This document shows positions 1 to 64,000 of a DNA stretch of 64,000 nucleotides, piece by piece. Within the stretch, counting starts at the first letter, position 1, and every line of letters begins with the position of its first letter. The position numbers and the translations under genes are program-made. The notes beneath the pieces were generated by a model that was given only the letters and a program-made list of their open reading frames with translations, had not been told where the DNA came from and made no database searches. Source of the DNA: Candidatus Peribacteria bacterium (lineage in GTDB: Bacteria; Patescibacteriota; Gracilibacteria; Peribacterales; Peribacteraceae); assembly GCA_023038255.1 (NCBI GenBank), contig CP082927.1, positions 1,068,146 through 1,132,145 of the forward strand, read 5' to 3'.

Positions 1-402
1 CTGTGGTGCCAGGAACAAAAACGGGCTGGCACGGAGCGCAAGCGCGACAATAACAAATGCTGCTCCCCACTTGGTGACACGCTGAAAGAACGGTACGGGT
101 GTCGGCGGAATCAGGTGATCGAATACAGAGCGCTTGATGCGCGCCTGTACCGATGATGTTGGTGAGAGAAATGCATGGATGCGACCGAATACAGACGAGA
201 CCCCCGGCATGGAAATACGATCGGAGATCTGTTCTCTCAGATGATTTTTCTGCTGCGCGTCGGGAGATGATTGTGTTTTTGCCTCGCTCAGAATGGCCGG
301 CCCCTGGATGCGACGCTCGAGAATGGAGCGGACGCGTGCATGCTGCTCCGTGGTCGGAGCAAGTTCACTCGCCAGCTGCTGGATACGTTTTTCGAGGTCC
401 AT
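1..402 (-). CDS. Membrane protein following an ECF sigma factor, candidate anti-sigma factor (3' end outside window)
   Basis: The reading frame is open from an ATG at 402-400 to the window edge, giving 134 residues with no stop. The first ~110 residues are hydrophilic and begin MDLEKRIQQLASELAP. A hydrophobic stretch near the end (WGAAFVIVALALRASPFLFL) looks like a membrane segment, so the order is cytoplasmic domain, membrane anchor, then an unseen part. The gene starts 33 nt after the sigma factor stop on the same strand, the usual place for a sigma-factor partner. The anti-sigma role is inferred from position and topology only. I do not recognise the family with certainty. Confidence 0.6.
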   Translation of the reverse strand, partial: MDLEKRIQQLASELAPTTEQHARVRSILERRIQGPAILSEAKTQSSPDAQQKNHLREQISDRISMPGVSSVFGRIHAFLSPTSSVQARIKRSVFDHLIPPTPVPFFQRVTKWGAAFVIVALALRASPFLFLAPQ

Positions 403-435
403 GTCGGTTATTAAAACGTGGGAAAAGGGCTTCTG

Positions 436-1005
436 TTACGAGTCTTTGACAATTTCCGGGGGGAGAAGGGATTCCAGTTTCCGCAGAGCCCTCAATTTGA
501 GGATTCTCACCCCTCCAGCAGTCATATGAAGCACTCTGGCCACTTCGCTGTACGGCAAATCGCTCACATAGGTCAAAAGCAGGATTTCACGGTACCGGGT
601 GGGCAATTGGTCCAATGCATGGCGGACAATGCGCAGGGTATCATTGCGCTCCGCTCGGCCTTCTGTACGGTTAAAATTGTCCAAATCAGGAATATCCTCA
701 GGAACTTCATCAAATCCTCTCGCTGATCGATAGGTATCGATGACGCTGTAGCGGGCAATACGAAAAATCCAGGCAGCAAAGGGCACCCCCCGCTGCGCTT
801 TATACGTATGAATCTTTTCCCAGGCTTTTACGAAAATATCCGCCGTCGTGTCCTCCGCCACTTCCACAGGCAGACGAAACGCACAGTACCGGTATACAGG
901 TGTGAAGAAATGGTCATAGATACGCCCGAAAGCATCCGTATCACCATCCTGGGCCAGAGCGATAAGCTTTTGCAGCTCCGCTTCGTCGAGAAGTGGAGGA
1001 ATCAT
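436..1005 (-). CDS. ECF-type RNA polymerase sigma factor
   Basis: The 189-residue product has the layout of sigma-70 family group 4 factors. Region 2 (about residues 25-90) contains AEDTTADIFVKAWEKI and a -10 recognition helix around FAAWIFRIARYSVIDTYR. Region 4 (about residues 125-180) contains LDQLPTRYREILLLTYV followed by the helix-turn-helix YSEVARVLHMTAGGVRILKLRAL. Such factors redirect RNA polymerase to a small regulon and are usually held by a membrane-bound partner, which fits the next gene. A TATACT hexamer lies 9 nt before the ATG. The target regulon cannot be read from this window. Confidence 0.9.
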   Translation of the reverse strand: MIPPLLDEAELQKLIALAQDGDTDAFGRIYDHFFTPVYRYCAFRLPVEVAEDTTADIFVKAWEKIHTYKAQRGVPFAAWIFRIARYSVIDTYRSARGFDEVPEDIPDLDNFNRTEGRAERNDTLRIVRHALDQLPTRYREILLLTYVSDLPYSEVARVLHMTAGGVRILKLRALRKLESLLPPEIVKDS

Positions 1006-1099
1006 GAGGACATAAGTATAGAGCCCGGCCTTCGCTAAAGCTACGACCAGTCATGTATGTGCTCGATAAGACACACATTTTGAAAAACTCTGACAAAGA

Positions 1100-2890
1100 T
1101 TATTCCCACTCTATCGTAGCTGGTGGCTTGTTTGTTAGATCAAGGAACACACAATCAATGCCCGGAAGCTGCAGGATTTTTTCTGTCATGTTCTTGATGA
1201 CCTCATCCGGAAGGGCAACCGCATTGGCGGTCATGGCTTCCTGAGATTCAATGGGACGAAGGACGATCGACTGTCCCCCTTCACTCGTTCCAAAGGGAAG
1301 AAGCACGACCGGGAACTGCCAGATTTTTTCGTAGAGTCCGGCGCGATGCATTTCGTCGTAGACAATATCGTCGGCGTCGCGGAGGAGGTCTGCGCGCTGA
1401 CGCGTGATGTAACCGGGAGTGAAGACAAACTCCGGCGGTGTGTCGTGTGAGGTGCACTGAAGCACGCGGTTGAAGGCGCGGTTTGCATTGGGGATCGAGG
1501 TCGCGAGATCCATAAAATGCGGCTCGACGTGGAATGGTGTTTTTGAAAACAGCGCAACCGCATGACGGTAGGTTCGACCATCTCCCTGCACACCGACAGA
1601 ACGAACGGGCAATGCCTTATGCGGAATAGCGAGATCAAGATCGGCATCAGGATCGAATGCTTGTTCGGCACAGAGAATGCGGACACCGAGTCCCGGACCC
1701 GGGAACGGATGGCGCCAGACAAGGTCGTGTGACAGACCGATTTCTTCGCCAAGCTTGCGGACTTCGTCTTTGTACAGATCCTTGAGCGGCTCGATGACCT
1801 GTCCGGCATCAATCATTTTCTGCACGGCATCTACGCGGTTGTGGTGCGTCTTGATTTTGTCTGCATGCTGCGTGCCGCCGGTTTCGATTGTGTCCGGGTA
1901 AATAGTCCCCTGACCGAACATCCAGCCGTCTTCCATCCGCAGGTGCATTTCTTCGCTGACGCGCTTTTGCACCGTGAGGAATGTTTCGCCAATGATGCGA
2001 CGCTTTTCCTCGGGATCGTAGACACCTTTCAGATTTGCAAAGAATTCTTCGGATGCATCGGCGACTTCCAGATTTTCGATATCAAAGAGATGGAACGCAT
2101 TCATGATCGCGCGTGCCTCGTTCTTGCGCATCATACCGGTATCAACCAAAAGCCCCTGCACACGGTGCGCACCGAGGACTTCATTCAGGACTGTAAAGGC
2201 AACAGAAGAATCCACGCCACCGGACACCATCATAAACACGCGCTTGTCCCCGACATCTTTCTTCACCTCGTTCCCGATGCGCTCAGCGTAGCTCTTCAGA
2301 TTCCAGGGTGCGTGATCGGTCAGGTTTACAAAGCGCTGGAGAATCTCAGATCCGTGTTCGGTATGTACCACTTCAGTGTGGAACTGGACGCTGTAAATTC
2401 TGCGCACCTCATCGGCCATAGCGGCGTTGATACAATCAGAGGAGCTTGCAGCGGTGATGAATCCGTGCGGCAGGCGTGTGACTTCATCTCCATGAGACAT
2501 CCAGACGACAAATGTATGCGGGAGTCCTTTGAAAAGTGCCGTCTCCGCTTTGACCTCAATAGGCGTGCGTCCGTACTCCTTTGTCTTCCCGCTGGTCACT
2601 TCACCTCCGAGCGTGTGCCCGATCCAGTGGTGACCGTAGCAAATACCCAGAACAGGAATACCCAGCTCGAGGATCAAAGGATCGGCCTGCGGGCTGCCTG
2701 CGTCGTACACGCTCTGCGGACCTCCGGAGAGGATGATTCCCGCAGCCTCTTTCAGATCCTCAGCCGGTGTACTCGGCGGACGGATTTCCGAAAAAGCCCC
2801 GGCCTCACGCACGCGGCGTGCAATGAGATGGGCGTACTGTCCCCCAAAATCCAGAATAACGATGCTTTTTGGATGAATAGGGGCTGACAT
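1100..2890 (-). CDS. guaA: GMP synthase (glutamine-hydrolysing)
   Basis: Converts XMP, glutamine and ATP to GMP in purine synthesis. The N-terminal class I amidotransferase domain starts with SIVILDFGGQYAHLIARRV and has nucleophile Cys84 in GICYGHHWIG and the HTE of the catalytic triad in VQFHTEV. The ATP pyrophosphatase domain has the P-loop SGGVDSSVAF near residue 224. The C-terminal dimerisation domain ends in the family signature RPIESQEAMTA...PPATIEWE. At 596 residues it is about 70 longer than the E. coli enzyme, mostly in the C-terminal half, as in the long GuaA subtype. The O-antigen-ligase-like gene ends 18 nt upstream on the same strand, so co-transcription is likely. Confidence 0.97.
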   Translation of the reverse strand: MSAPIHPKSIVILDFGGQYAHLIARRVREAGAFSEIRPPSTPAEDLKEAAGIILSGGPQSVYDAGSPQADPLILELGIPVLGICYGHHWIGHTLGGEVTSGKTKEYGRTPIEVKAETALFKGLPHTFVVWMSHGDEVTRLPHGFITAASSSDCINAAMADEVRRIYSVQFHTEVVHTEHGSEILQRFVNLTDHAPWNLKSYAERIGNEVKKDVGDKRVFMMVSGGVDSSVAFTVLNEVLGAHRVQGLLVDTGMMRKNEARAIMNAFHLFDIENLEVADASEEFFANLKGVYDPEEKRRIIGETFLTVQKRVSEEMHLRMEDGWMFGQGTIYPDTIETGGTQHADKIKTHHNRVDAVQKMIDAGQVIEPLKDLYKDEVRKLGEEIGLSHDLVWRHPFPGPGLGVRILCAEQAFDPDADLDLAIPHKALPVRSVGVQGDGRTYRHAVALFSKTPFHVEPHFMDLATSIPNANRAFNRVLQCTSHDTPPEFVFTPGYITRQRADLLRDADDIVYDEMHRAGLYEKIWQFPVVLLPFGTSEGGQSIVLRPIESQEAMTANAVALPDEVIKNMTEKILQLPGIDCVFLDLTNKPPATIEWE

Positions 2891-2908
2891 AGGGGGATTG
2901 TACGCACC

Positions 2909-4348
2909 CTACCGCCTGGAGGCAACGGGCAATCCAAGGGCAATCAGCATCCATACGCTGTACGCAATCGCCGCATCTTCCCATGCATGCAAAAAGAGTG
3001 CCGCAATACTCACGCCCACAAACATCAAACCTACTCCCCATAACCCATAACCCATAACCCATAACCGACGCAGAATCAGCCCGATCAAAGACAGATATAA
3101 AATGAAGCCAAGAACTCCAAGCTCAACTCCAATCTGCAGATACCAGTTTTCCGGCAAAAACGGACAGCCGCACAGACGTCCTGTCGGCTGCACTTGCTTG
3201 TCACCCAGAAACACACACAAGTCCGCCCGGTCTTTCGCCCAGGACGGATCGTCTTCGGGGCGGAGCATCACACATGTATCAGCCGAGCGGTTAGTGGCGG
3301 GACCTGCGGAACCAAGGCCCATGCCCAAAGGGTACTCGATCATTCTGCCGATAGCCTCGATAGGCCGGTCGATGTGACCACGTGTGGAGGAGATACGGAG
3401 CAGTGCCGTTGGAAAAAGTGCGACTGCTGTGAAGACGAGAGCGCCACACACAAAGACCGATCCCAGCAAACGCCCGCGCGTCATGTGCGCTTTCACAAAC
3501 GGATAGAGCGCCATCACGATGATGACGAATGCGCCGATCCAGGCAGCGCGGGAGAAAGTCAGGAAGAGAGCAATAAGAACGAGAGCCAATAGTGTCATGC
3601 TGAGGACACTCGAAGCATGAACACGCTTTAAGGCAGCCGGCGTCGACCCTTCGAGCGACCTCAGGGTGACACCTGTGACAGCAATCGCAATCGGAATCAG
3701 CAGCCAGATCCCCAACTGATTCGGTCCGCTGAACGTCGACTGGACCCGATGCAGCGTCGATCCCCCGATCTGCTGGAACGCAGCGAGCGGCTTGTCTGCA
3801 ACGTACAGAGAATGTAGATCGGAATACCCGAGCCAGTAGAAGAAACTGTCGGGGAGCAGAAGCGAGAGAATGCCGTACACAGAGACAATCCCGCCCACCC
3901 AGAGAATGGCGCGGAACGCAGTCTCTTTGAACCACGCAGACCAGTGCACGCGGCGGAGAATCAGGAGTGCAATGAGCGGAATAAGATCGTACTTCACGCC
4001 CAGTGCAAACTGTGACACTGAAAATTCCGGCTGAAAATCAGAGACCAGAAAAGAAAGTCCGATGATGATTGCGATGAGTACATCGATGACATCAAAATGC
4101 CGTCCGATAGACTTCAGACTTTTGACTTCAATAAGACGGGTGATGTATTCCACGCATGCAATCAGCAGGATGATGCCAAGCACCCCTTCTTTCCATATAG
4201 CCAGCTGCAGAAGCGGCGCCTGACCGGGGCCTGCAATCAGTTTTGTCAGAACCGTGACACCGAGTGCATGAAACGGCAGGAGCACTATGAGGAGCAGAGC
4301 CAGCCATTCGCGGACACGCTGAAGCATAGGACTATGATAGCGAATCAT
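2909..4348 (-). CDS. O-antigen ligase / polymerase-like membrane protein
   Basis: The 479-residue protein has about ten to twelve predicted membrane segments and one large extracytoplasmic loop before the last segments. That loop contains RPIEAIGRMIEYPLGMGLGS and ends in PENWYLQIGVELGVLGF, the layout of the Wzy/WaaL O-antigen ligase superfamily. Members join or polymerise prenyl-linked glycans at the outer membrane face. Two repeats sit inside the coding sequence: a palindromic element at 3592-3672 and a GGGTTAT heptamer tract at 3036-3066 that encodes part of a membrane segment. Met8 (MLQRVREWL) is an alternative start. The gene begins 2 nt after the stop of the upstream hypothetical gene. 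Ligase versus polymerase cannot be decided. Confidence 0.8.
   Translation of the reverse strand: MIRYHSPMLQRVREWLALLLIVLLPFHALGVTVLTKLIAGPGQAPLLQLAIWKEGVLGIILLIACVEYITRLIEVKSLKSIGRHFDVIDVLIAIIIGLSFLVSDFQPEFSVSQFALGVKYDLIPLIALLILRRVHWSAWFKETAFRAILWVGGIVSVYGILSLLLPDSFFYWLGYSDLHSLYVADKPLAAFQQIGGSTLHRVQSTFSGPNQLGIWLLIPIAIAVTGVTLRSLEGSTPAALKRVHASSVLSMTLLALVLIALFLTFSRAAWIGAFVIIVMALYPFVKAHMTRGRLLGSVFVCGALVFTAVALFPTALLRISSTRGHIDRPIEAIGRMIEYPLGMGLGSAGPATNRSADTCVMLRPEDDPSWAKDRADLCVFLGDKQVQPTGRLCGCPFLPENWYLQIGVELGVLGFILYLSLIGLILRRLWVMGYGLWGVGLMFVGVSIAALFLHAWEDAAIAYSVWMLIALGLPVASRR
3036..3066 (-). repeat. GGGTTAT heptamer tract inside the O-antigen-ligase-like gene
   Basis: On the minus strand four runs of three or four G are separated by TTAT, that is four tandem copies of a 7-nt unit. 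It satisfies the G3-N4-G3 pattern of a G-quadruplex. It is translated as LWVMGYGLW within a membrane segment. Since 7 is not a multiple of 3, gain or loss of one unit would shift the frame. Confidence 0.85.
3592..3672 (-). repeat. Palindromic dispersed element, copy B (in-gene)
   Basis: An 81-bp element bounded by GTGTCA and TGACAC. Read on the minus strand, its left arm GTGTCACCCTGAGG and right arm CCTCAGCATGACAC match copy A at 17030-17095, with a longer and different centre. The arms are imperfect inverted repeats of each other. It lies in frame inside the O-antigen-ligase-like gene. Confidence 0.85.
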
Positions 4349-4350
4349 CT

Positions 4351-4803
4351 TTAAACAGCTATATCATGAATTGTCAGTATTCGACTCTGTGGAGATGAAG
4401 GTGATGGCCGTGGATCATCATCACGATCGCGATCATCGTTATCATCACAATCATCGTCATCATCTCTGCTGTCGGGCAAGGACAGAATAACATCCAGCAA
4501 TCCAACCGATGCCTGTATGATACTGGCAATACGTATGATCTGTTCAAAAATACGCTGATGCACAGCATTGTTTGCACATAAAGAACTGATCTCCTGTGAC
4601 TCTACTCGCTCAGAAAAAAGGGAGATTTTCTGAAGCAATGTCCGGATATTTTGCTTCACGAATCCGGGAACGCCTTCCCCGTCCATCTCATACATCTCTC
4701 TCATTTCCTGTAATTCCTCAAGGTCCCGCACAATACTATTTCCCTTCCTTCTTAGAGAAGAAAGCGCGAGCACCACCGAATCAGAAGAGCCAGGGTTTTC
4801 CAT
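4351..4803 (-). CDS. Hypothetical protein with Asp-rich tail
   Basis: A 150-residue protein of no recognised family. Residues 1-110 are predicted mainly helical with heptad-like leucines. About residues 110-131 are almost entirely Asp with a few Arg and Asn, followed by a short Pro/Ser segment. The gene lies 2 nt upstream of the O-antigen-ligase-like gene on the same strand, so they probably form one transcript with guaA. A TATGAC hexamer ends 6 nt before the ATG, matching the leaderless pattern seen elsewhere. The acidic stretch could bind cations or a basic partner, but no function can be assigned. Confidence 0.7.
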   Translation of the reverse strand: MENPGSSDSVVLALSSLRRKGNSIVRDLEELQEMREMYEMDGEGVPGFVKQNIRTLLQKISLFSERVESQEISSLCANNAVHQRIFEQIIRIASIIQASVGLLDVILSLPDSRDDDDDCDDNDDRDRDDDPRPSPSSPQSRILTIHDIAV

Positions 4804-4881
4804 AAGCGCGTCATACTATTCCTGCAATGTTTGTTTGCAAGATTATTCCAAGAATTCCTTATTATGGCTATTATACGGAAC

Positions 4882-6213
4882 TTATTGGAACAAACGCTCT
4901 TCTTCGCTCCGGAAAATTTCTCCATGTGCGAGCACGTCTTCGACCGCATCAATACAGCGGGCGCTGACACCCTCTCCATAGAGTTTTGGAGTCTTGCGCA
5001 TCTCTTCGTTATTCCAGGCAAAATCAATCATACGGCGGATGAGGGCACCGTCGACGGGCGGAGCAATCAGATTGCCTCCGGCGATGGCAGATTCACTGCG
5101 GTCGGAACCGTAGCGGAGTGTGACACACGGGACGCCAAGCACGTTCATTTCTTCCTGCATGGAACCGGAGTCTGTCGCGCAGACGGCAGCCTTGCTCATG
5201 GCAGTCATAACATCCGTGTAGAGCGGCCAGACCGCAGAGTAGATAAAGTTCGGATGAGAAGTTTTTAGTTCTTCCACTTCTGCACGAAGACCGAAGCGGT
5301 CGAAGGCGGCCTCTGTCTGGAAGAGCGAAATGAGCAGCACTGTTTTCCCGTCGAGGATGAGTGATTTCATTGCATCGTAAATCGCGCGGAAGCGACTTTC
5401 AGACATACAGTTCTCGCGGCGGTGAATGCAGAAGCGGACAAAGTCTCCGTCTTCGAGTGCGGGATAGCGTTCAAAAATATCGGATTGCTCTGCGTTTTTC
5501 AGTGCATCGAGCGTTGCATCAACCACGGAATTACCGACAACAAATATGCGATCATCCGGGAATCCTTCGTTTTCCAGAAACATACGATCCAGTTCTACAG
5601 GCGCCAGATGGACACCGGTTCCCGCCTCAGCAGCACGCGTATTGAACTGCTCCGGATACGGCTCCTGACTGCCCCGTTCCCAGTTAGTGCTGTCCATCAG
5701 AAACTCACGCCAGAGAGCGACATCAAAATGAGAGACATCGTCGAAGGCCAATCGCTCATCTGCAAAGCGCGGCGTAAGCGTGCGGATACCAGCCTCCACG
5801 TGCACTGATGCAAAGCCGTTGCAGTACCCTGCATTGCTCGCAGCCATCGCAGTGGTGGTGTCGCCGTGGACGTACGGAATGACGATCTTGTTTTTTGCTT
5901 TCAACTCCGCAATCACAAATCCCAGCCGTCCGATAATCTGGCTGACCACTTCGTGCATGCTGCCGCGAACGTTCAGGTTAAAGTCCGGCTCGACCCCGAA
6001 TTCTTTCAGCATTCCCCCGCTCAGGTTTTCGTCGTAGTGCTGGCCGGTGTGGCCAAGCAGCACCAGATGTCCGCGGTTCTTGAGTTCCTTGTAGAGCGGA
6101 ACCTGCTTGATAATGTCTGGTTTGGTGGCAATCAGAATAAGATGGACGTGCGGCTCAGGATTGGCTGCAAGGTCATCAAAAAAAGTCGGTGAACGGTAGG
6201 TAATCTCAGTCAT
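4882..6213 (-). CDS. UDP-N-acetylglucosamine 2-epimerase family protein
   Basis: Expected to interconvert UDP-GlcNAc and UDP-ManNAc or a related pair for surface glycan synthesis. The 443-residue sequence has the GT-B-like fold of this family: an N-terminal half with LLGHTGQHYDENLSGGML and VHGDTTTAMAASNAGY, VHVEAGIRT with the conserved His and Glu, and a C-terminal half with RRENC, ATDSGSMQEEMNVLGVPCVTLR and GGNLI. It is longer than the usual ~375 residues because of an insertion around residues 160-200 (WERGSQEPYPEQF region). A TACTCT hexamer ends 7 nt before the ATG. The exact substrate is uncertain. The 3' end of a second family member is at the right edge of the window. Confidence 0.88.
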   Translation of the reverse strand: MTEITYRSPTFFDDLAANPEPHVHLILIATKPDIIKQVPLYKELKNRGHLVLLGHTGQHYDENLSGGMLKEFGVEPDFNLNVRGSMHEVVSQIIGRLGFVIAELKAKNKIVIPYVHGDTTTAMAASNAGYCNGFASVHVEAGIRTLTPRFADERLAFDDVSHFDVALWREFLMDSTNWERGSQEPYPEQFNTRAAEAGTGVHLAPVELDRMFLENEGFPDDRIFVVGNSVVDATLDALKNAEQSDIFERYPALEDGDFVRFCIHRRENCMSESRFRAIYDAMKSLILDGKTVLLISLFQTEAAFDRFGLRAEVEELKTSHPNFIYSAVWPLYTDVMTAMSKAAVCATDSGSMQEEMNVLGVPCVTLRYGSDRSESAIAGGNLIAPPVDGALIRRMIDFAWNNEEMRKTPKLYGEGVSARCIDAVEDVLAHGEIFRSEEERLFQ

Positions 6214-6231
6214 GGAACAGAGAGTAGCAGA

Positions 6232-6996
6232 TTATCGTCCCTCTTTCTGCTTCATATTTCGCAGTTCTGCGAGATAGGTGCGAAAGAGCTCAGGAGTGAA
6301 ATCTTCCAGCAGACAATCAGGGAACACATCGCGCGTTTTATCTCTCGTGTAACCGCTCATCACACTATTGATATGTTTGAGGTCGGTATCGCCATCGCCG
6401 GTCCGGATGCGTAAATCCAGTTCTCGCCAGGCAATGCCCTGCTGCGGAAGATCCAGGAAATCTGTAAAAGGACGACTGGTATCTGCTTTCCAGAGTTCCC
6501 GCGCACGATCTTCTTCATCCGGTCCGCTGTAATCCATCATGAGTGATACAACCATTCCCTTGCGATCCTGTGTAATATCCATAACCCGCTGCATGACATC
6601 CATCATCGACGGCGCCTGTTGCGTCAATCTTTCTTTGCGCCCCATGTGCACCAAGCGGACATCCTGATTTTCCGGTAGATGTATCCAGTTTGCTTCCAAA
6701 TCCTGCAGGAATGCTTCGACAACACGAAAAACAGCTTTCTGTTGTCCAGGTGGACGTTTCCAGTTATTCACAGACCACGCCCAGAGCGAAATCAGTCCCA
6801 CCATCTCATCACGCGCCGCTTCAATAATACGTTTCGTTGCCTCACCACCATCATTGTTACATTCAAAAGCCTGGTCTTCATCTAAATCGGCAGGGTTCAC
6901 AATAATACCCTGCTGAGCCAATTTCCTCACACCAGCGCGACGATTGCCATCGCAGGTGTGCTCTATCCAAAGGCCGGTTTCAGGGCTGGCAGACAT
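6232..6996 (-). CDS. Divergent cis-prenyltransferase (undecaprenyl diphosphate synthase-like)
   Basis: The 254 residues keep the order of UppS motifs. CDGNRRAG, with the candidate catalytic Asp16, stands for MDGNGRWA. SLWAWSVNNWKRP stands for TLFAFSTENWKRP. HMGRKERL, MMDYSGPDEEDRARE and LRIRTGDGDTDLKHINSV stand for the IRTxGExRLSNF region, and VFPDCLLEDFTPE for the final WPDF block. The family condenses isopentenyl diphosphate into the C55 carrier for cell-wall and glycan assembly. Several usually invariant residues differ: no Trp after NRR, Asn for Glu before NW, and altered SNF. The enzyme may have another chain length or function. The wecB-like gene starts 18 nt downstream on the same strand. 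Confidence 0.72.
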   Translation of the reverse strand: MSASPETGLWIEHTCDGNRRAGVRKLAQQGIIVNPADLDEDQAFECNNDGGEATKRIIEAARDEMVGLISLWAWSVNNWKRPPGQQKAVFRVVEAFLQDLEANWIHLPENQDVRLVHMGRKERLTQQAPSMMDVMQRVMDITQDRKGMVVSLMMDYSGPDEEDRARELWKADTSRPFTDFLDLPQQGIAWRELDLRIRTGDGDTDLKHINSVMSGYTRDKTRDVFPDCLLEDFTPELFRTYLAELRNMKQKEGR

Positions 6997-7041
6997 AGGT
7001 CGGGCACTCTAGGGATTCTCTGCAAGAGCGTCAATAAAACC

Positions 7042-7710
7042 TTACACCCGTCCCCCTTCGACGTTCTTCTGTGTCTGGGACGCGCCGAGGGTGACAATGC
7101 CTTCGACTTCGCGGATCTGCTTTTCCACCATTCTGTCTCCGTCGAATTTGTAGATGTACGGCGTGCAGAGCCCGATCTCCAGAACAGCAACCTCGTCTCC
7201 TGTCAGTCCATCCATATTTTTGATGATGGGACGCAGGCTGTTTCCGTGTGCAGCAATGATGACTGTTTCTCCGTTGAGGATATGCGGGAACACGTACTGC
7301 TTGAAAAACGGCCACGTGCGACGCTCACAGTCTTCGACACTCTCTCCGTTTGGCGGACGCGTACTGTAGCTGCGGCGCCAGAGTGTCACCTGATCCTGTC
7401 CATACTTTTCCGCAGTTTCGGCTTTGTTGAGTCCCTGCAGATCTCCATAGTGACGTTCGTTGAGGGCGGAATCTTCGATGACAGGAACGTTGATCTGTCC
7501 GGTCTGCGTGAGAATAATCGAGAGCGTGTTCTGGGCGCGGATGAGGCGGGATGTGAATGCACAATCAAATGTAAATTCCGCAAGAGCTTGTCCCACCGTT
7601 GCGGCGTCTTTGGTCCCCTGTTCGGTTAAAGGCACATCAGACCACCCTGTGAAGCGGTTTTCGAGATTCCACTGAGATTGGCCGTGCCGGAGAAGAATGA
7701 GTGTACCCAT
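7042..7710 (-). CDS. gpmA: 2,3-bisphosphoglycerate-dependent phosphoglycerate mutase
   Basis: Interconverts 3- and 2-phosphoglycerate in glycolysis. The histidine phosphatase signature LLRHGQSQWNLENRFTGW is at residues 6-23 with phospho-accepting His9. SRLIRAQNT, the LNERHYGDLQGLNK block and AAHGNSLRPII (second catalytic His) follow. The 222-residue length is close to the usual ~230-250. The start is supported by a TATACT hexamer at 7717-7722 exactly 6 nt before the ATG. The promoter is divergent from that of the gene at 7775. Confidence 0.96.
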   Translation of the reverse strand: MGTLILLRHGQSQWNLENRFTGWSDVPLTEQGTKDAATVGQALAEFTFDCAFTSRLIRAQNTLSIILTQTGQINVPVIEDSALNERHYGDLQGLNKAETAEKYGQDQVTLWRRSYSTRPPNGESVEDCERRTWPFFKQYVFPHILNGETVIIAAHGNSLRPIIKNMDGLTGDEVAVLEIGLCTPYIYKFDGDRMVEKQIREVEGIVTLGASQTQKNVEGGRV

Positions 7711-7716
7711 GAAATG

Positions 7717-7745
7717 AGTATACAGAGTTCGTGAAGGGATTCCAA
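7717..7745 (-). promoter_or_regulatory. Leaderless-type promoter of gpmA
   Basis: Minus strand: TTGGAA at 7745-7740, 17-nt spacer, TATACT at 7722-7717, then 6 nt to the ATG. The same six bases at 7740-7745 also lie 17 nt from the -10 of the divergent gene at 7775. Confidence 0.6.
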
Positions 7746-7768
7746 AAAAGACCGTTTTTTGCTATAAT
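7740..7768 (+). promoter_or_regulatory. Leaderless-type promoter of the 7775 gene
   Basis: TATAAT at 7763-7768 ends 6 nt before the ATG at 7775. A weak TTCCAA at 7740-7745 lies 17 nt upstream and is shared with the divergent gpmA promoter. Confidence 0.6.
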
Positions 7769-7774
7769 AATCCG

Positions 7775-8149
7775 ATGTCCAAATTCCACATACACACCCT
7801 CTCCTCCCGCCGTTACGGCCACACCGTGCTCTGGTCCATCTTCATGAGCATCGCGATTGTGTGTGCTGTATCTATGTTGGGACGTGCCGCACATAACTTC
7901 AAAGCTGCACTGACCGACGCTCCGGACGTGGCGATCTATCTGCTGCTGCAGGATGAAGAGCTGGGCAACACGACATTGCTGCGCATGAATGATGAGGACA
8001 CCGAGCGTGCGTATTTGGCAGAAACCAAAGACGGTCCGAAGCTCATCAAACTCCGTAAGAACAAACAGTGGATGGTTGATTTTATCGAGCCACTACATCA
8101 GACCGCTGACGCAGAATCACCAGAAACGGAAACACCAGCACAGCGTTAA
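7775..8149 (+). CDS. Hypothetical single-pass membrane protein
   Basis: The 124-residue protein has one hydrophobic segment (about residues 18-38, VLWSIFMSIAIVCAVSMLG) after a short basic N-terminus, then a hydrophilic domain and a Glu/Thr/Pro-rich tail. No family was recognised. The start is set by a TATAAT hexamer 6 nt upstream. The last 68 nt overlap the 3' end of the convergent WecG-like gene, so both tails are encoded by the same DNA. Confidence 0.65.
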   Translation: MSKFHIHTLSSRRYGHTVLWSIFMSIAIVCAVSMLGRAAHNFKAALTDAPDVAIYLLLQDEELGNTTLLRMNDEDTERAYLAETKDGPKLIKLRKNKQWMVDFIEPLHQTADAESPETETPAQR

Positions 8150-8825
8150 GAATTCTGGGAAGACGACGCGGTTCGCACACCAGTCTCCAGAACCATTCGA
8201 GTCCCATTGTCTGGAGCAGAAGTGGAGCGCGCTTTTTTGCACCCGCGAGAAAGTCGAAGGTTCCGCCCACTCCCATCGCAATGCGAACGGATGGCATTTC
8301 TTGTAAGTACTCTGCAATCCACAGATCCTGCTTGGGTGCACCGTAGGCGACAAAAAGAATATGGGGGTGCACGTCGTTAATGCGCGCGATGATGCTGTTT
8401 GCGTCATGCGCTTTCGGCGTCCCGGCGTACGCACCGGCAATCCGCAGATGCGGGTTTTTTGCTTTGAGGGCCTCCGCGGCTTTTTCGGCAATGCCTGGCG
8501 CAGCTCCAAGTAAAAACACGCTGTCCGCTTCGGTGAGCACTGCGCACAATGCCGTGACCGTATCCACACCCGTCACACGCTCCGGCACATACTGCCCGAT
8601 GTACCGCCCCATGGTCACAATCCCCTGGCTGTCCGGCAGATTTAAGTCACTGCGCTGCAACACCTGATGAAAGGCAGGATGTTTCTGTGCTGCAACGAGC
8701 ATCTCGCTGTTCGGGGTCATCACATGATGCTGCCGCTCCGACACAAGCATGTCGGCAAGACGCTCGATAGCCTGTTCACGGGTAATAGCATCGATGGGGA
8801 CGCCGAGGATGGAAATGCGGGACAT
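8082..8825 (-). CDS. WecG/TagA/CpsF family glycosyltransferase
   Basis: Transfers an N-acetylmannosamine-type sugar to a prenyl-linked acceptor on the cytoplasmic side of the membrane (family knowledge). The 247 residues contain the family blocks MTPNSEMLVAA, LNLPDSQGIV with the conserved Asp, VTGVDTV, VFLLGAAPGIAEKAAE, LFVAYGAPKQDLWI and GVGGTFDFLAGAKKRAP. The C-terminal LEWFWRLVCEPRR is the membrane-associating appendage of this family. A TATTCT hexamer ends 8 nt before the ATG, in a context nearly identical to that of the GT2 gene starting at 42168. It would fit a pathway using the UDP-GlcNAc 2-epimerase upstream. Confidence 0.9.
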   Translation of the reverse strand: MSRISILGVPIDAITREQAIERLADMLVSERQHHVMTPNSEMLVAAQKHPAFHQVLQRSDLNLPDSQGIVTMGRYIGQYVPERVTGVDTVTALCAVLTEADSVFLLGAAPGIAEKAAEALKAKNPHLRIAGAYAGTPKAHDANSIIARINDVHPHILFVAYGAPKQDLWIAEYLQEMPSVRIAMGVGGTFDFLAGAKKRAPLLLQTMGLEWFWRLVCEPRRLPRILNAVLVFPFLVILRQRSDVVAR

Positions 8826-8886
8826 GTGCGGACAGAATATCAGAGATCGGTTATTATCATGTCCTTTCTTCTGTTACTCTTTCACC

Positions 8887-9549
8887 ATGCGTCTGATAGT
8901 CACATTTCTGGCAGCAACAACGGCACTCGTTTTGGCGGGCTGCGCTGCGCAGGCTGAAGTGACGGAAAGCGGTGCGGAGTTTAAAACATCCGGCAGCAGC
9001 GCATCGTCCGTTGCCCCTGTCATGACAAAAGTAACCGAGCGTTTTCAGAGCGGCGGCATGCTGCACATGGGCAGTACTAACGCCCCTGTCTCCATGATTC
9101 TTTTTGTGAATCACTCAAGTCCGTATTCGCAGCAATTTCACACGACGCTCCTCCCCCGGTTAATTGAAGACTTCATCTCGAAGAACACGCTCCAGATCGG
9201 GGTGGTTCCTGTCAGTTTCGCAAAATATGCACAGAGCGATGCGAGCGCTTCCATGTTGATTTGTGCCACACTGCAGGGCAAAGGACAGGAGATGAATGAT
9301 CTCCTCTTCTCAAAAGTAAATCCGGCCACACTGCAAAAGCAGGTAACAGACATGGGACTGAACTCCGCCACTTTCGCAGACTGTCTGAAAGGTCCGACAC
9401 TGCAGTCAGCACTTGCTGCCGGAAAAGCGCTCGTAGCATCGTACAATGTCACACTGGCACCGACGTACGTCATTGATGAAACACTGCATGTCGGACTGCC
9501 CGAATATGCGGATCTGCGCGGACAGATTACTGCGGCTCTTGCTGACTGA
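8887..9549 (+). CDS. DsbA/thioredoxin-fold lipoprotein lacking active-site cysteines
   Basis: A 220-residue exported lipoprotein: the signal peptide ends in the lipobox LVLAGC (lipidated Cys19), then a Ser/Ala linker. The DsbA-like fold follows, with SMILFVNHSSPYSQQFHTTLLPRL, an inserted helical region, and a cis-Pro loop APTYVIDETLHVGLPEY near the end. Where oxidoreductases have CPYC this protein has Ser78-Pro79-Tyr80-Ser81, so dithiol chemistry is not expected. The start at 8887 is chosen because the signal peptide begins there and a TACTCT hexamer ends 6 nt upstream; longer in-frame starts have no such support. The 3' end overlaps the convergent DUF167 gene by 23 nt. A binding or chaperone role is possible. 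Confidence 0.8.
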   Translation: MRLIVTFLAATTALVLAGCAAQAEVTESGAEFKTSGSSASSVAPVMTKVTERFQSGGMLHMGSTNAPVSMILFVNHSSPYSQQFHTTLLPRLIEDFISKNTLQIGVVPVSFAKYAQSDASASMLICATLQGKGQEMNDLLFSKVNPATLQKQVTDMGLNSATFADCLKGPTLQSALAAGKALVASYNVTLAPTYVIDETLHVGLPEYADLRGQITAALAD

Positions 9550-9805
9550 TTCGTACAAGTTTTACCCGTGCTGTGGCACCGGACAGGATGCGGATGTGTG
9601 ATGCCGGTACAGAGAAGATGCCGGCCAGAAACCGGACCAGTGCAACATTCGCCTTGCTGTCTTCCGGGACCGCAGCAAGATCTATCTTCAGACTGCCGTC
9701 ACTCATCACGTCTTTGATCTGTGTTACTTTTGCATGAGGCCGGACGCGAACAGCCACGGTGATGGCACCCTCTGCAGCAAGCCGCTTGATAAGTGCATCG
9801 GTCAT
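9527..9805 (-). CDS. DUF167 (YggU-like) protein
   Basis: The product is 92 residues from the ATG at 9805. The DUF167 core is visible: ITVAVRVRPHAKVTQI, then LKIDLAAVPEDSKANVALVRFLAGIF and a final strand HIRILSGATARVKLVRI. The family is small, widely conserved and of unknown biochemical function. The start is 4 nt after the trmD stop, so the two are co-transcribed. A longer in-frame start at 9850 would overlap trmD and is less likely. Confidence 0.85.
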   Translation of the reverse strand: MTDALIKRLAAEGAITVAVRVRPHAKVTQIKDVMSDGSLKIDLAAVPEDSKANVALVRFLAGIFSVPASHIRILSGATARVKLVRISQQEPQ

Positions 9806-9809
9806 GTGT

Positions 9810-10484
9810 TTACCGGAGTTGTGATTTCCTCCACTTCTGAATCTCCGCATGATGCCCGCCCATCAGGACATCAGGCACTTGAAGTCCGCGGAATTCCGCC
9901 GGTTTCGTATAGTGCGGATACTCTTTTTTCCGGTCGAGCGCAGGGCTGAAGCTTTCCTCTTCCGCTGATGCCTCGTGTCCGAGGACGCCGGGAATGTGCC
10001 GCGCCACCGCATCGACCAAAACCATCGCAGGTAATTCCCCACCGGTCAGCACATAATCACCAATACTCATCTCCTCATCAATCCATCCCCCATCAATCAC
10101 CCGCTGATCAATCCCTTCGTAATGCCCGCACACCAATATCAACCATTCCTTCGTCGATGCAATACTCTCCACCATTTCCTGCTCAAGCCTTTTTCCCCGC
10201 GGTGAAAAATAAATCCGATACGGCTTCACCTCATCACCCATAACCGTTAACCCTTCAGCCGTAATCTTCTCAATAGCATCCACCAGAATATCCACCCGCA
10301 TCACCATGCCCGCCCCACCTCCATACGGCGTGTCATCCACCTGATGATAGGCACCGATTCCAAACGACCGGAGATCATGAAAATGGATGTCGAGCTTCCC
10401 CTCATCCTGCGCACGCTTCAAAATGGACTCCGTCAGAGGCCCTTCAAACATGCCGGGAAACAGGGTTAAAATATCGATTCGCAT
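9810..10484 (-). CDS. trmD: tRNA (guanine-N1-)-methyltransferase
   Basis: Methylates G37 of tRNAs with S-adenosylmethionine, preventing frameshifts. The product is 224 residues from MRIDILTLFPGMF. SPOUT-class trefoil-knot motifs are present: DDTPYGGGAGMVMR, LVCGHYEGIDQRV and SIGDYVLTGGELPAMVLVDAV. The C-terminal region has the usual PHYTKPAEFRGLQVPDVLMGGHH. The ATG at 10484 is preferred over an in-frame start at 10535 because families start at this MRIDILTLFP block. Confidence 0.97.
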   Translation of the reverse strand: MRIDILTLFPGMFEGPLTESILKRAQDEGKLDIHFHDLRSFGIGAYHQVDDTPYGGGAGMVMRVDILVDAIEKITAEGLTVMGDEVKPYRIYFSPRGKRLEQEMVESIASTKEWLILVCGHYEGIDQRVIDGGWIDEEMSIGDYVLTGGELPAMVLVDAVARHIPGVLGHEASAEEESFSPALDRKKEYPHYTKPAEFRGLQVPDVLMGGHHAEIQKWRKSQLR

Positions 10485-10540
10485 AAGAGCGCTTAGTTTA
10501 CCTGCTTGCCACATCCTCCGAAAGAGAGGCTGCAATCCTG

Positions 10541-10574
10541 CCTAGAAGCTGAAAGCTAGAAGCTATAAGCTAGC
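10541..10574 (+). repeat. AGCTAGAAGCT-type repeat string
   Basis: Imperfect iterations of a unit close to AGAAGCT, directly upstream of the ATG at 10578. Related strings occur at 25217-25241, 30637-30668 and, shorter, near 36492. The last unit supplies a TAAGCT hexamer 6 nt before the start codon. Confidence 0.7.
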
Positions 10575-10577
10575 CTC

Positions 10578-11537
10578 ATGGCTTTTCCTCTCATCGACAT
10601 CCTCATCCCGACCTACGAGGCGGATCCCGTGCATCTGCGGGCGGCCATCGAATCGGCAATAGCCCAGACGGAAACGCGCTGGCGATTACTTGTAAACGAT
10701 GATCATTCCGAGTCCAATGTCCGGTCAAGTGTGGAGCCTTTCATGCGCGATTCGCGCGTCTTTTTTCTGAAGAACAACAGACGGTACGGTATTGGCGGAA
10801 ACTGGAATCTGTCTCTGGAAAAAGGAGAGGCAGAGTACGTGCAGTTCCTGTTTCAGGACGACGTGTGGGAACCGACGTATCTGGAAAAAATGCTGGCAGC
10901 TCTTCAGGCACATCCGACAGCAGGCTTTGCAGCGGCTGACCACACCTACGACTGCAGCGAGAGTACTGCGAATGCGTACAAGTACCAGGAAGTGCGCGCT
11001 ATCCGGAACGAGATTTTGCAGAACGGACTCCAGAGCGGCCAGGAGCTATTGCACACATGGATCAAGCGCCAGCTGCATCCGAACCTCATCGGCGAACCGA
11101 GTTTTGTCATGCTCCGTCAGTCACTCATCCGGCAGATCGGATTTTTTGCGGAGGACCTGCCACAGTTTCTGGACGTGGAATACTGGCTCCGGGCTCTTTC
11201 GAAATCCGATATTGTCTACGTGAAAGAAAATCTGGGCTCCTTCCGTGTGCATCCTAAAGGTGCCAGTGCGCAGAACGAGGAATCCGGTGCCGGCATTTAT
11301 GACCGCCTTCTCTGTTTCGACAAATTGATTCTGACGCTCCCGTGGTTCGGAAAAACAATGAGAATTGCAAAAAAAGCGCGCAAGGATGCCCTTGTTGTCA
11401 TGATCCGGAAGTTCTTCGAACGCCGCAAGAACAAGCAGAAAACCCCGATGAGCGGCAACGGGAAAAAGATGAAGATGTTCGCACTGAATCATCCGCTTCT
11501 GGTCACAGGAGCACTGCTGAAAGCGCTGATTAAATAA
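10578..11537 (+). CDS. Glycosyltransferase family 2
   Basis: The 319-residue GT-A enzyme begins with IDILIPTYEADPVHLRAAIESA. It has the nucleotide-binding VNDDHSES near residue 40 and a DxD-like FQDDVWEP near residue 95. The acceptor-side region includes FVMLRQSLIRQIGFFAEDL and DVEYWLRALS. It transfers an activated sugar to a glycan acceptor in the cytoplasm, specificity unknown. The C-terminus is basic. The 3' end overlaps the convergent korB gene by 8 nt. Confidence 0.88.
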   Translation: MAFPLIDILIPTYEADPVHLRAAIESAIAQTETRWRLLVNDDHSESNVRSSVEPFMRDSRVFFLKNNRRYGIGGNWNLSLEKGEAEYVQFLFQDDVWEPTYLEKMLAALQAHPTAGFAAADHTYDCSESTANAYKYQEVRAIRNEILQNGLQSGQELLHTWIKRQLHPNLIGEPSFVMLRQSLIRQIGFFAEDLPQFLDVEYWLRALSKSDIVYVKENLGSFRVHPKGASAQNEESGAGIYDRLLCFDKLILTLPWFGKTMRIAKKARKDALVVMIRKFFERRKNKQKTPMSGNGKKMKMFALNHPLLVTGALLKALIK

Positions 11538-12417
11538 GCTGCTGCATCAGGCCACTCACATCCTGCACCTGCACTTCATCTACCAGCATCGTCTTTTTAT
11601 TCTGACGCGGCACCAGCTGCTCATAGAAGCTCGGCACCTCTTCATTCTGATACAGAATGCCGGTCGCAATCCTCTCCGATGTATCGACTGCCAGCTGACG
11701 CGCTTTCACAAAATCCGAGGTGTCATGACCTTCAAGGTGATAGCAGCGGTCGAGCAGGTACTGATGGGTCGCGAAGTAGTTATACGTCGGACATGCCTGC
11801 AGGAAATCGACGAAGGCAAAGCCGCGGTGCGCGAGGGCTTTTTTCAGGATATCTGTCATCTGCGGAATATCTCCGGAGAAGCCGCGGGCAACGAAAGTGG
11901 GCTCAAGCGAGAACACAAAATCCATGCTCGGAAGAGTCTGTTCCGGAATGCCGTTCGGGGCCGCGTTCATCTTCTTTCCCTGAGGGGTCAGACTGCTCGC
12001 CTGTCCGGTTGTAAGTCCGTAGTTCCCGTTGTTGTGAAGCACAAACACGATCGGATAATTACTGCGTATGGCATGGACCAGGTGACCGACTCCTTCCGAA
12101 AAACTCGCGCCATCACCACCGAAAGCAATGACCGGCATCTTCATGTTTGCGATTTTTGCAGCAGCAGCAAACGGCATCACACGGCCATGCAGTCCATGGA
12201 AGCGGTATCCTTCAATTTTGTCTGAACCGTTTCCGTGGCAACCGACATCGTAACAGAGAAGCACTTCGTGCGGCTGGAGGCCGAGCTCAGACAGTGCACG
12301 CTTCACCGCAGTCCAGATACCGTAGTCCCCGCAGCCGTCACACCACGTACACCTGTTCTCGGAATGATACTCAAGCGGAGAAATGCTGGGGCCGGTGAGA
12401 TCGAGTTTGATGGACAT
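11530..12417 (-). CDS. korB: 2-oxoacid:acceptor oxidoreductase, beta subunit
   Basis: Thiamine-diphosphate subunit of a 2-oxoglutarate/pyruvate-type oxidoreductase that makes acyl-CoA and reduces a small electron carrier. The 295 residues start at MSIKLDLTG. CTWCDGCGDYG holds the iron-sulfur cysteines, and the ThDP motif runs through FGGDGASFSEGVGHLVHAIR to NNGNYGLTTGQAS. A further Cys in DFLQACPTYN matches the fourth ligand region. The start is 2 nt after the korA stop, with no Shine-Dalgarno sequence, so translation is probably coupled. Substrate (2-oxoglutarate, pyruvate or a branched acid) is not decided by the sequence. Confidence 0.93.
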   Translation of the reverse strand: MSIKLDLTGPSISPLEYHSENRCTWCDGCGDYGIWTAVKRALSELGLQPHEVLLCYDVGCHGNGSDKIEGYRFHGLHGRVMPFAAAAKIANMKMPVIAFGGDGASFSEGVGHLVHAIRSNYPIVFVLHNNGNYGLTTGQASSLTPQGKKMNAAPNGIPEQTLPSMDFVFSLEPTFVARGFSGDIPQMTDILKKALAHRGFAFVDFLQACPTYNYFATHQYLLDRCYHLEGHDTSDFVKARQLAVDTSERIATGILYQNEEVPSFYEQLVPRQNKKTMLVDEVQVQDVSGLMQQLI

Positions 12418-12418
12418 G

Positions 12419-14197
12419 TTATTTGGAAAGATACTGATGAACCGCCTGCAGTAATTCGTAGTAGAAGAACGGCCGGCCGTCATATTTCAGAAGCACATTA
12501 CTTTCCTGCGTCCCGCACTGCATGCGCAAAAGCTGAAGGAGTTGCGCCTGATAGCTGCACTCAATAAAGAGCACTCTCTTTGCCTTCTTTGTAAGCTCCT
12601 CGTACATCTCTGTTTTGAGCGGCCACAGATACGTGTAGTGCAGGTACCCGACCTTCTTTTTGGTGAGTGACGGATCGTTGAGTACGTCCAGCATGACGCC
12701 TTTGTTCGAGCCCCAGCTGACAATCAGAAGATCGAGCTTTGCATTTCCCGGCTCCGGCATGGTGTCGCCATAGAAAAACTCCGGCTCCGGCAATACGTTC
12801 TTCAAAACAGCAGCTTTCCGCATACGCTTTTCCATCTGCGCAACCGCATTGTCTGCCGATTCACTGACACTTCCATCCGGACTGTGCTCGTCACCCTGTG
12901 CACAATAGGTCGCAGCGTTAGCACCCGGCAACCACCGCTTGCTGATGCCATCTTTGGCAGTCGGATCGTAACGGTCACTGCTCTTCAGCTTCTTCAGATC
13001 TGCTGATGCTGTGACAAGTTTGCCGCGGACAATCTTCGCCTTTTTCTGATCGTACGCCTTCTGGGTGTAAATGCCTTCGGCCGTGTGCTTGTCGGTGAGG
13101 ACAATGACAGGCGTCTGGAATTCCTCGGCAATATTGAAGGCCTTCGGCATGAGGTGAAAAGCATCTTCGGCGTCGCTCACGCTCAGCACACACCGGGCAA
13201 ATTCTCCGTGAGCAGAGTGCACAGCCATCAGGAGATCTCCCTGCGCAGTCCATGTCGGGAGTCCTGTGGCAGGACCCGGGCGCTGCGCTAGAACAATGAC
13301 TGCGGGATTTTCGATCATCGCATCCATCGAGATGGTTTCGGTCATCAGGTCAAACCCTCCACCGGATGTAGCGGTGATGGCGCGTGTTCCCATATGCATC
13401 GCGCCGCTCATCATCTGAGCAGCTGTAATTTCATCTTCCGCCTGTTTGATGGCCATACCGGTTTCGTTTTGAATCTCGGCAATATAGGACAGTAACGGTG
13501 ACGACGGCGTCATCGGATAGCCTGCGTAGAAGCGACAGCCCGCATGCACAATCCCGAGTCCCATCGCCTGGCTGCCTGTCAGAAGCAACTGGTCTTTCCA
13601 CTTTTTATCCGGCTTCGGAAGCGCAACGGAGAGGGTGCAACCGGACTCTGTGCAGACTGCAAATCCTTCGTCTATACAGCGCATATTCATCTCCAGCAGA
13701 TCTTTCTTGCTCGCGAACCGCTCCCCGACCAGACTCTTCAGAAGCTTGATATCGCCCCCAACCGCACACCAGATGAACGAACTGAAAATCACGTTCGCGA
13801 GAATCGGCTTGGCCTGCATTTTCTGCAGCATCTGATGAATAGGCAGATACACCACCTGCACTTTCTGCTTCTTCAGAAGTGCTTCATCGGCCTTCGAAAA
13901 TTTCCAGACTTTCGTGTCATGGATGATGGTACCGCCTTCCTTGAGGTCCATGAGGTTATGTTCAAACCCGTGATGGTTGAGCGTGATCAGCACATCCACC
14001 TGCTCCTCCGAACTCTGGATAAGATGATCCGACACATCAATCTGATAGCTGCCGTGTCCGCCTTTAATAAGCGACATGTATTCGCGATAGCCAAATACAC
14101 AGTAGCCGGAACGCTTGAACGCCTTTGCGAGAATCTCGCCGATGGAAATGATTCCCTGGCCTGATGCGCCGACGATTTTCAGAGAAAGACGACTCAT
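12419..14197 (-). CDS. korA: 2-oxoacid:acceptor oxidoreductase, fused gamma-alpha subunit
   Basis: The 592-residue protein joins two subunits. Residues 1 to ~190 are the gamma (CoA-binding) domain, starting LSLKIVGASGQGIISIGEIL. Residues ~215-590 are the alpha (pyrimidine-binding) domain, with GCRFYAGYPMTPSSPLL, QAEDEITAAQMMSGA, TATSGGGFDLMTE and RPGPATGLPT. It pairs with KorB to oxidise 2-oxoacids. The ATG at 14197 overlaps the flavodoxin stop by 4 nt (ATGA). No ferredoxin or delta subunit gene is nearby, so the flavodoxin is the likely electron acceptor. With the acyl-CoA synthetase at 15702 this gives substrate-level ATP formation. Confidence 0.94.
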   Translation of the reverse strand: MSRLSLKIVGASGQGIISIGEILAKAFKRSGYCVFGYREYMSLIKGGHGSYQIDVSDHLIQSSEEQVDVLITLNHHGFEHNLMDLKEGGTIIHDTKVWKFSKADEALLKKQKVQVVYLPIHQMLQKMQAKPILANVIFSSFIWCAVGGDIKLLKSLVGERFASKKDLLEMNMRCIDEGFAVCTESGCTLSVALPKPDKKWKDQLLLTGSQAMGLGIVHAGCRFYAGYPMTPSSPLLSYIAEIQNETGMAIKQAEDEITAAQMMSGAMHMGTRAITATSGGGFDLMTETISMDAMIENPAVIVLAQRPGPATGLPTWTAQGDLLMAVHSAHGEFARCVLSVSDAEDAFHLMPKAFNIAEEFQTPVIVLTDKHTAEGIYTQKAYDQKKAKIVRGKLVTASADLKKLKSSDRYDPTAKDGISKRWLPGANAATYCAQGDEHSPDGSVSESADNAVAQMEKRMRKAAVLKNVLPEPEFFYGDTMPEPGNAKLDLLIVSWGSNKGVMLDVLNDPSLTKKKVGYLHYTYLWPLKTEMYEELTKKAKRVLFIECSYQAQLLQLLRMQCGTQESNVLLKYDGRPFFYYELLQAVHQYLSK

Positions 14198-14637
14198 GCT
14201 TTCTGCAGGGTAGCAGCCCACTTCTCCACCGTCTTCTCCTGACCGTAAGGCTCGTTGATGATTCTGAGTGTCGGTTTGACGAGTGTCCCACCATGGGATG
14301 TCACAAACTCCTCCATGTGATCCGCTGCGGCACAGGTGAAATGATACCGGTCATCCCCAAGTCCAATGACCGCAACGCGCTTCCCCGCCAGATCGATCTG
14401 CGCTGCGCGATCCATCAGCAGTGCAAACATATGCGGATTAAGCTGGCCTTCCGGTCCGCCTGTATTCCACGTGCTGGTTGCCAGAACCAGCACATCGCCC
14501 CGCAAAAGATCCCCGGGCTGCGCGAGTTCCGCACGCTGCTTTTCCGCTGTCACACCTGTAAGCGACGCAATAAGCCGGTCAACGACATATTCCGTGTGAC
14601 CACTCGTGGAAGCGTAGATAATGTGCAGAGAGGACAT
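14194..14637 (-). CDS. Flavodoxin
   Basis: A 147-residue FMN electron carrier. The phosphate-binding loop is at the N-terminus (IIYASTSGHTEYVVDRL), with isoalloxazine-flanking loops TSTWNTGGPEGQLNP and GLGDDRYHFTCAAADHMEEF. It is the first gene of a flavodoxin-korA-korB operon joined by a 4-nt overlap, which suggests it takes electrons from the 2-oxoacid oxidoreductase in place of ferredoxin. A TACAAT hexamer ends 8 nt before the ATG. Confidence 0.92.
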   Translation of the reverse strand: MSSLHIIYASTSGHTEYVVDRLIASLTGVTAEKQRAELAQPGDLLRGDVLVLATSTWNTGGPEGQLNPHMFALLMDRAAQIDLAGKRVAVIGLGDDRYHFTCAAADHMEEFVTSHGGTLVKPTLRIINEPYGQEKTVEKWAATLQKA

Positions 14638-14712
14638 TGGTCAGCATTGTAGACAGGAAAACGGTGAGAAAATAGTGCAGATATCGTCAAAAATACGTTA
14701 GAATGCGTTATA

Positions 14713-14741
14713 TTGTCATATTTTAATAAGTATGTTATAAT
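14713..14741 (+). promoter_or_regulatory. Strong leaderless-type promoter
   Basis: TTGTCA at 14713-14718, 17-nt spacer, perfect TATAAT at 14736-14741, then 6 nt to the ATG at 14748. A start site about 7 nt after the -10 would fall on the A of the ATG. Confidence 0.8.
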
Positions 14742-14747
14742 AAACAT

Positions 14748-15692
14748 ATGACAAACACCCCATCGTCTTTAGGAAGCCAAGAGCAACAGCACCCGGAGCC
14801 GCAAAAAGACCCTGCAATGATTGAAGCAGCGATCGGACAAACGATCGATCTTTCCGATGTCACCATGTCTCCGGAACCAAACGAGGATGCAGAAAAGAGC
14901 GTAGAAATGCAGACCATTCCCTACGCACTCACGGTCAGACCTGAACATAGAAACGGCATTCAGAAAAAGAAAGTAAAATATGAAAACATCATTATGCAGG
15001 CAGGCACACGGGCGCTCGAACAAGAGCGACAACAGTGTGGATTAGTTATCTTCAATGCACTTTTATCCGAAGAGGGAGTGGCGCGCTACAACGACTGCCT
15101 GCAGACATTGCAAGCGATCTATGCGGGGCAGCGATGCCCGATTATTCTTTTTACGGAATACTTCAAACACCTGGCGCAATACTGTGACATGCTCGCAACG
15201 GGGCCAAACGGCGAAGTTGCGGAAAACCCACTGAACCTTCGCACTCTCTCCGCCCCCACCCGCGCTCCCACTGCCCAGCCTGTTGAAGGCAGACAATTAA
15301 CCATCCGCGAGCAGGTTCTTGCAAAACTCAAAGCGAAACAAATGGCAAAAGAGGAAGAGGACGCACAAGCCAGACTCGCACAGGCAAATGAGCAGCAGAA
15401 AGCACCGATCGGAATTGATCTGACGGACGACAATAAGGATGCAATCCTACGCAGAGCTCTTGAAAGTACACGTCGAACCAATGCAAGCGGCGGATTCGGA
15501 ACTCTGGAAGACCGCATTACCACACACATAGGCACGTACCTTCTGCAAAACAATGAGGCATTCAGAGATGATGTCTACGCAGACACCAAAGAATCCGTGG
15601 AACGTTACCTGTCACCCGGAGAAACCTGGGACGACGAAACATTCTATAAAATCTGGAATGAAATAGCTGCCCTCGCAGACACACAGGACTAA
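14748..15692 (+). CDS. Hypothetical protein
   Basis: A 314-residue protein of no recognised family. The first ~60 residues are Pro/Glu/Gln-rich and probably unstructured. A central region around LDPs absent but rich in helices follows, then a charged coiled-coil-like segment (about residues 180-220, LAKLKAKQMAKEEEDAQARLA). The C-terminal ~90 residues form a separate acidic domain. There is no signal peptide or membrane segment, so it is probably cytoplasmic. It has the strongest promoter of the region and ends 9 nt before the acyl-CoA synthetase gene, which likely shares its transcript. Confidence 0.72.
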   Translation: MTNTPSSLGSQEQQHPEPQKDPAMIEAAIGQTIDLSDVTMSPEPNEDAEKSVEMQTIPYALTVRPEHRNGIQKKKVKYENIIMQAGTRALEQERQQCGLVIFNALLSEEGVARYNDCLQTLQAIYAGQRCPIILFTEYFKHLAQYCDMLATGPNGEVAENPLNLRTLSAPTRAPTAQPVEGRQLTIREQVLAKLKAKQMAKEEEDAQARLAQANEQQKAPIGIDLTDDNKDAILRRALESTRRTNASGGFGTLEDRITTHIGTYLLQNNEAFRDDVYADTKESVERYLSPGETWDDETFYKIWNEIAALADTQD

Positions 15693-15701
15693 GCTGCCTT
15701 C

Positions 15702-17804
15702 ATGCTTCTTACACCAACATCCATCGCCGTCATCGGAGCCTCCTCACAGGAAGGCAAGGTCGGCCATGACATCTTAAAAAACCTGCTCACACAGGGCTTC
15801 AACGGTCAGGTCTATCCGGTAAACGTGAAGGGTGGCGAGATTCTCGGAAAGCAGGTCTACACATCGGTCAAAGACATTGGTAATGCGGTTGATCTTGCGG
15901 TGATTGTGATTCCCGCTGCGGTCGTTCCTGCAGCTCTGAAAGAATGTGGCGAGAAAGGCATCAAATCTGTAGTCGTTATCAGTGCCGGATTTAGCGAAGT
16001 CCATACCGATGACGGAAAGAAGCTGGAGGAAGAACTCGTCGCCATTGCTGACCAGTACAGCATCCACCTCGTCGGTCCGAACTGTCTGGGTGTCGTCCGT
16101 CCGGCTATCGGCATGAACGCATCGTTTGCCAAAGATCTGCCGCCTGCGGGAACCGTCGCGCTCATCAGTCAGTCCGGTGCAACTGCTGTGGCATTGATGG
16201 ACCGCGCGCCACAGGAAGGCATCGGCTTTTCGCTGATGGCGAGCATTGGAAACAAAGCGGTGATGGATGAATGTGAGTGGTTGGAATTGTGCGAGAAAGA
16301 TGAAGAAACCAAGGTGATCGCCTTCTATCTGGAAAGCATCAAAGACGGCAGAACATTCCGCGATATTGCCGCACGCGTTGCCAAAGTAAAACCGATTGTG
16401 CTGCTGAAAGCAGGTGTCTCGAACCACGGCAAACAGGCTGCTGCATCCCACACAGGAGCGCTTGCCGGAAGTGACAGTGCGATTGATGCACTCTGCGCAG
16501 AAACAGGAATCCACCGCGCCCACACCAGCGAAGAGCTGTTCGACCTGCTCGCGGTTCTAAGCACACAGCCGACGCTCCTCACGCATAAAATCGGTATTGT
16601 GACCAACGCCGGTGGGCCGGGTATTCTCGCGACAGATGCAGCAGAAAGTGTGCACCTGCAACTCCCTGCACTCAGTGAAAAAACAGCAGCTGTCCTCGCG
16701 CCAAAACTCCCTGCCAGCGCATCCATCCATAACCCGATTGATGTCATTGGTGATGCAGGAGCTGATCGGTATGAAGCCGCCATGACTGCATGCTGTGAAG
16801 ACCCGAACATAGATGGACTTGTGGTGATTTTAACTCCACAGGTGATGACGCCGTGTCTGGAGATTGCAAAAATGATTGTGGATGTCACGCGCTCTGCATC
16901 GCTGATGCCGGTCTGTGCATGTTTTATGGGCGGAGAATCAGTGACTGAAGCGATTGCCTATCTGCGCAGCCAGAAGATCCCCGTCTTCCCGACACCAGAG
17001 AGAGCAGTGGCGGCCATGGCCGCACTGCAGTGTCACCCTGAGGCCGCTCGAAGGGTGAACACGTCTACATGCTTCGAGTGCCCTCAGCATGACACACCCG
17101 ATCACCGGTCTCCGGTGACCGATCTCCCAAAAGGTCTTCTAGATGAAGAAAAAACCGCTGCACTCTTCACCCACTTCGACCTCCCGATGCCCAAACAGGC
17201 ATTGGCAAAAAGTCCTGAGGAAGCCGCAATCATCGCAGAGCAAATCGGCTATCCGGTCATCATGAAAATCAGCTCTCCACAAATCCTCCACAAAACAGAC
17301 GTCGGTGGCGTCCGCGCCAACCTCAAAACAAAAGACGATGTCACAAAAGCCTTCACAGAAATCATCAGCAACGTCCAAAAATCCCATAACTCATTACCCA
17401 TAACCCATAACCAATCACCCACCATCAATGGCGTCCTCGTCCAGCAATTCCTCCCGGTCGGCGATGAATTCATCGTCGGCGCCACGCGCGATGCGTCCTT
17501 TGGTCCGCTGATTATGGCCGGTCTTGGCGGTATCTATACGGAACTGTTTGCCGACACATCGTTCCGCATTGCACCGGTCAGCACGCAAATGGCGTACGAA
17601 ATGCTCACGGAGCTGAAGGCCTGGAAGCTGCTCCTTGGGATGCGCGGCAAACCGCAGCGCGATATTGATGCACTCGCAACCGTCGTCGAACGCGTGTCCG
17701 ACATGATGATGGCCTGCCCGGAGATTCAGGAGCTCGACCTAAACCCGGTTCTTGTCTCGGAGAGTCACGTGATTATTGCCGATGCAAAGGTCGTGATTGG
17801 ATAA
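15702..17804 (+). CDS. acdA: Acyl-CoA synthetase (ADP-forming), fused alpha-beta, acetate--CoA ligase type
   Basis: Converts acyl-CoA, ADP and phosphate to the free acid, CoA and ATP. In the 700 residues the order is: CoA-binding Rossmann domain (TSIAVIGASSQEGKVGHDIL), ligase-CoA domain (GPNCLGVVRP, LISQSGATAVALMD, and the phosphohistidine loop AASHTGALAGSD near residue 250), a linker, and a C-terminal ATP-grasp domain (YPVIMKISSPQILHKTDVGGV to LGGIYTELFADTSFRIAPV). Two repeat insertions are in frame: a palindromic element in the linker (residues ~443-465) and a CCCATAA tract inside the ATP-grasp domain (residues ~560-572). It is the energy-conserving partner of the flavodoxin-korAB operon. 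Confidence 0.93.
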   Translation: MLLTPTSIAVIGASSQEGKVGHDILKNLLTQGFNGQVYPVNVKGGEILGKQVYTSVKDIGNAVDLAVIVIPAAVVPAALKECGEKGIKSVVVISAGFSEVHTDDGKKLEEELVAIADQYSIHLVGPNCLGVVRPAIGMNASFAKDLPPAGTVALISQSGATAVALMDRAPQEGIGFSLMASIGNKAVMDECEWLELCEKDEETKVIAFYLESIKDGRTFRDIAARVAKVKPIVLLKAGVSNHGKQAAASHTGALAGSDSAIDALCAETGIHRAHTSEELFDLLAVLSTQPTLLTHKIGIVTNAGGPGILATDAAESVHLQLPALSEKTAAVLAPKLPASASIHNPIDVIGDAGADRYEAAMTACCEDPNIDGLVVILTPQVMTPCLEIAKMIVDVTRSASLMPVCACFMGGESVTEAIAYLRSQKIPVFPTPERAVAAMAALQCHPEAARRVNTSTCFECPQHDTPDHRSPVTDLPKGLLDEEKTAALFTHFDLPMPKQALAKSPEEAAIIAEQIGYPVIMKISSPQILHKTDVGGVRANLKTKDDVTKAFTEIISNVQKSHNSLPITHNQSPTINGVLVQQFLPVGDEFIVGATRDASFGPLIMAGLGGIYTELFADTSFRIAPVSTQMAYEMLTELKAWKLLLGMRGKPQRDIDALATVVERVSDMMMACPEIQELDLNPVLVSESHVIIADAKVVIG
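17030..17095 (+). repeat. Palindromic dispersed element, copy A (in-gene)
   Basis: A 66-bp element bounded by GTGTCA and TGACAC, with arms GTGTCACCCTGAGG and CCTCAGCATGACAC in imperfect inverted orientation. It lies in frame in the interdomain linker of the acyl-CoA synthetase and is translated in a different frame from copy B at 3592-3672. Confidence 0.85.
17383..17412 (-). repeat. GGGTTAT-type tract inside the acyl-CoA synthetase gene
   Basis: Plus strand CCCATAA-like units, partly degenerate, read as part of SHNSLPITHNQSP. Related to the tracts at 3036, 30580, 37987 and 38075. Three C runs of three remain. Confidence 0.7.
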
Positions 17805-17934
17805 AAGAAACAAGAGACTCTGAAGGGTCCCCAGAGGGAATATCTTGTTTCTTGTATCTTCGAAAAATGCGCAAAATCGTGCTTTACTTTTATGTATGCG
17901 CCCTCTTACTCTAGAGGGTACATTTTGCACATTT
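17805..17934 (+). other. Two long hairpins between acdA and the NIF3-like gene
   Basis: Hairpin 1 begins right after the acdA stop: an 11-bp perfect stem (17805-17815 with 17843-17853) around an inner CTCTG/CAGAG pairing. Hairpin 2 has a 13-nt stem with one mismatch (17865-17877 with 17922-17934) enclosing a CCCTCT/AGAGGG inner hairpin at 17901-17918, followed by CCGTTTTT. The arrangement suggests termination after acdA, or attenuation before the ATG at 17947. No known riboswitch class was recognised. Confidence 0.6.
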
Positions 17935-17946
17935 CCGTTTTTCGTT

Positions 17947-18909
17947 ATGAAGCTCAAGAAAATGATGGAACGCGCCGTTGAATACGGTATCGACGCCGAC
18001 CCCCGTGGCCGCAAATATATTGAAAAAATGCTCAAGAAAGAACTCGACCGCAGCAAGAAACTTGAAGGCCGCGAGAAAGAACTCTTCAATATGGAGCGCA
18101 CCTGGAACCCGTATTCGGATTCCGGCATCCTGTGGGGAGACGACAATACGGAAGTGAAGCATCTGATGGTGGGTATTGATATCGAAACCCAGGAATTCAT
18201 CCTTGCGGATCGCCTCCGCGAAAAGGGGCATAAAATTGATGCTGTCATGATCCACCATCCGGAAGGCCGCTCATTGGCTGACCTCGATAAGGTCATGGAT
18301 GTACAGGTCGATGTCTACGCCAAAGCCGGTGTGCCTGTGAATCACTCAGAACATCTCCTGCGTCCTCGTCAGGACCGCATCTGGCGCGCTATCCACGCAG
18401 ACAACATGTTCCGCTCCCAGCGCACGGCAGAGCTCCTCGGTATCCCCGCTCTCGGCTGTCACACGATTACCGATAACCTCGTCTGGCAGTGGATGGAAAA
18501 GAACGTCTGTAAGAAGAACTTTGATGATCTCGGCGAAATTGTGAACGCACTCCACGACATTGAGGAATACAAGTACTACGCAAAGAAGGGCAACCCGCCC
18601 ATTATTGTGAACGGAAGCCGCGGCAGCCGCGTTGGAAAACTGGTTGCTACAGAATTCACCGGAGGAACCAATGGACCGGAAGACTTCATTAAAGCGCAGT
18701 CCGCAGCGGGCGTCGGCACTATCCTCGCCATGCACTTTACCGAGAAAGAAGTGGAACAGGGTAAAGAATACGGCGTGAACATGATCCAGTGCAGCCACAT
18801 GGGAAGCGACGCAATGGGTATCAACCTGCTTCTCGACCTGCTTGCCAAAGAAGAGAAGAAGCTCGAAGTCCTCGAGGTCTCCGGATTCGTTCGTGTGAAG
18901 CGCAAATAA
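17947..18909 (+). CDS. NIF3-like (DUF34 family) metal-binding protein
   Basis: A 320-residue protein from MKLKKMMERAVEYG. After a basic helical N-terminus of about 55 residues come NPYSDSGILWGDD, VKHLMVGIDIETQEFILADRL and VMIHHPEGR, resembling the metal-site His pair of NIF3 proteins. Further possible ligands are in HSEHLL, ALGCHTITDN and, near the end, CSHMGSDAMGINLLLDL. NIF3 proteins are conserved and of unresolved function. Assignment is by motif resemblance. The start at 17947 lies beyond the two hairpins; an upstream in-frame start at 17845 would translate through them and is rejected. Confidence 0.62.
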   Translation: MKLKKMMERAVEYGIDADPRGRKYIEKMLKKELDRSKKLEGREKELFNMERTWNPYSDSGILWGDDNTEVKHLMVGIDIETQEFILADRLREKGHKIDAVMIHHPEGRSLADLDKVMDVQVDVYAKAGVPVNHSEHLLRPRQDRIWRAIHADNMFRSQRTAELLGIPALGCHTITDNLVWQWMEKNVCKKNFDDLGEIVNALHDIEEYKYYAKKGNPPIIVNGSRGSRVGKLVATEFTGGTNGPEDFIKAQSAAGVGTILAMHFTEKEVEQGKEYGVNMIQCSHMGSDAMGINLLLDLLAKEEKKLEVLEVSGFVRVKRK

Positions 18910-19679
18910 TGCCATCTGTTTTTACACTCATCGGCAATGCCTGGGCTTTCGCCAAAAAGCAGTCCGTGCTGATGCAGGTTGCAATCTGGCTGATGTTCCT
19001 GCCGATGATCGGTATGAACGAACTCTCGTCCTTCATGGCCGATCCTGCTCTGAAAATGGATGCAGCTAATGGCGCCCCCATTCTTCTGAGTGCCCTCTTC
19101 ATCCTCATCCTCTCCGTTATTCTGGTATGGGGCATTGCCTGTGTGTTGCTTATCGGCAGCAGACAATTGGGCTCCAGTTCCGGCCGCAGCAGAACGTCTT
19201 TTTCCGCAGTGCGTACGGAAGCCCGCCGCTTCCTTATCCCGCTGATTCTGACCGGCATTCTCCGCAATATCATCACGTTCCTCTGGGCGCTTCTCCTGAT
19301 TGTCCCCGGTGTCATCTACAGCGTCCGCACCGCCTTCTATTCCATCATCTTAATTGAAGAAGGCATCTCCTACCGCCCCGCACTCCAGAAAAGCAAAGCG
19401 ATTGTGAAAGGCCACACGTGGCAGCTCTTCATCAAGCTGTTCCTGCTGGGCATCATCCTCTTCGCACCCATCCGTATTCTCGATGGCTTTGGCATCAACA
19501 TGCCGACAAGTATGAGTCTGACAATCCTGAATGTGCTCTCTGCCGCTTTCACCACTCTCTCTACCGTGCTCTACACGCTCTGTACCATTGAGATGTACGG
19601 ACACATGAAGCCCGCTACCAAGCCGGTGACGGGAGGAGGAAAGAAGGCAGTGAAGAAGGTGGCGACGAAGAAGAAGTAG
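18909..19679 (+). CDS. Multi-pass membrane protein with Lys-rich tail
   Basis: A 256-residue protein with about five hydrophobic segments, among them VAIWLMFLPMIG, ILLSALFILILSVILVWGIACVLLI, ITFLWALLLIVPGVIYSV and LFLLGIILFAPI. It ends in a positively charged tail KKAVKKVATKKK. The ATG shares one base with the upstream TAA (TAATG), so translation is coupled to the NIF3-like gene. The motif FLWALLLIVPGVIYSVRTAFYSIIL with a following conserved-looking AL.KSKAIVKGH resembles DUF-type glycerophosphodiester phosphodiesterase membrane domains, but this is only a resemblance. Confidence 0.68.
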   Translation: MPSVFTLIGNAWAFAKKQSVLMQVAIWLMFLPMIGMNELSSFMADPALKMDAANGAPILLSALFILILSVILVWGIACVLLIGSRQLGSSSGRSRTSFSAVRTEARRFLIPLILTGILRNIITFLWALLLIVPGVIYSVRTAFYSIILIEEGISYRPALQKSKAIVKGHTWQLFIKLFLLGIILFAPIRILDGFGINMPTSMSLTILNVLSAAFTTLSTVLYTLCTIEMYGHMKPATKPVTGGGKKAVKKVATKKK

Positions 19680-20014
19680 ATTGGGGGATGAGATTGAGAT
19701 TTAGCCCTCTCCCGTTCCGGGCGAGGGAGTTCTGTTGGTTCATAAAAAAAGAAGTTCCACCAGGACCATTTTCCCAAAGGGAAAATGAAGGTTCGTGGCG
19801 AGGTGTCCGGCCACGGGGGGTGAGGGGGTCAGCGGTCAGTGGCTCTGGCCGGACCGCACTTTTTGATTCTTTTTGCTGCACGGGCAAAAAGAATGCCCCC
19901 CGCGGCAGCGGCCAGCGGAGCGAATCTACATACAAAGAGAGAAGATTATATGTAAAGATATGCTTCGAGCGTCCTCAGCATGACACAGTTCGAAAACTCT
20001 TAGCGTGACACGCT
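19680..20014. other. Structured intergenic region with several hairpins
   Basis: No gene is supported in these ~335 bp. It holds a CCCTCTCCC...GGGCGAGGG pairing near 19704-19728, a perfect 9-bp stem CATTTTCCC/GGGAAAATG with a 3-nt loop, a GCGGTC/GACCGC pairing, a perfect 11-bp stem ATTCTTTTTGC/GCAAAAAGAAT, and a palindromic-element copy at 19960-20011. It lies downstream of genes on both strands. It may combine terminators with repeats, or be a structured RNA. Confidence 0.6.
19960..20011. repeat. Palindromic dispersed element, copy C
   Basis: Right arm ATGCTTCGAG..CCTCAGCATGACAC (19960-19986) followed directly by a second, diverged arm ending in GTGACAC (to 20011). Intergenic, just after the rplT stop. 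Confidence 0.7.
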
Positions 20015-20362
20015 TTATTTAGCAGTCACCATCTCCACAATCTTCTGGAACGCCTCCGGCTCGCGGATAGCCATTTCAGAAAGAACCTTGCGGTCGAGCT
20101 GAACGCCCTTTTTGTTGAGCTGATCAATAAAGACAGAGTACTTGCTGCCTGTCTGACGAATAGCCGCGTTGAGGCGGATAATCCAGAGGGAGCGGAAGTT
20201 ACGCTTTTTCTTCTTGCGATCCATGTACGCGTGCTGACCTGCTTTAATAACAGCTTCCTTCGCCTTCACGAACGTGCCACTGCGCCCCGCTTCGTAGCCT
20301 TTTGCTAACTTGCGGATTTTCTTGTGTCTGCGATGCCGGACGATACCACGTTTTACACGCAT
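20015..20362 (-). CDS. rplT: 50S ribosomal protein L20
   Basis: A 115-residue basic protein with the L20 blocks RVKRGIVRHRRHKKIRKLAKGY, RDRKKKKRNFRSLWIIRLNAA-like region and KGVQLDRKVLSEMAI. It binds 23S rRNA early in large-subunit assembly. It is the third gene of infC-rpmI-rplT, 16 nt after rpmI. In many bacteria L20 represses this operon through a leader; no obvious leader mimic is seen here. Confidence 0.98.
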   Translation of the reverse strand: MRVKRGIVRHRRHKKIRKLAKGYEAGRSGTFVKAKEAVIKAGQHAYMDRKKKKRNFRSLWIIRLNAAIRQTGSKYSVFIDQLNKKGVQLDRKVLSEMAIREPEAFQKIVEMVTAK

Positions 20363-20378
20363 GGGAGTGAAGAGAAGA

Positions 20379-20573
20379 TTAGATGTTCGGGAGGAGACCC
20401 TTCAGAGCGGGCACGTTGGTCGGGTGGACCATAATAGTACGGTTCAAACGCTTCTGGCGCTTGCTCTTCTGCTGGAGAAGGTGGCTGCGACCGTGGCGTT
20501 TCATGGCAAGCGCACCGGATCCAGTCCTACGGACTCTCTTCTTCGCGCCGCTGTGTGACTTCATTTTTGGCAT
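20379..20573 (-). CDS. rpmI: 50S ribosomal protein L35
   Basis: The 64-residue product begins MPKMKSHSGAKKRVRRTGSGA, the start of L35, with the family's LLQQKSKRQKRLN and a C-terminal LKGLLPNI. The ATG at 20573 is chosen by family length; an open frame continues upstream but has no conservation. Only a weak AGG lies before the start. Confidence 0.97.
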   Translation of the reverse strand: MPKMKSHSGAKKRVRRTGSGALAMKRHGRSHLLQQKSKRQKRLNRTIMVHPTNVPALKGLLPNI

Positions 20574-20658
20574 AAAAAACCTGTGACGGGCTGGGAGTAT
20601 AGGGAAAGTTAACGAGGATGCAAAGGAAAATTGGAGGTCAAGATACAGATGAAGGGTC

Positions 20659-21249
20659 TTATTTGGCTTTTGGCCGCATAACTGCAATAAACTGGTTTCC
20701 CTGCGGTTTAATCTCCTGCTCTACTTCCGCGTATTCGGCAAGATCTGCCATCAGCCCCTTAAGCTTTGTAATAGCATAATCCTTATTGGTGAGCTCACGA
20801 CCACGCAGACGCACGGAAAACTTCACCATGTGGCGTTCTGCGAGGAAATCCTTCGCCTGATCCACCAAACGATCGAGATCGTGCTTTTCTGTGCGGAATC
20901 CGAAGCGCAGCATTTTCGTTTCCGACTGCTTGCTGTTGGCTTTCTGCTTCTTCTCCTTCTTCTGGATCTGGTACAGATAATGACCAAAATCCCCAATCTT
21001 CACGACTGGTGGTACTGCTTTTGGCGATACTTCAATCAAATCCATCTCGGCAGTCTTGGCACGCTCCAGGGCCTCGGCAATCGTGACTGTCTCCGTTTCC
21101 CCTTCGTCGCTGATAAGCATAACCTGGGGGCTGGTGATCTGTTCATTCATGCGCGGACGCTTTTCCAGCTTCTGCTGTCTGCCATGGGTAAATCGTTGTC
21201 TCAGAAAATTGAGGGGGAAAATTGGGCTTAATCTACGCAAAATACCCAT
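20659..21249 (-). CDS. infC: Translation initiation factor IF-3
   Basis: Prevents subunit joining and checks start codons. The N-domain runs from RPRMNEQITSPQVMLISDEGE, the linker is KKEKKQKANSKQSETKMLRFGFRTEKHDLDR, and the C-domain is VKFSVRLRGRELTNKDYAI ending MRPKAK. The start is uncertain: an ATG at 21249 gives 196 residues, about 15 more than usual. A non-ATG start nearer the MNEQIT block (residue ~34) is possible, since infC commonly uses unusual start codons. It is the first gene of the infC-rpmI-rplT operon, with 85 nt to rpmI. Confidence 0.93.
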   Translation of the reverse strand: MGILRRLSPIFPLNFLRQRFTHGRQQKLEKRPRMNEQITSPQVMLISDEGETETVTIAEALERAKTAEMDLIEVSPKAVPPVVKIGDFGHYLYQIQKKEKKQKANSKQSETKMLRFGFRTEKHDLDRLVDQAKDFLAERHMVKFSVRLRGRELTNKDYAITKLKGLMADLAEYAEVEQEIKPQGNQFIAVMRPKAK

Positions 21250-21299
21250 CACGGTCAAGAAAACTCACGCAAAACCCGCTACCAATAACCAATGACCAA

Positions 21300-22157
21300 T
21301 CACCGACTATACGCCTCCCACGTCACTGCAATGTGATACTGGTTCACTCCCGTCTGGCGGATCGCACTTTTGACAGGCATCAGGAACCGCAGGGGCCAAA
21401 GTTTCTGCGCTTCGAGTGAACGAGCAAGTGGCCCGGAAAGCAGTTCGACAATCGCACCAAGATCCGACTGCTCGGTCATGCGGCTGAAGGAATCGGTGAA
21501 GACATCAGAGGAAAAAGAGCGGAACAACTGATCCTGTGCCACCTGAGGCGCCTTGGCGTAGGTGAGAAGATCCATCGAGAGGAATGTTTCGAGTGCGGTG
21601 ATAGCAGCAGGATTTTCCTGCTCCGTCAGCTGCAGCAGTGCTGTCTGTTCGTCCGCAGTCAGCGCATCACTCACAGTCAGAAGTCCGGAAAGGTCCTGGA
21701 AGAGAAAGAGCGTCTTGAGTCCCTCTGCAGTGACATCAGCCTCAAAAGAGACCGGCGTTTTTGTGAAACCGTCAGCATCCGTTTCATCACCGACCTGTAC
21801 CGGTGAGAGGCTGGCCAGCATCCCCTGCTTTCGCAGTTCAGTCGTCAGAGCATCAACGGTTGCAAGGAGGCGATCAAGAGCGGTGTCATCCGGAAGGACA
21901 TACATCCGCAGCATTTCCTCACTCGAGTCTCCGGTGATACTCGCCTGCAACTGCGCCACTTCCGACTGTTCTTTTATGATATTCATGCGGTGCTGGATGG
22001 AAGGCAGTGCAAGGGCAGCCGGTAATCCAATGTCGCGCATATCACGCACTGTTTCCACGTGCAGCGTGAGGAGCTGAATGGAAAGCCCGAGCAGCATGGC
22101 TGAGAGCAGATACTGCACCCGAAGGCCCGGCCGGCGGATGGATGCGACGGTGATCAT
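21300..22157 (-). CDS. Hypothetical membrane-anchored protein
   Basis: The 285-residue protein has one N-terminal hydrophobic segment (about residues 15-32, YLLSAMLLGLSIQLLTLH) and a large, mostly helical, presumably extracytoplasmic part. No family is recognised with confidence. Its start overlaps the stop of the upstream gene by 4 nt (ATGA), so the two act together. The pair, each with one N-terminal anchor and a helical domain, is reminiscent of PilN/PilO-type assembly proteins, but no pilus motif is visible and no pilus gene is nearby. Confidence 0.68.
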   Translation of the reverse strand: MITVASIRRPGLRVQYLLSAMLLGLSIQLLTLHVETVRDMRDIGLPAALALPSIQHRMNIIKEQSEVAQLQASITGDSSEEMLRMYVLPDDTALDRLLATVDALTTELRKQGMLASLSPVQVGDETDADGFTKTPVSFEADVTAEGLKTLFLFQDLSGLLTVSDALTADEQTALLQLTEQENPAAITALETFLSMDLLTYAKAPQVAQDQLFRSFSSDVFTDSFSRMTEQSDLGAIVELLSGPLARSLEAQKLWPLRFLMPVKSAIRQTGVNQYHIAVTWEAYSR

Positions 22158-22756
22158 GTGGTTGCGAGCGTGAAGGTGATCGTGAACGGAGAATGGAACG
22201 TACCGTCTGCATTCTGTTCACGGGTGAAAGACGGACGCGTCATGTTGCTGACAAAAGAAAGATCTTCGACTGCTTCCACAAACGATGCGAGCACAGTCAT
22301 GCTGCGCAGGTCCACATTGCGGACATCGCCGCTCAGAGTGACTGTTGATCCATCAGTAGAAATGCGTGTGATGACGACTGCATCTTTCTTCATCGCAACC
22401 GCAACGCCCATTTCTTCGAGCTTCTTCCGGAGCACAAACGCACTCATCTCGCTGCGCTTCGCGGATTTCAGCGTTTCATACGCCTCGTCATACGTCGGGA
22501 GAATAAGGCGGTTACGCGTGTCTTCCTGTGTCATAAGTTCCGCCTTCATGTGCGACACATAGGTTTCCATTTCTACCGGTGAAAGACGCTCGTCGGACAC
22601 TGCAAAACTTGTGAAGCGCGGAAGGATGCCGAACCATGAGACGAAGAGCAGCACGAAGAACACTGCTGAAAAAAGCATGAGCGGCAATGCAACGCGTTCC
22701 AGAATATCCTGGAATGGCTCTTTCTGGGCCGGTGTAAGTGTGGGTGTGGGGAACAT
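22154..22756 (-). CDS. Hypothetical membrane-anchored protein
   Basis: A 200-residue protein from MFPTPTLTPAQK, with one hydrophobic segment (about residues 22-44, LPLMLFSAVFFVLLFVSWFGIL), a helical stretch and a C-terminal beta-rich region (VVITRISTDGSTVTLSGDVRNVDL ... FTITFTLATT). That fold order resembles PilO-like or sporulation/secretion ring-building domains, which is only a structural impression. It is the first gene of a two-gene unit with the 21300 gene (4-nt overlap). A TATACT hexamer lies 13 nt upstream. Confidence 0.68.
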   Translation of the reverse strand: MFPTPTLTPAQKEPFQDILERVALPLMLFSAVFFVLLFVSWFGILPRFTSFAVSDERLSPVEMETYVSHMKAELMTQEDTRNRLILPTYDEAYETLKSAKRSEMSAFVLRKKLEEMGVAVAMKKDAVVITRISTDGSTVTLSGDVRNVDLRSMTVLASFVEAVEDLSFVSNMTRPSFTREQNADGTFHSPFTITFTLATT

Positions 22757-22898
22757 GTGTTTTCTAGACAGTATAGCAGAAAAAGTGATCTTTTTGAACC
22801 GGTGTGTGTTTGACAATACAGTAAATAGTTTTTATTTGTACTTATAAAGAAAGACCGAGATGCGGTAGAGTAGAGCCCTAATCTCTCCCCCCTTCCCC

Positions 22899-23985
22899 GT
22901 GGAAGAACTCCTTTTGAAGCTTCAGGAACTGCAGTCTGCAGTGAACATGGGAAAGGACTCTCTTTGAGGCCCGGAATGTGCCTGCACAGATAGCCGAACT
23001 GGAAGCGAAATCAACCGCGTCCGATATTTGGGATGACCAGCAGAAAGCGAACGAGCTTTTTGCAAAACTCCGCGGACTCAAGAAGCAGTGGGACCCTGTG
23101 GCAGCTCTGAAGAGTGATGTTGATGGTTTGGTGGAGATGACGCAGATCAGTTCTCTGGATGACCTGCCGGCATTACAGACCGAATATGATAAGGCGATAA
23201 AAGAATGGGCGATCCTGGAACCGATGCTCTATCTCTCCGGTGAGTTCGATCACAACAACTGCTACATCACTATCAGCGGCGGAGCAGGAGGAACCGAGGC
23301 GCAGGACTGGGCGGGATTTCTGATGCGCATGTACCTGCGTTACTGCGAGCGCATGGAATGGACGACGTCGATTGTTGATAAAACAGATGGACAGGAAGCG
23401 GGCATCAAAACTGTCACGATTTTTGTGGAAGGCGATCCGGCATACGGATATCTGAAGTGCGAGAAGGGCACACACCGCCTCGTGCGCCTCTCCCCTTTCA
23501 ACGCAAAAAGCCTGCGCCAGACAAGCTTCGCACTCGTCGAAGTGCTTCCGGAAATTACGGAGACAAATGAGATTGTTATCAATGCGAGCGATCTGCGCGT
23601 CGACACCTACCGCTCCAGCGGAGCCGGCGGTCAGCACGTGAACAAAACTGATAGCGCCATCCGCCTGACACATCTCCCGACAAATATTGTCGTAGCAGTT
23701 CAAACTGAGCGCAGCCAGATCCAGAACCGCGAGCGCGCGATGAACCTGCTCAAAGCAAAACTCCTCGAAAAAAAGCGCGCGGAAGAACTCGAGCAAAAAC
23801 AGGAACTGAAAGGCGCATCACAGAGTGCATCATTCGGGCAGCAGATCCGCAGCTATGTTCTGCATCCGTACCAGATGGTGAAAGATCTGCGTACTGACGC
23901 CGAAACCAGTAACACACAAGGAGTACTTGATGGCGATATTCAGATGTTTATTGATGCAGAATTAAAGAGATTGGCTAAGCAGTAA
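22899..23985 (+). CDS. prfB: Peptide chain release factor 2 with programmed +1 frameshift
   Basis: RF2 ends translation at TGA and TAA. The zero frame starts at GTG 22899 and reaches TGA at 22965-22967 after 22 codons. The preceding codon is CTT, giving the classic CTTTGA slippery site, and an AAGGA lies 4 nt upstream of it. A +1 shift continues as EARNVPAQIAELEAK and runs to the TAA at 23983. The body has the RF2 anticodon-like SPF motif in RLSPFNAKSLRQTSF and the GGQ in SSGAGGQHVNKTDSA. Because RF2 reads the TGA itself, the gene autoregulates. Reading only from 22978 would miss the true N-terminus. Confidence 0.96.
22962..22967 (+). promoter_or_regulatory. RF2 frameshift site
   Basis: CTT TGA in the zero frame of prfB, followed in the +1 frame by GAG GCC. 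The upstream AAGGA at 22953-22957 resembles the internal stimulator seen in other prfB genes, spaced one base further than in E. coli. Confidence 0.93.
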
Positions 23986-23987
23986 AC

Positions 23988-24014
23988 TGTCACCCCGAGC
24001 GGAGCCGAAGAGTG
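23988..24014 (+). repeat. Single arm of the palindromic element, copy D
   Basis: TGTCACCCCGAG...CGAAGAGTG resembles the left arm of copies A and B. It has no matching right arm and lies between prfB and the next small gene. Confidence 0.45.
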
Positions 24015-24017
24015 TAC

Positions 24018-24023
24018 TATACT
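24018..24023 (+). promoter_or_regulatory. -10 hexamer of the 24030 gene
   Basis: TATACT ends 6 nt before the GTG at 24030. No convincing -35 was seen. Confidence 0.5.
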
Positions 24024-24029
24024 ACACAC

Positions 24030-24275
24030 GTGACTGATGACACTCCCACACTGGATTATTTTCCGGACGATGCAGTGAACAAGGCATTGATTGCACTGGA
24101 TACCGCTATAGACAAAAAGGCCAGTCAGGAAGAACTACTGAACTGTGTCCGTACAGTCGCGGATCATATTAATAAAAAAGCAGAACATCAGCGCGCTGCA
24201 CTGCGTGCATTGCTGGCAGAAAGAGTGGCGTGGATTACGGGGGCGCAGAGCGGGAAAAAGCCAGATGCTGCCTGA
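24030..24275 (+). CDS. Small helical hypothetical protein
   Basis: An 81-residue protein, VTDDTPTLDYFPDD to SGKKPDAA, predicted almost entirely helical, with charged heptad-like repeats in the middle. It is not recognised; it is of a similar size to exonuclease VII small subunits but lacks their motif. The GTG at 24030 is preferred to an upstream GTG at 24012 because a TATACT hexamer ends exactly 6 nt before it. Confidence 0.55.
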   Translation: MTDDTPTLDYFPDDAVNKALIALDTAIDKKASQEELLNCVRTVADHINKKAEHQRAALRALLAERVAWITGAQSGKKPDAA

Positions 24276-24324
24276 GTCTCCGCTTTACAGAGAACTCATT
24301 TCGGCTATCGTCTGCGCTACGCGC

Positions 24325-24415
24325 GGAGAGGTGGCCGAGTGGTCGAAGGCGCACGACTCGAAATCGTGTAGGCCTCAAAAGGGTCTCGAGAGTTCGAATC
24401 TCTCCCTCTCCGCCA
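24325..24415 (+). tRNA. tRNA-Ser (anticodon CGA)
   Basis: The acceptor stem GGAGAGG (24325-24331) pairs with CCTCTCC (24405-24411), followed by discriminator G and an encoded CCA. The anticodon stem CACGA/TCGTG encloses loop CTCGAAA with anticodon CGA at 24359-24361, reading UCG. A long variable arm (GGCCTCAAAAGGGTCTC region) is typical of serine tRNAs. The T arm is GAGAG-TTCGAAT-CTCTC. Confidence 0.97.
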
Positions 24416-24792
24416 GCCTTCGCCAAGGCTTCGGCTGGCCTCCGGCCAGACTCTTTTCCGAAAGCTATTTGTACATCAAACTGAACAAAATCACCCTTTC
24501 ATCAATAGAAAACACATCCAATAACACCATAAAGAAAGAAATCTCACTACATGGACCGGTGTGTTTTTTGGGAGGATTTTTCCTGCGGATGTTTGGTGGG
24601 CTGTATTTCTCTTCATACAGCCAAAAAAGTGCACACAAACACGGGTATCGTAAAAGATGACCCCACGACAAATTGTAGCGTCGTCCATTGAACATTTCAG
24701 TGCTATTCCTACGTGAAATTCAAATTCTCGCTTGCATAATGCACTCTAGGGTGAATAGAATTCACCTCGCATTATTTCTTTCCTCTTTTTTT
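24416..24792. other. Intergenic region upstream of the histone-fold gene
   Basis: It starts with short GC-rich hairpins (CAGCC...GGCTG and GGCCTCCGGCC) that may end the tRNA transcript. The rest is AT-rich. Open frames here on both strands have no recognisable protein features. The only supported element is the promoter at 24732-24761. Confidence 0.6.
24732..24761 (+). promoter_or_regulatory. Promoter of the histone-fold gene
   Basis: TTGCAT at 24732-24737, 18-nt spacer, TAGAAT at 24756-24761. Unlike most genes here it leaves a ~25-nt AT-rich leader ending in a run of T before the ATG at 24793. Confidence 0.6.
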
Positions 24793-25152
24793 ATGAGTTA
24801 CGTTGTAGCTTCAAAAGTTAAAGAGCTGGTTAACGGCAAGGGCATGATGTCCTCCGGTGACCTCGCAGAACACCTCAGCAAGCACATTGAAATGTGGCTG
24901 GGTATGGGCGTCAAAGCTGCCCAGGCTAACGACCGCAAGACGGTTCGTGGTTCAGACATGCTCGCTTTCACGCCGGGCAAAATGGCCCTCATCGTGGCTA
25001 GCAAGGTTAAGGAATACATCAATGGCAAGAACATGATGTCTTCCGGCGATCTCGCTGAGCACGTGAGCGCTCTCGCTGAGTGGCTTCTTTCCGAGGCTAT
25101 CAAGCGCGCAGCAGCTAACGGCCGCAAGACCGTTCGTGGCGAAGATCTCTAA
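24793..25152 (+). CDS. Tandem double histone-fold protein
   Basis: A 119-residue protein made of two end-to-end copies of one domain: residues 4-56 and 67-119, joined by LAFTPGKMAL. By hand alignment about 34 of 53 positions are identical. Each copy has three predicted helices and ends with the RKTVRG(S/E)D motif, close to the RKTIKAED of archaeal histones. Each begins VASKVKE(L/Y)(V/I)NGK, like short bacterial histones. One chain would thus form its own histone pseudodimer and bind DNA or organise the nucleoid. It has its own promoter and terminator, so it is a single-gene, probably well expressed unit. The histone assignment is by motif; DNA binding is inferred. Confidence 0.82.
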   Translation: MSYVVASKVKELVNGKGMMSSGDLAEHLSKHIEMWLGMGVKAAQANDRKTVRGSDMLAFTPGKMALIVASKVKEYINGKNMMSSGDLAEHVSALAEWLLSEAIKRAAANGRKTVRGEDL

Positions 25153-25175
25153 GCGATCTTTTTCTCGGAATTGAT

Positions 25176-25205
25176 AAAAGCCTTCTGTAACGGGGAGGCT
25201 TTTTT
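25176..25205 (+). terminator. Intrinsic terminator of the histone-fold gene
   Basis: Stem AAAAGCCT (25176-25183) with AGGCTTTT (25196-25203), 12-nt loop, followed by more T. It lies 23 nt after the stop codon. Confidence 0.85.
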
Positions 25206-25216
25206 CTTTGGAGAAC

Positions 25217-25241
25217 TCTAGAAGCTGAAAGCCAAAAGCTA
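25217..25241 (+). repeat. AGCTAGAAGCT-type repeat string
   Basis: CTAGAAGCTGAAAGCCAAAAGCT, related to the strings at 10541 and 30637, located between the histone terminator and ugd. Confidence 0.6.
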
Positions 25242-25290
25242 CCCGCCTTCGCTCTTCCAGAGCTACGGACAGGCATGTAAGCTGTCGTCC

Positions 25291-26598
25291 ATGACCATCG
25301 CGGTAATTGGCACCGGCTACGTAGGACTCGTGTCTGCGGCATGCTTCGCAGAACTCGGACACACGGTGTATGGCATTGATATTGATGCCGCCAAAGTTGC
25401 AATGCTGCGCGACGGCAAAAGCCCGATCTACGAACCCGGACTGGAAGAACTCATCAAGCAGGGCCTCGCAAACGGACGCCTGATATTTGAAACAGATATC
25501 ACACTCGCACTCCCACATGCAGAAGTGGTGTTCTCCGCAGTGGCCACTCCCCCGGGCGAAGGATTCAAAGCGGACCTGCGTGCGGTCTTTGCTGTTGCAG
25601 AAACAATCGCGCAGAAAGTGGATCACCCGATTGTGTTTGTGAATAAATCGACAGTACCGGTGGGGACCGGCGAGCTGTGTGAGGAGAAGATCAATGCAAT
25701 CCTGAAAGAGCGCGGTATTACCTGGAGTATTCCTGTTGTGAGCAATCCTGAATTTTTACGTGAGGGAATGGCGGTGCCGGATACGATGATGCCTGAACGC
25801 ATTGTCGTGGGAATCAATGGTGATACGCGCGCAAAAGAACTGATGGAAGAGCTGTATCGCCCCATCACCAGAGCCAATAAGCCGATCATTTTCATGAAGA
25901 GAGAGAGCGCGGAAATTGTGAAGTACGCAAGCAACGCCTTCCTCGCAACGAAGATCAGCTTCATCAATATGCTCACGGAGCTGACGGAAAAAACCGGCGG
26001 CAATATCCGCGATGTCGCAACGGGCATGGGCCTCGACAGCCGCATTGGTCCACGCTTTTTGCATGCGGGTATCGGCTACGGCGGCAGCTGCTTTCCGAAA
26101 GATGTAAAAGCACTGCTCGCCACCGGAAAAGAGTACGGCATCCCGATGCCGATTGTGGAAGCGACCGATGCCGTGAACCAGCATCAGCGCGAACGCTTCA
26201 TTGCAAAGATTGTGTCGATGCTCCCGGCGCAGTCGAAAGTCGCCATCTGGGGACTCAGTTTCAAACCGAAGACCGACGACATGCGCGAAGCGCCGAGTAT
26301 TGATGTCATCAATGCACTCATCAGCGCCGGACATACGGTAAGCGCTTTTGATCCCGTTGCCACCGAGCGCGCCAAGCCGCTGCTGCCATTCATTACCCAC
26401 TACGCCGATACCTCGATGGATGCGGTCATGGAAGCTGACGCACTCGTGGTTTTGACCGAGTGGGACGAATTCCGCGGCACAGACCTGAAGCTCACCAAAG
26501 AACACATGAAGGGCAATCTCCTGTTTGACGGTCGCAATATTTATGAACCACGCGAGGTCACAGAGGCCGGGTTCATCTACCATGGAATTGGCCTTTAA
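25291..26598 (+). CDS. ugd: UDP-glucose 6-dehydrogenase
   Basis: Oxidises UDP-glucose to UDP-glucuronate with two NAD+. The 435 residues start with the Rossmann motif IAVIGTGYVGLVSAACFAELGH. FVNKSTVPVGTG, NPEFLREGMAVPD, the central helix region VKYASNAFLATKISFINML, and IGYGGSCFPKDVKAL (catalytic Cys near residue 268) follow. A C-terminal UDP-binding domain has FKPKTDDMREAPS. It would feed the UDP-glucuronate 4-epimerase at 27024. The 3' end overlaps the convergent 26595 gene by 4 nt. Confidence 0.96.
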   Translation: MTIAVIGTGYVGLVSAACFAELGHTVYGIDIDAAKVAMLRDGKSPIYEPGLEELIKQGLANGRLIFETDITLALPHAEVVFSAVATPPGEGFKADLRAVFAVAETIAQKVDHPIVFVNKSTVPVGTGELCEEKINAILKERGITWSIPVVSNPEFLREGMAVPDTMMPERIVVGINGDTRAKELMEELYRPITRANKPIIFMKRESAEIVKYASNAFLATKISFINMLTELTEKTGGNIRDVATGMGLDSRIGPRFLHAGIGYGGSCFPKDVKALLATGKEYGIPMPIVEATDAVNQHQRERFIAKIVSMLPAQSKVAIWGLSFKPKTDDMREAPSIDVINALISAGHTVSAFDPVATERAKPLLPFITHYADTSMDAVMEADALVVLTEWDEFRGTDLKLTKEHMKGNLLFDGRNIYEPREVTEAGFIYHGIGL

Positions 26599-26939
26599 TC
26601 CTGTGACTTCTTTTTGAGGAGGGACATCATTTTAAGCCGTCCCTCTTGGGATTCTTGCTGAATAGTCTGCAATATAACAGGGGCTTGTTCTGCAAGAAAT
26701 TGCTGCATAAGAGCTTCCAGCTGTTCTATGTTGGTAGAAAGAATAGCATCTGTCACTTGCGTAGAACGCAGTCGGATCAGCACATTCTGTAAATCCTTTT
26801 CGCTATAACGTGGTGGATTTTGCAACGTAGAGAGCAAGTTTTTAAGACCGGTGACAGACACGCAATTCACATATGCCTGCCAATCTTCTTGTCGCCTTTG
26901 TACATGTAGGAGGTAGTCTCGCTGTGAACCAGTTTCCAT
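26595..26939 (-). CDS. Hypothetical helical protein
   Basis: A 114-residue protein, Gln- and Leu-rich and predicted all-helical, with a basic C-terminus (LKMMSLLKKKSQD). There are no membrane segments and no recognised family. It lies alone between ugd and the next epimerase on the opposite strand. A TAAAAT hexamer ends 9 nt before the ATG. Confidence 0.55.
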   Translation of the reverse strand: METGSQRDYLLHVQRRQEDWQAYVNCVSVTGLKNLLSTLQNPPRYSEKDLQNVLIRLRSTQVTDAILSTNIEQLEALMQQFLAEQAPVILQTIQQESQEGRLKMMSLLKKKSQD

Positions 26940-27023
26940 AAGGAGCGGATTTTAGATAAAAACCGCACAAGTGCAAGGAGAGTACTTGCCCCCAAAGCCT
27001 CCTTCACGCACACTGACTTCCGT

Positions 27024-27971
27024 ATGAAGATTCTCGTGACAGGCGCCGCCGGCTTTATTGGCTTCCACACAATCATGAAACTGCTTGATCGCGGTGATGA
27101 AATTGTGGGACTCGATAACATGAACGCGTATTACGATCCGACCTTGAAAGAGAAGCGTCTGGAGATGCTCAAACAGCGCGACGGATTCACGTTTATCAAA
27201 GGTGATATTCTCGATAGAAAAACGGTGGCGGATGCCATGAAAGGCGTTGATCGCGTACTGCACCTCGCAGCGCTTGCGGGTGTCCGCTATGCGTTCGATC
27301 ATCCGGATGAATACATTGATATCAACATCACCGGGTTCTTCCACATTCTGGATGAAGTACGAAAGCAGAACATTCCGGGACTGATTTATGCATCTTCCAG
27401 TTCCGTCTACGGCGGCAACGGCAAACTGCCCGCCGCGGAAGATGACCGCACAGATGATCAGCTCTCGCTCTACGGTCAGAACAAGAAAGATAACGAGCTG
27501 ATGGCGCACACCTACCACAGACTGTACGGAACAAAATCGACAGGCCTCCGCTTCTTCACGGTCTACGGTCCGTGGGGTCGTCCGGATATGGCACTCTTCC
27601 TGTTCACCGATGCGCTTCTGAAAGACAGGCCACTCCAGATTTTCGGGGAAGGCAAAATGCAGCGCGACTTCACGTACGTGGAAGACATAGCCAATGGCAT
27701 CATTGCATCCATTGATAAGAACTACGATGACGAGATCTTCAACCTCGGCTGCGGCCGCAAAGAAGAACTGATGGAATACATCCGCATGGTGGAAGTGACC
27801 TGTGGCAAAGAAGCTAAAAAAGACTATCTCCCTATGCAGCCGGGTGACGTGCGCGCCAGTCTGGCAGATATCAGCAAAGCGCAGAAAATGCTCGGATTTG
27901 AGCCGCAAACCCAGATTAAAGACGGCGTGCCCCGGTTTGTGAACTGGTATAGGGAATACTACGGAATATAG
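27024..27971 (+). CDS. NAD-dependent epimerase, UDP-glucuronate 4-epimerase-like
   Basis: An extended SDR of 315 residues: MKILVTGAAGFIGFHTIMKLL, LDNMNAYYDPTLKEKRLEML (a block typical of UDP-glucuronate epimerases), VLHLAALAGVRYAFDHP, the Ser region YASSSSVYGG, catalytic Tyr-Lys in SLYGQNKKDNELM (Lys spaced as YxxxK), and FFTVYGPWGRPDMALFLFTDALL. It would convert UDP-glucuronate from Ugd to UDP-galacturonate. Only YGQNK, not the common YAASK, is present at the active site, which is acceptable for the motif. Confidence 0.87.
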   Translation: MKILVTGAAGFIGFHTIMKLLDRGDEIVGLDNMNAYYDPTLKEKRLEMLKQRDGFTFIKGDILDRKTVADAMKGVDRVLHLAALAGVRYAFDHPDEYIDINITGFFHILDEVRKQNIPGLIYASSSSVYGGNGKLPAAEDDRTDDQLSLYGQNKKDNELMAHTYHRLYGTKSTGLRFFTVYGPWGRPDMALFLFTDALLKDRPLQIFGEGKMQRDFTYVEDIANGIIASIDKNYDDEIFNLGCGRKEELMEYIRMVEVTCGKEAKKDYLPMQPGDVRASLADISKAQKMLGFEPQTQIKDGVPRFVNWYREYYGI

Positions 27972-28034
27972 AGAAACGCCTATTCTCGTGAAATGAGGAG
28001 TAGGAGCATTGCAAATTTAACAAAAATATGTTAT

Positions 28035-28040
28035 TATAAT
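28035..28040 (+). promoter_or_regulatory. -10 box of the 28069 gene
   Basis: Perfect TATAAT preceded by an AT-rich region with TTGCAA at 28009-28014 (20-nt spacing). It leaves a leader of about 20 nt, longer than for most genes here. Confidence 0.55.
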
Positions 28041-28068
28041 ACCAACATACATACTTACCCCCACACCT

Positions 28069-28323
28069 ATGTCCAAAGGACATTCTCACAAGAGCCGTTA
28101 CGCTCACCTTGTTAGTGCCTTTGCAGCATCTGCATTCGCGCTTCTGATCACTCTCAGCGCACAGCTGCAGACTGCCAGCACCGCCACAGCAAGCGCTGTG
28201 ACCGGCGCCGTCACTCTGACCAACTATCAGACGACAAAGTGTCCGTACAAGCCGACTGATCGCGGTTACCGCACCAAGATTAAGTCCTGCTCCACACGCG
28301 GCGCTATCCGTTCCGCTCGCTAA
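28069..28323 (+). CDS. Small secreted basic protein with two cysteines
   Basis: An 84-residue protein with a clear Sec signal peptide: basic HSHKSRYAH, then a hydrophobic core VSAFAASAFALLITLSAQL and a probable cleavage after an Ala-rich run (TATASA). The mature part is ~45 residues with two Cys about 17 apart (TTKCPYKPTD and IKSCSTRG) and many Arg/Lys. No family is known. A perfect TATAAT and a good terminator make it a monocistronic unit, probably well expressed, so an abundant surface or periplasmic peptide is possible. Confidence 0.72.
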   Translation: MSKGHSHKSRYAHLVSAFAASAFALLITLSAQLQTASTATASAVTGAVTLTNYQTTKCPYKPTDRGYRTKIKSCSTRGAIRSAR

Positions 28324-28342
28324 ACGAGACGTTCAAACAACC

Positions 28343-28373
28343 ACGGCTCTCTGCATCCGCAGGGGCCGTTTTT
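28343..28373 (+). terminator. Intrinsic terminator of the 28069 gene
   Basis: ACGGCTCTCTGC pairs imperfectly with GCAGGGGCCGT, followed by TTTTT, 20 nt after the stop. Confidence 0.8.
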
Positions 28374-28384
28374 GTTATGTGGCA

Positions 28385-29545
28385 TCAGCGGCGGACATAC
28401 ACAAAGGGCGGCTCCGCACTTACCTGCCGCCAGGCTGGATTGGTATCCAGATCACTGCACGCACTTACGCAGATAACAGCTCCTGCATCTGTCAGTCTTG
28501 ATTCTGTGTAACGACCAACAGGCATGTGGCTTTCGTATTGCCACTCATGTCCGAAACTGCCCTGCAGCAGAAGTGGGCCACTTACCTGTTCACGGGAAAG
28601 CTGCTGCATAACACGACGCGCAGGACTCGGCTCCGGAAGCGGCTGGAACATAAGGACATATCCGGCTGTCACCACGGCCACGCCTGTTGCGATGATAAAC
28701 GGAGACATCTTCCGGGCACGGACAAGCACAATCAGTCCCGCCATAGACAAAGGTACAAAGAGAATCGCGTAATAACTGAACCGTGCGAGAAACACGTACG
28801 CAAGGACAAGGCACAGACTCATACCAACCGGCCACAGACGCGCCCTGATGCTGCCAATGAGGCCACTGATACTCAGGAAAATACTGCCGCTCCACAGCCA
28901 CAACATCATCAGTTCAAAGAGCGAATCGTTTATTGAAACACTGTCACCTCCATGCACAAGCAGGCTCGCGGGAACGAGCGGGTTCGTGAGGGTGTAGACC
29001 AGAAGCAGCGCAACTGGCAGAAAGAAATACGTGATCCTCCGGACCATCGGTTCCAGCTGCCGCCACAGAAGTGCCGCAACGACCGGCGCAATCAGTACAG
29101 CCTGATACGCCGTAAAGAGCGAGAGTAACCAAAAGAATCCGATCAGCCCGGCACGGTTTTTCGTATGATCATCCTGCAGATACCAGTACACAAACACCCA
29201 CATCTGCAGAGCGGTGAGCGGCGCCATCATGATGCTGCCGGATTGCAGGAGAATGCCGGTACACAAAAGCCAGCACGCGCTGACGGCAATGTAAACCGAG
29301 GTCTTGCGGTCAGGAAGTAACCGCACGGCGAGCCAGACTGCCTGGACCAGAAGAGACGCAAAAACGAGGCGCCAGAAAAATTCCTGGAACACAAAACCGT
29401 CGAGCGTATGCAGAATGCCGCGTGCAAGTGGCGGGTGCGGATACGGAATATTCAGCAGATATTTGGCTTCATCGGTCCGGACATGCTGCGCATACTGGTA
29501 CGACGCCAGACACAGGGCGTAGATCTCCAGAATGACAGCAGACAT
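28385..29545 (-). CDS. GT-C type membrane glycosyltransferase (family 39-like)
   Basis: A 386-residue protein with about ten membrane segments. Near the N-terminus TDEAKYLLNIPYPHPPLARGI has the Asp-Glu and HPPL features of GT39/PMT-type enzymes, which use prenyl-phosphate sugars outside the membrane. The start is set at 29545, where ATG overlaps the TGA of the upstream GT2 gene by one base (TGATG); a longer start at 29596 would overlap by 52 nt. The upstream gene probably makes the prenyl-phosphate sugar donor, so the pair forms a two-step glycosylation unit. Confidence 0.78.
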   Translation of the reverse strand: MSAVILEIYALCLASYQYAQHVRTDEAKYLLNIPYPHPPLARGILHTLDGFVFQEFFWRLVFASLLVQAVWLAVRLLPDRKTSVYIAVSACWLLCTGILLQSGSIMMAPLTALQMWVFVYWYLQDDHTKNRAGLIGFFWLLSLFTAYQAVLIAPVVAALLWRQLEPMVRRITYFFLPVALLLVYTLTNPLVPASLLVHGGDSVSINDSLFELMMLWLWSGSIFLSISGLIGSIRARLWPVGMSLCLVLAYVFLARFSYYAILFVPLSMAGLIVLVRARKMSPFIIATGVAVVTAGYVLMFQPLPEPSPARRVMQQLSREQVSGPLLLQGSFGHEWQYESHMPVGRYTESRLTDAGAVICVSACSDLDTNPAWRQVSAEPPFVYVRR

Positions 29546-30540
29546 CAATCGGCGCATGGCACGGGAGACGAAGTGTTGTAGGAAAGATCCATACATTCAG
29601 ACGTGTCCGTCCCGCGATTCACTGTGCGATGCAGGACACGGACGCGATCCGGAAAGACTTCATCGACAATCAGATCTGAGAGTAGCCAACCGTGTGTATC
29701 GGCAGCAGCCTGCATGGTTTTTTGAACCGATGACCGGACAGCAGCATCGGTATAGAGCAAGCGCAGACGCCAGACATGTGGCAAAAATGTGAGAAGGAGC
29801 ACACAGGCAACAAGCAGGAAAAAGATCCACACGCGACGCATCAGTATCTGCCACACACGCTTGGCAGCGATTCTCAGGAGCTGGAGCACAAACTGCATCT
29901 CCACCCACATGTTCAATTTGCTCTCACCGTGTTTGCGGAAGGCAAAGTGGAGGGGAACCTCAGCGATAGTGCTGCCCGCAGGCAGACACGACAGCACTTC
30001 CAGCAGGATTTTGAAGCCGGTCGGCCGGAGGTGCGGTGCAATCAGATTGTACGATGCACGGTTGAGTGCGAAAAATCCGCTCATCGGATCGGACGAATGC
30101 ACAGGCGGCAAAGATGATGCGAGCCAGGTTGCAGTCTTGCTAAGAAGCCGGCGGCCCGTCACCCAGTCCCCCACGCTACCGCCTTCAATGTACCGGGACG
30201 CAACCGCAATCGCGGCACCGTTCTGGACGGCGTCGTAGAGTTTTACAATCAGGTTGGGATCATGCTGCAAATCGGCATCCATCACCATCAGCACGTCCCC
30301 ATGCGCCATCGCGAATCCTTCTGTTACTGCAGACGAGAGCCCTCTGCGCCCGATGCGGCGAAGCACGCGGATAGTCGGATACTGCGTTTTGAGCTCCTCC
30401 GCCACTCTCCATGTTTCGTCCGGCGAGTTGTCATCCACGACAATAATCTCATGCGGCATCTGGAGCACGCCCTTCAGCACCGCCATCAATTCAGGCAGGT
30501 TTTTGGATTCGTTGAAGGTGGGGAGAATGAGGGAAAGCAT
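29545..30540 (-). CDS. Polyprenol-phosphate mannosyltransferase-like GT2
   Basis: The 331-residue protein has an N-terminal GT-A domain of the dolichol-phosphate mannose synthase type: LILPTFNESKNLPELMAVL, VVDDNSPDETW, LSSAVTEGFAMAHGDVLMVMDADLQHDP with the DAD metal motif, and a C-terminal part of the domain FKILLEVLSCLP. One membrane segment follows (about residues 235-255) and a ~70-residue extracytoplasmic tail with two Cys that is unusual for the family. It would make a prenyl-phosphate sugar for the adjacent GT-C protein. A TATTCT hexamer ends 9 nt before the ATG. Confidence 0.88.
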   Translation of the reverse strand: MLSLILPTFNESKNLPELMAVLKGVLQMPHEIIVVDDNSPDETWRVAEELKTQYPTIRVLRRIGRRGLSSAVTEGFAMAHGDVLMVMDADLQHDPNLIVKLYDAVQNGAAIAVASRYIEGGSVGDWVTGRRLLSKTATWLASSLPPVHSSDPMSGFFALNRASYNLIAPHLRPTGFKILLEVLSCLPAGSTIAEVPLHFAFRKHGESKLNMWVEMQFVLQLLRIAAKRVWQILMRRVWIFFLLVACVLLLTFLPHVWRLRLLYTDAAVRSSVQKTMQAAADTHGWLLSDLIVDEVFPDRVRVLHRTVNRGTDTSECMDLSYNTSSPVPCAD

Positions 30541-30579
30541 GACATGGGGAGAATAGCGGAAAATAGGGGTAAGACGAAC

Positions 30580-30610
30580 GGGTTATGGGTTATTGGTTAT
30601 GGGTTATGGG
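30580..30610 (+). repeat. GGGTTAT-type tract
   Basis: Four GGG runs with TTAT spacers and one degenerate unit, intergenic, between divergent genes. Same unit as at 3036 and 37987. Confidence 0.75.
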
Positions 30611-30636
30611 AAAAAAAGTGGTGAAAACTTTTTTAA

Positions 30637-30668
30637 GCTAGAAGCTAGAAGCTAAAAGCTATAAGCTG
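30637..30668 (+). repeat. AGCTAGAAGCT-type repeat string
   Basis: AGCTAGAAGCT, AGAAGCT, AAAAGCT and ATAAGCT units in series just before the ATG at 30675. The last gives TAAGCT 7 nt before the start. Confidence 0.75.
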
Positions 30669-30674
30669 CCGCCA

Positions 30675-31592
30675 ATGAAGATTCTCGTAACCGGCTCCTC
30701 CGGCACCATCGGCACCCGTCTTTGTGAGAAACTCCTTGCAGCAGGTCATACTGTTGTAGGAGCAGATTGGGAACCCTGTCAGTGGAAAGAAGAAGTAGAA
30801 GCACTGCGTATTGATATTGATCTGCGGCATGCGGAGGAATTCGGGAAGCTCCCGACGGATGTGGAGCTCATCATTCATCTGGCGGCCAATGCACGCGTCT
30901 ACGAACTTGTGGAACACCCGGAGCGCGCGATGGATAACTTCCAGGATACCTTCAACGTCCTCGAATTCGCCCGCAAGAACGGCATCAAAAAACTGATGTT
31001 CGCATCATCGCGCGAGACCTACGGCAATATTCACCTGCCGGAAGGACAGAAATACTCAGAAGACAAAGCACACTTCATGACCTGCGAAAGCCCCTATACC
31101 GCAAGCAAAATCGGCGGTGAGGCATTATTTGAAGCCTACAAGCGCTGCTACAAAATGGAGACCATCATCTGGAGATTTTCGAATGTCTACGGCATGTACG
31201 ACAACTCCGTCCGCGTCGTCCCTCTCTACTTCCGCCAGGCCAAGAACAACGAACCGATGAAAGTCTTCGGCCGCGACAAGTGTCTGGACTTCACGTACAT
31301 CGACGACTGTGTGGGCGGCATTATGCTCGGCATTGAAAAGTGGGAGACCGCCAAGAACGACACCTACAACCTCGCATACGGTCAGGGCACCACCATTCTG
31401 CACCTCGCGGAGCGCATGAAGGAACTGCTCGGAAGCACCTCCACACTCGACATTGGTGAAGCCAGAACGGGCGAAGTAACACACTATATTGCGGATATCA
31501 CAAAGGCCCAGACAAAACTGGGATACAATCCGCAGACGCCGTTTGATAGAGGGATTGAAAAAGCGGTGGAGTGGTATAAGGCCAACACCTGA
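30675..31592 (+). CDS. NAD-dependent epimerase/dehydratase (extended SDR)
   Basis: A 305-residue nucleotide-sugar [43 protein letters not shown], the catalytic Ser block FASSRETYGN, YTASKIGGEALFEAYKRCY with the YxxxK pair, FSNVYGMYDNSVRVVPLY, and DFTYIDDCVGGIMLGIE. The first glycine motif GSSGTIG is slightly unusual. Substrate is unknown; the reaction could be UDP-sugar 4-epimerisation. No partner gene is adjacent on this strand. Confidence 0.85.
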   Translation: MKILVTGSSGTIGTRLCEKLLAAGHTVVGADWEPCQWKEEVEALRIDIDLRHAEEFGKLPTDVELIIHLAANARVYELVEHPERAMDNFQDTFNVLEFARKNGIKKLMFASSRETYGNIHLPEGQKYSEDKAHFMTCESPYTASKIGGEALFEAYKRCYKMETIIWRFSNVYGMYDNSVRVVPLYFRQAKNNEPMKVFGRDKCLDFTYIDDCVGGIMLGIEKWETAKNDTYNLAYGQGTTILHLAERMKELLGSTSTLDIGEARTGEVTHYIADITKAQTKLGYNPQTPFDRGIEKAVEWYKANT

Positions 31593-31715
31593 TTGCATTT
31601 CCCACGGAGAAAGCGCACTCTGCCAAACCGCTCTTTGACAGTACGCGGCAGGTATTCCGTTGTCTTTCATGGTGGAAGATAACGGCAGTGTCTGCACACA
31701 AAAAAGGATGAAATC

Positions 31716-32195
31716 ATGCTACCTCAGTGGATGCGACGCTTGTGGCGTCAAATGCTGATTGAAACCGGCAACACGTATGTATCGAATTCAGGGCAGCTCA
31801 CCAAGCGACATGGCTATCTGGAAATGGGTGGCGAGAGAAGGTTCATGACCCTTTCGCTCAATGCTGCAGCGAATGTGGACTACTCCCTGGCAGAAATCAC
31901 AGCGATGACCATTCAGTGTGCCTGGTGCAAAAAGCCGATTTTCATTGGAGAGCCGGTCACGCTCTACGGACACAAGCAAAGCAGCAAAGCACTTGCTGCC
32001 CATGTGGTGGTGTACAGCGATATCCCCCTGCAGGTAGTGGGATGCCTGCGTATGGCCTGTGCCGAAACAGGCGCCGATTACCAGGGAGTATGGCAGCCCG
32101 ATCCGCAACATCCAGGGAAAGGTCACGTCGTTCGCATTCAAAGCCCCATCGAAATGCTGATGGCCAATCCCGAGGTGGAATGCATCATCGTCTAG
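31716..32195 (+). CDS. Hypothetical protein with Cys pairs
   Basis: A 159-residue protein of no recognised family. The middle holds CAWCKKP and a later GCLRMAC, which could form a four-Cys zinc site. The start at 31716 is supported by an AAGGA at 31704-31708, one of the few Shine-Dalgarno-like motifs in this window; later in-frame ATGs are alternatives. A strong terminator follows the stop, so it is a single-gene unit. Confidence 0.6.
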   Translation: MLPQWMRRLWRQMLIETGNTYVSNSGQLTKRHGYLEMGGERRFMTLSLNAAANVDYSLAEITAMTIQCAWCKKPIFIGEPVTLYGHKQSSKALAAHVVVYSDIPLQVVGCLRMACAETGADYQGVWQPDPQHPGKGHVVRIQSPIEMLMANPEVECIIV

Positions 32196-32226
32196 ACATC
32201 ACCCTTTCCCGTGTGCCGCAACCGCC

Positions 32227-32262
32227 AACAGCAGATGATTCATTTCATCTGCTGTTTGCTTT
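32227..32262 (+). terminator. Intrinsic terminator of the 31716 gene
   Basis: Perfect 12-bp stem AACAGCAGATGA (32227-32238) with TCATCTGCTGTT (32245-32256), 6-nt loop, followed by a T-rich tail. Confidence 0.85.
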
Positions 32263-32294
32263 ATATAAATGTAAAAGATGAATCCGTAAGTGAT

Positions 32295-32322
32295 TTGATA
32301 GAAAAGAAAAAAAACATACAAT
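32295..32322 (+). promoter_or_regulatory. Leaderless-type promoter of the 32330 gene
   Basis: TTGATA at 32295-32300, 16-nt spacer, TACAAT at 32317-32322, then 7 nt to the ATG at 32330. Confidence 0.7.
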
Positions 32323-32329
32323 TGCAAGC

Positions 32330-32545
32330 ATGATTGAACTTCAAGATCACTTTGGGATATTTGATAACAAACGCAGCAGTGTGACGCGGAATGCTTTTAA
32401 TCCAGATGCTCTTGGACGAAGATATATCGAACAAACGACGGATCTCAGTGGAGAAACACACAATGCAGTGGAAGCTATCATTCCTGATCTTTTGGGAAAA
32501 AATGACAAAAAAGAACAGGAAGAAGGCAGTAAATCAGAGATTTGA
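32330..32545 (+). CDS. Small hypothetical protein
   Basis: A 71-residue hydrophilic protein, IELQDHFGIFDNKRSS to a charged Lys/Glu tail. No family is known. It is supported by a well-formed promoter with -35 and -10 boxes placed to start transcription at its ATG. It precedes the HExxH gene but has a separate promoter from it. Confidence 0.6.
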   Translation: MIELQDHFGIFDNKRSSVTRNAFNPDALGRRYIEQTTDLSGETHNAVEAIIPDLLGKNDKKEQEEGSKSEI

Positions 32546-32552
32546 GGGTTAA

Positions 32553-32580
32553 TTGACAAAAAACAATAATAACATAGAAT
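32553..32580 (+). promoter_or_regulatory. Leaderless-type promoter of the HExxH gene
   Basis: Perfect TTGACA at 32553-32558, 16-nt spacer, TAGAAT at 32575-32580, then 6 nt to the ATG at 32587. A TATAAT at 32580-32585 is also present but lies too close to the start to serve it. Confidence 0.75.
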
Positions 32581-32586
32581 ATAATA

Positions 32587-33846
32587 ATGCAAACCCCTAA
32601 CAACACCGTTTTTCACGACAATGTTCAGGTGGAATGGGACCCAAGCGTTCCGGAGAAACTTTCTTTATGGATTCAGCGTGATGCAGGAAAAATGGAAAGA
32701 GTCCTGGTGCCGGCACAAAATGACGTGATACGTGCTGATGCATTTCAGTGGAGCGAGGCAAACACGATGGAGTATGAGATCTTCCAGAGACGAAAGGGGC
32801 TACTTTCTTTCATGCAAAAAATACCGGAGGAGCTTGTGGAGGGACCAAACAACACGGAGCTTGTGGAAATTCCCGGGAGCAGGAACACCGCTTTTGTAGT
32901 CATTAATCAAAAGGGAGATTCTATTGAGGGTCTTTCTGCTGTCACGGGGCAGGATGTGCAAAACGCAGAGAAAATCGCCAACAATATTTTTATTGTGCGG
33001 GGCGTCAAACTGGTACGAGACAGAACGCGTGAAAAAATTGCGGAGATAAACGTGCCTTTAGAAGGAGCACTGCTTACTCCTGCAAAAGTGCGACAGCGCT
33101 ATGACGCAGGATATGAACGTATTACACAATATGTCCCCTCACATATCCGACGCGATCAGGATCCGGATATGGCTCTGCTGAGTGATTTGAAATCATTCCG
33201 CAAGGACGCCGTTCGCTGGGCAGAAATGGATGGCGAGGCTATCCGTGCATCTGAAGGCGGCCAAATGGGCATGGCATGGCTCATCGCTATCCCCTCGGAT
33301 CATCGGGTAATGAATGAACAAAGCGAGTTACTCAGCGTCCCCCTTCATCATGCTATTCATCAGTTACGCATACGGCCCGAGGACATCACAGAGGAATGGG
33401 CGGGCATTGGGCTGCTGCATGAACTATCGCATCTTCGTGATTTTGTACTGAAGATAGAGCCGAATAATCCCAATCGTGAACAATATATCTCGGGTGAGGA
33501 TCGTGCGTATTCAGCAGAAATCTGTGGCGCTGATCTGCTCTCGGAATACAGGGCTGCACCAGCAGTCCTCCGTTTATTGGACGAATTGAATATCCGGACA
33601 CTGCAGGATTTTGCCCTCAACGTTGAGACATATTTACCGACCATCCACAAAGAACTTGATCCATATATCACTGCAGAAAATCCAAAAAGTGAAAAGGAAC
33701 TTGGGATACGCGCTGCGTTCTGGCTCTTTTACAGCGCCAAACAGTTCATCAAAAAAGTGGAGGCAGACCCCAAAGAACAATCCCGTCTTTTCCGTGGTTT
33801 TATTGAGGCAGTCTATGTATCACAAGGTCATCTTTCCCCCGCATAA
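32587..33846 (+). CDS. Putative zinc metallopeptidase (HExxH) of unknown family
   Basis: A 419-residue cytoplasmic-looking protein without signal or membrane segment. It has a gluzincin-like site His278-Glu-Leu-Ser-His282 in GLLHELSHLRDF. Two downstream acidic candidates for the third ligand are Glu304 and Glu311, the latter in AYSAEICGADLL. The first ~200 residues look like a separate beta-rich and helical region of unknown role. The gene ends one base before the ATG of the 33848 gene (TAATATG), so the two are translated together. Peptidase activity is inferred from the motif alone. Confidence 0.7.
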   Translation: MQTPNNTVFHDNVQVEWDPSVPEKLSLWIQRDAGKMERVLVPAQNDVIRADAFQWSEANTMEYEIFQRRKGLLSFMQKIPEELVEGPNNTELVEIPGSRNTAFVVINQKGDSIEGLSAVTGQDVQNAEKIANNIFIVRGVKLVRDRTREKIAEINVPLEGALLTPAKVRQRYDAGYERITQYVPSHIRRDQDPDMALLSDLKSFRKDAVRWAEMDGEAIRASEGGQMGMAWLIAIPSDHRVMNEQSELLSVPLHHAIHQLRIRPEDITEEWAGIGLLHELSHLRDFVLKIEPNNPNREQYISGEDRAYSAEICGADLLSEYRAAPAVLRLLDELNIRTLQDFALNVETYLPTIHKELDPYITAENPKSEKELGIRAAFWLFYSAKQFIKKVEADPKEQSRLFRGFIEAVYVSQGHLSPA

Positions 33847-33847
33847 T

Positions 33848-34849
33848 ATGCAGCCCAACTCGCCTCCTTCACCAGAAAAAATCGACGTCCTGATTGACCT
33901 GACTGCAGAGCATTTGTTCATAGATCCGCTGAATGATTCAGAGCAAGTAAAAGCAGAAAGAATGCAATTACAAAGAGTGCTGATGGCACACATCAATAAG
34001 GTTGGGCAGCAGCAGAAATTCATGATGCTCTGGTTGCTGCAAATGATGGAGGGCAGTGAGCTGCGGCAGCAGGTGCTCGATACAATACTTCCCCACTGCG
34101 CCCAGACCATGAAGGCGGGTAATGAACCGCGCGTAAAACTTGCAGCGGCACAATTGCTGTATGAATCCAAAGAGTTAACTGAAGCAGGAGAGCTGCAGAC
34201 ATTATCGGAAGCGGAAGCTATTCTGCATAAAAATCCCGATGCACTCGCAAAAGACGGATCGTTGCGCAGCCTGGTCTATTGGGCAATTTGTGTCTTTTCC
34301 CATAACAGAGATGACATCCATACCGTATTAGACAGTCTGAAAAACAGTAACCGCAATACGCAGATTCTCCTGGCAACAGGAGCGATCAATAATCTCCCCT
34401 GCGCAGATATCTGCTCGATTGTTGAGGAGCAAAAAGACCATCTTTTGGATGAAGGGGTGAGAAGCAGGATAAGCGCAGAATTTTGCGGACGCGGCATCAG
34501 AAGATTGGCACCCTTTGTGACTGTTGACGAGACGGAGACAGAACATACCTCTGAGGCTGCAGAAAATGAAACAATGCGTGCAGCTGAAGCGATAGACTCA
34601 CTGATGGCTGTGCTGGTAACCATGCCGGATGCTGCCAAGCAATTGGCGGGGGCAAAATTACACCTCGCACTGCTCCACAGAAGAAACGGCGACCTTGCAG
34701 AGGCATTGGAACTCATTCAGGAGGCAAGAGCAGTGTGCCCCACTGATGAAAAGTATGCCGATTTGCTCAATGATATAGATCTCACTGCACAAAATATTGT
34801 TGAGGATATGCGTACAGTTGAAGGCGGAGATCACACGGACGATAAGTAA
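33848..34849 (+). CDS. Helical-repeat protein, partner of the HExxH gene
   Basis: A 333-residue, all-helical, acidic protein without membrane segments. Helical pairs such as VKLAAAQLLYESKELTEAGE and AKLHLALLHRRNGDLAEALELIQEARAVCPTDEKYADLL resemble TPR units, the latter being a good single TPR near the C-terminus. The start at 33848 is chosen because it directly follows the upstream stop; an in-frame extension to 33611 would overlap the upstream gene. It could be an adaptor or regulator for the HExxH protein. Confidence 0.68.
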   Translation: MQPNSPPSPEKIDVLIDLTAEHLFIDPLNDSEQVKAERMQLQRVLMAHINKVGQQQKFMMLWLLQMMEGSELRQQVLDTILPHCAQTMKAGNEPRVKLAAAQLLYESKELTEAGELQTLSEAEAILHKNPDALAKDGSLRSLVYWAICVFSHNRDDIHTVLDSLKNSNRNTQILLATGAINNLPCADICSIVEEQKDHLLDEGVRSRISAEFCGRGIRRLAPFVTVDETETEHTSEAAENETMRAAEAIDSLMAVLVTMPDAAKQLAGAKLHLALLHRRNGDLAEALELIQEARAVCPTDEKYADLLNDIDLTAQNIVEDMRTVEGGDHTDDK

Positions 34850-34870
34850 TGTGCTACGCCGGATGATTGG

Positions 34871-36490
34871 TTATTCCTGAGATTTCTTCTCCTCATGGTA
34901 AACCATATCCAGATTCACCTCCCACAGGTTTGAGTGATCGGTTTTGCCGGCAATAATGTTATCCACCGCCATCATGGCAGTCAGCATACTGTGATCCTGG
35001 TTGTTGTAACGGTGCATGCCATTGCGGCCGATAAGGAAGAAGTTCGGCATGGTTGCCACATACTCACGGACGACATGGAGCTGGGTGTAACTGCCAATGT
35101 AGGCCGGATAGGCTTTCGGCATGCGGAGCACGCAGGCATCGACCACGTCTTCTTTTTTGAGGAATCCGATCTTCTCCATTTCAGAAATCCCCAGGTCGAT
35201 CATCTCCTGGTCCGGCTTGATCCACAGATCCCCGCCTTCGTTCACAAAATACTCAAGGCCGATCCAGATATGATTCTTGCGGTCTGCGACCATGTACGGA
35301 CTCCAGTTATTGAAAATCTGTACGCGCCCGACACGAACTCCGCCTTCCTGAATATAGATCCAGTTATCGGGAACATCGGCAGCCGGTTTTTCTTTTCCTT
35401 CCTGCACATGCAGCTTATTCAGAAGTAATCCGACAGTGAGGAAATCACGATAGCTGAGACCCTCTGCCACTTCTACAACCGATGCAGGCGGACGCGGACG
35501 CATCATGCCGATCAGGTGCTTGATGGGCATGGTGGAGAAGAAATAGTCACAATGGATCTCCTCGGTTTTTCCGGTCTTGGCATCTTCCAGCGTCACAGAT
35601 ACCACCTTCCCGTCTTCATGCCGCACGCCAACCACGCGGGTCTGCATCCGCACCTCGGCTCCGCAGCCCCTGATCTGTTCCGTCACCGTCTCCCACATCT
35701 GTCCGGGGCCGAACTTCGGATAGAAAAAACGGGTGATAAGACTGGTCTCGCGCTCCTCCTGCTTTTTCTTGAAATCACTGGAAAGCAAATCTTTGATCGC
35801 ATGAGCAATGGCTCGTTTCAGACTTAACCCCTTCACGCGCTGCGCTCCCCAGTCGGCACGGATCTGGCTGCAGGGCACGCCCCAGACTTTTTCTGTATAG
35901 GCCTCAAAGAATGTTTTATACAGACGATCGCCAAAGCGATTCTTATAAAACGCATCCAAGTACGTTTCATTTTTGATGGGAAACACCTGCCGTTTGATAT
36001 AACTCATCCCGATCAGAAAGGTATTCCAGAGCCCCAGGCGACGGGCTACAAGCAGCGTGATGCCAATGGGATACGGAAAGAAATGCTTGCGGTAGAAAAT
36101 GCGGCTCAGGCGCGGACGCTGGAGCATCACCTGATCCTCTTTTTCCGGATCTGGCGCGGGAATGGTTTTCTTCTGATGAGTGCACAGATATTCCACAACC
36201 GCCTCCGAGATGTAGTCGATCTCATGTCCTTTTTCGATCGTGTCGGCAGACGGTGCGCCCTGGAGCGGCAGGATATTGAACCACCAGTCCATGACACGTT
36301 TTTCCTTGCTGAAGAACCGGTGTCCGCCGATGTCGATGCGGTTTCCTTTGTAATTATAGGTCTGGGCGATCCCGCCGATGGCATCGGTCGCCTCGCACAC
36401 AATCACGTTGATGTCTGTGCGGTTCAGCAGTTCGTACGCGGCGGTTAAACCTGCGGGACCTGCGCCGGCGATGATCGCGATTTTTGGCAT
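34871..36490 (-). CDS. FAD-dependent oxidoreductase, UDP-galactopyranose mutase-like
   Basis: A 539-residue flavoprotein from [21 protein letters not shown] with the dinucleotide-binding GxGxxG and a Glu that would bind the ribose ([12 protein letters not shown]). [22 protein letters not shown] matches the amine-oxidase/UGM-like family found in polysaccharide clusters. Mid-protein [17 protein letters not shown] and the C-terminal [19 protein letters not shown], near the FAD site, are typical. The reaction (mutase or other redox step on a sugar or lipid) is not known. It is longer than true UDP-galactopyranose mutases (~370-400 residues). The start at 36490 follows family length. Confidence 0.8.
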
Positions 36491-36544
36491 AGAGCTAGCT
36501 AAAAGCCTCAGCATCCTAGCAGGAGCAGCGCAGCATGCCTACGC

Positions 36545-37009
36545 TTAGACGCCGGCAGTGACAACCTCCGGCATATTGTTTTTCTTCTGCCGGAACACAA
36601 ACGAATGCAGTAGGAAGTAGTTCCAGAACATCACCGCACCAATGGCTGCAGCTTTGGAAAGGTTCGAGATAATGGGCAAAGCGACCTGTGGCAGGAGATA
36701 CACACCGATGGTGATGAAGAGCGCCGTGAAGGCGACGTTCAGGAAATACGCGAGAGCATACGCCATTGCAAAGCGCATCGCCTGCTTGCCGGCATTCCCC
36801 TGGCGGTGACGGAACGCGAAGAATTTATTGATGAGAAAGACTGCCAAACTGGAAATCAGTGTCGAGAAGATGTTTGCAAAGCGCGGATCCAGCCCTGCAC
36901 CCACACTCAGAAGGTTGAGAAGCGAAAAGTCGATAATCGCACCGCTGCCGCCGGCAATCATGAATTTCCAGAGCTGGGATGCATGCCTGCGGAAAAGTGC
37001 TTTGATCAT
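36545..37009 (-). CDS. GtrA family membrane protein
   Basis: A 154-residue protein with four membrane segments: FMIAGGSGAIIDFSLLNLL, FSTLISSLAVFLINKFFAFR, MAYALAYFLNVAFTALFITIGVYL and AAIGAVMFWNYFLLHSFVF. The spacing and the FLINKFFAFRH motif are typical of GtrA proteins, thought to flip prenyl-phosphate sugars. The ATG overlaps the stop of the SDR gene by 4 nt, so they form one transcript. Confidence 0.9.
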   Translation of the reverse strand: MIKALFRRHASQLWKFMIAGGSGAIIDFSLLNLLSVGAGLDPRFANIFSTLISSLAVFLINKFFAFRHRQGNAGKQAMRFAMAYALAYFLNVAFTALFITIGVYLLPQVALPIISNLSKAAAIGAVMFWNYFLLHSFVFRQKKNNMPEVVTAGV

Positions 37010-37941
37010 GCGGGTAAGCCGTTCCAGGCTTTGTAGGTAAGGGCAAGCCCCTCAGACAGAGGAACCCAGTCCATCGACTGTAACACAGGATGCATCGGGA
37101 GCATCGGGATTGTGCGGTTTTCTACATTTTTTGCAGGTTCAAATGCAATAGGGAGTCCCGGTCGGACGAGATCGCGAATCTGCTCGGCAAGCTGACGGAC
37201 GGTCACCACCTGATTGGTCGTGATGTACTGAACGCCTTGTGCACCGGCATCAATGAGTGTCATGACGGCGCGGACAAGATCACCCACATAGAGGAACGCG
37301 CGCTCCTGTGTACCGTCGCCCCACACTTCCAGCTTGTCTTTGCTGTCTCTGGTCTGGACCATGAGAGCCGGGATCAGGTTGGCATCTTCGTTAAACGTAT
37401 CGCGCGGACCATAGACGCCGACCGGTCGGAGAATGAGAAGCGGAAATTTGCGCTGCCGTGCAGCAGTCAGCCACAGGGTGCAGCACAGCGCTTTGCCCAG
37501 AACATAACCGTCAATACTGCCTGACTGCGCAATGGCGATAGGATCAATGGCAGGTGGCACGTTTGCGGTGCTGAAGAACGTAACTGATGCCGAAGACTCA
37601 CATTCTTTCATGGCTTCAAGCAGCGCAAGCGTCATACGAACGTTATCGTTAATGACATCGCTCGGGCGCTTCTGGTGATACTCGGTATTCCGACGGCTGG
37701 CCGCAAGATGGAAGATATCGTCAACGCCACGGACGAGAGTTGTACAATATGCAGGATCACGCAGGTCACCCTCAATCCACTCCACTTCCGCTCTGCGTGA
37801 CGACAGCGCACGGTAATTTTCAGCACGCAACGGCACACGGACTTTCACTCCGTGGTCGAGCAGATATTCAACAAGGAAGCTTCCAATAAATCCCGTACCG
37901 CCGGTGACAAGAGCAGTGCGTCCCGCCCAAGACTTGGTCAT
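37006..37941 (-). CDS. NAD-dependent epimerase/dehydratase (extended SDR)
   Basis: A 311-residue SDR: TALVTGGTGFIGSFLVEYLL, DIFHLAASRRNTEYH, the Ser block TFFSTANVPP, and RPVGVYGPRDTFNED with DLVRAVMTLIDAG. The usual YxxxK is replaced by YVLGK in DGYVLGKALCCTLWL, which keeps Tyr and Lys. Substrate is unknown. It begins a unit SDR-GtrA-flavoprotein; a TACGCT hexamer ends 6 nt before the ATG. Confidence 0.84.
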   Translation of the reverse strand: MTKSWAGRTALVTGGTGFIGSFLVEYLLDHGVKVRVPLRAENYRALSSRRAEVEWIEGDLRDPAYCTTLVRGVDDIFHLAASRRNTEYHQKRPSDVINDNVRMTLALLEAMKECESSASVTFFSTANVPPAIDPIAIAQSGSIDGYVLGKALCCTLWLTAARQRKFPLLILRPVGVYGPRDTFNEDANLIPALMVQTRDSKDKLEVWGDGTQERAFLYVGDLVRAVMTLIDAGAQGVQYITTNQVVTVRQLAEQIRDLVRPGLPIAFEPAKNVENRTIPMLPMHPVLQSMDWVPLSEGLALTYKAWNGLPA

Positions 37942-37986
37942 GCCGGGAGCGTACAGAGTTTTGTTAGCTGTTACCAGTTAACAAAC

Positions 37987-38017
37987 GGGTTATGGGTAAT
38001 GGGTTATGAGTTATGGG
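37987..38017 (+). repeat. GGGTTAT-type tract, forward copy
   Basis: GGG runs with TTAT/TAAT spacers. Its last 16 bases (38002-38017) are the exact reverse complement of 38078-38093. Confidence 0.75.
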
Positions 38018-38074
38018 AAGACCGAGAAATGAAGGTTGATACTTTTGATAATAAAAAAAGAATTCCACCCCCGG

Positions 38075-38100
38075 TAACCCATAACTCATAACCTATAACC
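38075..38100 (-). repeat. GGGTTAT-type tract, inverted copy
   Basis: The inverted partner of the tract at 37987, about 60 bp away, sharing a perfect 16-bp inverted repeat. The pair sits between divergent genes, just upstream of the 38147 promoter. Confidence 0.75.
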
Positions 38101-38134
38101 TCTCAAATAACTGGCAAGACCCCCCTCCAATCCC

Positions 38135-38140
38135 TATACT
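38135..38140 (+). promoter_or_regulatory. -10 hexamer of the 38147 gene
   Basis: TATACT ends 6 nt before the ATG. A weak TGGCAA lies 17 nt upstream. Confidence 0.6.
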
Positions 38141-38146
38141 CCGCCC

Positions 38147-39424
38147 ATGTCAGAAGCACCTATCAGTATCTGCGTTGTCGGTCTCGGCTATGTCGGCCTG
38201 CCACTGGCGCATGCCTTTGCAAAAAAAGGATATGACGTCTGCGGGTTCGATATCAGCAGCCGTCGTATTGAGGAACTGAAAAACGGACATGACCGCACAC
38301 TCGAACTGAGCGAGCACCAGCTGAAAGAAGTGAGTATCCGATTTAGCGATGATCCAAGCATTATTAAAATGGCGAACGTGGTGATTATGGCGCTGCCGAC
38401 TCCTGTGGACGATGACAACAATCCGGACATGACCATTCTGCTCGATGCAACCAAAACTGTCGGACAGAATCTGCAGAAAGGCGCGATTGTCGTGTACGAA
38501 TCCACCGTGTATCCGGGTGTAACAGAGGATTTGTGTGCGCCTATTCTTGAAAAAGAATCCGGACTTGTCTGGCGTGAAGGGTTTCATCTGGGCTACTCCC
38601 CCGAACGCATCAACCCGGGTGACAAAACCCATACAGTCGAAACCATCATCAAAATTGTCTCCGGTGATGACGAGCAGACCCTGGATACCGTTGCGGATCT
38701 CTATGGATCTGTCGTAAGAGCAGGCATCCACCGTGCTCCGAGCATCAAGGTGGCAGAAATGGCGAAGGCAATCGAAAATGCCCAGCGCGATCTGAATATC
38801 GCGTACGTCAACGAAATCGCGATGATGAGCGTGAAACTCGGGATCAAGTCCGGTGATGTCTTTGCCGCTGCCGGCACCAAATGGAACTTCCTTCCCTTTC
38901 GCCCGGGCCTCGTCGGCGGACACTGTATTGGAGTGGACCCGTATTACCTGGTGGAAAAAGCAAAACAAATGGGCATGACCACGCACGTCATCAGTGCAGG
39001 ACGCATGATCAATGACGGCATGAGCAAGTTCGTGGCGGATCAGGTGCTGCAGGCACTGACCACTCCTCCAAGCAAAGCGCGCGTTCTGGTCCTTGGACTC
39101 ACCTTCAAGGAAGACGTGCCCGACACCAGAAACAGCAAAGTGCATGACGTTATCAAGTCACTGGAAGCAGAAGGAGTGACCGTCGAAGCACACGATCCGT
39201 TTCTGACCGAGGCAGAGATCATGCACATGAAGCACACACCGGGTTCTCTGGAAAAAGGTCCGTACGATGCCATCCTGATGCTCGTGTCGCACGCCGCCTA
39301 CCGCTCACTGCCTCTTCAGACAATGATTGATGCCACGAAGGAAAGCGGCATTATCTACGATCTGAAATCCTCTCTGGATAGCCAGGCAATTGCCGACGCC
39401 GGCCGCATCTATCTGTCACTCTAA
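38147..39424 (+). CDS. Nucleotide-sugar dehydrogenase (WecC/TviB type)
   Basis: A 425-residue UDP-N-acetylhexosamine 6-dehydrogenase-type enzyme: ISICVVGLGYVGLPLAHAFAKKGY, ESTVYPGVTEDLC, YSPERINPGDK, VAEMAKAIENAQRDLNIAYVNE, and FRPGLVGGHCIGVDPYYLVEKA with the catalytic Cys. The C-terminal LGLTFKEDVPDTRNSKV is typical. It makes a UDP-aminouronate for polysaccharides, consistent with the UDP-GlcNAc 2-epimerases at both ends of the window. It is followed 6 nt later by a membrane protein and a GT2 gene on the same strand. Confidence 0.92.
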   Translation: MSEAPISICVVGLGYVGLPLAHAFAKKGYDVCGFDISSRRIEELKNGHDRTLELSEHQLKEVSIRFSDDPSIIKMANVVIMALPTPVDDDNNPDMTILLDATKTVGQNLQKGAIVVYESTVYPGVTEDLCAPILEKESGLVWREGFHLGYSPERINPGDKTHTVETIIKIVSGDDEQTLDTVADLYGSVVRAGIHRAPSIKVAEMAKAIENAQRDLNIAYVNEIAMMSVKLGIKSGDVFAAAGTKWNFLPFRPGLVGGHCIGVDPYYLVEKAKQMGMTTHVISAGRMINDGMSKFVADQVLQALTTPPSKARVLVLGLTFKEDVPDTRNSKVHDVIKSLEAEGVTVEAHDPFLTEAEIMHMKHTPGSLEKGPYDAILMLVSHAAYRSLPLQTMIDATKESGIIYDLKSSLDSQAIADAGRIYLSL

Positions 39425-39430
39425 ACATAC

Positions 39431-40579
39431 ATGCCATCCGCACGGTATTACTGGCCGCTGGCGCTGCTCCTTGGCGCGCTCGCTGCAATCGTCCTGCTGA
39501 CTGTCCGTCCATACAGCGGAAACATGACATCGTTTTTTCACATGGATACGATTACCGCGGAAAAATACGGCGTTCCGGAACAGTTCGTCCTGCTCAGTGT
39601 TCCGGGGTATGACGGTGAACAGTACTACCAGATTGCCAGGCACATGGGCATTCTCGTACAACCTAACTTGTGGGAAAAGCTCGCGATTCACCCGACCATT
39701 GCCTACTCGTACCAGCGTTTTTTATTGCCGGTGACTGCGTATATCCTGGCATTCGGTCAGACGCACCTGCTCCCCTACAGCTTCCTTTTCATTCAGATTG
39801 CGAGCCTGCTTTGCGTGGCAGGCGCCATTCTCTGGTTCCACCCGAGGCGTGCGCTGTATAGCATTGCACTCGCCCTGTCTCCTGCCGCAATGATTGGACT
39901 GCACTTCTCTCTTGCAGAGCCGCTCACGCTCGCACTGCTGACCGTGTTTCTGGTTCGCTTTATTGATCGGGCCAAACTCAACACCATTGATATCATCCTG
40001 CTGTCACTCTTCGTGCTGACCCGGGAAGTGAATATTATTTTTATCGGGCTGCTGTTTTTGTACCTCGTCTGGAAGCGCAGGTGGCAGGACTGTTTTCTGC
40101 TAATCATCCCGATCGCAACCTTCCTCGCACTCCACGCCCTCATCTACAAGGTCTTCCATGAAGTGCCATTCCTCTGGAGCACGGACAAACACTCTCTACC
40201 GTTTACCGCGATTATCGATATTCTGCGCGGCGCAAAGGGCTACGACATGTATACACTTTCATCCATTGCACTCTTTGCCGGGTTCGTTCTTCCCGCTTTT
40301 CTCTGGTCACTCTGGAATCTGTGGAAGAAAAATATGACCGTATTCCTGCCTCTTTTTTCCGTACTGTTCCTGGGCCTCATGCTCCTGATGCCGGACCACA
40401 TCTGGGGCTCCATCACCTCAATTGGCCGGGTGATTACGCCGGTCTATCCACTCGTCCTGCTCCAGGCTGCAGAACATGATACGCTCCCTGCACGCCTGAT
40501 TGCCGTTGCCGTGCTTTTTCTGGGAGTCGGCATCGCGATTGCCCTCGCTCTGCTCCCGCATCCGTTCACGCTCTCATGA
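39431..40579 (+). CDS. Multi-pass membrane protein, GT-C-like
   Basis: A 382-residue protein with about ten membrane segments. The first loop contains VPGYDGEQYYQIARHM, similar to the YDGxxYYxIA block of uncharacterised bacterial GT-C-type proteins near glycan genes. Catalytic acidic residues in that loop are plausible but unproven. It lies between the dehydrogenase (6 nt upstream) and a GT2 gene (4-nt ATGA overlap), so the three form an operon. Confidence 0.72.
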   Translation: MPSARYYWPLALLLGALAAIVLLTVRPYSGNMTSFFHMDTITAEKYGVPEQFVLLSVPGYDGEQYYQIARHMGILVQPNLWEKLAIHPTIAYSYQRFLLPVTAYILAFGQTHLLPYSFLFIQIASLLCVAGAILWFHPRRALYSIALALSPAAMIGLHFSLAEPLTLALLTVFLVRFIDRAKLNTIDIILLSLFVLTREVNIIFIGLLFLYLVWKRRWQDCFLLIIPIATFLALHALIYKVFHEVPFLWSTDKHSLPFTAIIDILRGAKGYDMYTLSSIALFAGFVLPAFLWSLWNLWKKNMTVFLPLFSVLFLGLMLLMPDHIWGSITSIGRVITPVYPLVLLQAAEHDTLPARLIAVAVLFLGVGIAIALALLPHPFTLS

Positions 40580-41259
40580 CCCCCGAACTCAGCATCATTG
40601 TGCCGGTCTACAACGAAGCACGGACGCTGGAAAAAATCATGTCCGCTATTGTGAGCGCCTGCCCGGGCGCACAGATTGTCTATGTGGATGACGGATCGAC
40701 AGACGCATCGCTTGAGCTTTTGCATGCGCACGCCAGACCAGCTGATCTGGTCCTCACCAAACCAAATGGCGGGAAGGGTTCTGCTATCCGGCTGGGACTC
40801 GAGAATGCAACAGGTGCCTATACCGTTATTCAGGATGCGGATCTGGAATATGATCCAAAAGAAATTGATCTGCTCATCAGCCGCGCTACACAAGAACCGG
40901 GCACGGTCGTCTTCGGCTCACGCTTCTTCCACGGAAAAACCCCGCATATTTACTGGCGGTTTCTCATGGGCAACAAAGCAATGACCGCACTCATGAATAT
41001 TCTCTTCTTTGCCCGCCTGACCGACACCTATACCTGCTACAAACTGCTGCCGACAGATCTCTTCCGGAATCTGAATCTGACAAGCAACGGCTTTGAACTC
41101 GAAGCGGAAATTACCGCCAAGTGCCTGAGAAAAGGCACACGCATCGTCGAAATTCCCATCAGCTACCATCCGCGCAGTATTGAGGAAGGCAAAAAGATTA
41201 ACTGGAAGGACGCGGTGAAAGGGGCGATGATGATGGTGAAGATACGGTGTGGTGGATAG
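40576..41259 (+). CDS. Glycosyltransferase family 2 (dolichyl-phosphate glucosyltransferase-like)
   Basis: A 227-residue GT-A enzyme: LSIIVPVYNEARTLEKIM, YVDDGSTDASLELL, NGGKGSAIRLGLENATG, the metal-binding IQDADLEYDP, and the later DTYTCYKLLPTDLF and GFELEAEITAKCLRKG blocks of the DPG/DPM-like subfamily. It probably makes a prenyl-phosphate sugar, which the upstream membrane protein could use. No membrane segment is seen. Confidence 0.9.
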   Translation: MTPELSIIVPVYNEARTLEKIMSAIVSACPGAQIVYVDDGSTDASLELLHAHARPADLVLTKPNGGKGSAIRLGLENATGAYTVIQDADLEYDPKEIDLLISRATQEPGTVVFGSRFFHGKTPHIYWRFLMGNKAMTALMNILFFARLTDTYTCYKLLPTDLFRNLNLTSNGFELEAEITAKCLRKGTRIVEIPISYHPRSIEEGKKINWKDAVKGAMMMVKIRCGG

Positions 41260-41346
41260 CTTGCGGCTTTTAGGAATAAAAAGACCTGAGAGAATTCACA
41301 GTCTAAGAAATACATGGGAGGGGCCCCGTCGCCAAGGAGGGTTGTG

Positions 41347-42168
41347 CTAGGTCTTTCTGATACTCTCTGCCGCCACCCCCACCGCCATCACCAGCACCCC
41401 AAACAGCAACCCCAAGAACAACCCGATAATCCCAATCCACGACATGGCAATCATGCCACAGACAACCGCACACGTCGCGAGCAGCAGAAACAGCTTGAGT
41501 GGATTGTAATGCGCGATGGATTCAACCATATACTGTAGGGTGCGGAGGCTATCACGGATAATCCTGACTTTGGTGTGGCCGAAGCGTTTGTAGTATTCAA
41601 TAGGAGCATACTGCACTTTCATGCCTGTGAAAAAATACGCAAGCGTCATCGTGGTCGGCAGGCTGAAGCCGTTACAGAGATGCGGGAAATACGGGAGAAT
41701 CTCGCTCCGCCGGAATGCGCGCATGCCGGAGTTAATGTCAGGAATGCGTTTGCCTGTCGCAAATTCAGCAAGGAATCGAAAGACGATCCGTGCCATCCAC
41801 TTCAGCAAACGCCCGTTGTAGGCCTTGCCATGTCTCGCGCCAACGACCAGGTTGTAGCCTTCATCCAGTGCAGTCAGCAAGGTGGCAATGGATGCGACCG
41901 GATAGGTGCCGTCACTATCCATCATGATAATCCGGTCACAGAACGCCTGCTCCACGCCGTCTTTCACGCTCTTCCCCGCCCCCATGTTCAACTGATGACG
42001 AATGAGCTTGGCCCCGTTTTCCTGCGCAATGGCAGCAGTCCGATCCGTTGAGGCATCGTCGACCACGATGATCTCTGCATCCGGGTACGTACGACGAATA
42101 TCCTGCAGCACAGAAGCGATGCCCTCTTCCTCGTTATACGCCGGCAGAATAATGCTGAAAGACGCCAT
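41347..42168 (-). CDS. Glycosyltransferase family 2 with C-terminal membrane segments
   Basis: The 273-residue enzyme starts [21 protein letters not shown] with [24 protein letters not shown] and the metal motif [20 protein letters not shown] and [15 protein letters not shown] are typical of prenyl-phosphate glycosyltransferases. Two closely packed membrane segments end the protein. The start at 42168 is 33 nt inside the longest frame; a TATTCT hexamer ends 8 nt before it. It is divergent from gmd across a 20-bp palindrome. Between its stop and the convergent GT2 gene are 87 bp with only a weak inverted repeat. Confidence 0.88.
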
Positions 42169-42176
42169 GGAGGGAC

Positions 42177-42182
42177 AGAATA
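42177..42182 (-). promoter_or_regulatory. -10 hexamer of the 42168 GT2 gene
   Basis: TATTCT on the minus strand, 8 nt before the ATG. The flanking ATATTCTGTCC is identical to that before the WecG-like gene at 8825. Confidence 0.5.
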
Positions 42183-42190
42183 TCCTGTAC

Positions 42191-42210
42191 GGGCATGGCA
42201 TGCCATGCCC
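42191..42210. repeat. Perfect 20-bp palindrome between divergent promoters
   Basis: GGGCATGGCATGCCATGCCC is its own reverse complement. It lies between the -10 hexamers of the GT2 gene (42177-42182) and gmd (42235-42240), where it could be an operator. It may equally be a dispersed palindromic repeat; no second copy was noticed in this window. Confidence 0.7.
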
Positions 42211-42234
42211 CTATCGAAATTTGATGCCGATCTT

Positions 42235-42240
42235 TATACT
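42235..42240 (+). promoter_or_regulatory. -10 hexamer of gmd
   Basis: TATACT ends 6 nt before the ATG at 42247. No convincing -35. Confidence 0.55.
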
Positions 42241-42246
42241 GATTCT

Positions 42247-43278
42247 ATGAAAAAGGCACTGATTACAGGAATCACCGGGCAGGACGGCTCGTATCTGGCA
42301 GAACTGCTGCTGGAAAAAGGCTATGAGGTGCATGGCATTATCAGGCGCTCAAGCACGGTGGTGAAAACACGTCTGGATCATATTTTCCAGGACCCGCACA
42401 CGAAGAACCTGAAACTCTTCATGCATTATGGGGATTTGTCTGATGGAAGTAATTTGAACCGCCTTCTGAAAGACATCCGCCCCGATGAAATTTACCATCT
42501 CGGAGCACAGAGTCACGTGCGCGTGAGTTTCGATATTCCGGAATATACGGGTGATGTGACTGGCCTCGGAACACTGCGCCTGCTGGAGGCAATCCGCGAT
42601 GTCGATTTCCCGGTGAAGTTCTACAACGCTGCGTCGAGCGAGATGTTTGGCAATGCAAAGACGCTGCCGATTACCGAAGAGACACCCTTCCGCCCCGCCT
42701 CCCCCTACGCCATCTCCAAACTGTTCTCGTACTGGATGACGGTCAATTACCGCGAAAGCTACAACCTGTTTGCCGTGAACGGCATTCTCTTCAACCACGA
42801 ATCCCCGCGCCGCGGCGAAACATTCGTGACCCGCAAAATCTCCCGTGGCTTTGCACGCATGCATGCCGGACTGGACACCCTCCTCTACCTCGGAAACCTC
42901 GACGCAAAACGCGACTGGGGATATGCAAAAGAATACGTGGAAGGTATGTGGCTCATGCTGCAGGTAGAGAAGCCAGACGACTACATTCTGGCTACGAATG
43001 AGACCCATACTGTGCGCGAATTTGCAGAAGAGACTGCACGCTTCTTTGGCTATGAACTGCAGTGGAAAGGAAGCGGCGTAGATGAAATCGGGTTCGATGC
43101 AACAAGTGGCAAAGAACTGATCCACATTGATCCGCGCTACTTCCGCCCGACTGAGGTTGATGTCCTTCTGGGTGATGCATCCAAGGCAAAAAAGCTTCTT
43201 GGCTGGGAACCGAAAATCACCTTCACAGAACTCGCCCGCCTGATGGCTGAGGCAGAGCAGTTTGAAAATGCTTCTTAG
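42247..43278 (+). CDS. gmd: GDP-mannose 4,6-dehydratase
   Basis: Converts GDP-D-mannose to GDP-4-keto-6-deoxymannose. The 343 residues begin [30 protein letters not shown], the family signature. [43 protein letters not shown] with the catalytic Thr/Ser region, [19 protein letters not shown], and [17 protein letters not shown] follow. The start at 42247 is set by homology and the -10 six bases upstream; a longer in-frame frame to 42205 has no support. Its product goes to the GDP-fucose synthase encoded convergently next to it; the stops overlap by 4 nt. Confidence 0.97.
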
Positions 43279-44201
43279 CTCTGTGACTTATACCACGTAA
43301 TAGTATTTTTAATGCCTTCCTCCAGAGGCATGCCCGCACGGAATCCGAAAAGCTCTTCCGCTTTTGATGTATCCAGACAGCGTCGCGGCTGGCCGTTCGG
43401 GACCGATGTATTCCACTGAATGTCGCCTGTGTACCCGATTTCAGCTGCAATGAGGTGTGCAAGATCCTTCACGGCAATCTCACGGCTGGCACCGATATTA
43501 ATAGGCTCAGGACTGTCATACTGCTCTGCGGCAAGCACAATGCCGTTGGCGGCATCATCCACATACAGAAACTCGCGTGTCGGCGTACCATCACCCCAGA
43601 GCATGACGGACGGCGCCCCACTTTCCTGCGCTTCCAGAAATTTCCGGATGAGACCCGGAATGACATGAGAAGTTTCTGGATCAAAGTTATCACGTGGGCC
43701 GTAGAGATTAACCAGAAGCAGATGAATGGAGCGGAAGCCGTACTGCTGACGATATGCATTGCCCTGGACCAGCAGCATTTTCTTTGCGATTCCGTAGGGA
43801 GCATTCACTTTCTCCGGATAGCCGTCCCAGAGTGTTTCTTCCCGCAGAGGAATGGGTGCCCACTCGGGGTATGCACACACCGATCCGACACCGATAAATT
43901 TCTCGACACCGGCCTTGTACGCAAAGTGCTGGGCATTGGTCCCGATGGTCAGGTTGTTATAGTAAAAATCCGCCGGATGCTCACGCGCATCTTTGATTCC
44001 CCCGACATGCGCAGCACAGTGGATGACAATCTCGGGACGCAGATCACGGTACATGGCTTCTGCCGCAACCTGATTGCGAAGATCATATTCCGCACTGCTC
44101 GGCGCAAGAATTTCTCCCGCCCAATCGGTTTTTTTGAGCCTTTCACATACCGCAGATCCCAGGAATCCTTTGCCGCCAGTCACAAGAACGCGTTTGGTCA
44201 T
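43275..44201 (-). CDS. fcl: GDP-L-fucose synthase
   Basis: Epimerase-reductase that makes GDP-L-fucose from the Gmd product. The product is 308 residues from [67 protein letters not shown], the YxxxK motif in [24 protein letters not shown], and [26 protein letters not shown] are all family blocks. The ATG overlaps the stop of the upstream methyltransferase by 4 nt. Confidence 0.95.
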
Positions 44202-45457
44202 AGAGAGTCTTTGCCAACCGTCAGAATATCCGGCAGCGGGAATAGTAAATGTCCACCCTTCTCCAGGTATGACCGCATGTTCTGGGTAATAGTAGTGCGG
44301 AAATGCCACGGCAGGACTAGGTAATAGTCGGGGTGACGCGCATCGGCATCGGCCTGGGAGATGATGGGAATATGCGTACCCGGCGTCATTTTGCCGAACT
44401 TATCCGGATTCACTTCCGCAACATACGGAATATCTTCGGCAGTGAATCCGCAGTACTGCAGCACAACATTTCCTTTGGTGGAGGCTCCTAATGCAAACAC
44501 AGTCTTCCCTTTTGCATTGATGGCGTCGATCGTGGCACGGAGATGACGGCGATGCTCTTCCACGCGTGTACGGAACTCTGCATAAACCTGTAATCCATTG
44601 ATGCCAAGCAGCTCCTCATGGTTCCGCAAATCTTCCGCCGCCGTTGTTTTCTGAGCAAGAAGAGGATTGCCTGTTTTCACCGCTGTCACACGGAAGCTTC
44701 CTCCGTTGGCTCCATTCAGACTGACATCCAGAACCGTCATGCCCGCGCGCTCCAGCATCCACTCAATCTGCCGCATGGCGTAGTACTCCAGATGTTCATG
44801 GCAGACTGTGTCGTACGCATTGGCCTCCAGCATGGAGGGCAGGTAGCTCTGCTCAAACAGCCAGAGTCCGTTGTCATCCAGAATAGACGCGATACCGTTC
44901 ACGAACGCCTGCGGATCTTCGAGATCATAAAACATCGCAATCGAGGTGATCACTTTCGCCTTCACCGGACCCAGCTCTTTGGTGAAACGTGCAGCATCAA
45001 AAAAGTGTGGAATAAGCTGCATGTTCTCTTTGTAAAACTCCGAGAAATGCACAGCGCTCGGATCCATGCCGACAAGCCTATATCCCTGTCCATGGAAAAA
45101 CGTGAGAAGCGTTGCATCATTGCTGCCGATATCGAGAATCGTGTCACCTTCCTGAAGGATGCCCCGTGCTTTAATGGAGTCAGCAATACCCTCCAGATGT
45201 TCCACCATCCAGCGATTCAGTCCTGAGCGATACCCGTAATCCTCCCCGTACATCTCTTCCAGATCCCCGCTGTGCTTCAACTGCACAAGTCCGCAGGCAC
45301 CATCTCCTTCACATTTCACCAGTTCCAGCGGCTGCACCTGTACTTCCTCCGAAGTACTTGCAGGGAAAATGCCCGTCAGAGCCTGATTCCCAAGATCAAG
45401 AATGCTCACAAGATGCGTGTTTTTGCAGATTCTGCACTGGGAAATGGCTTGGATCAT
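44198..45457 (-). CDS. SAM-dependent sugar C-methyltransferase-like protein
   Basis: The 419-residue protein has the three-part layout of NDP-sugar C-methyltransferases. An N-terminal zinc-binding region starts CRICKNTHLVSILDLGNQ with later Cys. The central SAM-binding domain has ILDIGSNDATLLTFF, DPSAVHFSEF and EQSYLPSMLEANAYDTVCHEHLEYYA with the conserved His-Glu-His. The C-terminal domain has FALGASTKGNVVLQYCG and NPDKFGKMTPGTHIPI. It would methylate a keto-deoxysugar. Placed upstream of fcl in the same transcript, it may act on the GDP-4-keto intermediate or a dTDP-sugar from the 45547 gene. The start at 45457 is preferred over a frame open to 45496. Confidence 0.9.
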   Translation of the reverse strand: MIQAISQCRICKNTHLVSILDLGNQALTGIFPASTSEEVQVQPLELVKCEGDGACGLVQLKHSGDLEEMYGEDYGYRSGLNRWMVEHLEGIADSIKARGILQEGDTILDIGSNDATLLTFFHGQGYRLVGMDPSAVHFSEFYKENMQLIPHFFDAARFTKELGPVKAKVITSIAMFYDLEDPQAFVNGIASILDDNGLWLFEQSYLPSMLEANAYDTVCHEHLEYYAMRQIEWMLERAGMTVLDVSLNGANGGSFRVTAVKTGNPLLAQKTTAAEDLRNHEELLGINGLQVYAEFRTRVEEHRRHLRATIDAINAKGKTVFALGASTKGNVVLQYCGFTAEDIPYVAEVNPDKFGKMTPGTHIPIISQADADARHPDYYLVLPWHFRTTITQNMRSYLEKGGHLLFPLPDILTVGKDSL

Positions 45458-45546
45458 AAGTGGGTGAACGATAGTGAATTCGCGCGCGTGCCGCAAGGAA
45501 AGCAGTAACTGGAAGAATCGGCGCTTTTCTATTACACTGCCGGTCC

Positions 45547-46482
45547 ATGAAGACGATCGTCGTCACCGGCGGACTGGGCTTTATCGGCTCGTACTTTGTC
45601 GAGCTTGCTCTGCAAAGCGGCTACCATGTCATCAATATCGATAAGCGGACCTATGCCGCACGCACAGATCTGACATTTGAAACACATCCGCATTATGAAT
45701 TTCTGGAACAGGATATCTGCTCCATCAAACACCTGCCCCCGAACGTCGACACCGTGGTGAATTTTGCGGCAGAAAGCCATGTCGACAACTCCATCGTCGC
45801 CAATCAGGTATTTTTTGAAAGCAACACGCGCGGCGTCTATAACCTGCTGGAAATCATCCGTGCAAAAGATGTGAGTGACCGCCCGGAATTCGTGCATATT
45901 TCCACCGATGAAGTCTACGGCAGCATGATGCAGGGCGCAGCGACAGAAGAGCAGGTGCTCTGTCCCAGCAGTCCCTACTCCGCAACAAAGGCAGCCGCAG
46001 ATCAGCTGATTCTTGCCTGGGCAAAAACATACGGCATCCGCTACAAAATCTGCCGCAGCTGCAATAATTACGGATTCGGCCAGTACCCGGAAAAGCTCTT
46101 TGCCAAAACCGTCGTGCATCTGGCCAACAACAAAAAAATGACCGTGCACGGGGACGGCACCTACATCCGCGAATGGCTGTATGCGGCGGATAACGTCCGG
46201 GCTATCCTGCAGATTATGGAGCAGGGCGGTGAGAATGAAATCTATAACATTTCCTCCAACGAGGAATACAGCGTGATGGATGTGGTGCAGATGATTGTGG
46301 AAGTCATGAAGCCCGGCGAGAACTGGGAAAACTGGGTGGAGCGCATTGAAAACCGGCAGGGGCAGGACGGACGCTACTCGGTGGATTGCAGCAAACTACG
46401 GGCACTCGGATGGAAACCGACAGTTGCCCTGAAGGACTACATCCCGACCTATATCGATCTCTACCAAAAAGCCAATGGATAA
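45547..46482 (+). CDS. dTDP-glucose 4,6-dehydratase-like SDR
   Basis: A 311-residue SDR with RmlB-type blocks: KTIVVTGGLGFIGSYFVELAL, VVNFAAESHVDNSIVANQVFFESNTRG, FVHISTDEVYG with Asp-Glu after Thr, YSATKAAADQLILAWAKTYG, and RSCNNYGFGQYPEKLFAKTV. It is divergent from the methyltransferase gene. The next gene overlaps by 8 nt and encodes a ketoisomerase, so the pair makes a dTDP-3-keto-6-deoxyhexose. Confidence 0.9.
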   Translation: MKTIVVTGGLGFIGSYFVELALQSGYHVINIDKRTYAARTDLTFETHPHYEFLEQDICSIKHLPPNVDTVVNFAAESHVDNSIVANQVFFESNTRGVYNLLEIIRAKDVSDRPEFVHISTDEVYGSMMQGAATEEQVLCPSSPYSATKAAADQLILAWAKTYGIRYKICRSCNNYGFGQYPEKLFAKTVVHLANNKKMTVHGDGTYIREWLYAADNVRAILQIMEQGGENEIYNISSNEEYSVMDVVQMIVEVMKPGENWENWVERIENRQGQDGRYSVDCSKLRALGWKPTVALKDYIPTYIDLYQKANG

Positions 46483-46894
46483 TGCCCTGTACAAGTGGAT
46501 CACCATTGAAAGCCATGGAAAGAATGTGGGTGATTTACTGATGTTCGAGGAAGGCACAAATCTTCCTTTTAGGATCGGGAAAGTACTGGTCGTCAAAAAT
46601 GTCCCGACGGATGCAGTCCGCGGAAAACATGCGCATAAAACGGTCAAAGAAATTGTGGTTCCACTGCAGGGAGGATGCGTGGTCGATGTGACCGACGGCA
46701 CACGGACAGAAAGCGTCACGCTCGATTCTCCGGGAAAACCGCTCCTGCTGCCCGCACTCGTCTGGCGGACTCTGCATCATTTCCAGCCGGATACCATTCT
46801 GCTGATTGTTGCGGATGGTCCGTACGACGAAGCAGATTATCTGCGCAATTACGATGAATTTCTGGCGTATCTGGCTCAGCAGAAAAAAGACTGA
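46475..46894 (+). CDS. dTDP-sugar 3,4-ketoisomerase (FdtA/QdtA-like cupin)
   Basis: A 139-residue single-cupin protein with LLMFEEGTNLPFRIGKVLVVKNVPTDAVRGKHAHKTVKE, where the RGKHAHK motif carries the conserved His pair of the family. Later blocks are LLLPALVWRTLHHFQPDTILLIVADGPYDEADYLRNYDEFLAYL. It shifts the keto group of the dTDP-4-keto sugar from the upstream dehydratase, a step toward 3-amino sugars. No aminotransferase is in the window. Confidence 0.9.
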   Translation: MDNALYKWITIESHGKNVGDLLMFEEGTNLPFRIGKVLVVKNVPTDAVRGKHAHKTVKEIVVPLQGGCVVDVTDGTRTESVTLDSPGKPLLLPALVWRTLHHFQPDTILLIVADGPYDEADYLRNYDEFLAYLAQQKKD

Positions 46895-46900
46895 TCCTAT

Positions 46901-48991
46901 TTAGCGCCTGAACCGGTGACGCAGAACATGGGACACAAAAAGCGGATTTCTGATGAGCGCGTTTGCATAGAGCCACACCGACAACAGACGTGACTGCCGT
47001 GCCGCATGACGGGCAAGCAGGCACAGATATTCCGATACGCTGTGACGGACAATCTGCGCATCGCGCACAGACAGCCGGCGGTTTCTTCTGAATGCACGAT
47101 GCAGACGCAGGCAGAGCGCGGCAGCCATGCGAACCTGTGACAGGCTCACCGGTTCGCTGCCATCCATCGCCAGCCGCAATGCACGGACAGATTCCGCCGG
47201 AACAGGCTCTTTCAAAAGAGAGGTAGACAGCCTTCCAATGACAGAACAGGCAGTGTCTTCTTCCGCAGCCTTGTGACGTGATGTGAAATTACCATCCCAC
47301 ACACGATACTGTGCGAGGACTTCGGGAATATTAGCGATTGCATGGGACTGACTCAGGCGCGCGAGGAAATCATAATCCTCCGACGCTTCATCGTGGTACC
47401 AGCCCAGCTGCTCAAATGTATCGCGACGAATGAGTGTCGCACAGGCTGCAAGCGGATTGCGGAAATGCAGCAGCCAGGCGATGAGTGCAGGCGATGACGG
47501 ATGACGAAGAATGCCGGTTACGGTTCCGTCGCCATCGATGATATCGACCCAGCTGCCAACGGCTGCAATGTCCGGGTGGGCATCCAGAAAATTCACCCCC
47601 TTCCACAGGCGCTGCGGCAGGCTGATGTCATCCGCGCCGGTGATGGCGATATATCTACCACGAGCCAGCGCGAAACCTGCATTGAATGCAGCGATTTTTC
47701 CGGCATTGGGTGACAGGCGGTGCAAGCGGATACGTGCATCTGTTGCCGCATACCGCGCGATGATTGCAGGCGTGTCATCGGTAGATCCGTCATCCACAAT
47801 GATGCATTCGAAATCCCGGAATTGCTGGGCGAGAATACTTTCGATGGTCTGTCCGACAAAGCGCGCCCCGTTATACACCGGCACAATCACGCTCACGACA
47901 GGATCTGTGACGGCCAGTGTCACGTCCGTAGATGTTCCCGCAGGAACATCCCCTGCCAACACAGCGGCGGGATCTGGAGTCGAAAAGCCCATTGCTGCAA
48001 ACATCGCATGGAAGCGGTGAATGTAGGTATGTTCCTGCATCGTGCGCTCGTATCCGCTCCGGGCAATGGCGGCGCGTTCCTCTTCATATGAAAGGTAGTA
48101 CCGTACTTTTTCCACCAGATCGTCTGTAGACGTAAAGACCGCAACATCTTTTCCAGGAGTGTAATAATCAGGAAGAAGCGGGGCATCGCCAGTGAGCAGA
48201 AAGCCGCCGCATGCCGGCACTTCGAGCAAGCGCCCTTTAATCTGTTTCGGGAACTTCAGGCCGATTTTTCCTTTCCACCCCGGACGCACGGACGCATCGG
48301 AAAAATTCAGATTGATGCGGCTGCGACCGAAGACCTCCACCATTTCAGACTGGGATAACCTGCCACCCTCCCATCCACGCCCCCACGTACGGACGGAAAA
48401 ACCTTCTTTTTTCAGGCGCTCAATAGCCGCTCCTCTCCCGCCGTACGATCGCCCGACAAAGGTGACATCGTAGAGCGGCGCATTCGTATTTTTTGTATAG
48501 AGAAAAGGATTACACGCCCAACGAACGTACTCCGCATGCGCCGCACCCAACCGGCGGTAAAGCGGAACACAGTGCTTATCAACCGTGAAAATCCAGTCGA
48601 AGGAGCGGGCCCATCTGCTCGAAAATCCGCGGAAGCGGAATGTGTCGTCACAGAACCAGTTCAGGGTGACCGTTTCGGTCTGCTCGGTGATGGCACGCAT
48701 GACATCTTTGTCGATCTCATTTTTGTAGAGCGAACAAAAAAGAATATCCGGTTTTTCGCGGTCAACAGTCTCCCGCAGCAGACGATTCATAGCGGTCCGT
48801 CCGTGCTCTTTCAGAAGAGTCATGAAATCGAAATACAGCACCTCGCACCCCATGCGCACCAGCGCATCATGAAACTGATAGTGCTCATACCCATACCCCT
48901 GTTCCTGCACGCCGTAATCATATTTCATAACAGCAAGCAGAACTTTCAGGCGCCTGCCTGACTGCGCCGATGCAGAAGAATCATGAGTCAC
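46901..48991 (-). CDS. Two-domain glycosyltransferase (GT-B CgeB-like plus GT2)
   Basis: A 696-residue fusion. Residues ~15-350 form a GT-B-like half with LLAVMKYDYGVQEQGYGYEHYQFHDAL, a DXD-free NWFCDDTFRFRGFSSRW region and GRLLEVPACGGFLLTGDAPLLPDYYTPGKDVAVF, as in CgeB/DUF3880-type proteins. From ~367 a GT2 domain follows with VSVIVPVYNGARFVGQTIESIL, VDDGSTDDTPAIIARY and ITGADDISLP. A basic helical tail ends the protein. It would add two sugars in sequence. The start codon is GTG at 48991, 6 nt after the ABC transporter stop, so they are co-transcribed. Confidence 0.84.
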   Translation of the reverse strand: MTHDSSASAQSGRRLKVLLAVMKYDYGVQEQGYGYEHYQFHDALVRMGCEVLYFDFMTLLKEHGRTAMNRLLRETVDREKPDILFCSLYKNEIDKDVMRAITEQTETVTLNWFCDDTFRFRGFSSRWARSFDWIFTVDKHCVPLYRRLGAAHAEYVRWACNPFLYTKNTNAPLYDVTFVGRSYGGRGAAIERLKKEGFSVRTWGRGWEGGRLSQSEMVEVFGRSRINLNFSDASVRPGWKGKIGLKFPKQIKGRLLEVPACGGFLLTGDAPLLPDYYTPGKDVAVFTSTDDLVEKVRYYLSYEEERAAIARSGYERTMQEHTYIHRFHAMFAAMGFSTPDPAAVLAGDVPAGTSTDVTLAVTDPVVSVIVPVYNGARFVGQTIESILAQQFRDFECIIVDDGSTDDTPAIIARYAATDARIRLHRLSPNAGKIAAFNAGFALARGRYIAITGADDISLPQRLWKGVNFLDAHPDIAAVGSWVDIIDGDGTVTGILRHPSSPALIAWLLHFRNPLAACATLIRRDTFEQLGWYHDEASEDYDFLARLSQSHAIANIPEVLAQYRVWDGNFTSRHKAAEEDTACSVIGRLSTSLLKEPVPAESVRALRLAMDGSEPVSLSQVRMAAALCLRLHRAFRRNRRLSVRDAQIVRHSVSEYLCLLARHAARQSRLLSVWLYANALIRNPLFVSHVLRHRFRR

Positions 48992-48997
48992 GCGCGA

Positions 48998-50806
48998 TCA
49001 GGAGAATTTCTGAGCTTCCCAGTACGAATGGAATACCCCCTTCTTGGCGAGCAGCTCATCAAGTGATCCCTGTTCCACACATTTGCCGTGTTCAATGACG
49101 ACAATGTTGTCTGCGTTCTTGATGGTTGAGAGCCTGTGTGCGATGACGATCGACGTTTTGCCCTTGGTCACTTTATCGATGGCAGACTGAATGAGGGCTT
49201 CCGTACGGCTATCGAGAGAACTGGTTGCTTCGTCCAGAATGAGAATATCGGCACCCTTCAAAAGCGCGCGTGCAATGGAGACACGCTGCTTCTCACCACC
49301 CGAGAGCTGCACGCCGCGGTCACCGACAATGGTATCGAGCCCCTGAGGAAGCTTCGCGACAAACTCGGAGAGAGATGCTTCCGCCACTGCGTCTTCAATC
49401 TGTTTTTTGGTAACATCTTTGAATCCGTACGCAATGTTATTGCCAATCGTATCATTGAAAAGCAGCGTATCCTGACTCACCAGTGCCATACGGGAGCGGA
49501 GTGATTCGAGGGTGAATGCGCGGATATCGGTACCATCCACAAACAGCATATCCGGACCGCAGTCGTAGTACCGCATCAGGATACTCATCAGCGTGGTTTT
49601 GCCCGAACCCGTTGGACCGACAATGGCGGTCATTTTGCTCTTCTCAATGGAGAACGAAATATCAGTAAGCACTTCGCGGCTTTCGGGATACGAGAAATGG
49701 AAGTGCTTGAAATCGATGGATTTTTTGAGGCCCGCAAATTCTTTCGATCCGCCGGGAACACTGAATTTTTCCTCATTATTGAAGATCTTCAGAATCTCCG
49801 TGACAGGCCCGGACGCACTCGCGATCTGTGAGCGGAAACCGGTCAGTGTGGAAAACTTGATCGCTGAGTTCATGACCAGATAGAAATACACGATCATGGT
49901 GGACGGCGTCAGCTGGGACCCTGGGAGCAGAAAGAGGATGACGCCAAAGAGTGCGATCATGGCCACGAGTGTTTCGAGTTCGTTGATGGGATTGACCATG
50001 TTGAAGAAAATGCTGTTTTTGAACCACGTGGCGGACAGCTGATCGCTGAGCTTTTTGTACCTCCCCTGCTCCAGAGACTGGGCATTATGCGCGAGCACGA
50101 CCGGAATCATGGTGAGGATTTCGATGGATTTTTTCTGGAGTGTTTTGGATGCATCGGCAATCTGTGCGGAAATAGCGCGGATCTTTTTGATGACAAAAGA
50201 GACAGTGAAGTGCAGCACCAAAAAGAGAGGAATCGCATACGCGGTGAGCTGCCACGACAGCGTGCACATGATGATGAAGTACGTGAGAACGGAAAACGCC
50301 TGGCTCAGATACCGGTCGAAGCCGATCAGCGGATTCATCGCAAGCTCGGTAAATGTCGTGAGCACGGTGTTATGGTGACCGATGGTGGAGCGGTCAAAGA
50401 AGAACTTTCCGAAGGTCAGGTAGCGGGAGAAAATCTGTTTGCGGAGATGATGTGCGGTGCGATACGCCAGAAAACACATGCTGAGCATGGACACATACCG
50501 GAGCAGATTTTTAGATACGACCGCAACCACAAACACCGTCAGAATAAAAAGAAGGACCGCCTGATCCGTCGCACTCCAGGATGCAGGAAAATAGGACAAA
50601 ATCTCCGTGGTCTGCGCATTTGCACGGATGAAACTGAAATCACGGTTAAAGAGCCCCTGCACAATCGGTACAAGAAGCAGAACGCTGATTCCTTCGAATG
50701 CGGCAGCAACAGCGGAAAGCAGTCCCGGCACAATAAAATACGCAGGCTTCATGCCCGCATTGCGCAGCATCATGAACATCTGCCGGAAATTCGACCATTC
50801 ACCCAT
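48998..50806 (-). CDS. ABC transporter, fused permease and ATPase (lipid/glycan flippase type)
   Basis: A 602-residue half transporter from MGEWSNFRQMFMMLR. Six membrane segments lie in residues ~20-320. The ATPase domain has Walker A GPTGSGKTTL, Q-loop LVSQDTLLFNDT, signature LSGGEKQR, Walker B ADILILDEATSSLD and the His switch IAHR. It is of the MsbA/PglK type, which flips prenyl- or lipid-linked glycans. The start at 50806 is set by a TATACT six bases upstream; the frame is open to 50896 but that would overlap the divergent gene. Position next to glycosyltransferases supports the flippase role. Confidence 0.93.
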   Translation of the reverse strand: MGEWSNFRQMFMMLRNAGMKPAYFIVPGLLSAVAAAFEGISVLLLVPIVQGLFNRDFSFIRANAQTTEILSYFPASWSATDQAVLLFILTVFVVAVVSKNLLRYVSMLSMCFLAYRTAHHLRKQIFSRYLTFGKFFFDRSTIGHHNTVLTTFTELAMNPLIGFDRYLSQAFSVLTYFIIMCTLSWQLTAYAIPLFLVLHFTVSFVIKKIRAISAQIADASKTLQKKSIEILTMIPVVLAHNAQSLEQGRYKKLSDQLSATWFKNSIFFNMVNPINELETLVAMIALFGVILFLLPGSQLTPSTMIVYFYLVMNSAIKFSTLTGFRSQIASASGPVTEILKIFNNEEKFSVPGGSKEFAGLKKSIDFKHFHFSYPESREVLTDISFSIEKSKMTAIVGPTGSGKTTLMSILMRYYDCGPDMLFVDGTDIRAFTLESLRSRMALVSQDTLLFNDTIGNNIAYGFKDVTKKQIEDAVAEASLSEFVAKLPQGLDTIVGDRGVQLSGGEKQRVSIARALLKGADILILDEATSSLDSRTEALIQSAIDKVTKGKTSIVIAHRLSTIKNADNIVVIEHGKCVEQGSLDELLAKKGVFHSYWEAQKFS

Positions 50807-50812
50807 AGAGTA

Positions 50813-50818
50813 AGTATA
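50813..50818 (-). promoter_or_regulatory. -10 hexamer of the ABC transporter gene
   Basis: TATACT on the minus strand ends 6 nt before the ATG at 50806; it decides the start. Confidence 0.6.
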
Positions 50819-50882
50819 GAGAAGGTCAGCGGTCAGGATAAGGGGAAGGAATGCGATTTTTTGCGTACGAAGCGTCAATCGG

Positions 50883-50888
50883 TACAAT
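50883..50888 (+). promoter_or_regulatory. -10 hexamer of the 50895 gene
   Basis: TACAAT ends 6 nt before the ATG. A weak TTGCGT at 50861-50866 lies 16 nt upstream. Confidence 0.55.
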
Positions 50889-50894
50889 CCAGTC

Positions 50895-52493
50895 ATGACT
50901 ACCTTTCGCCAGTCCCTCTGGGACGCACGTTACGTTTTGATGGTTGCCGGAGCCGTTCTGGCTTTCAAAGCTGTTTTTATCCTGCTGTCGTCCATCAAAG
51001 GGCTCTCACTGACCAGCTGGATTATTGATGATGCATTCATTGAAATGGCGGTCTCACAGAATATCGCCCTAGGGTACGGCTTCACCTACGACTTCGTCCA
51101 TCCCACAACCGGGTCCCCGTTTTTGTGGACGTATCTGATGTCGCTGTGCTTCATGCTGTTCAATCAGGCACTGGCGGTCAAAGCCTCTCTGATCTTCTCC
51201 GGATTCTTCGCATCACTCGCAACCATCGTTGTGTATGTCTTCACGCTGCACATCACCCGTCACAAGACAGCAGCATGGCTCGCATTTCTGATGGCGACTT
51301 TTTCCGGCAATGCATTTCTGGAAGCGGTGAACGGTATGGACACCGCCAGCTTCACATTCTTCACTGTCCTTGCTTTTGCACTCTACGCAGGCGTGTGGAC
51401 GGAGCGTTTGACCCCCATGAAACGCGGACTGGTTACCGGTGTTGCGGTCGCCCTTGCACTCATGACACGCGGTGACGGTATTTTTGTGGCAGGCACCATC
51501 GGCCTCATGCAGCTCATCCAGATTGCCCGTGCATCGGACAGAAAATCAGCAATCCGTCTTCTGATCGGCTTTATGGCAACAGCATTCATCGGCTGGGCTG
51601 TCATAACTATCTGGCAGATTTCTGTGACCGGCTCACCGTTTCTGGCAAACCAGATCGGACGGCGCGAAATCTCTCTGGCGTGGCATCAGTTCTCGTTCGA
51701 AAACTTTGAGCTGCTCCGCTACCTGCGGATTGTCATCTGGAATACATTCGAACTGGAACAGCTCTTCACCGTTGCAACAGGCTCCACGCTCCTCTGTCTG
51801 GTCGCGCTGATGTATGGGTACGTGCGCAAAGAAACACGGGAAGCGGCAATCATCACCACCATCTACCTCGTCAGCTTCTGCGGTGCGCTTGTGGCGTATC
51901 AGTGGTATTTCGCGGACTTCCACGGTCTGCGCTACATCAATCCCACAGCGCATCTGTTCTTTATTTTTATCGCCTGGATGTTTGTGCAGTTGTTTACCGG
52001 CAAAAAAGCGCGGATTCCTCTGGGCATCGGCACGCTGGCGGTAGTAATCCTCTCGCTCTACGCCTTTTACGATCTGTCGAACAAAATGCCCTGGGGTCAC
52101 CGCATGAGCATTCTTGCGCGACCATCAGCAGAAGATATTGCCGACTTGTGGGAACCGATTGAATGGATAAAGACCAACGTCCCCGAAGGCAGCGTCCTCG
52201 GCATCCGCGATCATGGCCGCATTGCACTCTTTACGGGCGTGCCCATTCAGGATATTGCCGGGAATATCGACCCGAACATTCCCGCCCTTCTAAAAGAACC
52301 CGATGCCGGCGCCAAGCTCAAGCAGTATTTCCGCGACCGGAATGTGGATTATCTCTTCCTGCTCCGGGAAGGAAAGCGACAGGATAAGATCTATGTCACC
52401 ATCTATGACAACTTTGAGCTTGAAATGATTCCCGAAGCATCGCGCCTGGATTCCATCCTCTATAGGATCGCCTGGGAGAAGATGGACCTGTAA
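50895..52493 (+). CDS. GT-C type membrane glycosyltransferase-like protein
   Basis: A 532-residue protein with about ten membrane segments. The first extracytoplasmic loop has SWIIDDAFIEMAVSQNIALGYGFTYDFVHPTTGSPFLW. This Asp-Asp and TxGxxxxW layout is typical of GT39/ArnT-like enzymes, which move a sugar from a prenyl carrier. A ~130-residue soluble C-terminal part (ADLWEPIEWIKTNVPEGSVLGIRDHGRIALF) is a domain often seen in this group. It is divergent from the ABC transporter and 11 nt before asnB. Confidence 0.82.
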   Translation: MTTFRQSLWDARYVLMVAGAVLAFKAVFILLSSIKGLSLTSWIIDDAFIEMAVSQNIALGYGFTYDFVHPTTGSPFLWTYLMSLCFMLFNQALAVKASLIFSGFFASLATIVVYVFTLHITRHKTAAWLAFLMATFSGNAFLEAVNGMDTASFTFFTVLAFALYAGVWTERLTPMKRGLVTGVAVALALMTRGDGIFVAGTIGLMQLIQIARASDRKSAIRLLIGFMATAFIGWAVITIWQISVTGSPFLANQIGRREISLAWHQFSFENFELLRYLRIVIWNTFELEQLFTVATGSTLLCLVALMYGYVRKETREAAIITTIYLVSFCGALVAYQWYFADFHGLRYINPTAHLFFIFIAWMFVQLFTGKKARIPLGIGTLAVVILSLYAFYDLSNKMPWGHRMSILARPSAEDIADLWEPIEWIKTNVPEGSVLGIRDHGRIALFTGVPIQDIAGNIDPNIPALLKEPDAGAKLKQYFRDRNVDYLFLLREGKRQDKIYVTIYDNFELEMIPEASRLDSILYRIAWEKMDL

Positions 52494-52504
52494 GCTGGGT
52501 TGGT

Positions 52505-54334
52505 ATGTGCGGAATTGCAGGATTTGCCGGCGAAGATGACGTGCGGATGCAGCGGATGGTTCAGTGCCTGAAACACCGCGGTCCGGATGGCGATGCCGTT
52601 GTCGTAGCACCAGGTGCAACGCTCGGTCATGCTCGTCTGGCGATTCTCGATCCCCGGCCAGTGGGCGACCAGCCGATGTGGAACGATGCCCGCACAGCGG
52701 TAATTGTCTTTAACGGAGAAATTTTCAACTTCCGCAGACTGATTGCTGAGGAAAACCTGAGCTGCAAAACCGGAACCGATACGGAAGTGCTGCTCAAGCT
52801 CTACGACCGCTACGGCATGGATTTTGTACAGCGGCTGATTGGCATGTTTGCCTTTGGCATCTATGACATTACCACCCGTACCTGGTACATCACGCGTGAT
52901 AGTTCGGGTATCAAGCCGCTCTACGTCAGCTACCCGCAGGGCAAGCTGCATTTTGCCTCGGAGATGCGGACGCTCATCAGCGCACTGCCCCAGAAGCCCG
53001 CCATCAACTACACCGCACTCTCGCAGTACCTGAGGCTCCAGTATGTACCGGGCCCGCAGACGCTGTGCGAGGGCATTGAATCACTGCCGCCTGGAACGAT
53101 TCTCACCTGGTCCGCCAAAGGAGAAGCGCGCAGAACGTTTACACCCGCTGTTGATGCGCCGACGTTTACATCAAAGCAGGATTTTAAAAAACGCTTCCCG
53201 CAGATGATGAGCGATGCCGTGAAGGATCACCTCATTTCGGATAAGCCGGTCGGCATTTTCTTAAGCGGCGGCATGGACTCCTCCATCGTCCTGCACCACA
53301 TGGCGGAACATGCGCAAAAACCGATCAGCACCTTTACCGTCCGGTTTGAAGCAACAGAATCTGAAGGGGCAAAACGGTTCAATACCGATGCCGATCTCGC
53401 AAAGAGAACAGCCGCACACTACGGCACAGACCACCACGAACTGCTCCTGACCGCCGATCTCTTCCGCGAGCACTATAAAGATACCGCCCGGGCACTGGAT
53501 CTGCCGAATGCGGATTCGGTTTCAGTTGCTCAATATCTGCTCTCCAAAGAAGCCAAGAAACATGTCGACGTTATTTTGAACGGTGCCGGTGGTGACGAGC
53601 TGTTTGGAGGGTATCCGCGCTATCGCATCGCACACATTCTCGAAAAATTCCGCAGTGTTCCGCCACCCCTCCGCTCACTCGTCGGGGGTGCGCTTGGCAA
53701 CCCGCGCGATGTCCTTGCCATGAGTCCGGGTCCGGAACTGGCAGAACGTTTACTTGCGAGATCCATTCCCGAAACATCGGCGATTGTGAAGGGAGACTGG
53801 TTCAAACCCGAAGCAACGACCGAGCTCTTCGAGCAGCGATTTGAGCCTCTCCGGAAAAAGGATGATGTCCGTGCTTTCATGGAATTCGACCGCGGCCTCT
53901 GGCTCGTTGATGAGTCTTTGAAGTTAGCCGATGCCACGACGATGGCGTTTGGTGTCGAAGGCCGTGTTCCATTCCTGGACCCGCGCATTATTGCTGCATC
54001 GCACGCCACGAAAACCGGCTGGCACCTCTCAATGAAACATACGAAGGTTCTTCTGAAAGACACCTACCGCTCCATTCTTCCGGAGCACCTGTTCACCCTC
54101 GATAAAGCCAGCTTCTATCCACCACTCGCCAAGTGGATCCGCCGTGAAACGGCACCCTTGGTGGAAGAAATGCTCGCCAACAAGCACATTCAGGAACTCT
54201 TCGATGTCGATGCTGTGCGCGACGTCTTTGAGAAGCACAAAGCTCACACACAGTACGGCCTGCATTCTCTGTCGACACTGATGCAGCTGAGTCACTGGTT
54301 TGAAACCGTGTACGATGCCCCTGCTGCATCATGA
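52505..54334 (+). CDS. asnB: Asparagine synthase (glutamine-hydrolysing)
   Basis: A 609-residue enzyme. The N-terminal Ntn-type glutaminase begins MCGIAGFAGEDD with nucleophile Cys2, and has LGHARLAILD and FNGEIFNFRRL. The synthetase domain has the P-loop GIFLSGGMDSSIVLHHM, GAGGDELFGGYPRYR, and LADATTMAFGVEGRVPFLDPRI. In polysaccharide clusters such proteins often amidate a sugar uronate or an aminoacyl group, so free asparagine may not be the product. It overlaps the next gene by 4 nt. Confidence 0.92.
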   Translation: MCGIAGFAGEDDVRMQRMVQCLKHRGPDGDAVVVAPGATLGHARLAILDPRPVGDQPMWNDARTAVIVFNGEIFNFRRLIAEENLSCKTGTDTEVLLKLYDRYGMDFVQRLIGMFAFGIYDITTRTWYITRDSSGIKPLYVSYPQGKLHFASEMRTLISALPQKPAINYTALSQYLRLQYVPGPQTLCEGIESLPPGTILTWSAKGEARRTFTPAVDAPTFTSKQDFKKRFPQMMSDAVKDHLISDKPVGIFLSGGMDSSIVLHHMAEHAQKPISTFTVRFEATESEGAKRFNTDADLAKRTAAHYGTDHHELLLTADLFREHYKDTARALDLPNADSVSVAQYLLSKEAKKHVDVILNGAGGDELFGGYPRYRIAHILEKFRSVPPPLRSLVGGALGNPRDVLAMSPGPELAERLLARSIPETSAIVKGDWFKPEATTELFEQRFEPLRKKDDVRAFMEFDRGLWLVDESLKLADATTMAFGVEGRVPFLDPRIIAASHATKTGWHLSMKHTKVLLKDTYRSILPEHLFTLDKASFYPPLAKWIRRETAPLVEEMLANKHIQELFDVDAVRDVFEKHKAHTQYGLHSLSTLMQLSHWFETVYDAPAAS

Positions 54335-55497
54335 ACATCCTCCAGATAACCGACGGCCTGCCTCCTGCGGTTCTTGGCGGATCGGGACGCATAGTGTGGG
54401 AAATATCCAGAGGACTCACGCATAAAGGACATACTGTCTCCATTCTCACTTGTGCAAAACCGGGCGTGTTTCCTGCAGAAAAAGACGGCATTTCCATCCG
54501 GACATTCCCGCCACTCCCCCAGCGCTTCGCCCACTACCGCAGTGTCTTTTCCGGAAGGCGCGCACGGGAAATCATGCGTCACATCCATGCAGTCAAACCC
54601 GATGTCATCCATGCACATCTCCTCGCCGGACAGGCGGGTTACGCCTGGATTCCGCTGGCACGCAAAGCCGGCATCCCGGTGATTGTGACCTGCCACGATG
54701 TCATGAATATCGCCTGCGGCCGCGTGATGCCGGACGATACACACATCTGGCTCAAGGATCTAAAGCGTCTGCGCTGGAGCTGGAATCCGTTCCGCACGAT
54801 GATGATCCGCAACATTCTCATGACACACTGCACGGTCCTGACGGTGAGCGATGCACTGCGCACCTGGATGGAACAGTTCGGATACCGCAATCTGCGGACG
54901 GTGCATAACGGGGTTGATCTGTCATTCTGGGAAGAGAAGCAGACAAAAGAAAAAGCACGCGCCACCCTCGGATTACCACAAGACAAAACACTATTCCTGC
55001 TCGCAGGCAGACTCGGGATTGATAAAGGCATTGTGCCGGTCAATGCAGCACTTCCGGAAGATGCACATCTGATTGCTGCAGGCATTCTGAGTGAACCGAT
55101 TTTTGATCATCTGGGAGACCGGCTCCACCGCTTCAACAATCAGTCCGCCGAGGAAATGCGGACGCTCTACACCGCCTGCGATGTCTCACTGGTCCCATCA
55201 CTTTGTCTGGACTGCTTCCCGACCATCTGCCTGGAATCCATGGCGTGCGAACGTCCGGTCATAGGAACGACGATGGGCGGAGCCCGCGAATCGGTAGTAG
55301 AAGGACTGTCGGGCTGGATTCTGAATCCAGAAAATACAGACACTTTCCGCGCAACAATGCAGTGGTGCATGGACCATCCCGATGAAACCGCAGCCATGGG
55401 GAAAGCCGGACGGAATCATATGAAAAGCCATTTCTCGATGGAAAAGATGATTGAAACACTGGAGGGGATCTACACAAAACATCAGAAGGACTCCTGA
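54331..55497 (+). CDS. Glycosyltransferase family 4-like
   Basis: A 388-residue GT-B enzyme: MNILQITDGLPPAVLGGSGRIVWEISRGL, an HAHLLAGQAGYAW block, FLLAGRLGIDKGIVPVNAAL, and LVPSLCLDCFPTICLESMACERPVIGTTMGGARESVVEGLSGWIL with the EX7E-type Glu pair region. It retains the anomeric configuration of the donor. It follows asnB with a 4-nt ATGA overlap. Confidence 0.91.
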   Translation: MNILQITDGLPPAVLGGSGRIVWEISRGLTHKGHTVSILTCAKPGVFPAEKDGISIRTFPPLPQRFAHYRSVFSGRRAREIMRHIHAVKPDVIHAHLLAGQAGYAWIPLARKAGIPVIVTCHDVMNIACGRVMPDDTHIWLKDLKRLRWSWNPFRTMMIRNILMTHCTVLTVSDALRTWMEQFGYRNLRTVHNGVDLSFWEEKQTKEKARATLGLPQDKTLFLLAGRLGIDKGIVPVNAALPEDAHLIAAGILSEPIFDHLGDRLHRFNNQSAEEMRTLYTACDVSLVPSLCLDCFPTICLESMACERPVIGTTMGGARESVVEGLSGWILNPENTDTFRATMQWCMDHPDETAAMGKAGRNHMKSHFSMEKMIETLEGIYTKHQKDS

Positions 55498-55506
55498 TCC
55501 TTACCC

Positions 55507-55535
55507 TTAACCTTCCTCTGAACCTTCCGTATACT
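55507..55535 (+). promoter_or_regulatory. Leaderless-type promoter of the cupin-HldA gene
   Basis: TTAACC at 55507-55512, 17-nt spacer, TATACT at 55530-55535, then 6 nt to the ATG at 55542. It sits in the 44-bp gap after the GT4 gene and starts the heptose operon. Confidence 0.7.
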
Positions 55536-55541
55536 TCCGCC

Positions 55542-56888
55542 ATGGATGCTCCTATTAACGACGACTCAAAAAAGCCCTACTTCCGCGCCAGTGAGGTCTA
55601 CAAAGTCCCGAAAGTCTGGGGCGAAGAACACTGGATTGTGAATAAAGAATACTGCGGTAAGAAGCTTGTCCTGAAAAAAAACATGCGCTGCAGTATTCAT
55701 CAGCACAAAGAAAAGGATGAGGTGTTTTACGTCCTCAAGGGCAAGGTGCTTCTGGAGCTTGCAAAGGAAACCTTCACCCTTCTGCCGGGAGATTTTGTCC
55801 ATGTGAAGCGTAATACACCACACCGTTTTACGGGACTAGAAGCGAGTGAGATTATGGAGTTTTCCACTACGCACAAAGAGGAGGACAGTTACCGGATCAA
55901 GGAATCCGGCCATGTAGATGAAGACCGTTTTGAGCGTGAGAAAAAAGTGCTAAACAGTTTCCCAAAAGCATCGGTCCTGGTCGTAGGAGATGTCATGCTT
56001 GATTCCTATATTATCGGCGCAGTAGATCGCGTGTCTCCTGAAGCCCCAATCCCTGTTGTCCAGTTCAGGTCCGAATATCAGGTGCCCGGAGGGGCAGCCA
56101 ATGCCGCACGCAACGTGGCGGCACTCGGAGGAAAGGCGACGGTCATTGGCGTCATTGGCGATGATGCGTACGGAAAGACACTGCAATCCATCCTCAAAAA
56201 AGAAGGCGTGAATGCCATACTTCTGAAAGACAGCTCCCGCCACACCATCCGCAAAGAACGTATTCTGGGAGGCAGCCACCAGCTCCTGCGACTCGATTAT
56301 GAAAGCACGCATACACTCAGCACCGCACTGGAAAAATCAGTGCTGCAGGAAATCGCCAAGGGGCTAAAAACCTGCGATGTCCTGCTGCTCTCGGATTATG
56401 CAAAGGGACTCCTCTCCCCCTCCCTCATCAAGAAATGTATCGCGATGGCAGCCAAGGCAAAGGTTCCGGTTATTGTAGACCCCAAGCCACGTGACACGTC
56501 CTACATGCAGTGCCTGAAAGGTGCCACGCTAATTACACCGAACAAAAAAGAGGCCGCTGTACTGACCGGGAAAGACGATCTCACACCCGAAAAAATGTGT
56601 GCTGCACTCTCCAAAGAACTAGGAGGAAGCGTCCTTGTCACACTCGGAGAGCACGGCATGCTGTTGATGGAAAAAGGAAAGAAGGCACAGGTCTTTCCGG
56701 CTCTCACACAGGAAGTGGCCGACGTCTCCGGAGCCGGCGATACGGTTGCCGCAACACTCGCTCTCGCACTGGCATCCGACACAAGCCTGACCGACGCTGC
56801 AGATCTGGCAAATCGTGCCGCAAGCATCGTGGTCCGGAAGGCCGGTACTGCAACCGCCACCGCCGAAGAGCTCGCTTCCACCCTGTAA
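55542..56888 (+). CDS. Fused cupin and D-glycero-beta-D-manno-heptose-7-phosphate kinase
   Basis: A 448-residue fusion. Residues ~20-115 are a phosphomannose-isomerase-type cupin (WGEEHWIVNKEYCGKKLVL, SIHQHKEKDEVFYVLKGKVLLEL, LLPGDFVHVKRNTPHRFTGL), whose His residues could bind a metal. Residues ~140-448 are a PfkB/ribokinase-type kinase like HldA: VLVVGDVMLDSYIIGAVDRVSPEAPIPVV, GGAANAARNVAALGG, VDPKPRDTSYMQC and the catalytic DVSGAGDTVAAT. The kinase makes heptose 1,7-bisphosphate. The cupin may isomerise or bind the sugar phosphate; in the usual pathway GmhA, not seen here, forms the heptose 7-phosphate. Confidence 0.9.
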   Translation: MDAPINDDSKKPYFRASEVYKVPKVWGEEHWIVNKEYCGKKLVLKKNMRCSIHQHKEKDEVFYVLKGKVLLELAKETFTLLPGDFVHVKRNTPHRFTGLEASEIMEFSTTHKEEDSYRIKESGHVDEDRFEREKKVLNSFPKASVLVVGDVMLDSYIIGAVDRVSPEAPIPVVQFRSEYQVPGGAANAARNVAALGGKATVIGVIGDDAYGKTLQSILKKEGVNAILLKDSSRHTIRKERILGGSHQLLRLDYESTHTLSTALEKSVLQEIAKGLKTCDVLLLSDYAKGLLSPSLIKKCIAMAAKAKVPVIVDPKPRDTSYMQCLKGATLITPNKKEAAVLTGKDDLTPEKMCAALSKELGGSVLVTLGEHGMLLMEKGKKAQVFPALTQEVADVSGAGDTVAATLALALASDTSLTDAADLANRAASIVVRKAGTATATAEELASTL

Positions 56889-56890
56889 TC

Positions 56891-57883
56891 ATGTCGCCTC
56901 TGCACGCGCTGCTTCTGGATCGGGATGGCACGCTCATTGAAGACCAGGGCAATACCAATGATGTCCATCATCTGGCTTTTTTGCCGCACGTGGTAACGGG
57001 GCTGAAGCGTCTGGCGAAAGCAGGCCTGCGGCTTTTCATCATCACCAATCAATCCTGCATCGGCAGGGGCGATGTGCCAGAGGCGCAATTTCTGTCCTTC
57101 CAGAAAGAGCTGACAGAGAGATTGGCAACCGACGATATCATCATTGAACACACGTTCTATTGCCCCCACAATACAGATGCAGGCTGCGACTGCCGCAAGC
57201 CCAAAGCAGGACTCTGGCATCAGCTGCAGCGAGCATATCCGGATATACACTCAGCAGGCGTCCTGATGGTGGGAGACAAAGATGCCGATATCGGATTCGG
57301 GAAAGCAATCAATGCCCGGACGGTGCGACTGTCTTCTTCCGAATACCCGGTCACCATTCCATCCGATGACACAGTTACAGATATGGATGAACTGGCGGAC
57401 ATGCTGTTTGAGGAAGCTGGTGAGCGTGTTCTGAGCATAGATGCAGCAGCGGATTTTGTACGAACGGCTCAGAAAGAAGGAAAGAAAGTGGTCACCACAA
57501 ACGGCAGTTTCGACCTGTTCCACCCCGGTCATCTGTTCCTACTGAGCGAAGCACGGAAACATGGCGATCTGCTGATAGTCGGTGTAAACAGCAACGCATC
57601 AGTCAAACGCTACAAAGGCCCCGACCGCCCGATTGATGACGAACACACCCGCGCCCTCCATGTCGCCTTCCATGCCGATGCTGTTTTTGTCTTTGATGAC
57701 GACGATCCGCGCGAGTGGCTGAAAGTCATCCGCCCCGACGTGCATGCGAATGCAGAAACATACGGCGCAAACTGCATCGAAGCTCCTGTGGTGAAAGAGA
57801 TCGGTGCGGAACTGGTACTGATTCCGGTCAAAAAAGAGCTCGGATCAACCACCGAAAAACTTGCCCGTACCCCCCGCGCATGA
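56891..57883 (+). CDS. Fused heptose bisphosphate phosphatase (GmhB) and heptose-1-phosphate adenylyltransferase (HldE2)
   Basis: A 330-residue fusion starting MSPLHALLLDRDGTLIED. Residues ~5-150 are a HAD phosphatase with nucleophile DRDGT, FIITNQSCIGRGDV, and the GmhB zinc-loop block HTFYCPHNTDAGCDCRKPKAGL. Residues ~195-330 are a nucleotidyltransferase: VTTNGSFDLFHPGHLFLL with the HxGH site, VGVNSNASVKRYKGPDRPI and GSTTEKLAR. Together they turn heptose 1,7-bisphosphate into ADP-heptose. It follows the kinase gene by 2 nt and overlaps the heptosyltransferase by 4 nt. The start at 56891 is fixed by the HAD motif. Confidence 0.92.
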   Translation: MSPLHALLLDRDGTLIEDQGNTNDVHHLAFLPHVVTGLKRLAKAGLRLFIITNQSCIGRGDVPEAQFLSFQKELTERLATDDIIIEHTFYCPHNTDAGCDCRKPKAGLWHQLQRAYPDIHSAGVLMVGDKDADIGFGKAINARTVRLSSSEYPVTIPSDDTVTDMDELADMLFEEAGERVLSIDAAADFVRTAQKEGKKVVTTNGSFDLFHPGHLFLLSEARKHGDLLIVGVNSNASVKRYKGPDRPIDDEHTRALHVAFHADAVFVFDDDDPREWLKVIRPDVHANAETYGANCIEAPVVKEIGAELVLIPVKKELGSTTEKLARTPRA

Positions 57884-58989
57884 AGACGATTCTCTGGGCA
57901 CTGGCCACGTTTATCTGCTCTCCTTTTTTACTGCTAACCACTAGAAAAAAGGCAGAAAAACCACACAAGATTCTGGTAATCCGTTTCGGAAAAATCGGCG
58001 ATCTTGTGGCAACTACCCCCATCATCCGTGCACTGAAAGAACGGCAGCCGCAAGCGGACATTTATGTCCTCTGCCGGACATCGTGTGCAGCCGTCCTCCG
58101 CAACAATCCTTTCATTCATACGGTCCACACGTACGATGAAAAAACCGACCGCCGCGCACTCCTGAGACGTTTCCGCAGAGAGCGGTTCGACTGGGTGATA
58201 AGCGTCATGCCCGATGCATTCGCATCCATCATCGGCATCTGGTCAGGGGCGCCCGTGCGCAGCAATACCATCTCTAGCGTCCACGGCATACTCGTCAGAG
58301 TCCTCAGCCTGTTCAGCACACACACCCTGCACTACGGATTCCATCAATCGACCTTCACACATCAGATGAAGATTCTGCAGGCACTCCATCTGGAACCTAT
58401 TCCCTACAAGCTCGACATTTTCCCGGGCACCGATGACGTCGCGACTGCCACGCAGTGGATGGAACAGTCTACAGTGAAACCCAAACATTTCGTTGTCCTG
58501 AACCCGACTGCAGGAAACGGCATCAAGGAATGGCCGGTCGAAAAATGGGCGGAGCTGGCTGGCCGGATTCATGCAGATTATGCAATGCCGGTTGTCCTTT
58601 CCACACTGGACCAATCCGTCATTCAGGAGATCCGCACGCACCTCTCACCCGAGGTTGTAGCTGTCGATGCATCAACACTGAACCTGCACCAGGCCGCGGT
58701 GGTCTACGGCAACGCTGCTGCGTTTGTCTCGGTCGATACGGGGCCGCTCTATATAGCAGAAGCAATGCAGGCGCCTATTGCCGCCATGGTCGGACCTGTC
58801 GATCCGGTCGAACAGATGCCTCCACCCTCAAGCCGCGTCATCCACGTTCCCCCACCCGCAGGCACAGTGCCCTGGGTCTTCATCGCAAAGACGCCGCGCA
58901 CCGGAACAGACGAGCAACTGCGTGCAAGCAGAGAGACAACCGTCGACAGTGTCTGGGATGCACTGAGTCGGTTACTCGGGAAGCAATAA
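57880..58989 (+). CDS. Glycosyltransferase family 9 (heptosyltransferase-like)
   Basis: A 369-residue GT-B enzyme after a short hydrophobic N-terminus (TILWALATFICSPFLLL) that may anchor it. GT9 blocks are ILVIRFGKIGDLVATTPIIRALKERQPQA, FDWVISVMPDAFAS, VLNPTAGNGIKEWPVEKWAEL and FVSVDTGPLYIAEAMQAPIAAMVGPVDP. It would transfer heptose from ADP-heptose. Translation is coupled to the GmhB-HldE2 gene. Its 3' end overlaps the convergent hldD gene by 18 nt. Confidence 0.93.
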   Translation: MKTILWALATFICSPFLLLTTRKKAEKPHKILVIRFGKIGDLVATTPIIRALKERQPQADIYVLCRTSCAAVLRNNPFIHTVHTYDEKTDRRALLRRFRRERFDWVISVMPDAFASIIGIWSGAPVRSNTISSVHGILVRVLSLFSTHTLHYGFHQSTFTHQMKILQALHLEPIPYKLDIFPGTDDVATATQWMEQSTVKPKHFVVLNPTAGNGIKEWPVEKWAELAGRIHADYAMPVVLSTLDQSVIQEIRTHLSPEVVAVDASTLNLHQAAVVYGNAAAFVSVDTGPLYIAEAMQAPIAAMVGPVDPVEQMPPPSSRVIHVPPPAGTVPWVFIAKTPRTGTDEQLRASRETTVDSVWDALSRLLGKQ

Positions 58990-59895
58990 GCCGCTTTCGA
59001 AGTAATCCTGTACACCGGATAAAAGCGTAAATGCAGGATCATATCCGAGCTTTTCCTGCGTGGGGACAATGTCCGCCTGCGTGAAATTCTGGTACGAGCC
59101 CACGTAGGGGTTCTCAATATAATCCGGTGGCAGACTGAGCCCAAGCGTTGCATTGAGCGCATCGATGATCGCATTGAACGTCACTGCGGTGCCAGTACCG
59201 ACGTTATAGATGCCGCTGGCTTCGTGACCGACCGCAAGCGCACACAGGTTCGCCTGCACTACATCTTTTACATACACCTGATCCCGCTTCTGGGTTCCAT
59301 CAAAAAAGATCCGGGGGTTCTTCCCCTCTCTCATTTGCTGTGCGAGTTGATAGATCATACTGGCCATATGCTTCTTGCGGCTTTCGCCGGGACCGTAGAC
59401 ATTGAAATACCGAAGACCGATGATCTTGATAGGGGGCTCCGGAAGCAGTCCGCGAACTATCCGGTCCATCGCAAGCTTGGAGTGACCATAGATATTCACC
59501 GGCTCTTCGCCAACACCCACCGTCTGCGGCGCAGCACTATTGCCGTACGTTCCCGCAGAAGACGCATAGATCACATTCGTCCCGTGTTCAATCGCCCAGT
59601 CGAGCACATACTGAAACGCATCGCGGTTGTGGCGCATCATGAATGCTTCATCGGTCACAGTAGTATCGGTGCAGGCTGCTTCATGAAAAACTGCATCAAA
59701 ACGCTCCGTTAAACCTGTCCAAAAGGACTCCTCACTCACATCCGCAGACACGGTTTTTCCGCGGAAATCATGGAGCACAGCATGTCTATCCGGCATATGC
59801 CAGTCGACAATAGTGACGTTATGCCCGTTTTGCTCAAGAGAAACTGCCAATTGCGAGCCAACAAAGCCGGCACCTCCTGTTACAAGGATTCTCAT
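58972..59895 (-). CDS. hldD: ADP-L-glycero-D-manno-heptose 6-epimerase
   Basis: A 307-residue SDR with HldD-specific blocks: [43 protein letters not shown] (compare HQGACSDTT), VIYASSAGTYGNS, IYGHSKLAMDR with YxxxK, LRYFNVYGPGESRKKHMASMIYQL and RDQVYVKDVVQANLC. It inverts C6 of ADP-heptose, the last step before GT9. It is on the opposite strand, tail to tail with the GT9 gene. No clear promoter box was found before its ATG. Confidence 0.92.
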   Translation of the reverse strand: MRILVTGGAGFVGSQLAVSLEQNGHNVTIVDWHMPDRHAVLHDFRGKTVSADVSEESFWTGLTERFDAVFHEAACTDTTVTDEAFMMRHNRDAFQYVLDWAIEHGTNVIYASSAGTYGNSAAPQTVGVGEEPVNIYGHSKLAMDRIVRGLLPEPPIKIIGLRYFNVYGPGESRKKHMASMIYQLAQQMREGKNPRIFFDGTQKRDQVYVKDVVQANLCALAVGHEASGIYNVGTGTAVTFNAIIDALNATLGLSLPPDYIENPYVGSYQNFTQADIVPTQEKLGYDPAFTLLSGVQDYFESGLLLPE

Positions 59896-60043
59896 ATAAT
59901 ATGGGGTAAATACAGGCCAAATACTGCCGGCTTGCCCGGCGTAGCTCGCAAGCGAAGTCGGGTTACGAGAATATCCATGGAATCAGCATACCGGCGGGAA
60001 AAAATCTGTCGAGAAACCGCCTGCCCCCTGCTACCATGCCTTT

Positions 60044-61129
60044 ATGAAGATCCTCGTTACGGGTTCGGCAGGTTTAATAGGTTCGGAAGCAGTCAAACAT
60101 TACTGTACCGGTAGCCACGATGTGCACGGAATTGATAACGACATGCGAAAGTATTTTTTCGGAGAGGGCGCATCAACCGACTGGAACAGAAAGCAGCTGG
60201 AACAGACGTTCCCAAACTACACACACCACACGCTGGACATCCGCGATCTGGCAGGACTAGAGACACTCTTTAAGGCAGAGAGATTCGACCGCATTATCCA
60301 CACCGCCGCACAACCGTCCCACGACTGGGCTGCCAAAGAACCACTCACGGACTTTGGCGTGAATGCGCAGGGAACACTGAATTTGCTTGAACTCACGCGT
60401 CTCCATTCCCCGGAAGCGGTCTTCATTTTCACCTCAACCAACAAAGTCTACGGCGACACACCGAATGCCCTCCCGCTTTTGGAGCTTGAGACACGCTACG
60501 AACTCCCCATGGATCATCCGTTCTACAAAGGAATCGATGAATCGATGAGCATCGACCATTCCACGCACAGCGTCTTTGGCGCCTCGAAAGTGGCAGCCGA
60601 TGTGATGGTGCAGGAATACGGCAAGTACTTCGGCATGAAGACCGGCGTCTTTCGTGGAGGCTGCCTGACAGGCCCCTCCCACTCCGGTGCAAAACTTCAC
60701 GGCTTCCTCGCGTACCTCGTCCTCTCGATTGCAAAAGGCCAGCCGTATACGATTATGGGATACAAGGGGAAGCAGGTCCGCGACAACATCCACTCCAGTG
60801 ATGTCATCAGCGCCTTTGATGCATTTGCAGACAATCCCCGCTGCGGCGAAGCCTATAACATTGGCGGCACACGCTTCAGCAATATCTCCATGGTCGAGGC
60901 AATCCGGAAAGTGGAAGCGCTCACGGGTAACAAAGCAGATGTCACCTACACCGACGAAAACCGCATTGGTGACCATATCTGGTACATTTCCGACATGAGC
61001 AAGTTTCAGAGCCACTATCCCGCCTGGAAGCAGCAATACGACATTGATACGATCCTGGAGCAGATGGTCGCAAGCATCCCTGAGCGCAACAATGTAGAGG
61101 CAAAAGTTGCTACACTGTCCGCACTATGA
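60044..61129 (+). CDS. NAD-dependent epimerase, CDP-paratose 2-epimerase-like
   Basis: A 361-residue SDR matching the CDP-tyvelose/paratose 2-epimerase type. [40 protein letters not shown], the specific [75 protein letters not shown] and [22 protein letters not shown] are visible. The catalytic YxxxK appears as FGASK, with Phe where Tyr is usual, as in this subgroup. A TACCAT hexamer ends 6 nt before the ATG. It starts an operon of two epimerases and a GT2, joined by 4-nt overlaps. Confidence 0.88.
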
Positions 61130-62238
61130 AGATCCTCGTAACCGGCGGAGCCGGATTCATCGGCTCTTTTATAACCGATGCGTTGATTGAACGTGGCGAC
61201 ACGGTGCGGATTTTTGATTCGCTGGAAACACAGGTCCATCCGGACGGAAAGCCGGAGTATCTGAATGAGAAAGCGGAATTCATCCACGGTGATGTCCGCA
61301 ATATTGATGAGTTCCGGAAAGCGCTCAGCGGCATGGATACGGTGATCCACTGCGCGTCTGCAGTCGGTGTTGGTCAGTCCCAGTACGAGATCAAGCGCTA
61401 TACCGATATTAACGTAGGCGGCACCGCAAACCTGCTCCAGCTCCTGATTGAGAAAGACTGCACGGTGAAACAGATTCTGATTCCAACAAGCATGACGTCC
61501 TATGGCGAAGGCTTGTACCGATGTGAGACGCACGGCGATGTCCGCCCGGGCCTGCGTCCGGTGGAGCAGATGGAACAGCATGATTGGGAACCGCACTGTC
61601 CGGTCTGCGGAGCATCTGCAGAAGGTGTACCTATCAAAGAAGATGCCCTGCGTGAATCCGGCACCATCTACGCACTCACGAAAAACATGCAGGAAGATAT
61701 GGTCATGAATATCGCGCCGCTCTACGGCATCAAGGCGACCGCCTTCCGCCTGTTTAACGTCTATGGACCGCGCCAGAGCCTGAGCAACCCGTATACCGGT
61801 GTGACCGCCATTTTCCTCTCCAGACTTAAAAACAATCAATCCCCTGTCATCTACGAAGACGGCAAACAGTCCCGTGATTTCATTTCGGTCCACGATGTCG
61901 CCCGTGCCTTTCTGCTCGCACTCGATACCGATGCCGCAAACGGACAGGTATTCAATATTGGCAGCGGCCACCGGACGTCCATTGCAGACATTGCCGCAAC
62001 GCTCTCAAAGCTGACCGGCATCGATGTCCCGGCAAAGATCACCGCAGAATTCCGGAAGAACGATGTGCGTCACTGTTTTGCAGATACCACGAAAGCAGAG
62101 TCGATCCTTGGTTGGCAGCCGACCGTCAGCTTTGAAAAAGGCATGGAAGAACTTGTGTCGTGGGGCGAAAAGCAGGAGGCTGTAGACAAATTTGCAGAAG
62201 CAGAAGCTGTCCTGAAAAACCTCAACCTCCAGTCATGA
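61126..62238 (+). CDS. NAD-dependent epimerase, dTDP-L-rhamnose 4-epimerase-like
   Basis: A 370-residue [70 protein letters not shown], and an inserted zinc-ribbon-like [17 protein letters not shown] block, a mark of the dTDP-L-rhamnose 4-epimerase subgroup. The active site is [12 protein letters not shown], with Tyr and Lys spaced as Yxxx[26 protein letters not shown] follows. It forms dTDP-6-deoxy-L-talose in characterised members. No RmlC/RmlD genes are in the window, so substrate is inferred. Confidence 0.86.
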
Positions 62239-62945
62239 TTTCCGTCGTCATTCCCGCCCACAACGAAGAGCGCAACATCCGCACCACCGTGCTGGGCGTT
62301 GTGACGAATGTGAAAAATCCGCATGAGGTGATCGTGGTTGCGGACCATTGTTCGGATAAGACTGAGGAGATCGTGACAGAACTGATGCAGGCCTATCCGC
62401 AGATAAAAATGGTGAAGAATACCGAGCGGAAAGGCAGTTTCAGTAATTCCGTGATTACCGGCCTCAAAGCTGCAACAGGTGATCTGGTTGTACCGGTGAT
62501 GGCCGATAACTGTGATGACCCAACAACGATTGATCGAATGGCAGCTGCGATGACAGAACGATCTGCCGATGTCGTGTGCGGATCGAGATACATCAAAGGC
62601 GGACACAAAGAAGGCGGGCCCATTCTCCAGAACATCCTCTCCCGCGTCGTCTGCTACAGCCTGAAAATCCTCACCGGCGTCCCCACCTGGGACTGCGCAA
62701 ACTCCTACAAAATGTACCGTCGTCCATTCCTCCAGAGCCTCCCGTTTGATATCCCCGATGCCGGCACCGAGTACTCCATGGCCCTCCTCTTCCGCGCCTA
62801 CAAAGCAGGCGGCAAAATCACCGAAATCCCGACCAGCTGGAAAGGCCGGCCTATGCCGATCGGTCAGGAATGGAAAATCCTGAAGCGGTTCCCGGGATAC
62901 TGGTACTGGTATAACCGGGCAATCAAGAAGAAGGTGCAGGAATAA
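62235..62945 (+). CDS. Glycosyltransferase family 2
   Basis: A 236-residue GT-A enzyme from [33 protein letters not shown] replaces the usual VDDGSxD; then NTERKGSFSNSVITGLKAATGDLVVPVMADNCDD with the metal site MADN, and DCANSYKMYRRPFL in the acceptor region. It is similar to prenyl-phosphate glycosyltransferases. The start is 4 nt inside the upstream gene's end. Confidence 0.89.
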   Translation: MISVVIPAHNEERNIRTTVLGVVTNVKNPHEVIVVADHCSDKTEEIVTELMQAYPQIKMVKNTERKGSFSNSVITGLKAATGDLVVPVMADNCDDPTTIDRMAAAMTERSADVVCGSRYIKGGHKEGGPILQNILSRVVCYSLKILTGVPTWDCANSYKMYRRPFLQSLPFDIPDAGTEYSMALLFRAYKAGGKITEIPTSWKGRPMPIGQEWKILKRFPGYWYWYNRAIKKKVQE

Positions 62946-63872
62946 TCAGCGCTGATCCACCCCATTGAATCGTGAATGCACGAGACGATCGATGATTTCA
63001 GGCAGGCGTACTGGCTGCATCATTTCCTCTAGTGATTCATCTGAATGAAGGATTGTAGCGACAATTGCGCGTAGGCGTTCAATGCCGATCATATTAAAAA
63101 GACGCCGCTCAACTGCATGACCGACTTCCTGTTGTGCATCAAAAGTTGGCATATTAAAACCATCACGGCTTACTCCTTCATTGTTCAGATTCTGATATGC
63201 AGAATTTGTACGATTCATATTCATGCGTTTATCCAGATCGTTCTCAAGGTATCCTGTTTCGGCATTGATAAATGCGGGATCAATAGGAGCAGAACCGCGC
63301 GTAATATCATCAACGTAATGCAGAACCAGCCACGCAATATCCGCTTCTGACAGATTTTCTTTGCTAAGAATATATCGGGCCTCGGGGATACTTGTGTGTC
63401 CGGCAGCCATAGAAATATGAACGATGTCGGAATCAAATCCTTCATTATTAATATTCGTCCAAGTGCGCGCTCCAGCCTGATCATAGGCATCCCATTCTGA
63501 TGTTGATTCCCTCTTAGCGTGCTGCATCAGCAGTCTTTCCTCATACTTTCCGGCATCATGTAAAATAGCCGCCGTCTGCAGTTTCTTTTTCATATCAGCA
63601 GACAGATCAACAATAACTCCCAATTCATGCACACGTGCAGCAACAACGAGTACATGTTCAAGCACGCCCTGTCGTCCCGGGTTTGCAGGTTTGTCCGCTT
63701 CATAACGCTGTTCGAGTTCAGCACGATAATGATGCATTCTTGGCGTATCGAAATGACCACTTTCCTTATGCATTCTCCATGCAGTCAAGGGAACACTCTG
63801 AGCTAAATCGCTAAAAAACTGTGTCTTTGTTGGCAATGAATCAGTCGGTTCTGAATCAGGATGAGAAAGCAT
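62946..63872 (-). CDS. HD-domain hydrolase-like protein
   Basis: A 308-residue protein from MLSHPDSEPTD. It has an HD-type metal-phosphohydrolase core: H in GVLEHVLVVAARVHELG, the HD pair in TAAILHDAGKYEERLL, an AAGHTSIPEA block and a final D in LVLHYVDDITRG. Substrates of such proteins are nucleotides or phosphomonoesters; none can be assigned. The start at 63872 is fixed by a well-formed promoter 7 nt upstream. A longer frame to 63944 would run through that promoter. It ends one base after the convergent GT2 stop. Confidence 0.75.
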   Translation of the reverse strand: MLSHPDSEPTDSLPTKTQFFSDLAQSVPLTAWRMHKESGHFDTPRMHHYRAELEQRYEADKPANPGRQGVLEHVLVVAARVHELGVIVDLSADMKKKLQTAAILHDAGKYEERLLMQHAKRESTSEWDAYDQAGARTWTNINNEGFDSDIVHISMAAGHTSIPEARYILSKENLSEADIAWLVLHYVDDITRGSAPIDPAFINAETGYLENDLDKRMNMNRTNSAYQNLNNEGVSRDGFNMPTFDAQQEVGHAVERRLFNMIGIERLRAIVATILHSDESLEEMMQPVRLPEIIDRLVHSRFNGVDQR

Positions 63873-63879
63873 ATTTGAT

Positions 63880-63907
63880 ATATTAATAAAATTTACATAT
63901 TTGTCAA
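63880..63907 (-). promoter_or_regulatory. Leaderless-type promoter of the HD-domain gene
   Basis: Minus strand: perfect TTGACA at 63907-63902, 16-nt spacer, TAATAT at 63885-63880, then 7 nt to the ATG at 63872. The -35 lies inside the last codons of the upstream gene. Confidence 0.75.
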
Positions 63908-64000
63908 TATGCCCACAATCCTCTCCCCCGTCTGCCCATCCCACAAATCCGGTACCGTCACATCAAGCGGAACAGGGTGTTCAGCAAACGCGAGCATAAT
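63893..64000 (-). CDS. UDP-N-acetylglucosamine 2-epimerase family protein, C-terminal fragment (5' end outside window)
   Basis: The frame is open from the window edge to a TAA at 63895-63893, giving 35 residues. They include FAEHPVPLDVTVPDLWDGQTGERIVGIL, the typical C-terminal tail of WecB-like epimerases (PDLWDGxTAxRIV). It is the second family member in the window. Only the tail is visible, so activity cannot be judged. Confidence 0.7.
   Translation of the reverse strand: MMLAFAEHPVPLDVTVPDLWDGQTGERIVGILTNM

What the first reader, a model, noticed from the sequence alone, without database searches (positions are those of the whole stretch)
24732..25205. Single-gene unit for a tandem double histone-fold protein
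The 119-residue product is two near-identical histone-like domains in one chain (about 34 of 53 positions identical by hand alignment), each ending in RKTVRG(S/E)D. Histone doublets are known in some archaea, and bacterial DUF1931-type pseudodimers exist. Here the high similarity of the halves, including at DNA level, suggests a recent or homogenised duplication of a short bacterial histone. Own promoter and terminator imply independent, probably strong expression. A CPR-like bacterium that packages DNA with a covalent histone dimer would be notable.
Basis: partly seen in the sequence, partly recalled or inferred. Interest (0 to 1): 0.85.

Follow-up and report, generated by a model that had tools for sequence, protein, structure and literature searches.

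The report
Two-in-one DNA-packing histone of bacteria
A tiny-genome CPR bacterium (Peribacteraceae) encodes a short histone whose two halves are fused into one chain; its relatives keep the single version at the same chromosomal spot, so this is a covalent histone dimer that still has its DNA-contact residues, unlike the bacterial double histones known so far.

Summary
In detail: window 24793-25152 encodes a 119-aa protein made of two histone folds, 34/52 residues identical. AlphaFold2 (pLDDT 93.5, pTM 0.84) gives a histone pseudodimer. Each half superposes on the bacterial histone HLp (0.7-0.9 Å), the N half also on HBb (1.2 Å).

The genome is from Peribacteraceae (CPR). 68 of 74 genomes of that family carry a histone, nearly always a 56-aa singlet. 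Only three genera, plus one mis-binned contig, carry the doublet. The nearest singlets sit at the same prfB/ugd locus, so the doublet arose in place. A second doublet, in another family of the class, faces a singlet at its own syntenic locus and probably arose separately.

Both halves keep the α3-histone DNA-contact residues, unlike the DUF1931 pseudodimers reported to lack them. All 51 distinct singlets and every C half keep the face-to-face (FtF) triad R/N/R. The N half lost its Arg (R42A) in 4/4 Peribacteraceae doublets.

Most likely an abundant nucleoid protein that bends DNA as a covalent dimer, alongside HU. Verdict: new variant of a known kind. DNA binding and assembly are inferred, not shown.

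The parts
24732..24761 (+). promoter: -35 TTGCAT, 18-nt spacer, -10 TAGAAT
   Evidence: same arrangement in 28 of 29 homologous loci at near-fixed distance to the ATG; shuffles mean 0.46, max 3
24762..24792 (+). short pyrimidine-rich 5' leader without a Shine-Dalgarno motif (last 20 nt 95% C+T)
   Evidence: 75-95% C+T and no SD motif in all 23 histone genes examined
24793..25152 (+). CDS of the 119-aa double histone (P0001), pI 9.4, 12.8 kDa
24793..24957 (+). N-terminal histone fold (residues 1-55; helices 6-15, 24-45, 53-56); FtF Arg replaced by Ala42
   Evidence: AlphaFold2; residue table
24958..24990 (+). linker, residues 56-66 (MLAFTPGKMAL), running on from the short helix alpha3
   Evidence: no helix after residue 56 until 69 in the model; conserved L.F.PGK in three doublets
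24991..25149 (+). C-terminal histone fold (residues 67-119; helices 69-78, 87-108, short alpha3 116-118); FtF triad R105/N109/R111 intact
25176..25203 (+). intrinsic-terminator-like hairpin followed by a T run
   Evidence: 11 pairs, loop 6, T6
22978..23985 (+). prfB (release factor 2), conserved upstream neighbour of the histone gene in the family
   Evidence: Pfam PCRF and RF-1; synteny
24325..24415 (+). tRNA-Ser(CGA) between prfB and the histone gene
   Evidence: ARAGORN and Rfam
25291..26598 (+). UDP-glucose 6-dehydrogenase, downstream neighbour shared with the doublet and sister-singlet loci
   Evidence: Pfam; synteny

Best explanation
This is a covalent dimer ('doublet') of a short alpha3-type bacterial histone, made by in-place tandem duplication and fusion of the 56-aa singlet that is the standard histone of Peribacteraceae. 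The chain folds on itself into one histone handshake. It presents the two L1-L2 loop sites and the two alpha1 sites of an ordinary histone dimer, and binds DNA without sequence preference, bending it by tens of degrees as HBb does. It is made in quantity from its own conserved promoter and works next to HU as a nucleoid protein. Fusion makes the two halves unequal. The C half ends freely at Asp-Leu and keeps the Arg/Asn/Arg triad that in HLp joins dimers face to face. The N half continues into the linker and has lost the triad Arg. I therefore expect at most one-sided (C half) pairing between doublets, instead of the closed HLp-type ring. Shown here: sequence, homology, synteny, promoter, residue conservation, predicted fold, codon bias. 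Inferred: DNA binding and bending, abundance. Speculative (about 0.35): the one-sided pairing.
For: Fold: AF2 pLDDT 93.5, pTM 0.84; the whole chain superposes on single-chain H2A-H2B (Z 9.5, 2.7 A over 116), the M. kandleri doublet 1f1e (Z 8.6, 2.8 A over 117) and Thermus 1wwi (Z 7.7); the halves superpose on HLp (N half 0.7 A over 56, C half 0.9 A over 57) and the N half on HBb (1.2 A over 58). DNA-contact residues (HBb S9, K10, K12, K52, T53; HLp R59) align to S7 K8 K10 K49 T50 R52 and S70 K71 K73 K112 T113 R115, kept in both halves of all five doublets except one Lys to Ala in the mis-binned contig (residues from PMC11317129 and PMC12701072). Histone in 68/74 family genomes, HU in 67/74, one histone gene per genome with one partial second match. 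In-place duplication: singlet G029 lies at the same prfB-histone-ugd locus, and the doublet clade (96/94) nests with singlets G029/G079 (99/99). Purifying selection: dN/dS about 0.06 (N) and 0.11 (C) between window and G001. Expression: codon adaptation 0.728, above all 61 window genes. FtF triad R/N/R in 51/51 distinct singlets and 4/4 Peribacteraceae C halves; Ala in 4/4 N halves.
Against: There is no biochemical, transcript or proteome evidence. The net charge is modest (17 K+R against 13 D+E). HU is also present, so the histone need not be the main nucleoid protein. The independent G038 doublet keeps the FtF Arg in both halves, so loss of the N-half Arg is not a necessary result of fusion. 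Oligomers could not be modelled here. Tree resolution is limited by 52 columns.
Confidence: 0.77

Rival explanations
1. It works like HLp: two doublets pair face to face through both faces, making the same closed four-fold particle that wraps about 50-60 bp; fusion only fixes the dimer.
For: Best sequence and structure match is HLp; the C half keeps the whole FtF triad and the N half keeps Asn46 and Arg48; G038 keeps both triads.
Against: The FtF Arg is Ala in the N half of 4/4 Peribacteraceae doublets while 51/51 distinct singlets keep it, and the free C-terminus that takes part in the HLp interface is replaced by the linker in the N half.
Confidence: 0.25
2. It is a DUF1931-like pseudodimer that no longer binds DNA and serves another role.
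For: Same overall architecture of two folds in one chain; 1wwi and 1r4v superpose (Z 7.7 and 6.1); weak PF09123 hit (E 0.076).
Against: DUF1931 proteins are reported to lack the DNA-binding signature residues (PMC12701072), whereas both halves here keep them under purifying selection; the halves descend from alpha3 singlets at the same locus.
Confidence: 0.06
3. A regulatory or locus-specific DNA-bending protein of low abundance rather than a global chromatin component.
For: HU is present in nearly every family genome (67/74), so general packaging could be left to HU.
Against: Near-universal, single-copy, conserved promoter and codon usage in the ribosomal-protein range.
Confidence: 0.13
4. 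Assembly or annotation artefact (collapsed tandem repeat or wrongly joined genes).
For: The doublet is rare (3 of 74 family genomes).
Against: Independent doublets in G001, G018, contig JACRJW010000068 and G038, each diverged by 20% or more, in intact frames; halves differ at 18 of 52 residues.
Confidence: 0.01

Closest known systems
HLp of Leptospira perolatii (face-to-face alpha3 histone, PDB 9QT0-9QT2; PMC12701072)
   Same: Best PDB sequence hit (3.2e-8); 0.7 A over 56 residues; short alpha2, vestigial alpha3; FtF triad R/N/R present in the C half and in all 51 distinct family singlets
   Different: HLp is a 63-aa singlet forming homotetramers; here two folds are fused and the N half lacks the FtF Arg
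HBb / Bd0055 of Bdellovibrio (bacterial-dimer alpha3 histone, PDB 8FVX, 8CMP; PMC11317129, PMC10627809)
   Same: Fold (1.2 A over 58), RKTV..D motif and alpha1 DNA-contact residues; lack of the FtF Arg resembles the N half
   Different: HBb is a 2-chain homodimer; ours is one chain, with L2 Arg at the HLp R59 position rather than HBb R57
DUF1931 pseudodimers (Thermus 1WWI, Aquifex AQ328 1R4V; PF09123)
   Same: Bacterial, two histone folds in one chain, pseudodimer
   Different: Reported to lack DNA-binding residues and cluster apart; ours has them twice, hits PF09123 only below threshold, and derives from alpha3 singlets
Archaeal doublets (M. kandleri HMk 1F1E; Haloferax HstA)
   Same: One-chain handshake, Z 8.6, 2.8 A over 117 residues (1F1E)
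   Different: Those are longer, nucleosomal-type and, in the 2026 archaeal survey, acidic (median 143 aa, pI 4.7; PMC13260811); ours is 119 aa, pI 9.4
Giant-virus H2B-H2A doublets (Melbournevirus)
   Same: Two folds fused in one chain; superpose on the model (7n8n Z 8.5, 9cvt Z 8.2)
   Different: Core-histone type with tails, forming nucleosome-like particles; no sequence kinship found

Membership tests
Histone fold superfamily (PF00808) | three-helix fold with long alpha2 and a significant profile hit | tested here: met
   PF00808 E 6.5e-7 over cut-off; AF2 helices 6-15/24-45/53-56 and 69-78/87-108/116-118
alpha3 histones (Schwab et al. 2024) | alpha2 shortened and alpha3 reduced to 3-4 residues | tested here: met
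   alpha3 is residues 53-56 and 116-118 in the model; alpha2 22 residues; definition in PMC11390915
alpha3 histones (Schwab et al. 2024) | RKTxxxD motif and alpha1 lysines | tested here: met
   both halves
FtF (face-to-face) subfamily | conserved Arg/Asn/Arg triad at HLp R49, N53, R55 | tested here: not met
   met in the C half and in 51/51 distinct singlets; not met in the N half (Ala42) of 4/4 Peribacteraceae doublets
FtF (face-to-face) subfamily | tetramer through two interfaces, DNA wrapping | not testable with these tools
   no multimer modelling available
Bacterial-dimer subfamily (HBb type) | lacks FtF R48/N52 | tested here: not met
   Asn kept in both halves, Arg kept in the C half
DUF1931 pseudodimers | profile PF09123 above cut-off | tested here: not met
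   E 0.076, 13.7 bits against cut-off 21.8
DUF1931 pseudodimers | absence of DNA-binding signature residues | tested here: not met
   residues present in both halves
Double histone fold (architecture class) | two histone folds in one chain forming an intramolecular pseudodimer | tested here: met
   predicted only: full-length superposition on 1f1e and single-chain H2A-H2B

The most novel reading that the evidence does not exclude
This would be the first bacterial histone doublet that binds DNA: an alpha3/FtF histone fused in place, separately in two families of one CPR class. The fusion would let the two halves specialise, with one face of the dimer-dimer contact deleted, giving a one-sided assembly and a DNA architecture (an open pair or chain of bends) different from both HBb bending and HLp wrapping. 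This would parallel the symmetry breaking proposed for eukaryotic histone heterodimers.
Probability: 0.33. Interest if true: 0.8.

Novelty: new variant of a known kind. Interest (0 to 1): 0.6.

Why it matters
In the papers that could be read, bacterial double histones are DUF1931-type and lack DNA-binding residues, while DNA-binding bacterial histones are singlets. This protein joins the two properties, and its singlet ancestor survives at the same locus in sister genera. That gives a natural before-and-after experiment on how histone doublets arise and how fusion lets the two halves diverge, a question usually asked only of eukaryotic and viral histones. It also shows a near-universal 56-aa histone in a whole CPR family, in genomes of about 1.2 Mb, which a six-frame Pfam PF00808 scan of this genome missed.

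Tried and rejected
Recent or homogenised duplication: rejected for this genome. N-N identity between genera is 41-44/52 against 34/52 between halves; third positions 24/52; dS saturated. In G001 and G018 the within-gene dS is lower (about 0.4), so some homogenisation there is not excluded, but 52 codons are few.

One origin for all doublets: not favoured. G038 halves match each other at 36/52 and the others at 23-27/52, and G050 of the same family has a singlet at the syntenic locus. The AU test on 52 columns does not formally reject a single clade (p 0.24).

Horizontal gain of the doublet from Uhrbacteria, Rokubacteria or an archaeon: those contigs (L080, L089, L120) read as mis-binned Peribacteraceae (L089 by its identical protein only).

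Phage or plasmid origin: no match in IMG/VR, phage or plasmid collections.

DUF7463 (PF24262) and FeoC hits: below cut-off, taken as chance.

The CATAAT promoter reported by the generic scan: replaced by the conserved TTGCAT-18-TAGAAT.

Papers on histones in CPR or Peregrinibacteria: none found in the library. Supplementary tables of the bacterial histone surveys could not be read, so a listing of these sequences there is possible.

Full report
1. The observation. Window 24793-25152 (+) encodes a 119-residue protein. Cut at VASK...RKTVRxxD, its halves are identical at 34 of 52 positions without gaps. Pfam finds PF00808 at E 6.5e-7, above the curated cut-off. The best solved relatives by sequence are HLp of Leptospira perolatii (9QT0, 3.2e-8) and HBb/Bd0055 of Bdellovibrio (about 4e-6). 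A profile of five doublets strengthens these to 6e-13 and about 1e-10. A conserved promoter and a terminator-like hairpin flank the gene.

2. Where it lives. The genome is one contig of 1.24 Mb, 99% complete. Named relatives at the same loci are Candidatus Peribacteraceae / Peregrinibacteria, CPR bacteria. Of 74 family genomes, 68 have a histone with the doublet profile (70 class-wide hits minus two from another family), and 67 have HU. The window genome has one of each. In the rest of the class sampled only two genomes of one other family have it. Singlets also occur in a few other families of the phylum.

3. Singlets and doublets. Nearly all family members are 56-aa singlets starting MSYVVAS and ending at RKTVRxxDL. 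Doublets occur in three genera (G000, G001, G018), plus contig JACRJW010000068. That contig is labelled Uhrbacteria but carries Peribacteraceae neighbours at 70-75% DNA identity. A fifth doublet, G038, belongs to another family of the class.

4. How it arose. Most singlets examined lie beside prfB. The closest singlets to the doublet, G029 and G079, lie exactly between prfB and ugd, as the window doublet does (ugd linkage in G001 and G018). In a tree of halves the eight Peribacteraceae halves form one clade (96/94) inside the singlets with G029/G079 as closest kin (99/99), and the N halves form a clade (99/98); holding the C halves together is not rejected. This fits one duplication in place before the three genera split. 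G038's halves match each other best, and G050 of its own family has a singlet at the syntenic locus, which points to a second event; the AU test is not decisive (p 0.24).

5. Structure. AlphaFold2 on 28 rows gave pLDDT 93.5 and pTM 0.84, with two copies of short helix, long helix, vestigial alpha3. The whole chain superposes on single-chain H2A-H2B (Z 9.5, 2.7 A, 116 residues), on the M. kandleri doublet (Z 8.6, 2.8 A, 117) and on the DUF1931 protein 1WWI (Z 7.7); half-chains fit HLp at 0.7-0.9 A and HBb at 1.2 A. Z values near 8-9 are moderate for helical folds, so the sequence match carries more weight. The G038 doublet gives the same architecture (pLDDT 87.8).

6. Function from residues. 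DNA-contact residues known from HBb and HLp are kept in both halves: S7, K8, K10, K49, T50, R52 and S70, K71, K73, K112, T113, R115; the only loss is one Lys to Ala in the mis-binned contig. DUF1931 pseudodimers are reported to lack such residues (PMC12701072; PMC13088155). HLp joins dimers face to face with R49, N53 and R55. The matching R42/N46/R48 is invariant in 51/51 distinct family singlets and present in every C half; in the N half of all four Peribacteraceae doublets R42 is Ala. The N half also loses the free C-terminus that the HLp interface uses, since it runs into the linker. Both changes hit the same face, hence the proposal of one-sided pairing. This step is speculative; G038 keeps Arg in both halves.

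7. Expression. The promoter TTGCAT-18-TAGAAT at 24732-24761 is matched in 28 of 29 homologues at 30-35 nt from the ATG. The leader is pyrimidine-rich and lacks a Shine-Dalgarno motif. Codon adaptation against a ribosomal-protein region is 0.728, above all 61 window genes (highest 0.710); with a stricter 12-gene reference it is 0.708, inside the ribosomal range 0.66-0.82, with HU at 0.769. Both halves are under purifying selection.

8. Membership. It is an alpha3 histone by fold, motif and descent. It is not a clean member of either alpha3 subfamily tested (FtF triad not met in the N half; Arg and Asn kept where bacterial-dimer histones lack them), and not a DUF1931 protein. It works like a histone dimer in one chain. 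I call it a new variant of a known kind.

9. Limits. No multimer modelling, no expression data, no access to survey supplements; the named-genome scan used only two peptide patterns, so doublets elsewhere may have been missed.

Noticed in passing
window 22899-22985: The prfB reading frame begins upstream (GTG at about 22899) and runs TCT CTT TGA G into the annotated frame: the classical release-factor-2 +1 programmed frameshift site, in a CPR genome that uses TGA as stop.
   Followed up: partly
window, all genes of 150 aa or more: Few genes have a Shine-Dalgarno-like motif (19 of 55 at any candidate start), while a -10-like TANNNT lies at -22 to -10 of the first ATG in 29 of 54 (shuffles mean 10, max 17), most often at -12. 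This suggests many leaderless transcripts.
   Followed up: partly
window 24762-24792 and homologues: Histone genes of the family share a 30-35 nt leader, 75-95% pyrimidine with C runs and no Shine-Dalgarno motif, which suggests an unusual mode of translation start.
   Followed up: partly
window 24749-24767: A palindrome (GGTGAATAGAATTCACC) overlaps the -10 box of the histone promoter in the window genome; not seen in the upstream sequences of the relatives. Possible operator or leader hairpin.
   Followed up: no
L080 (JACRJW010000068), L120 (MGBT01000147), L089 (NYYK01000002): Contigs deposited as Uhrbacteria, Rokubacteria and Euryarchaeota carry Peribacteraceae-type histones and look mis-binned; L080 also has Peribacteraceae neighbour genes.
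   Followed up: partly
G000 (own genome): A six-frame scan with PF00808 does not report this gene although the protein itself passes the cut-off, so Pfam-based genome screens may undercount these short histones.
   Followed up: no
G028 (one contig, 98% complete): No histone match, although four congeners have one: possible true loss and a natural knock-out.
   Followed up: no
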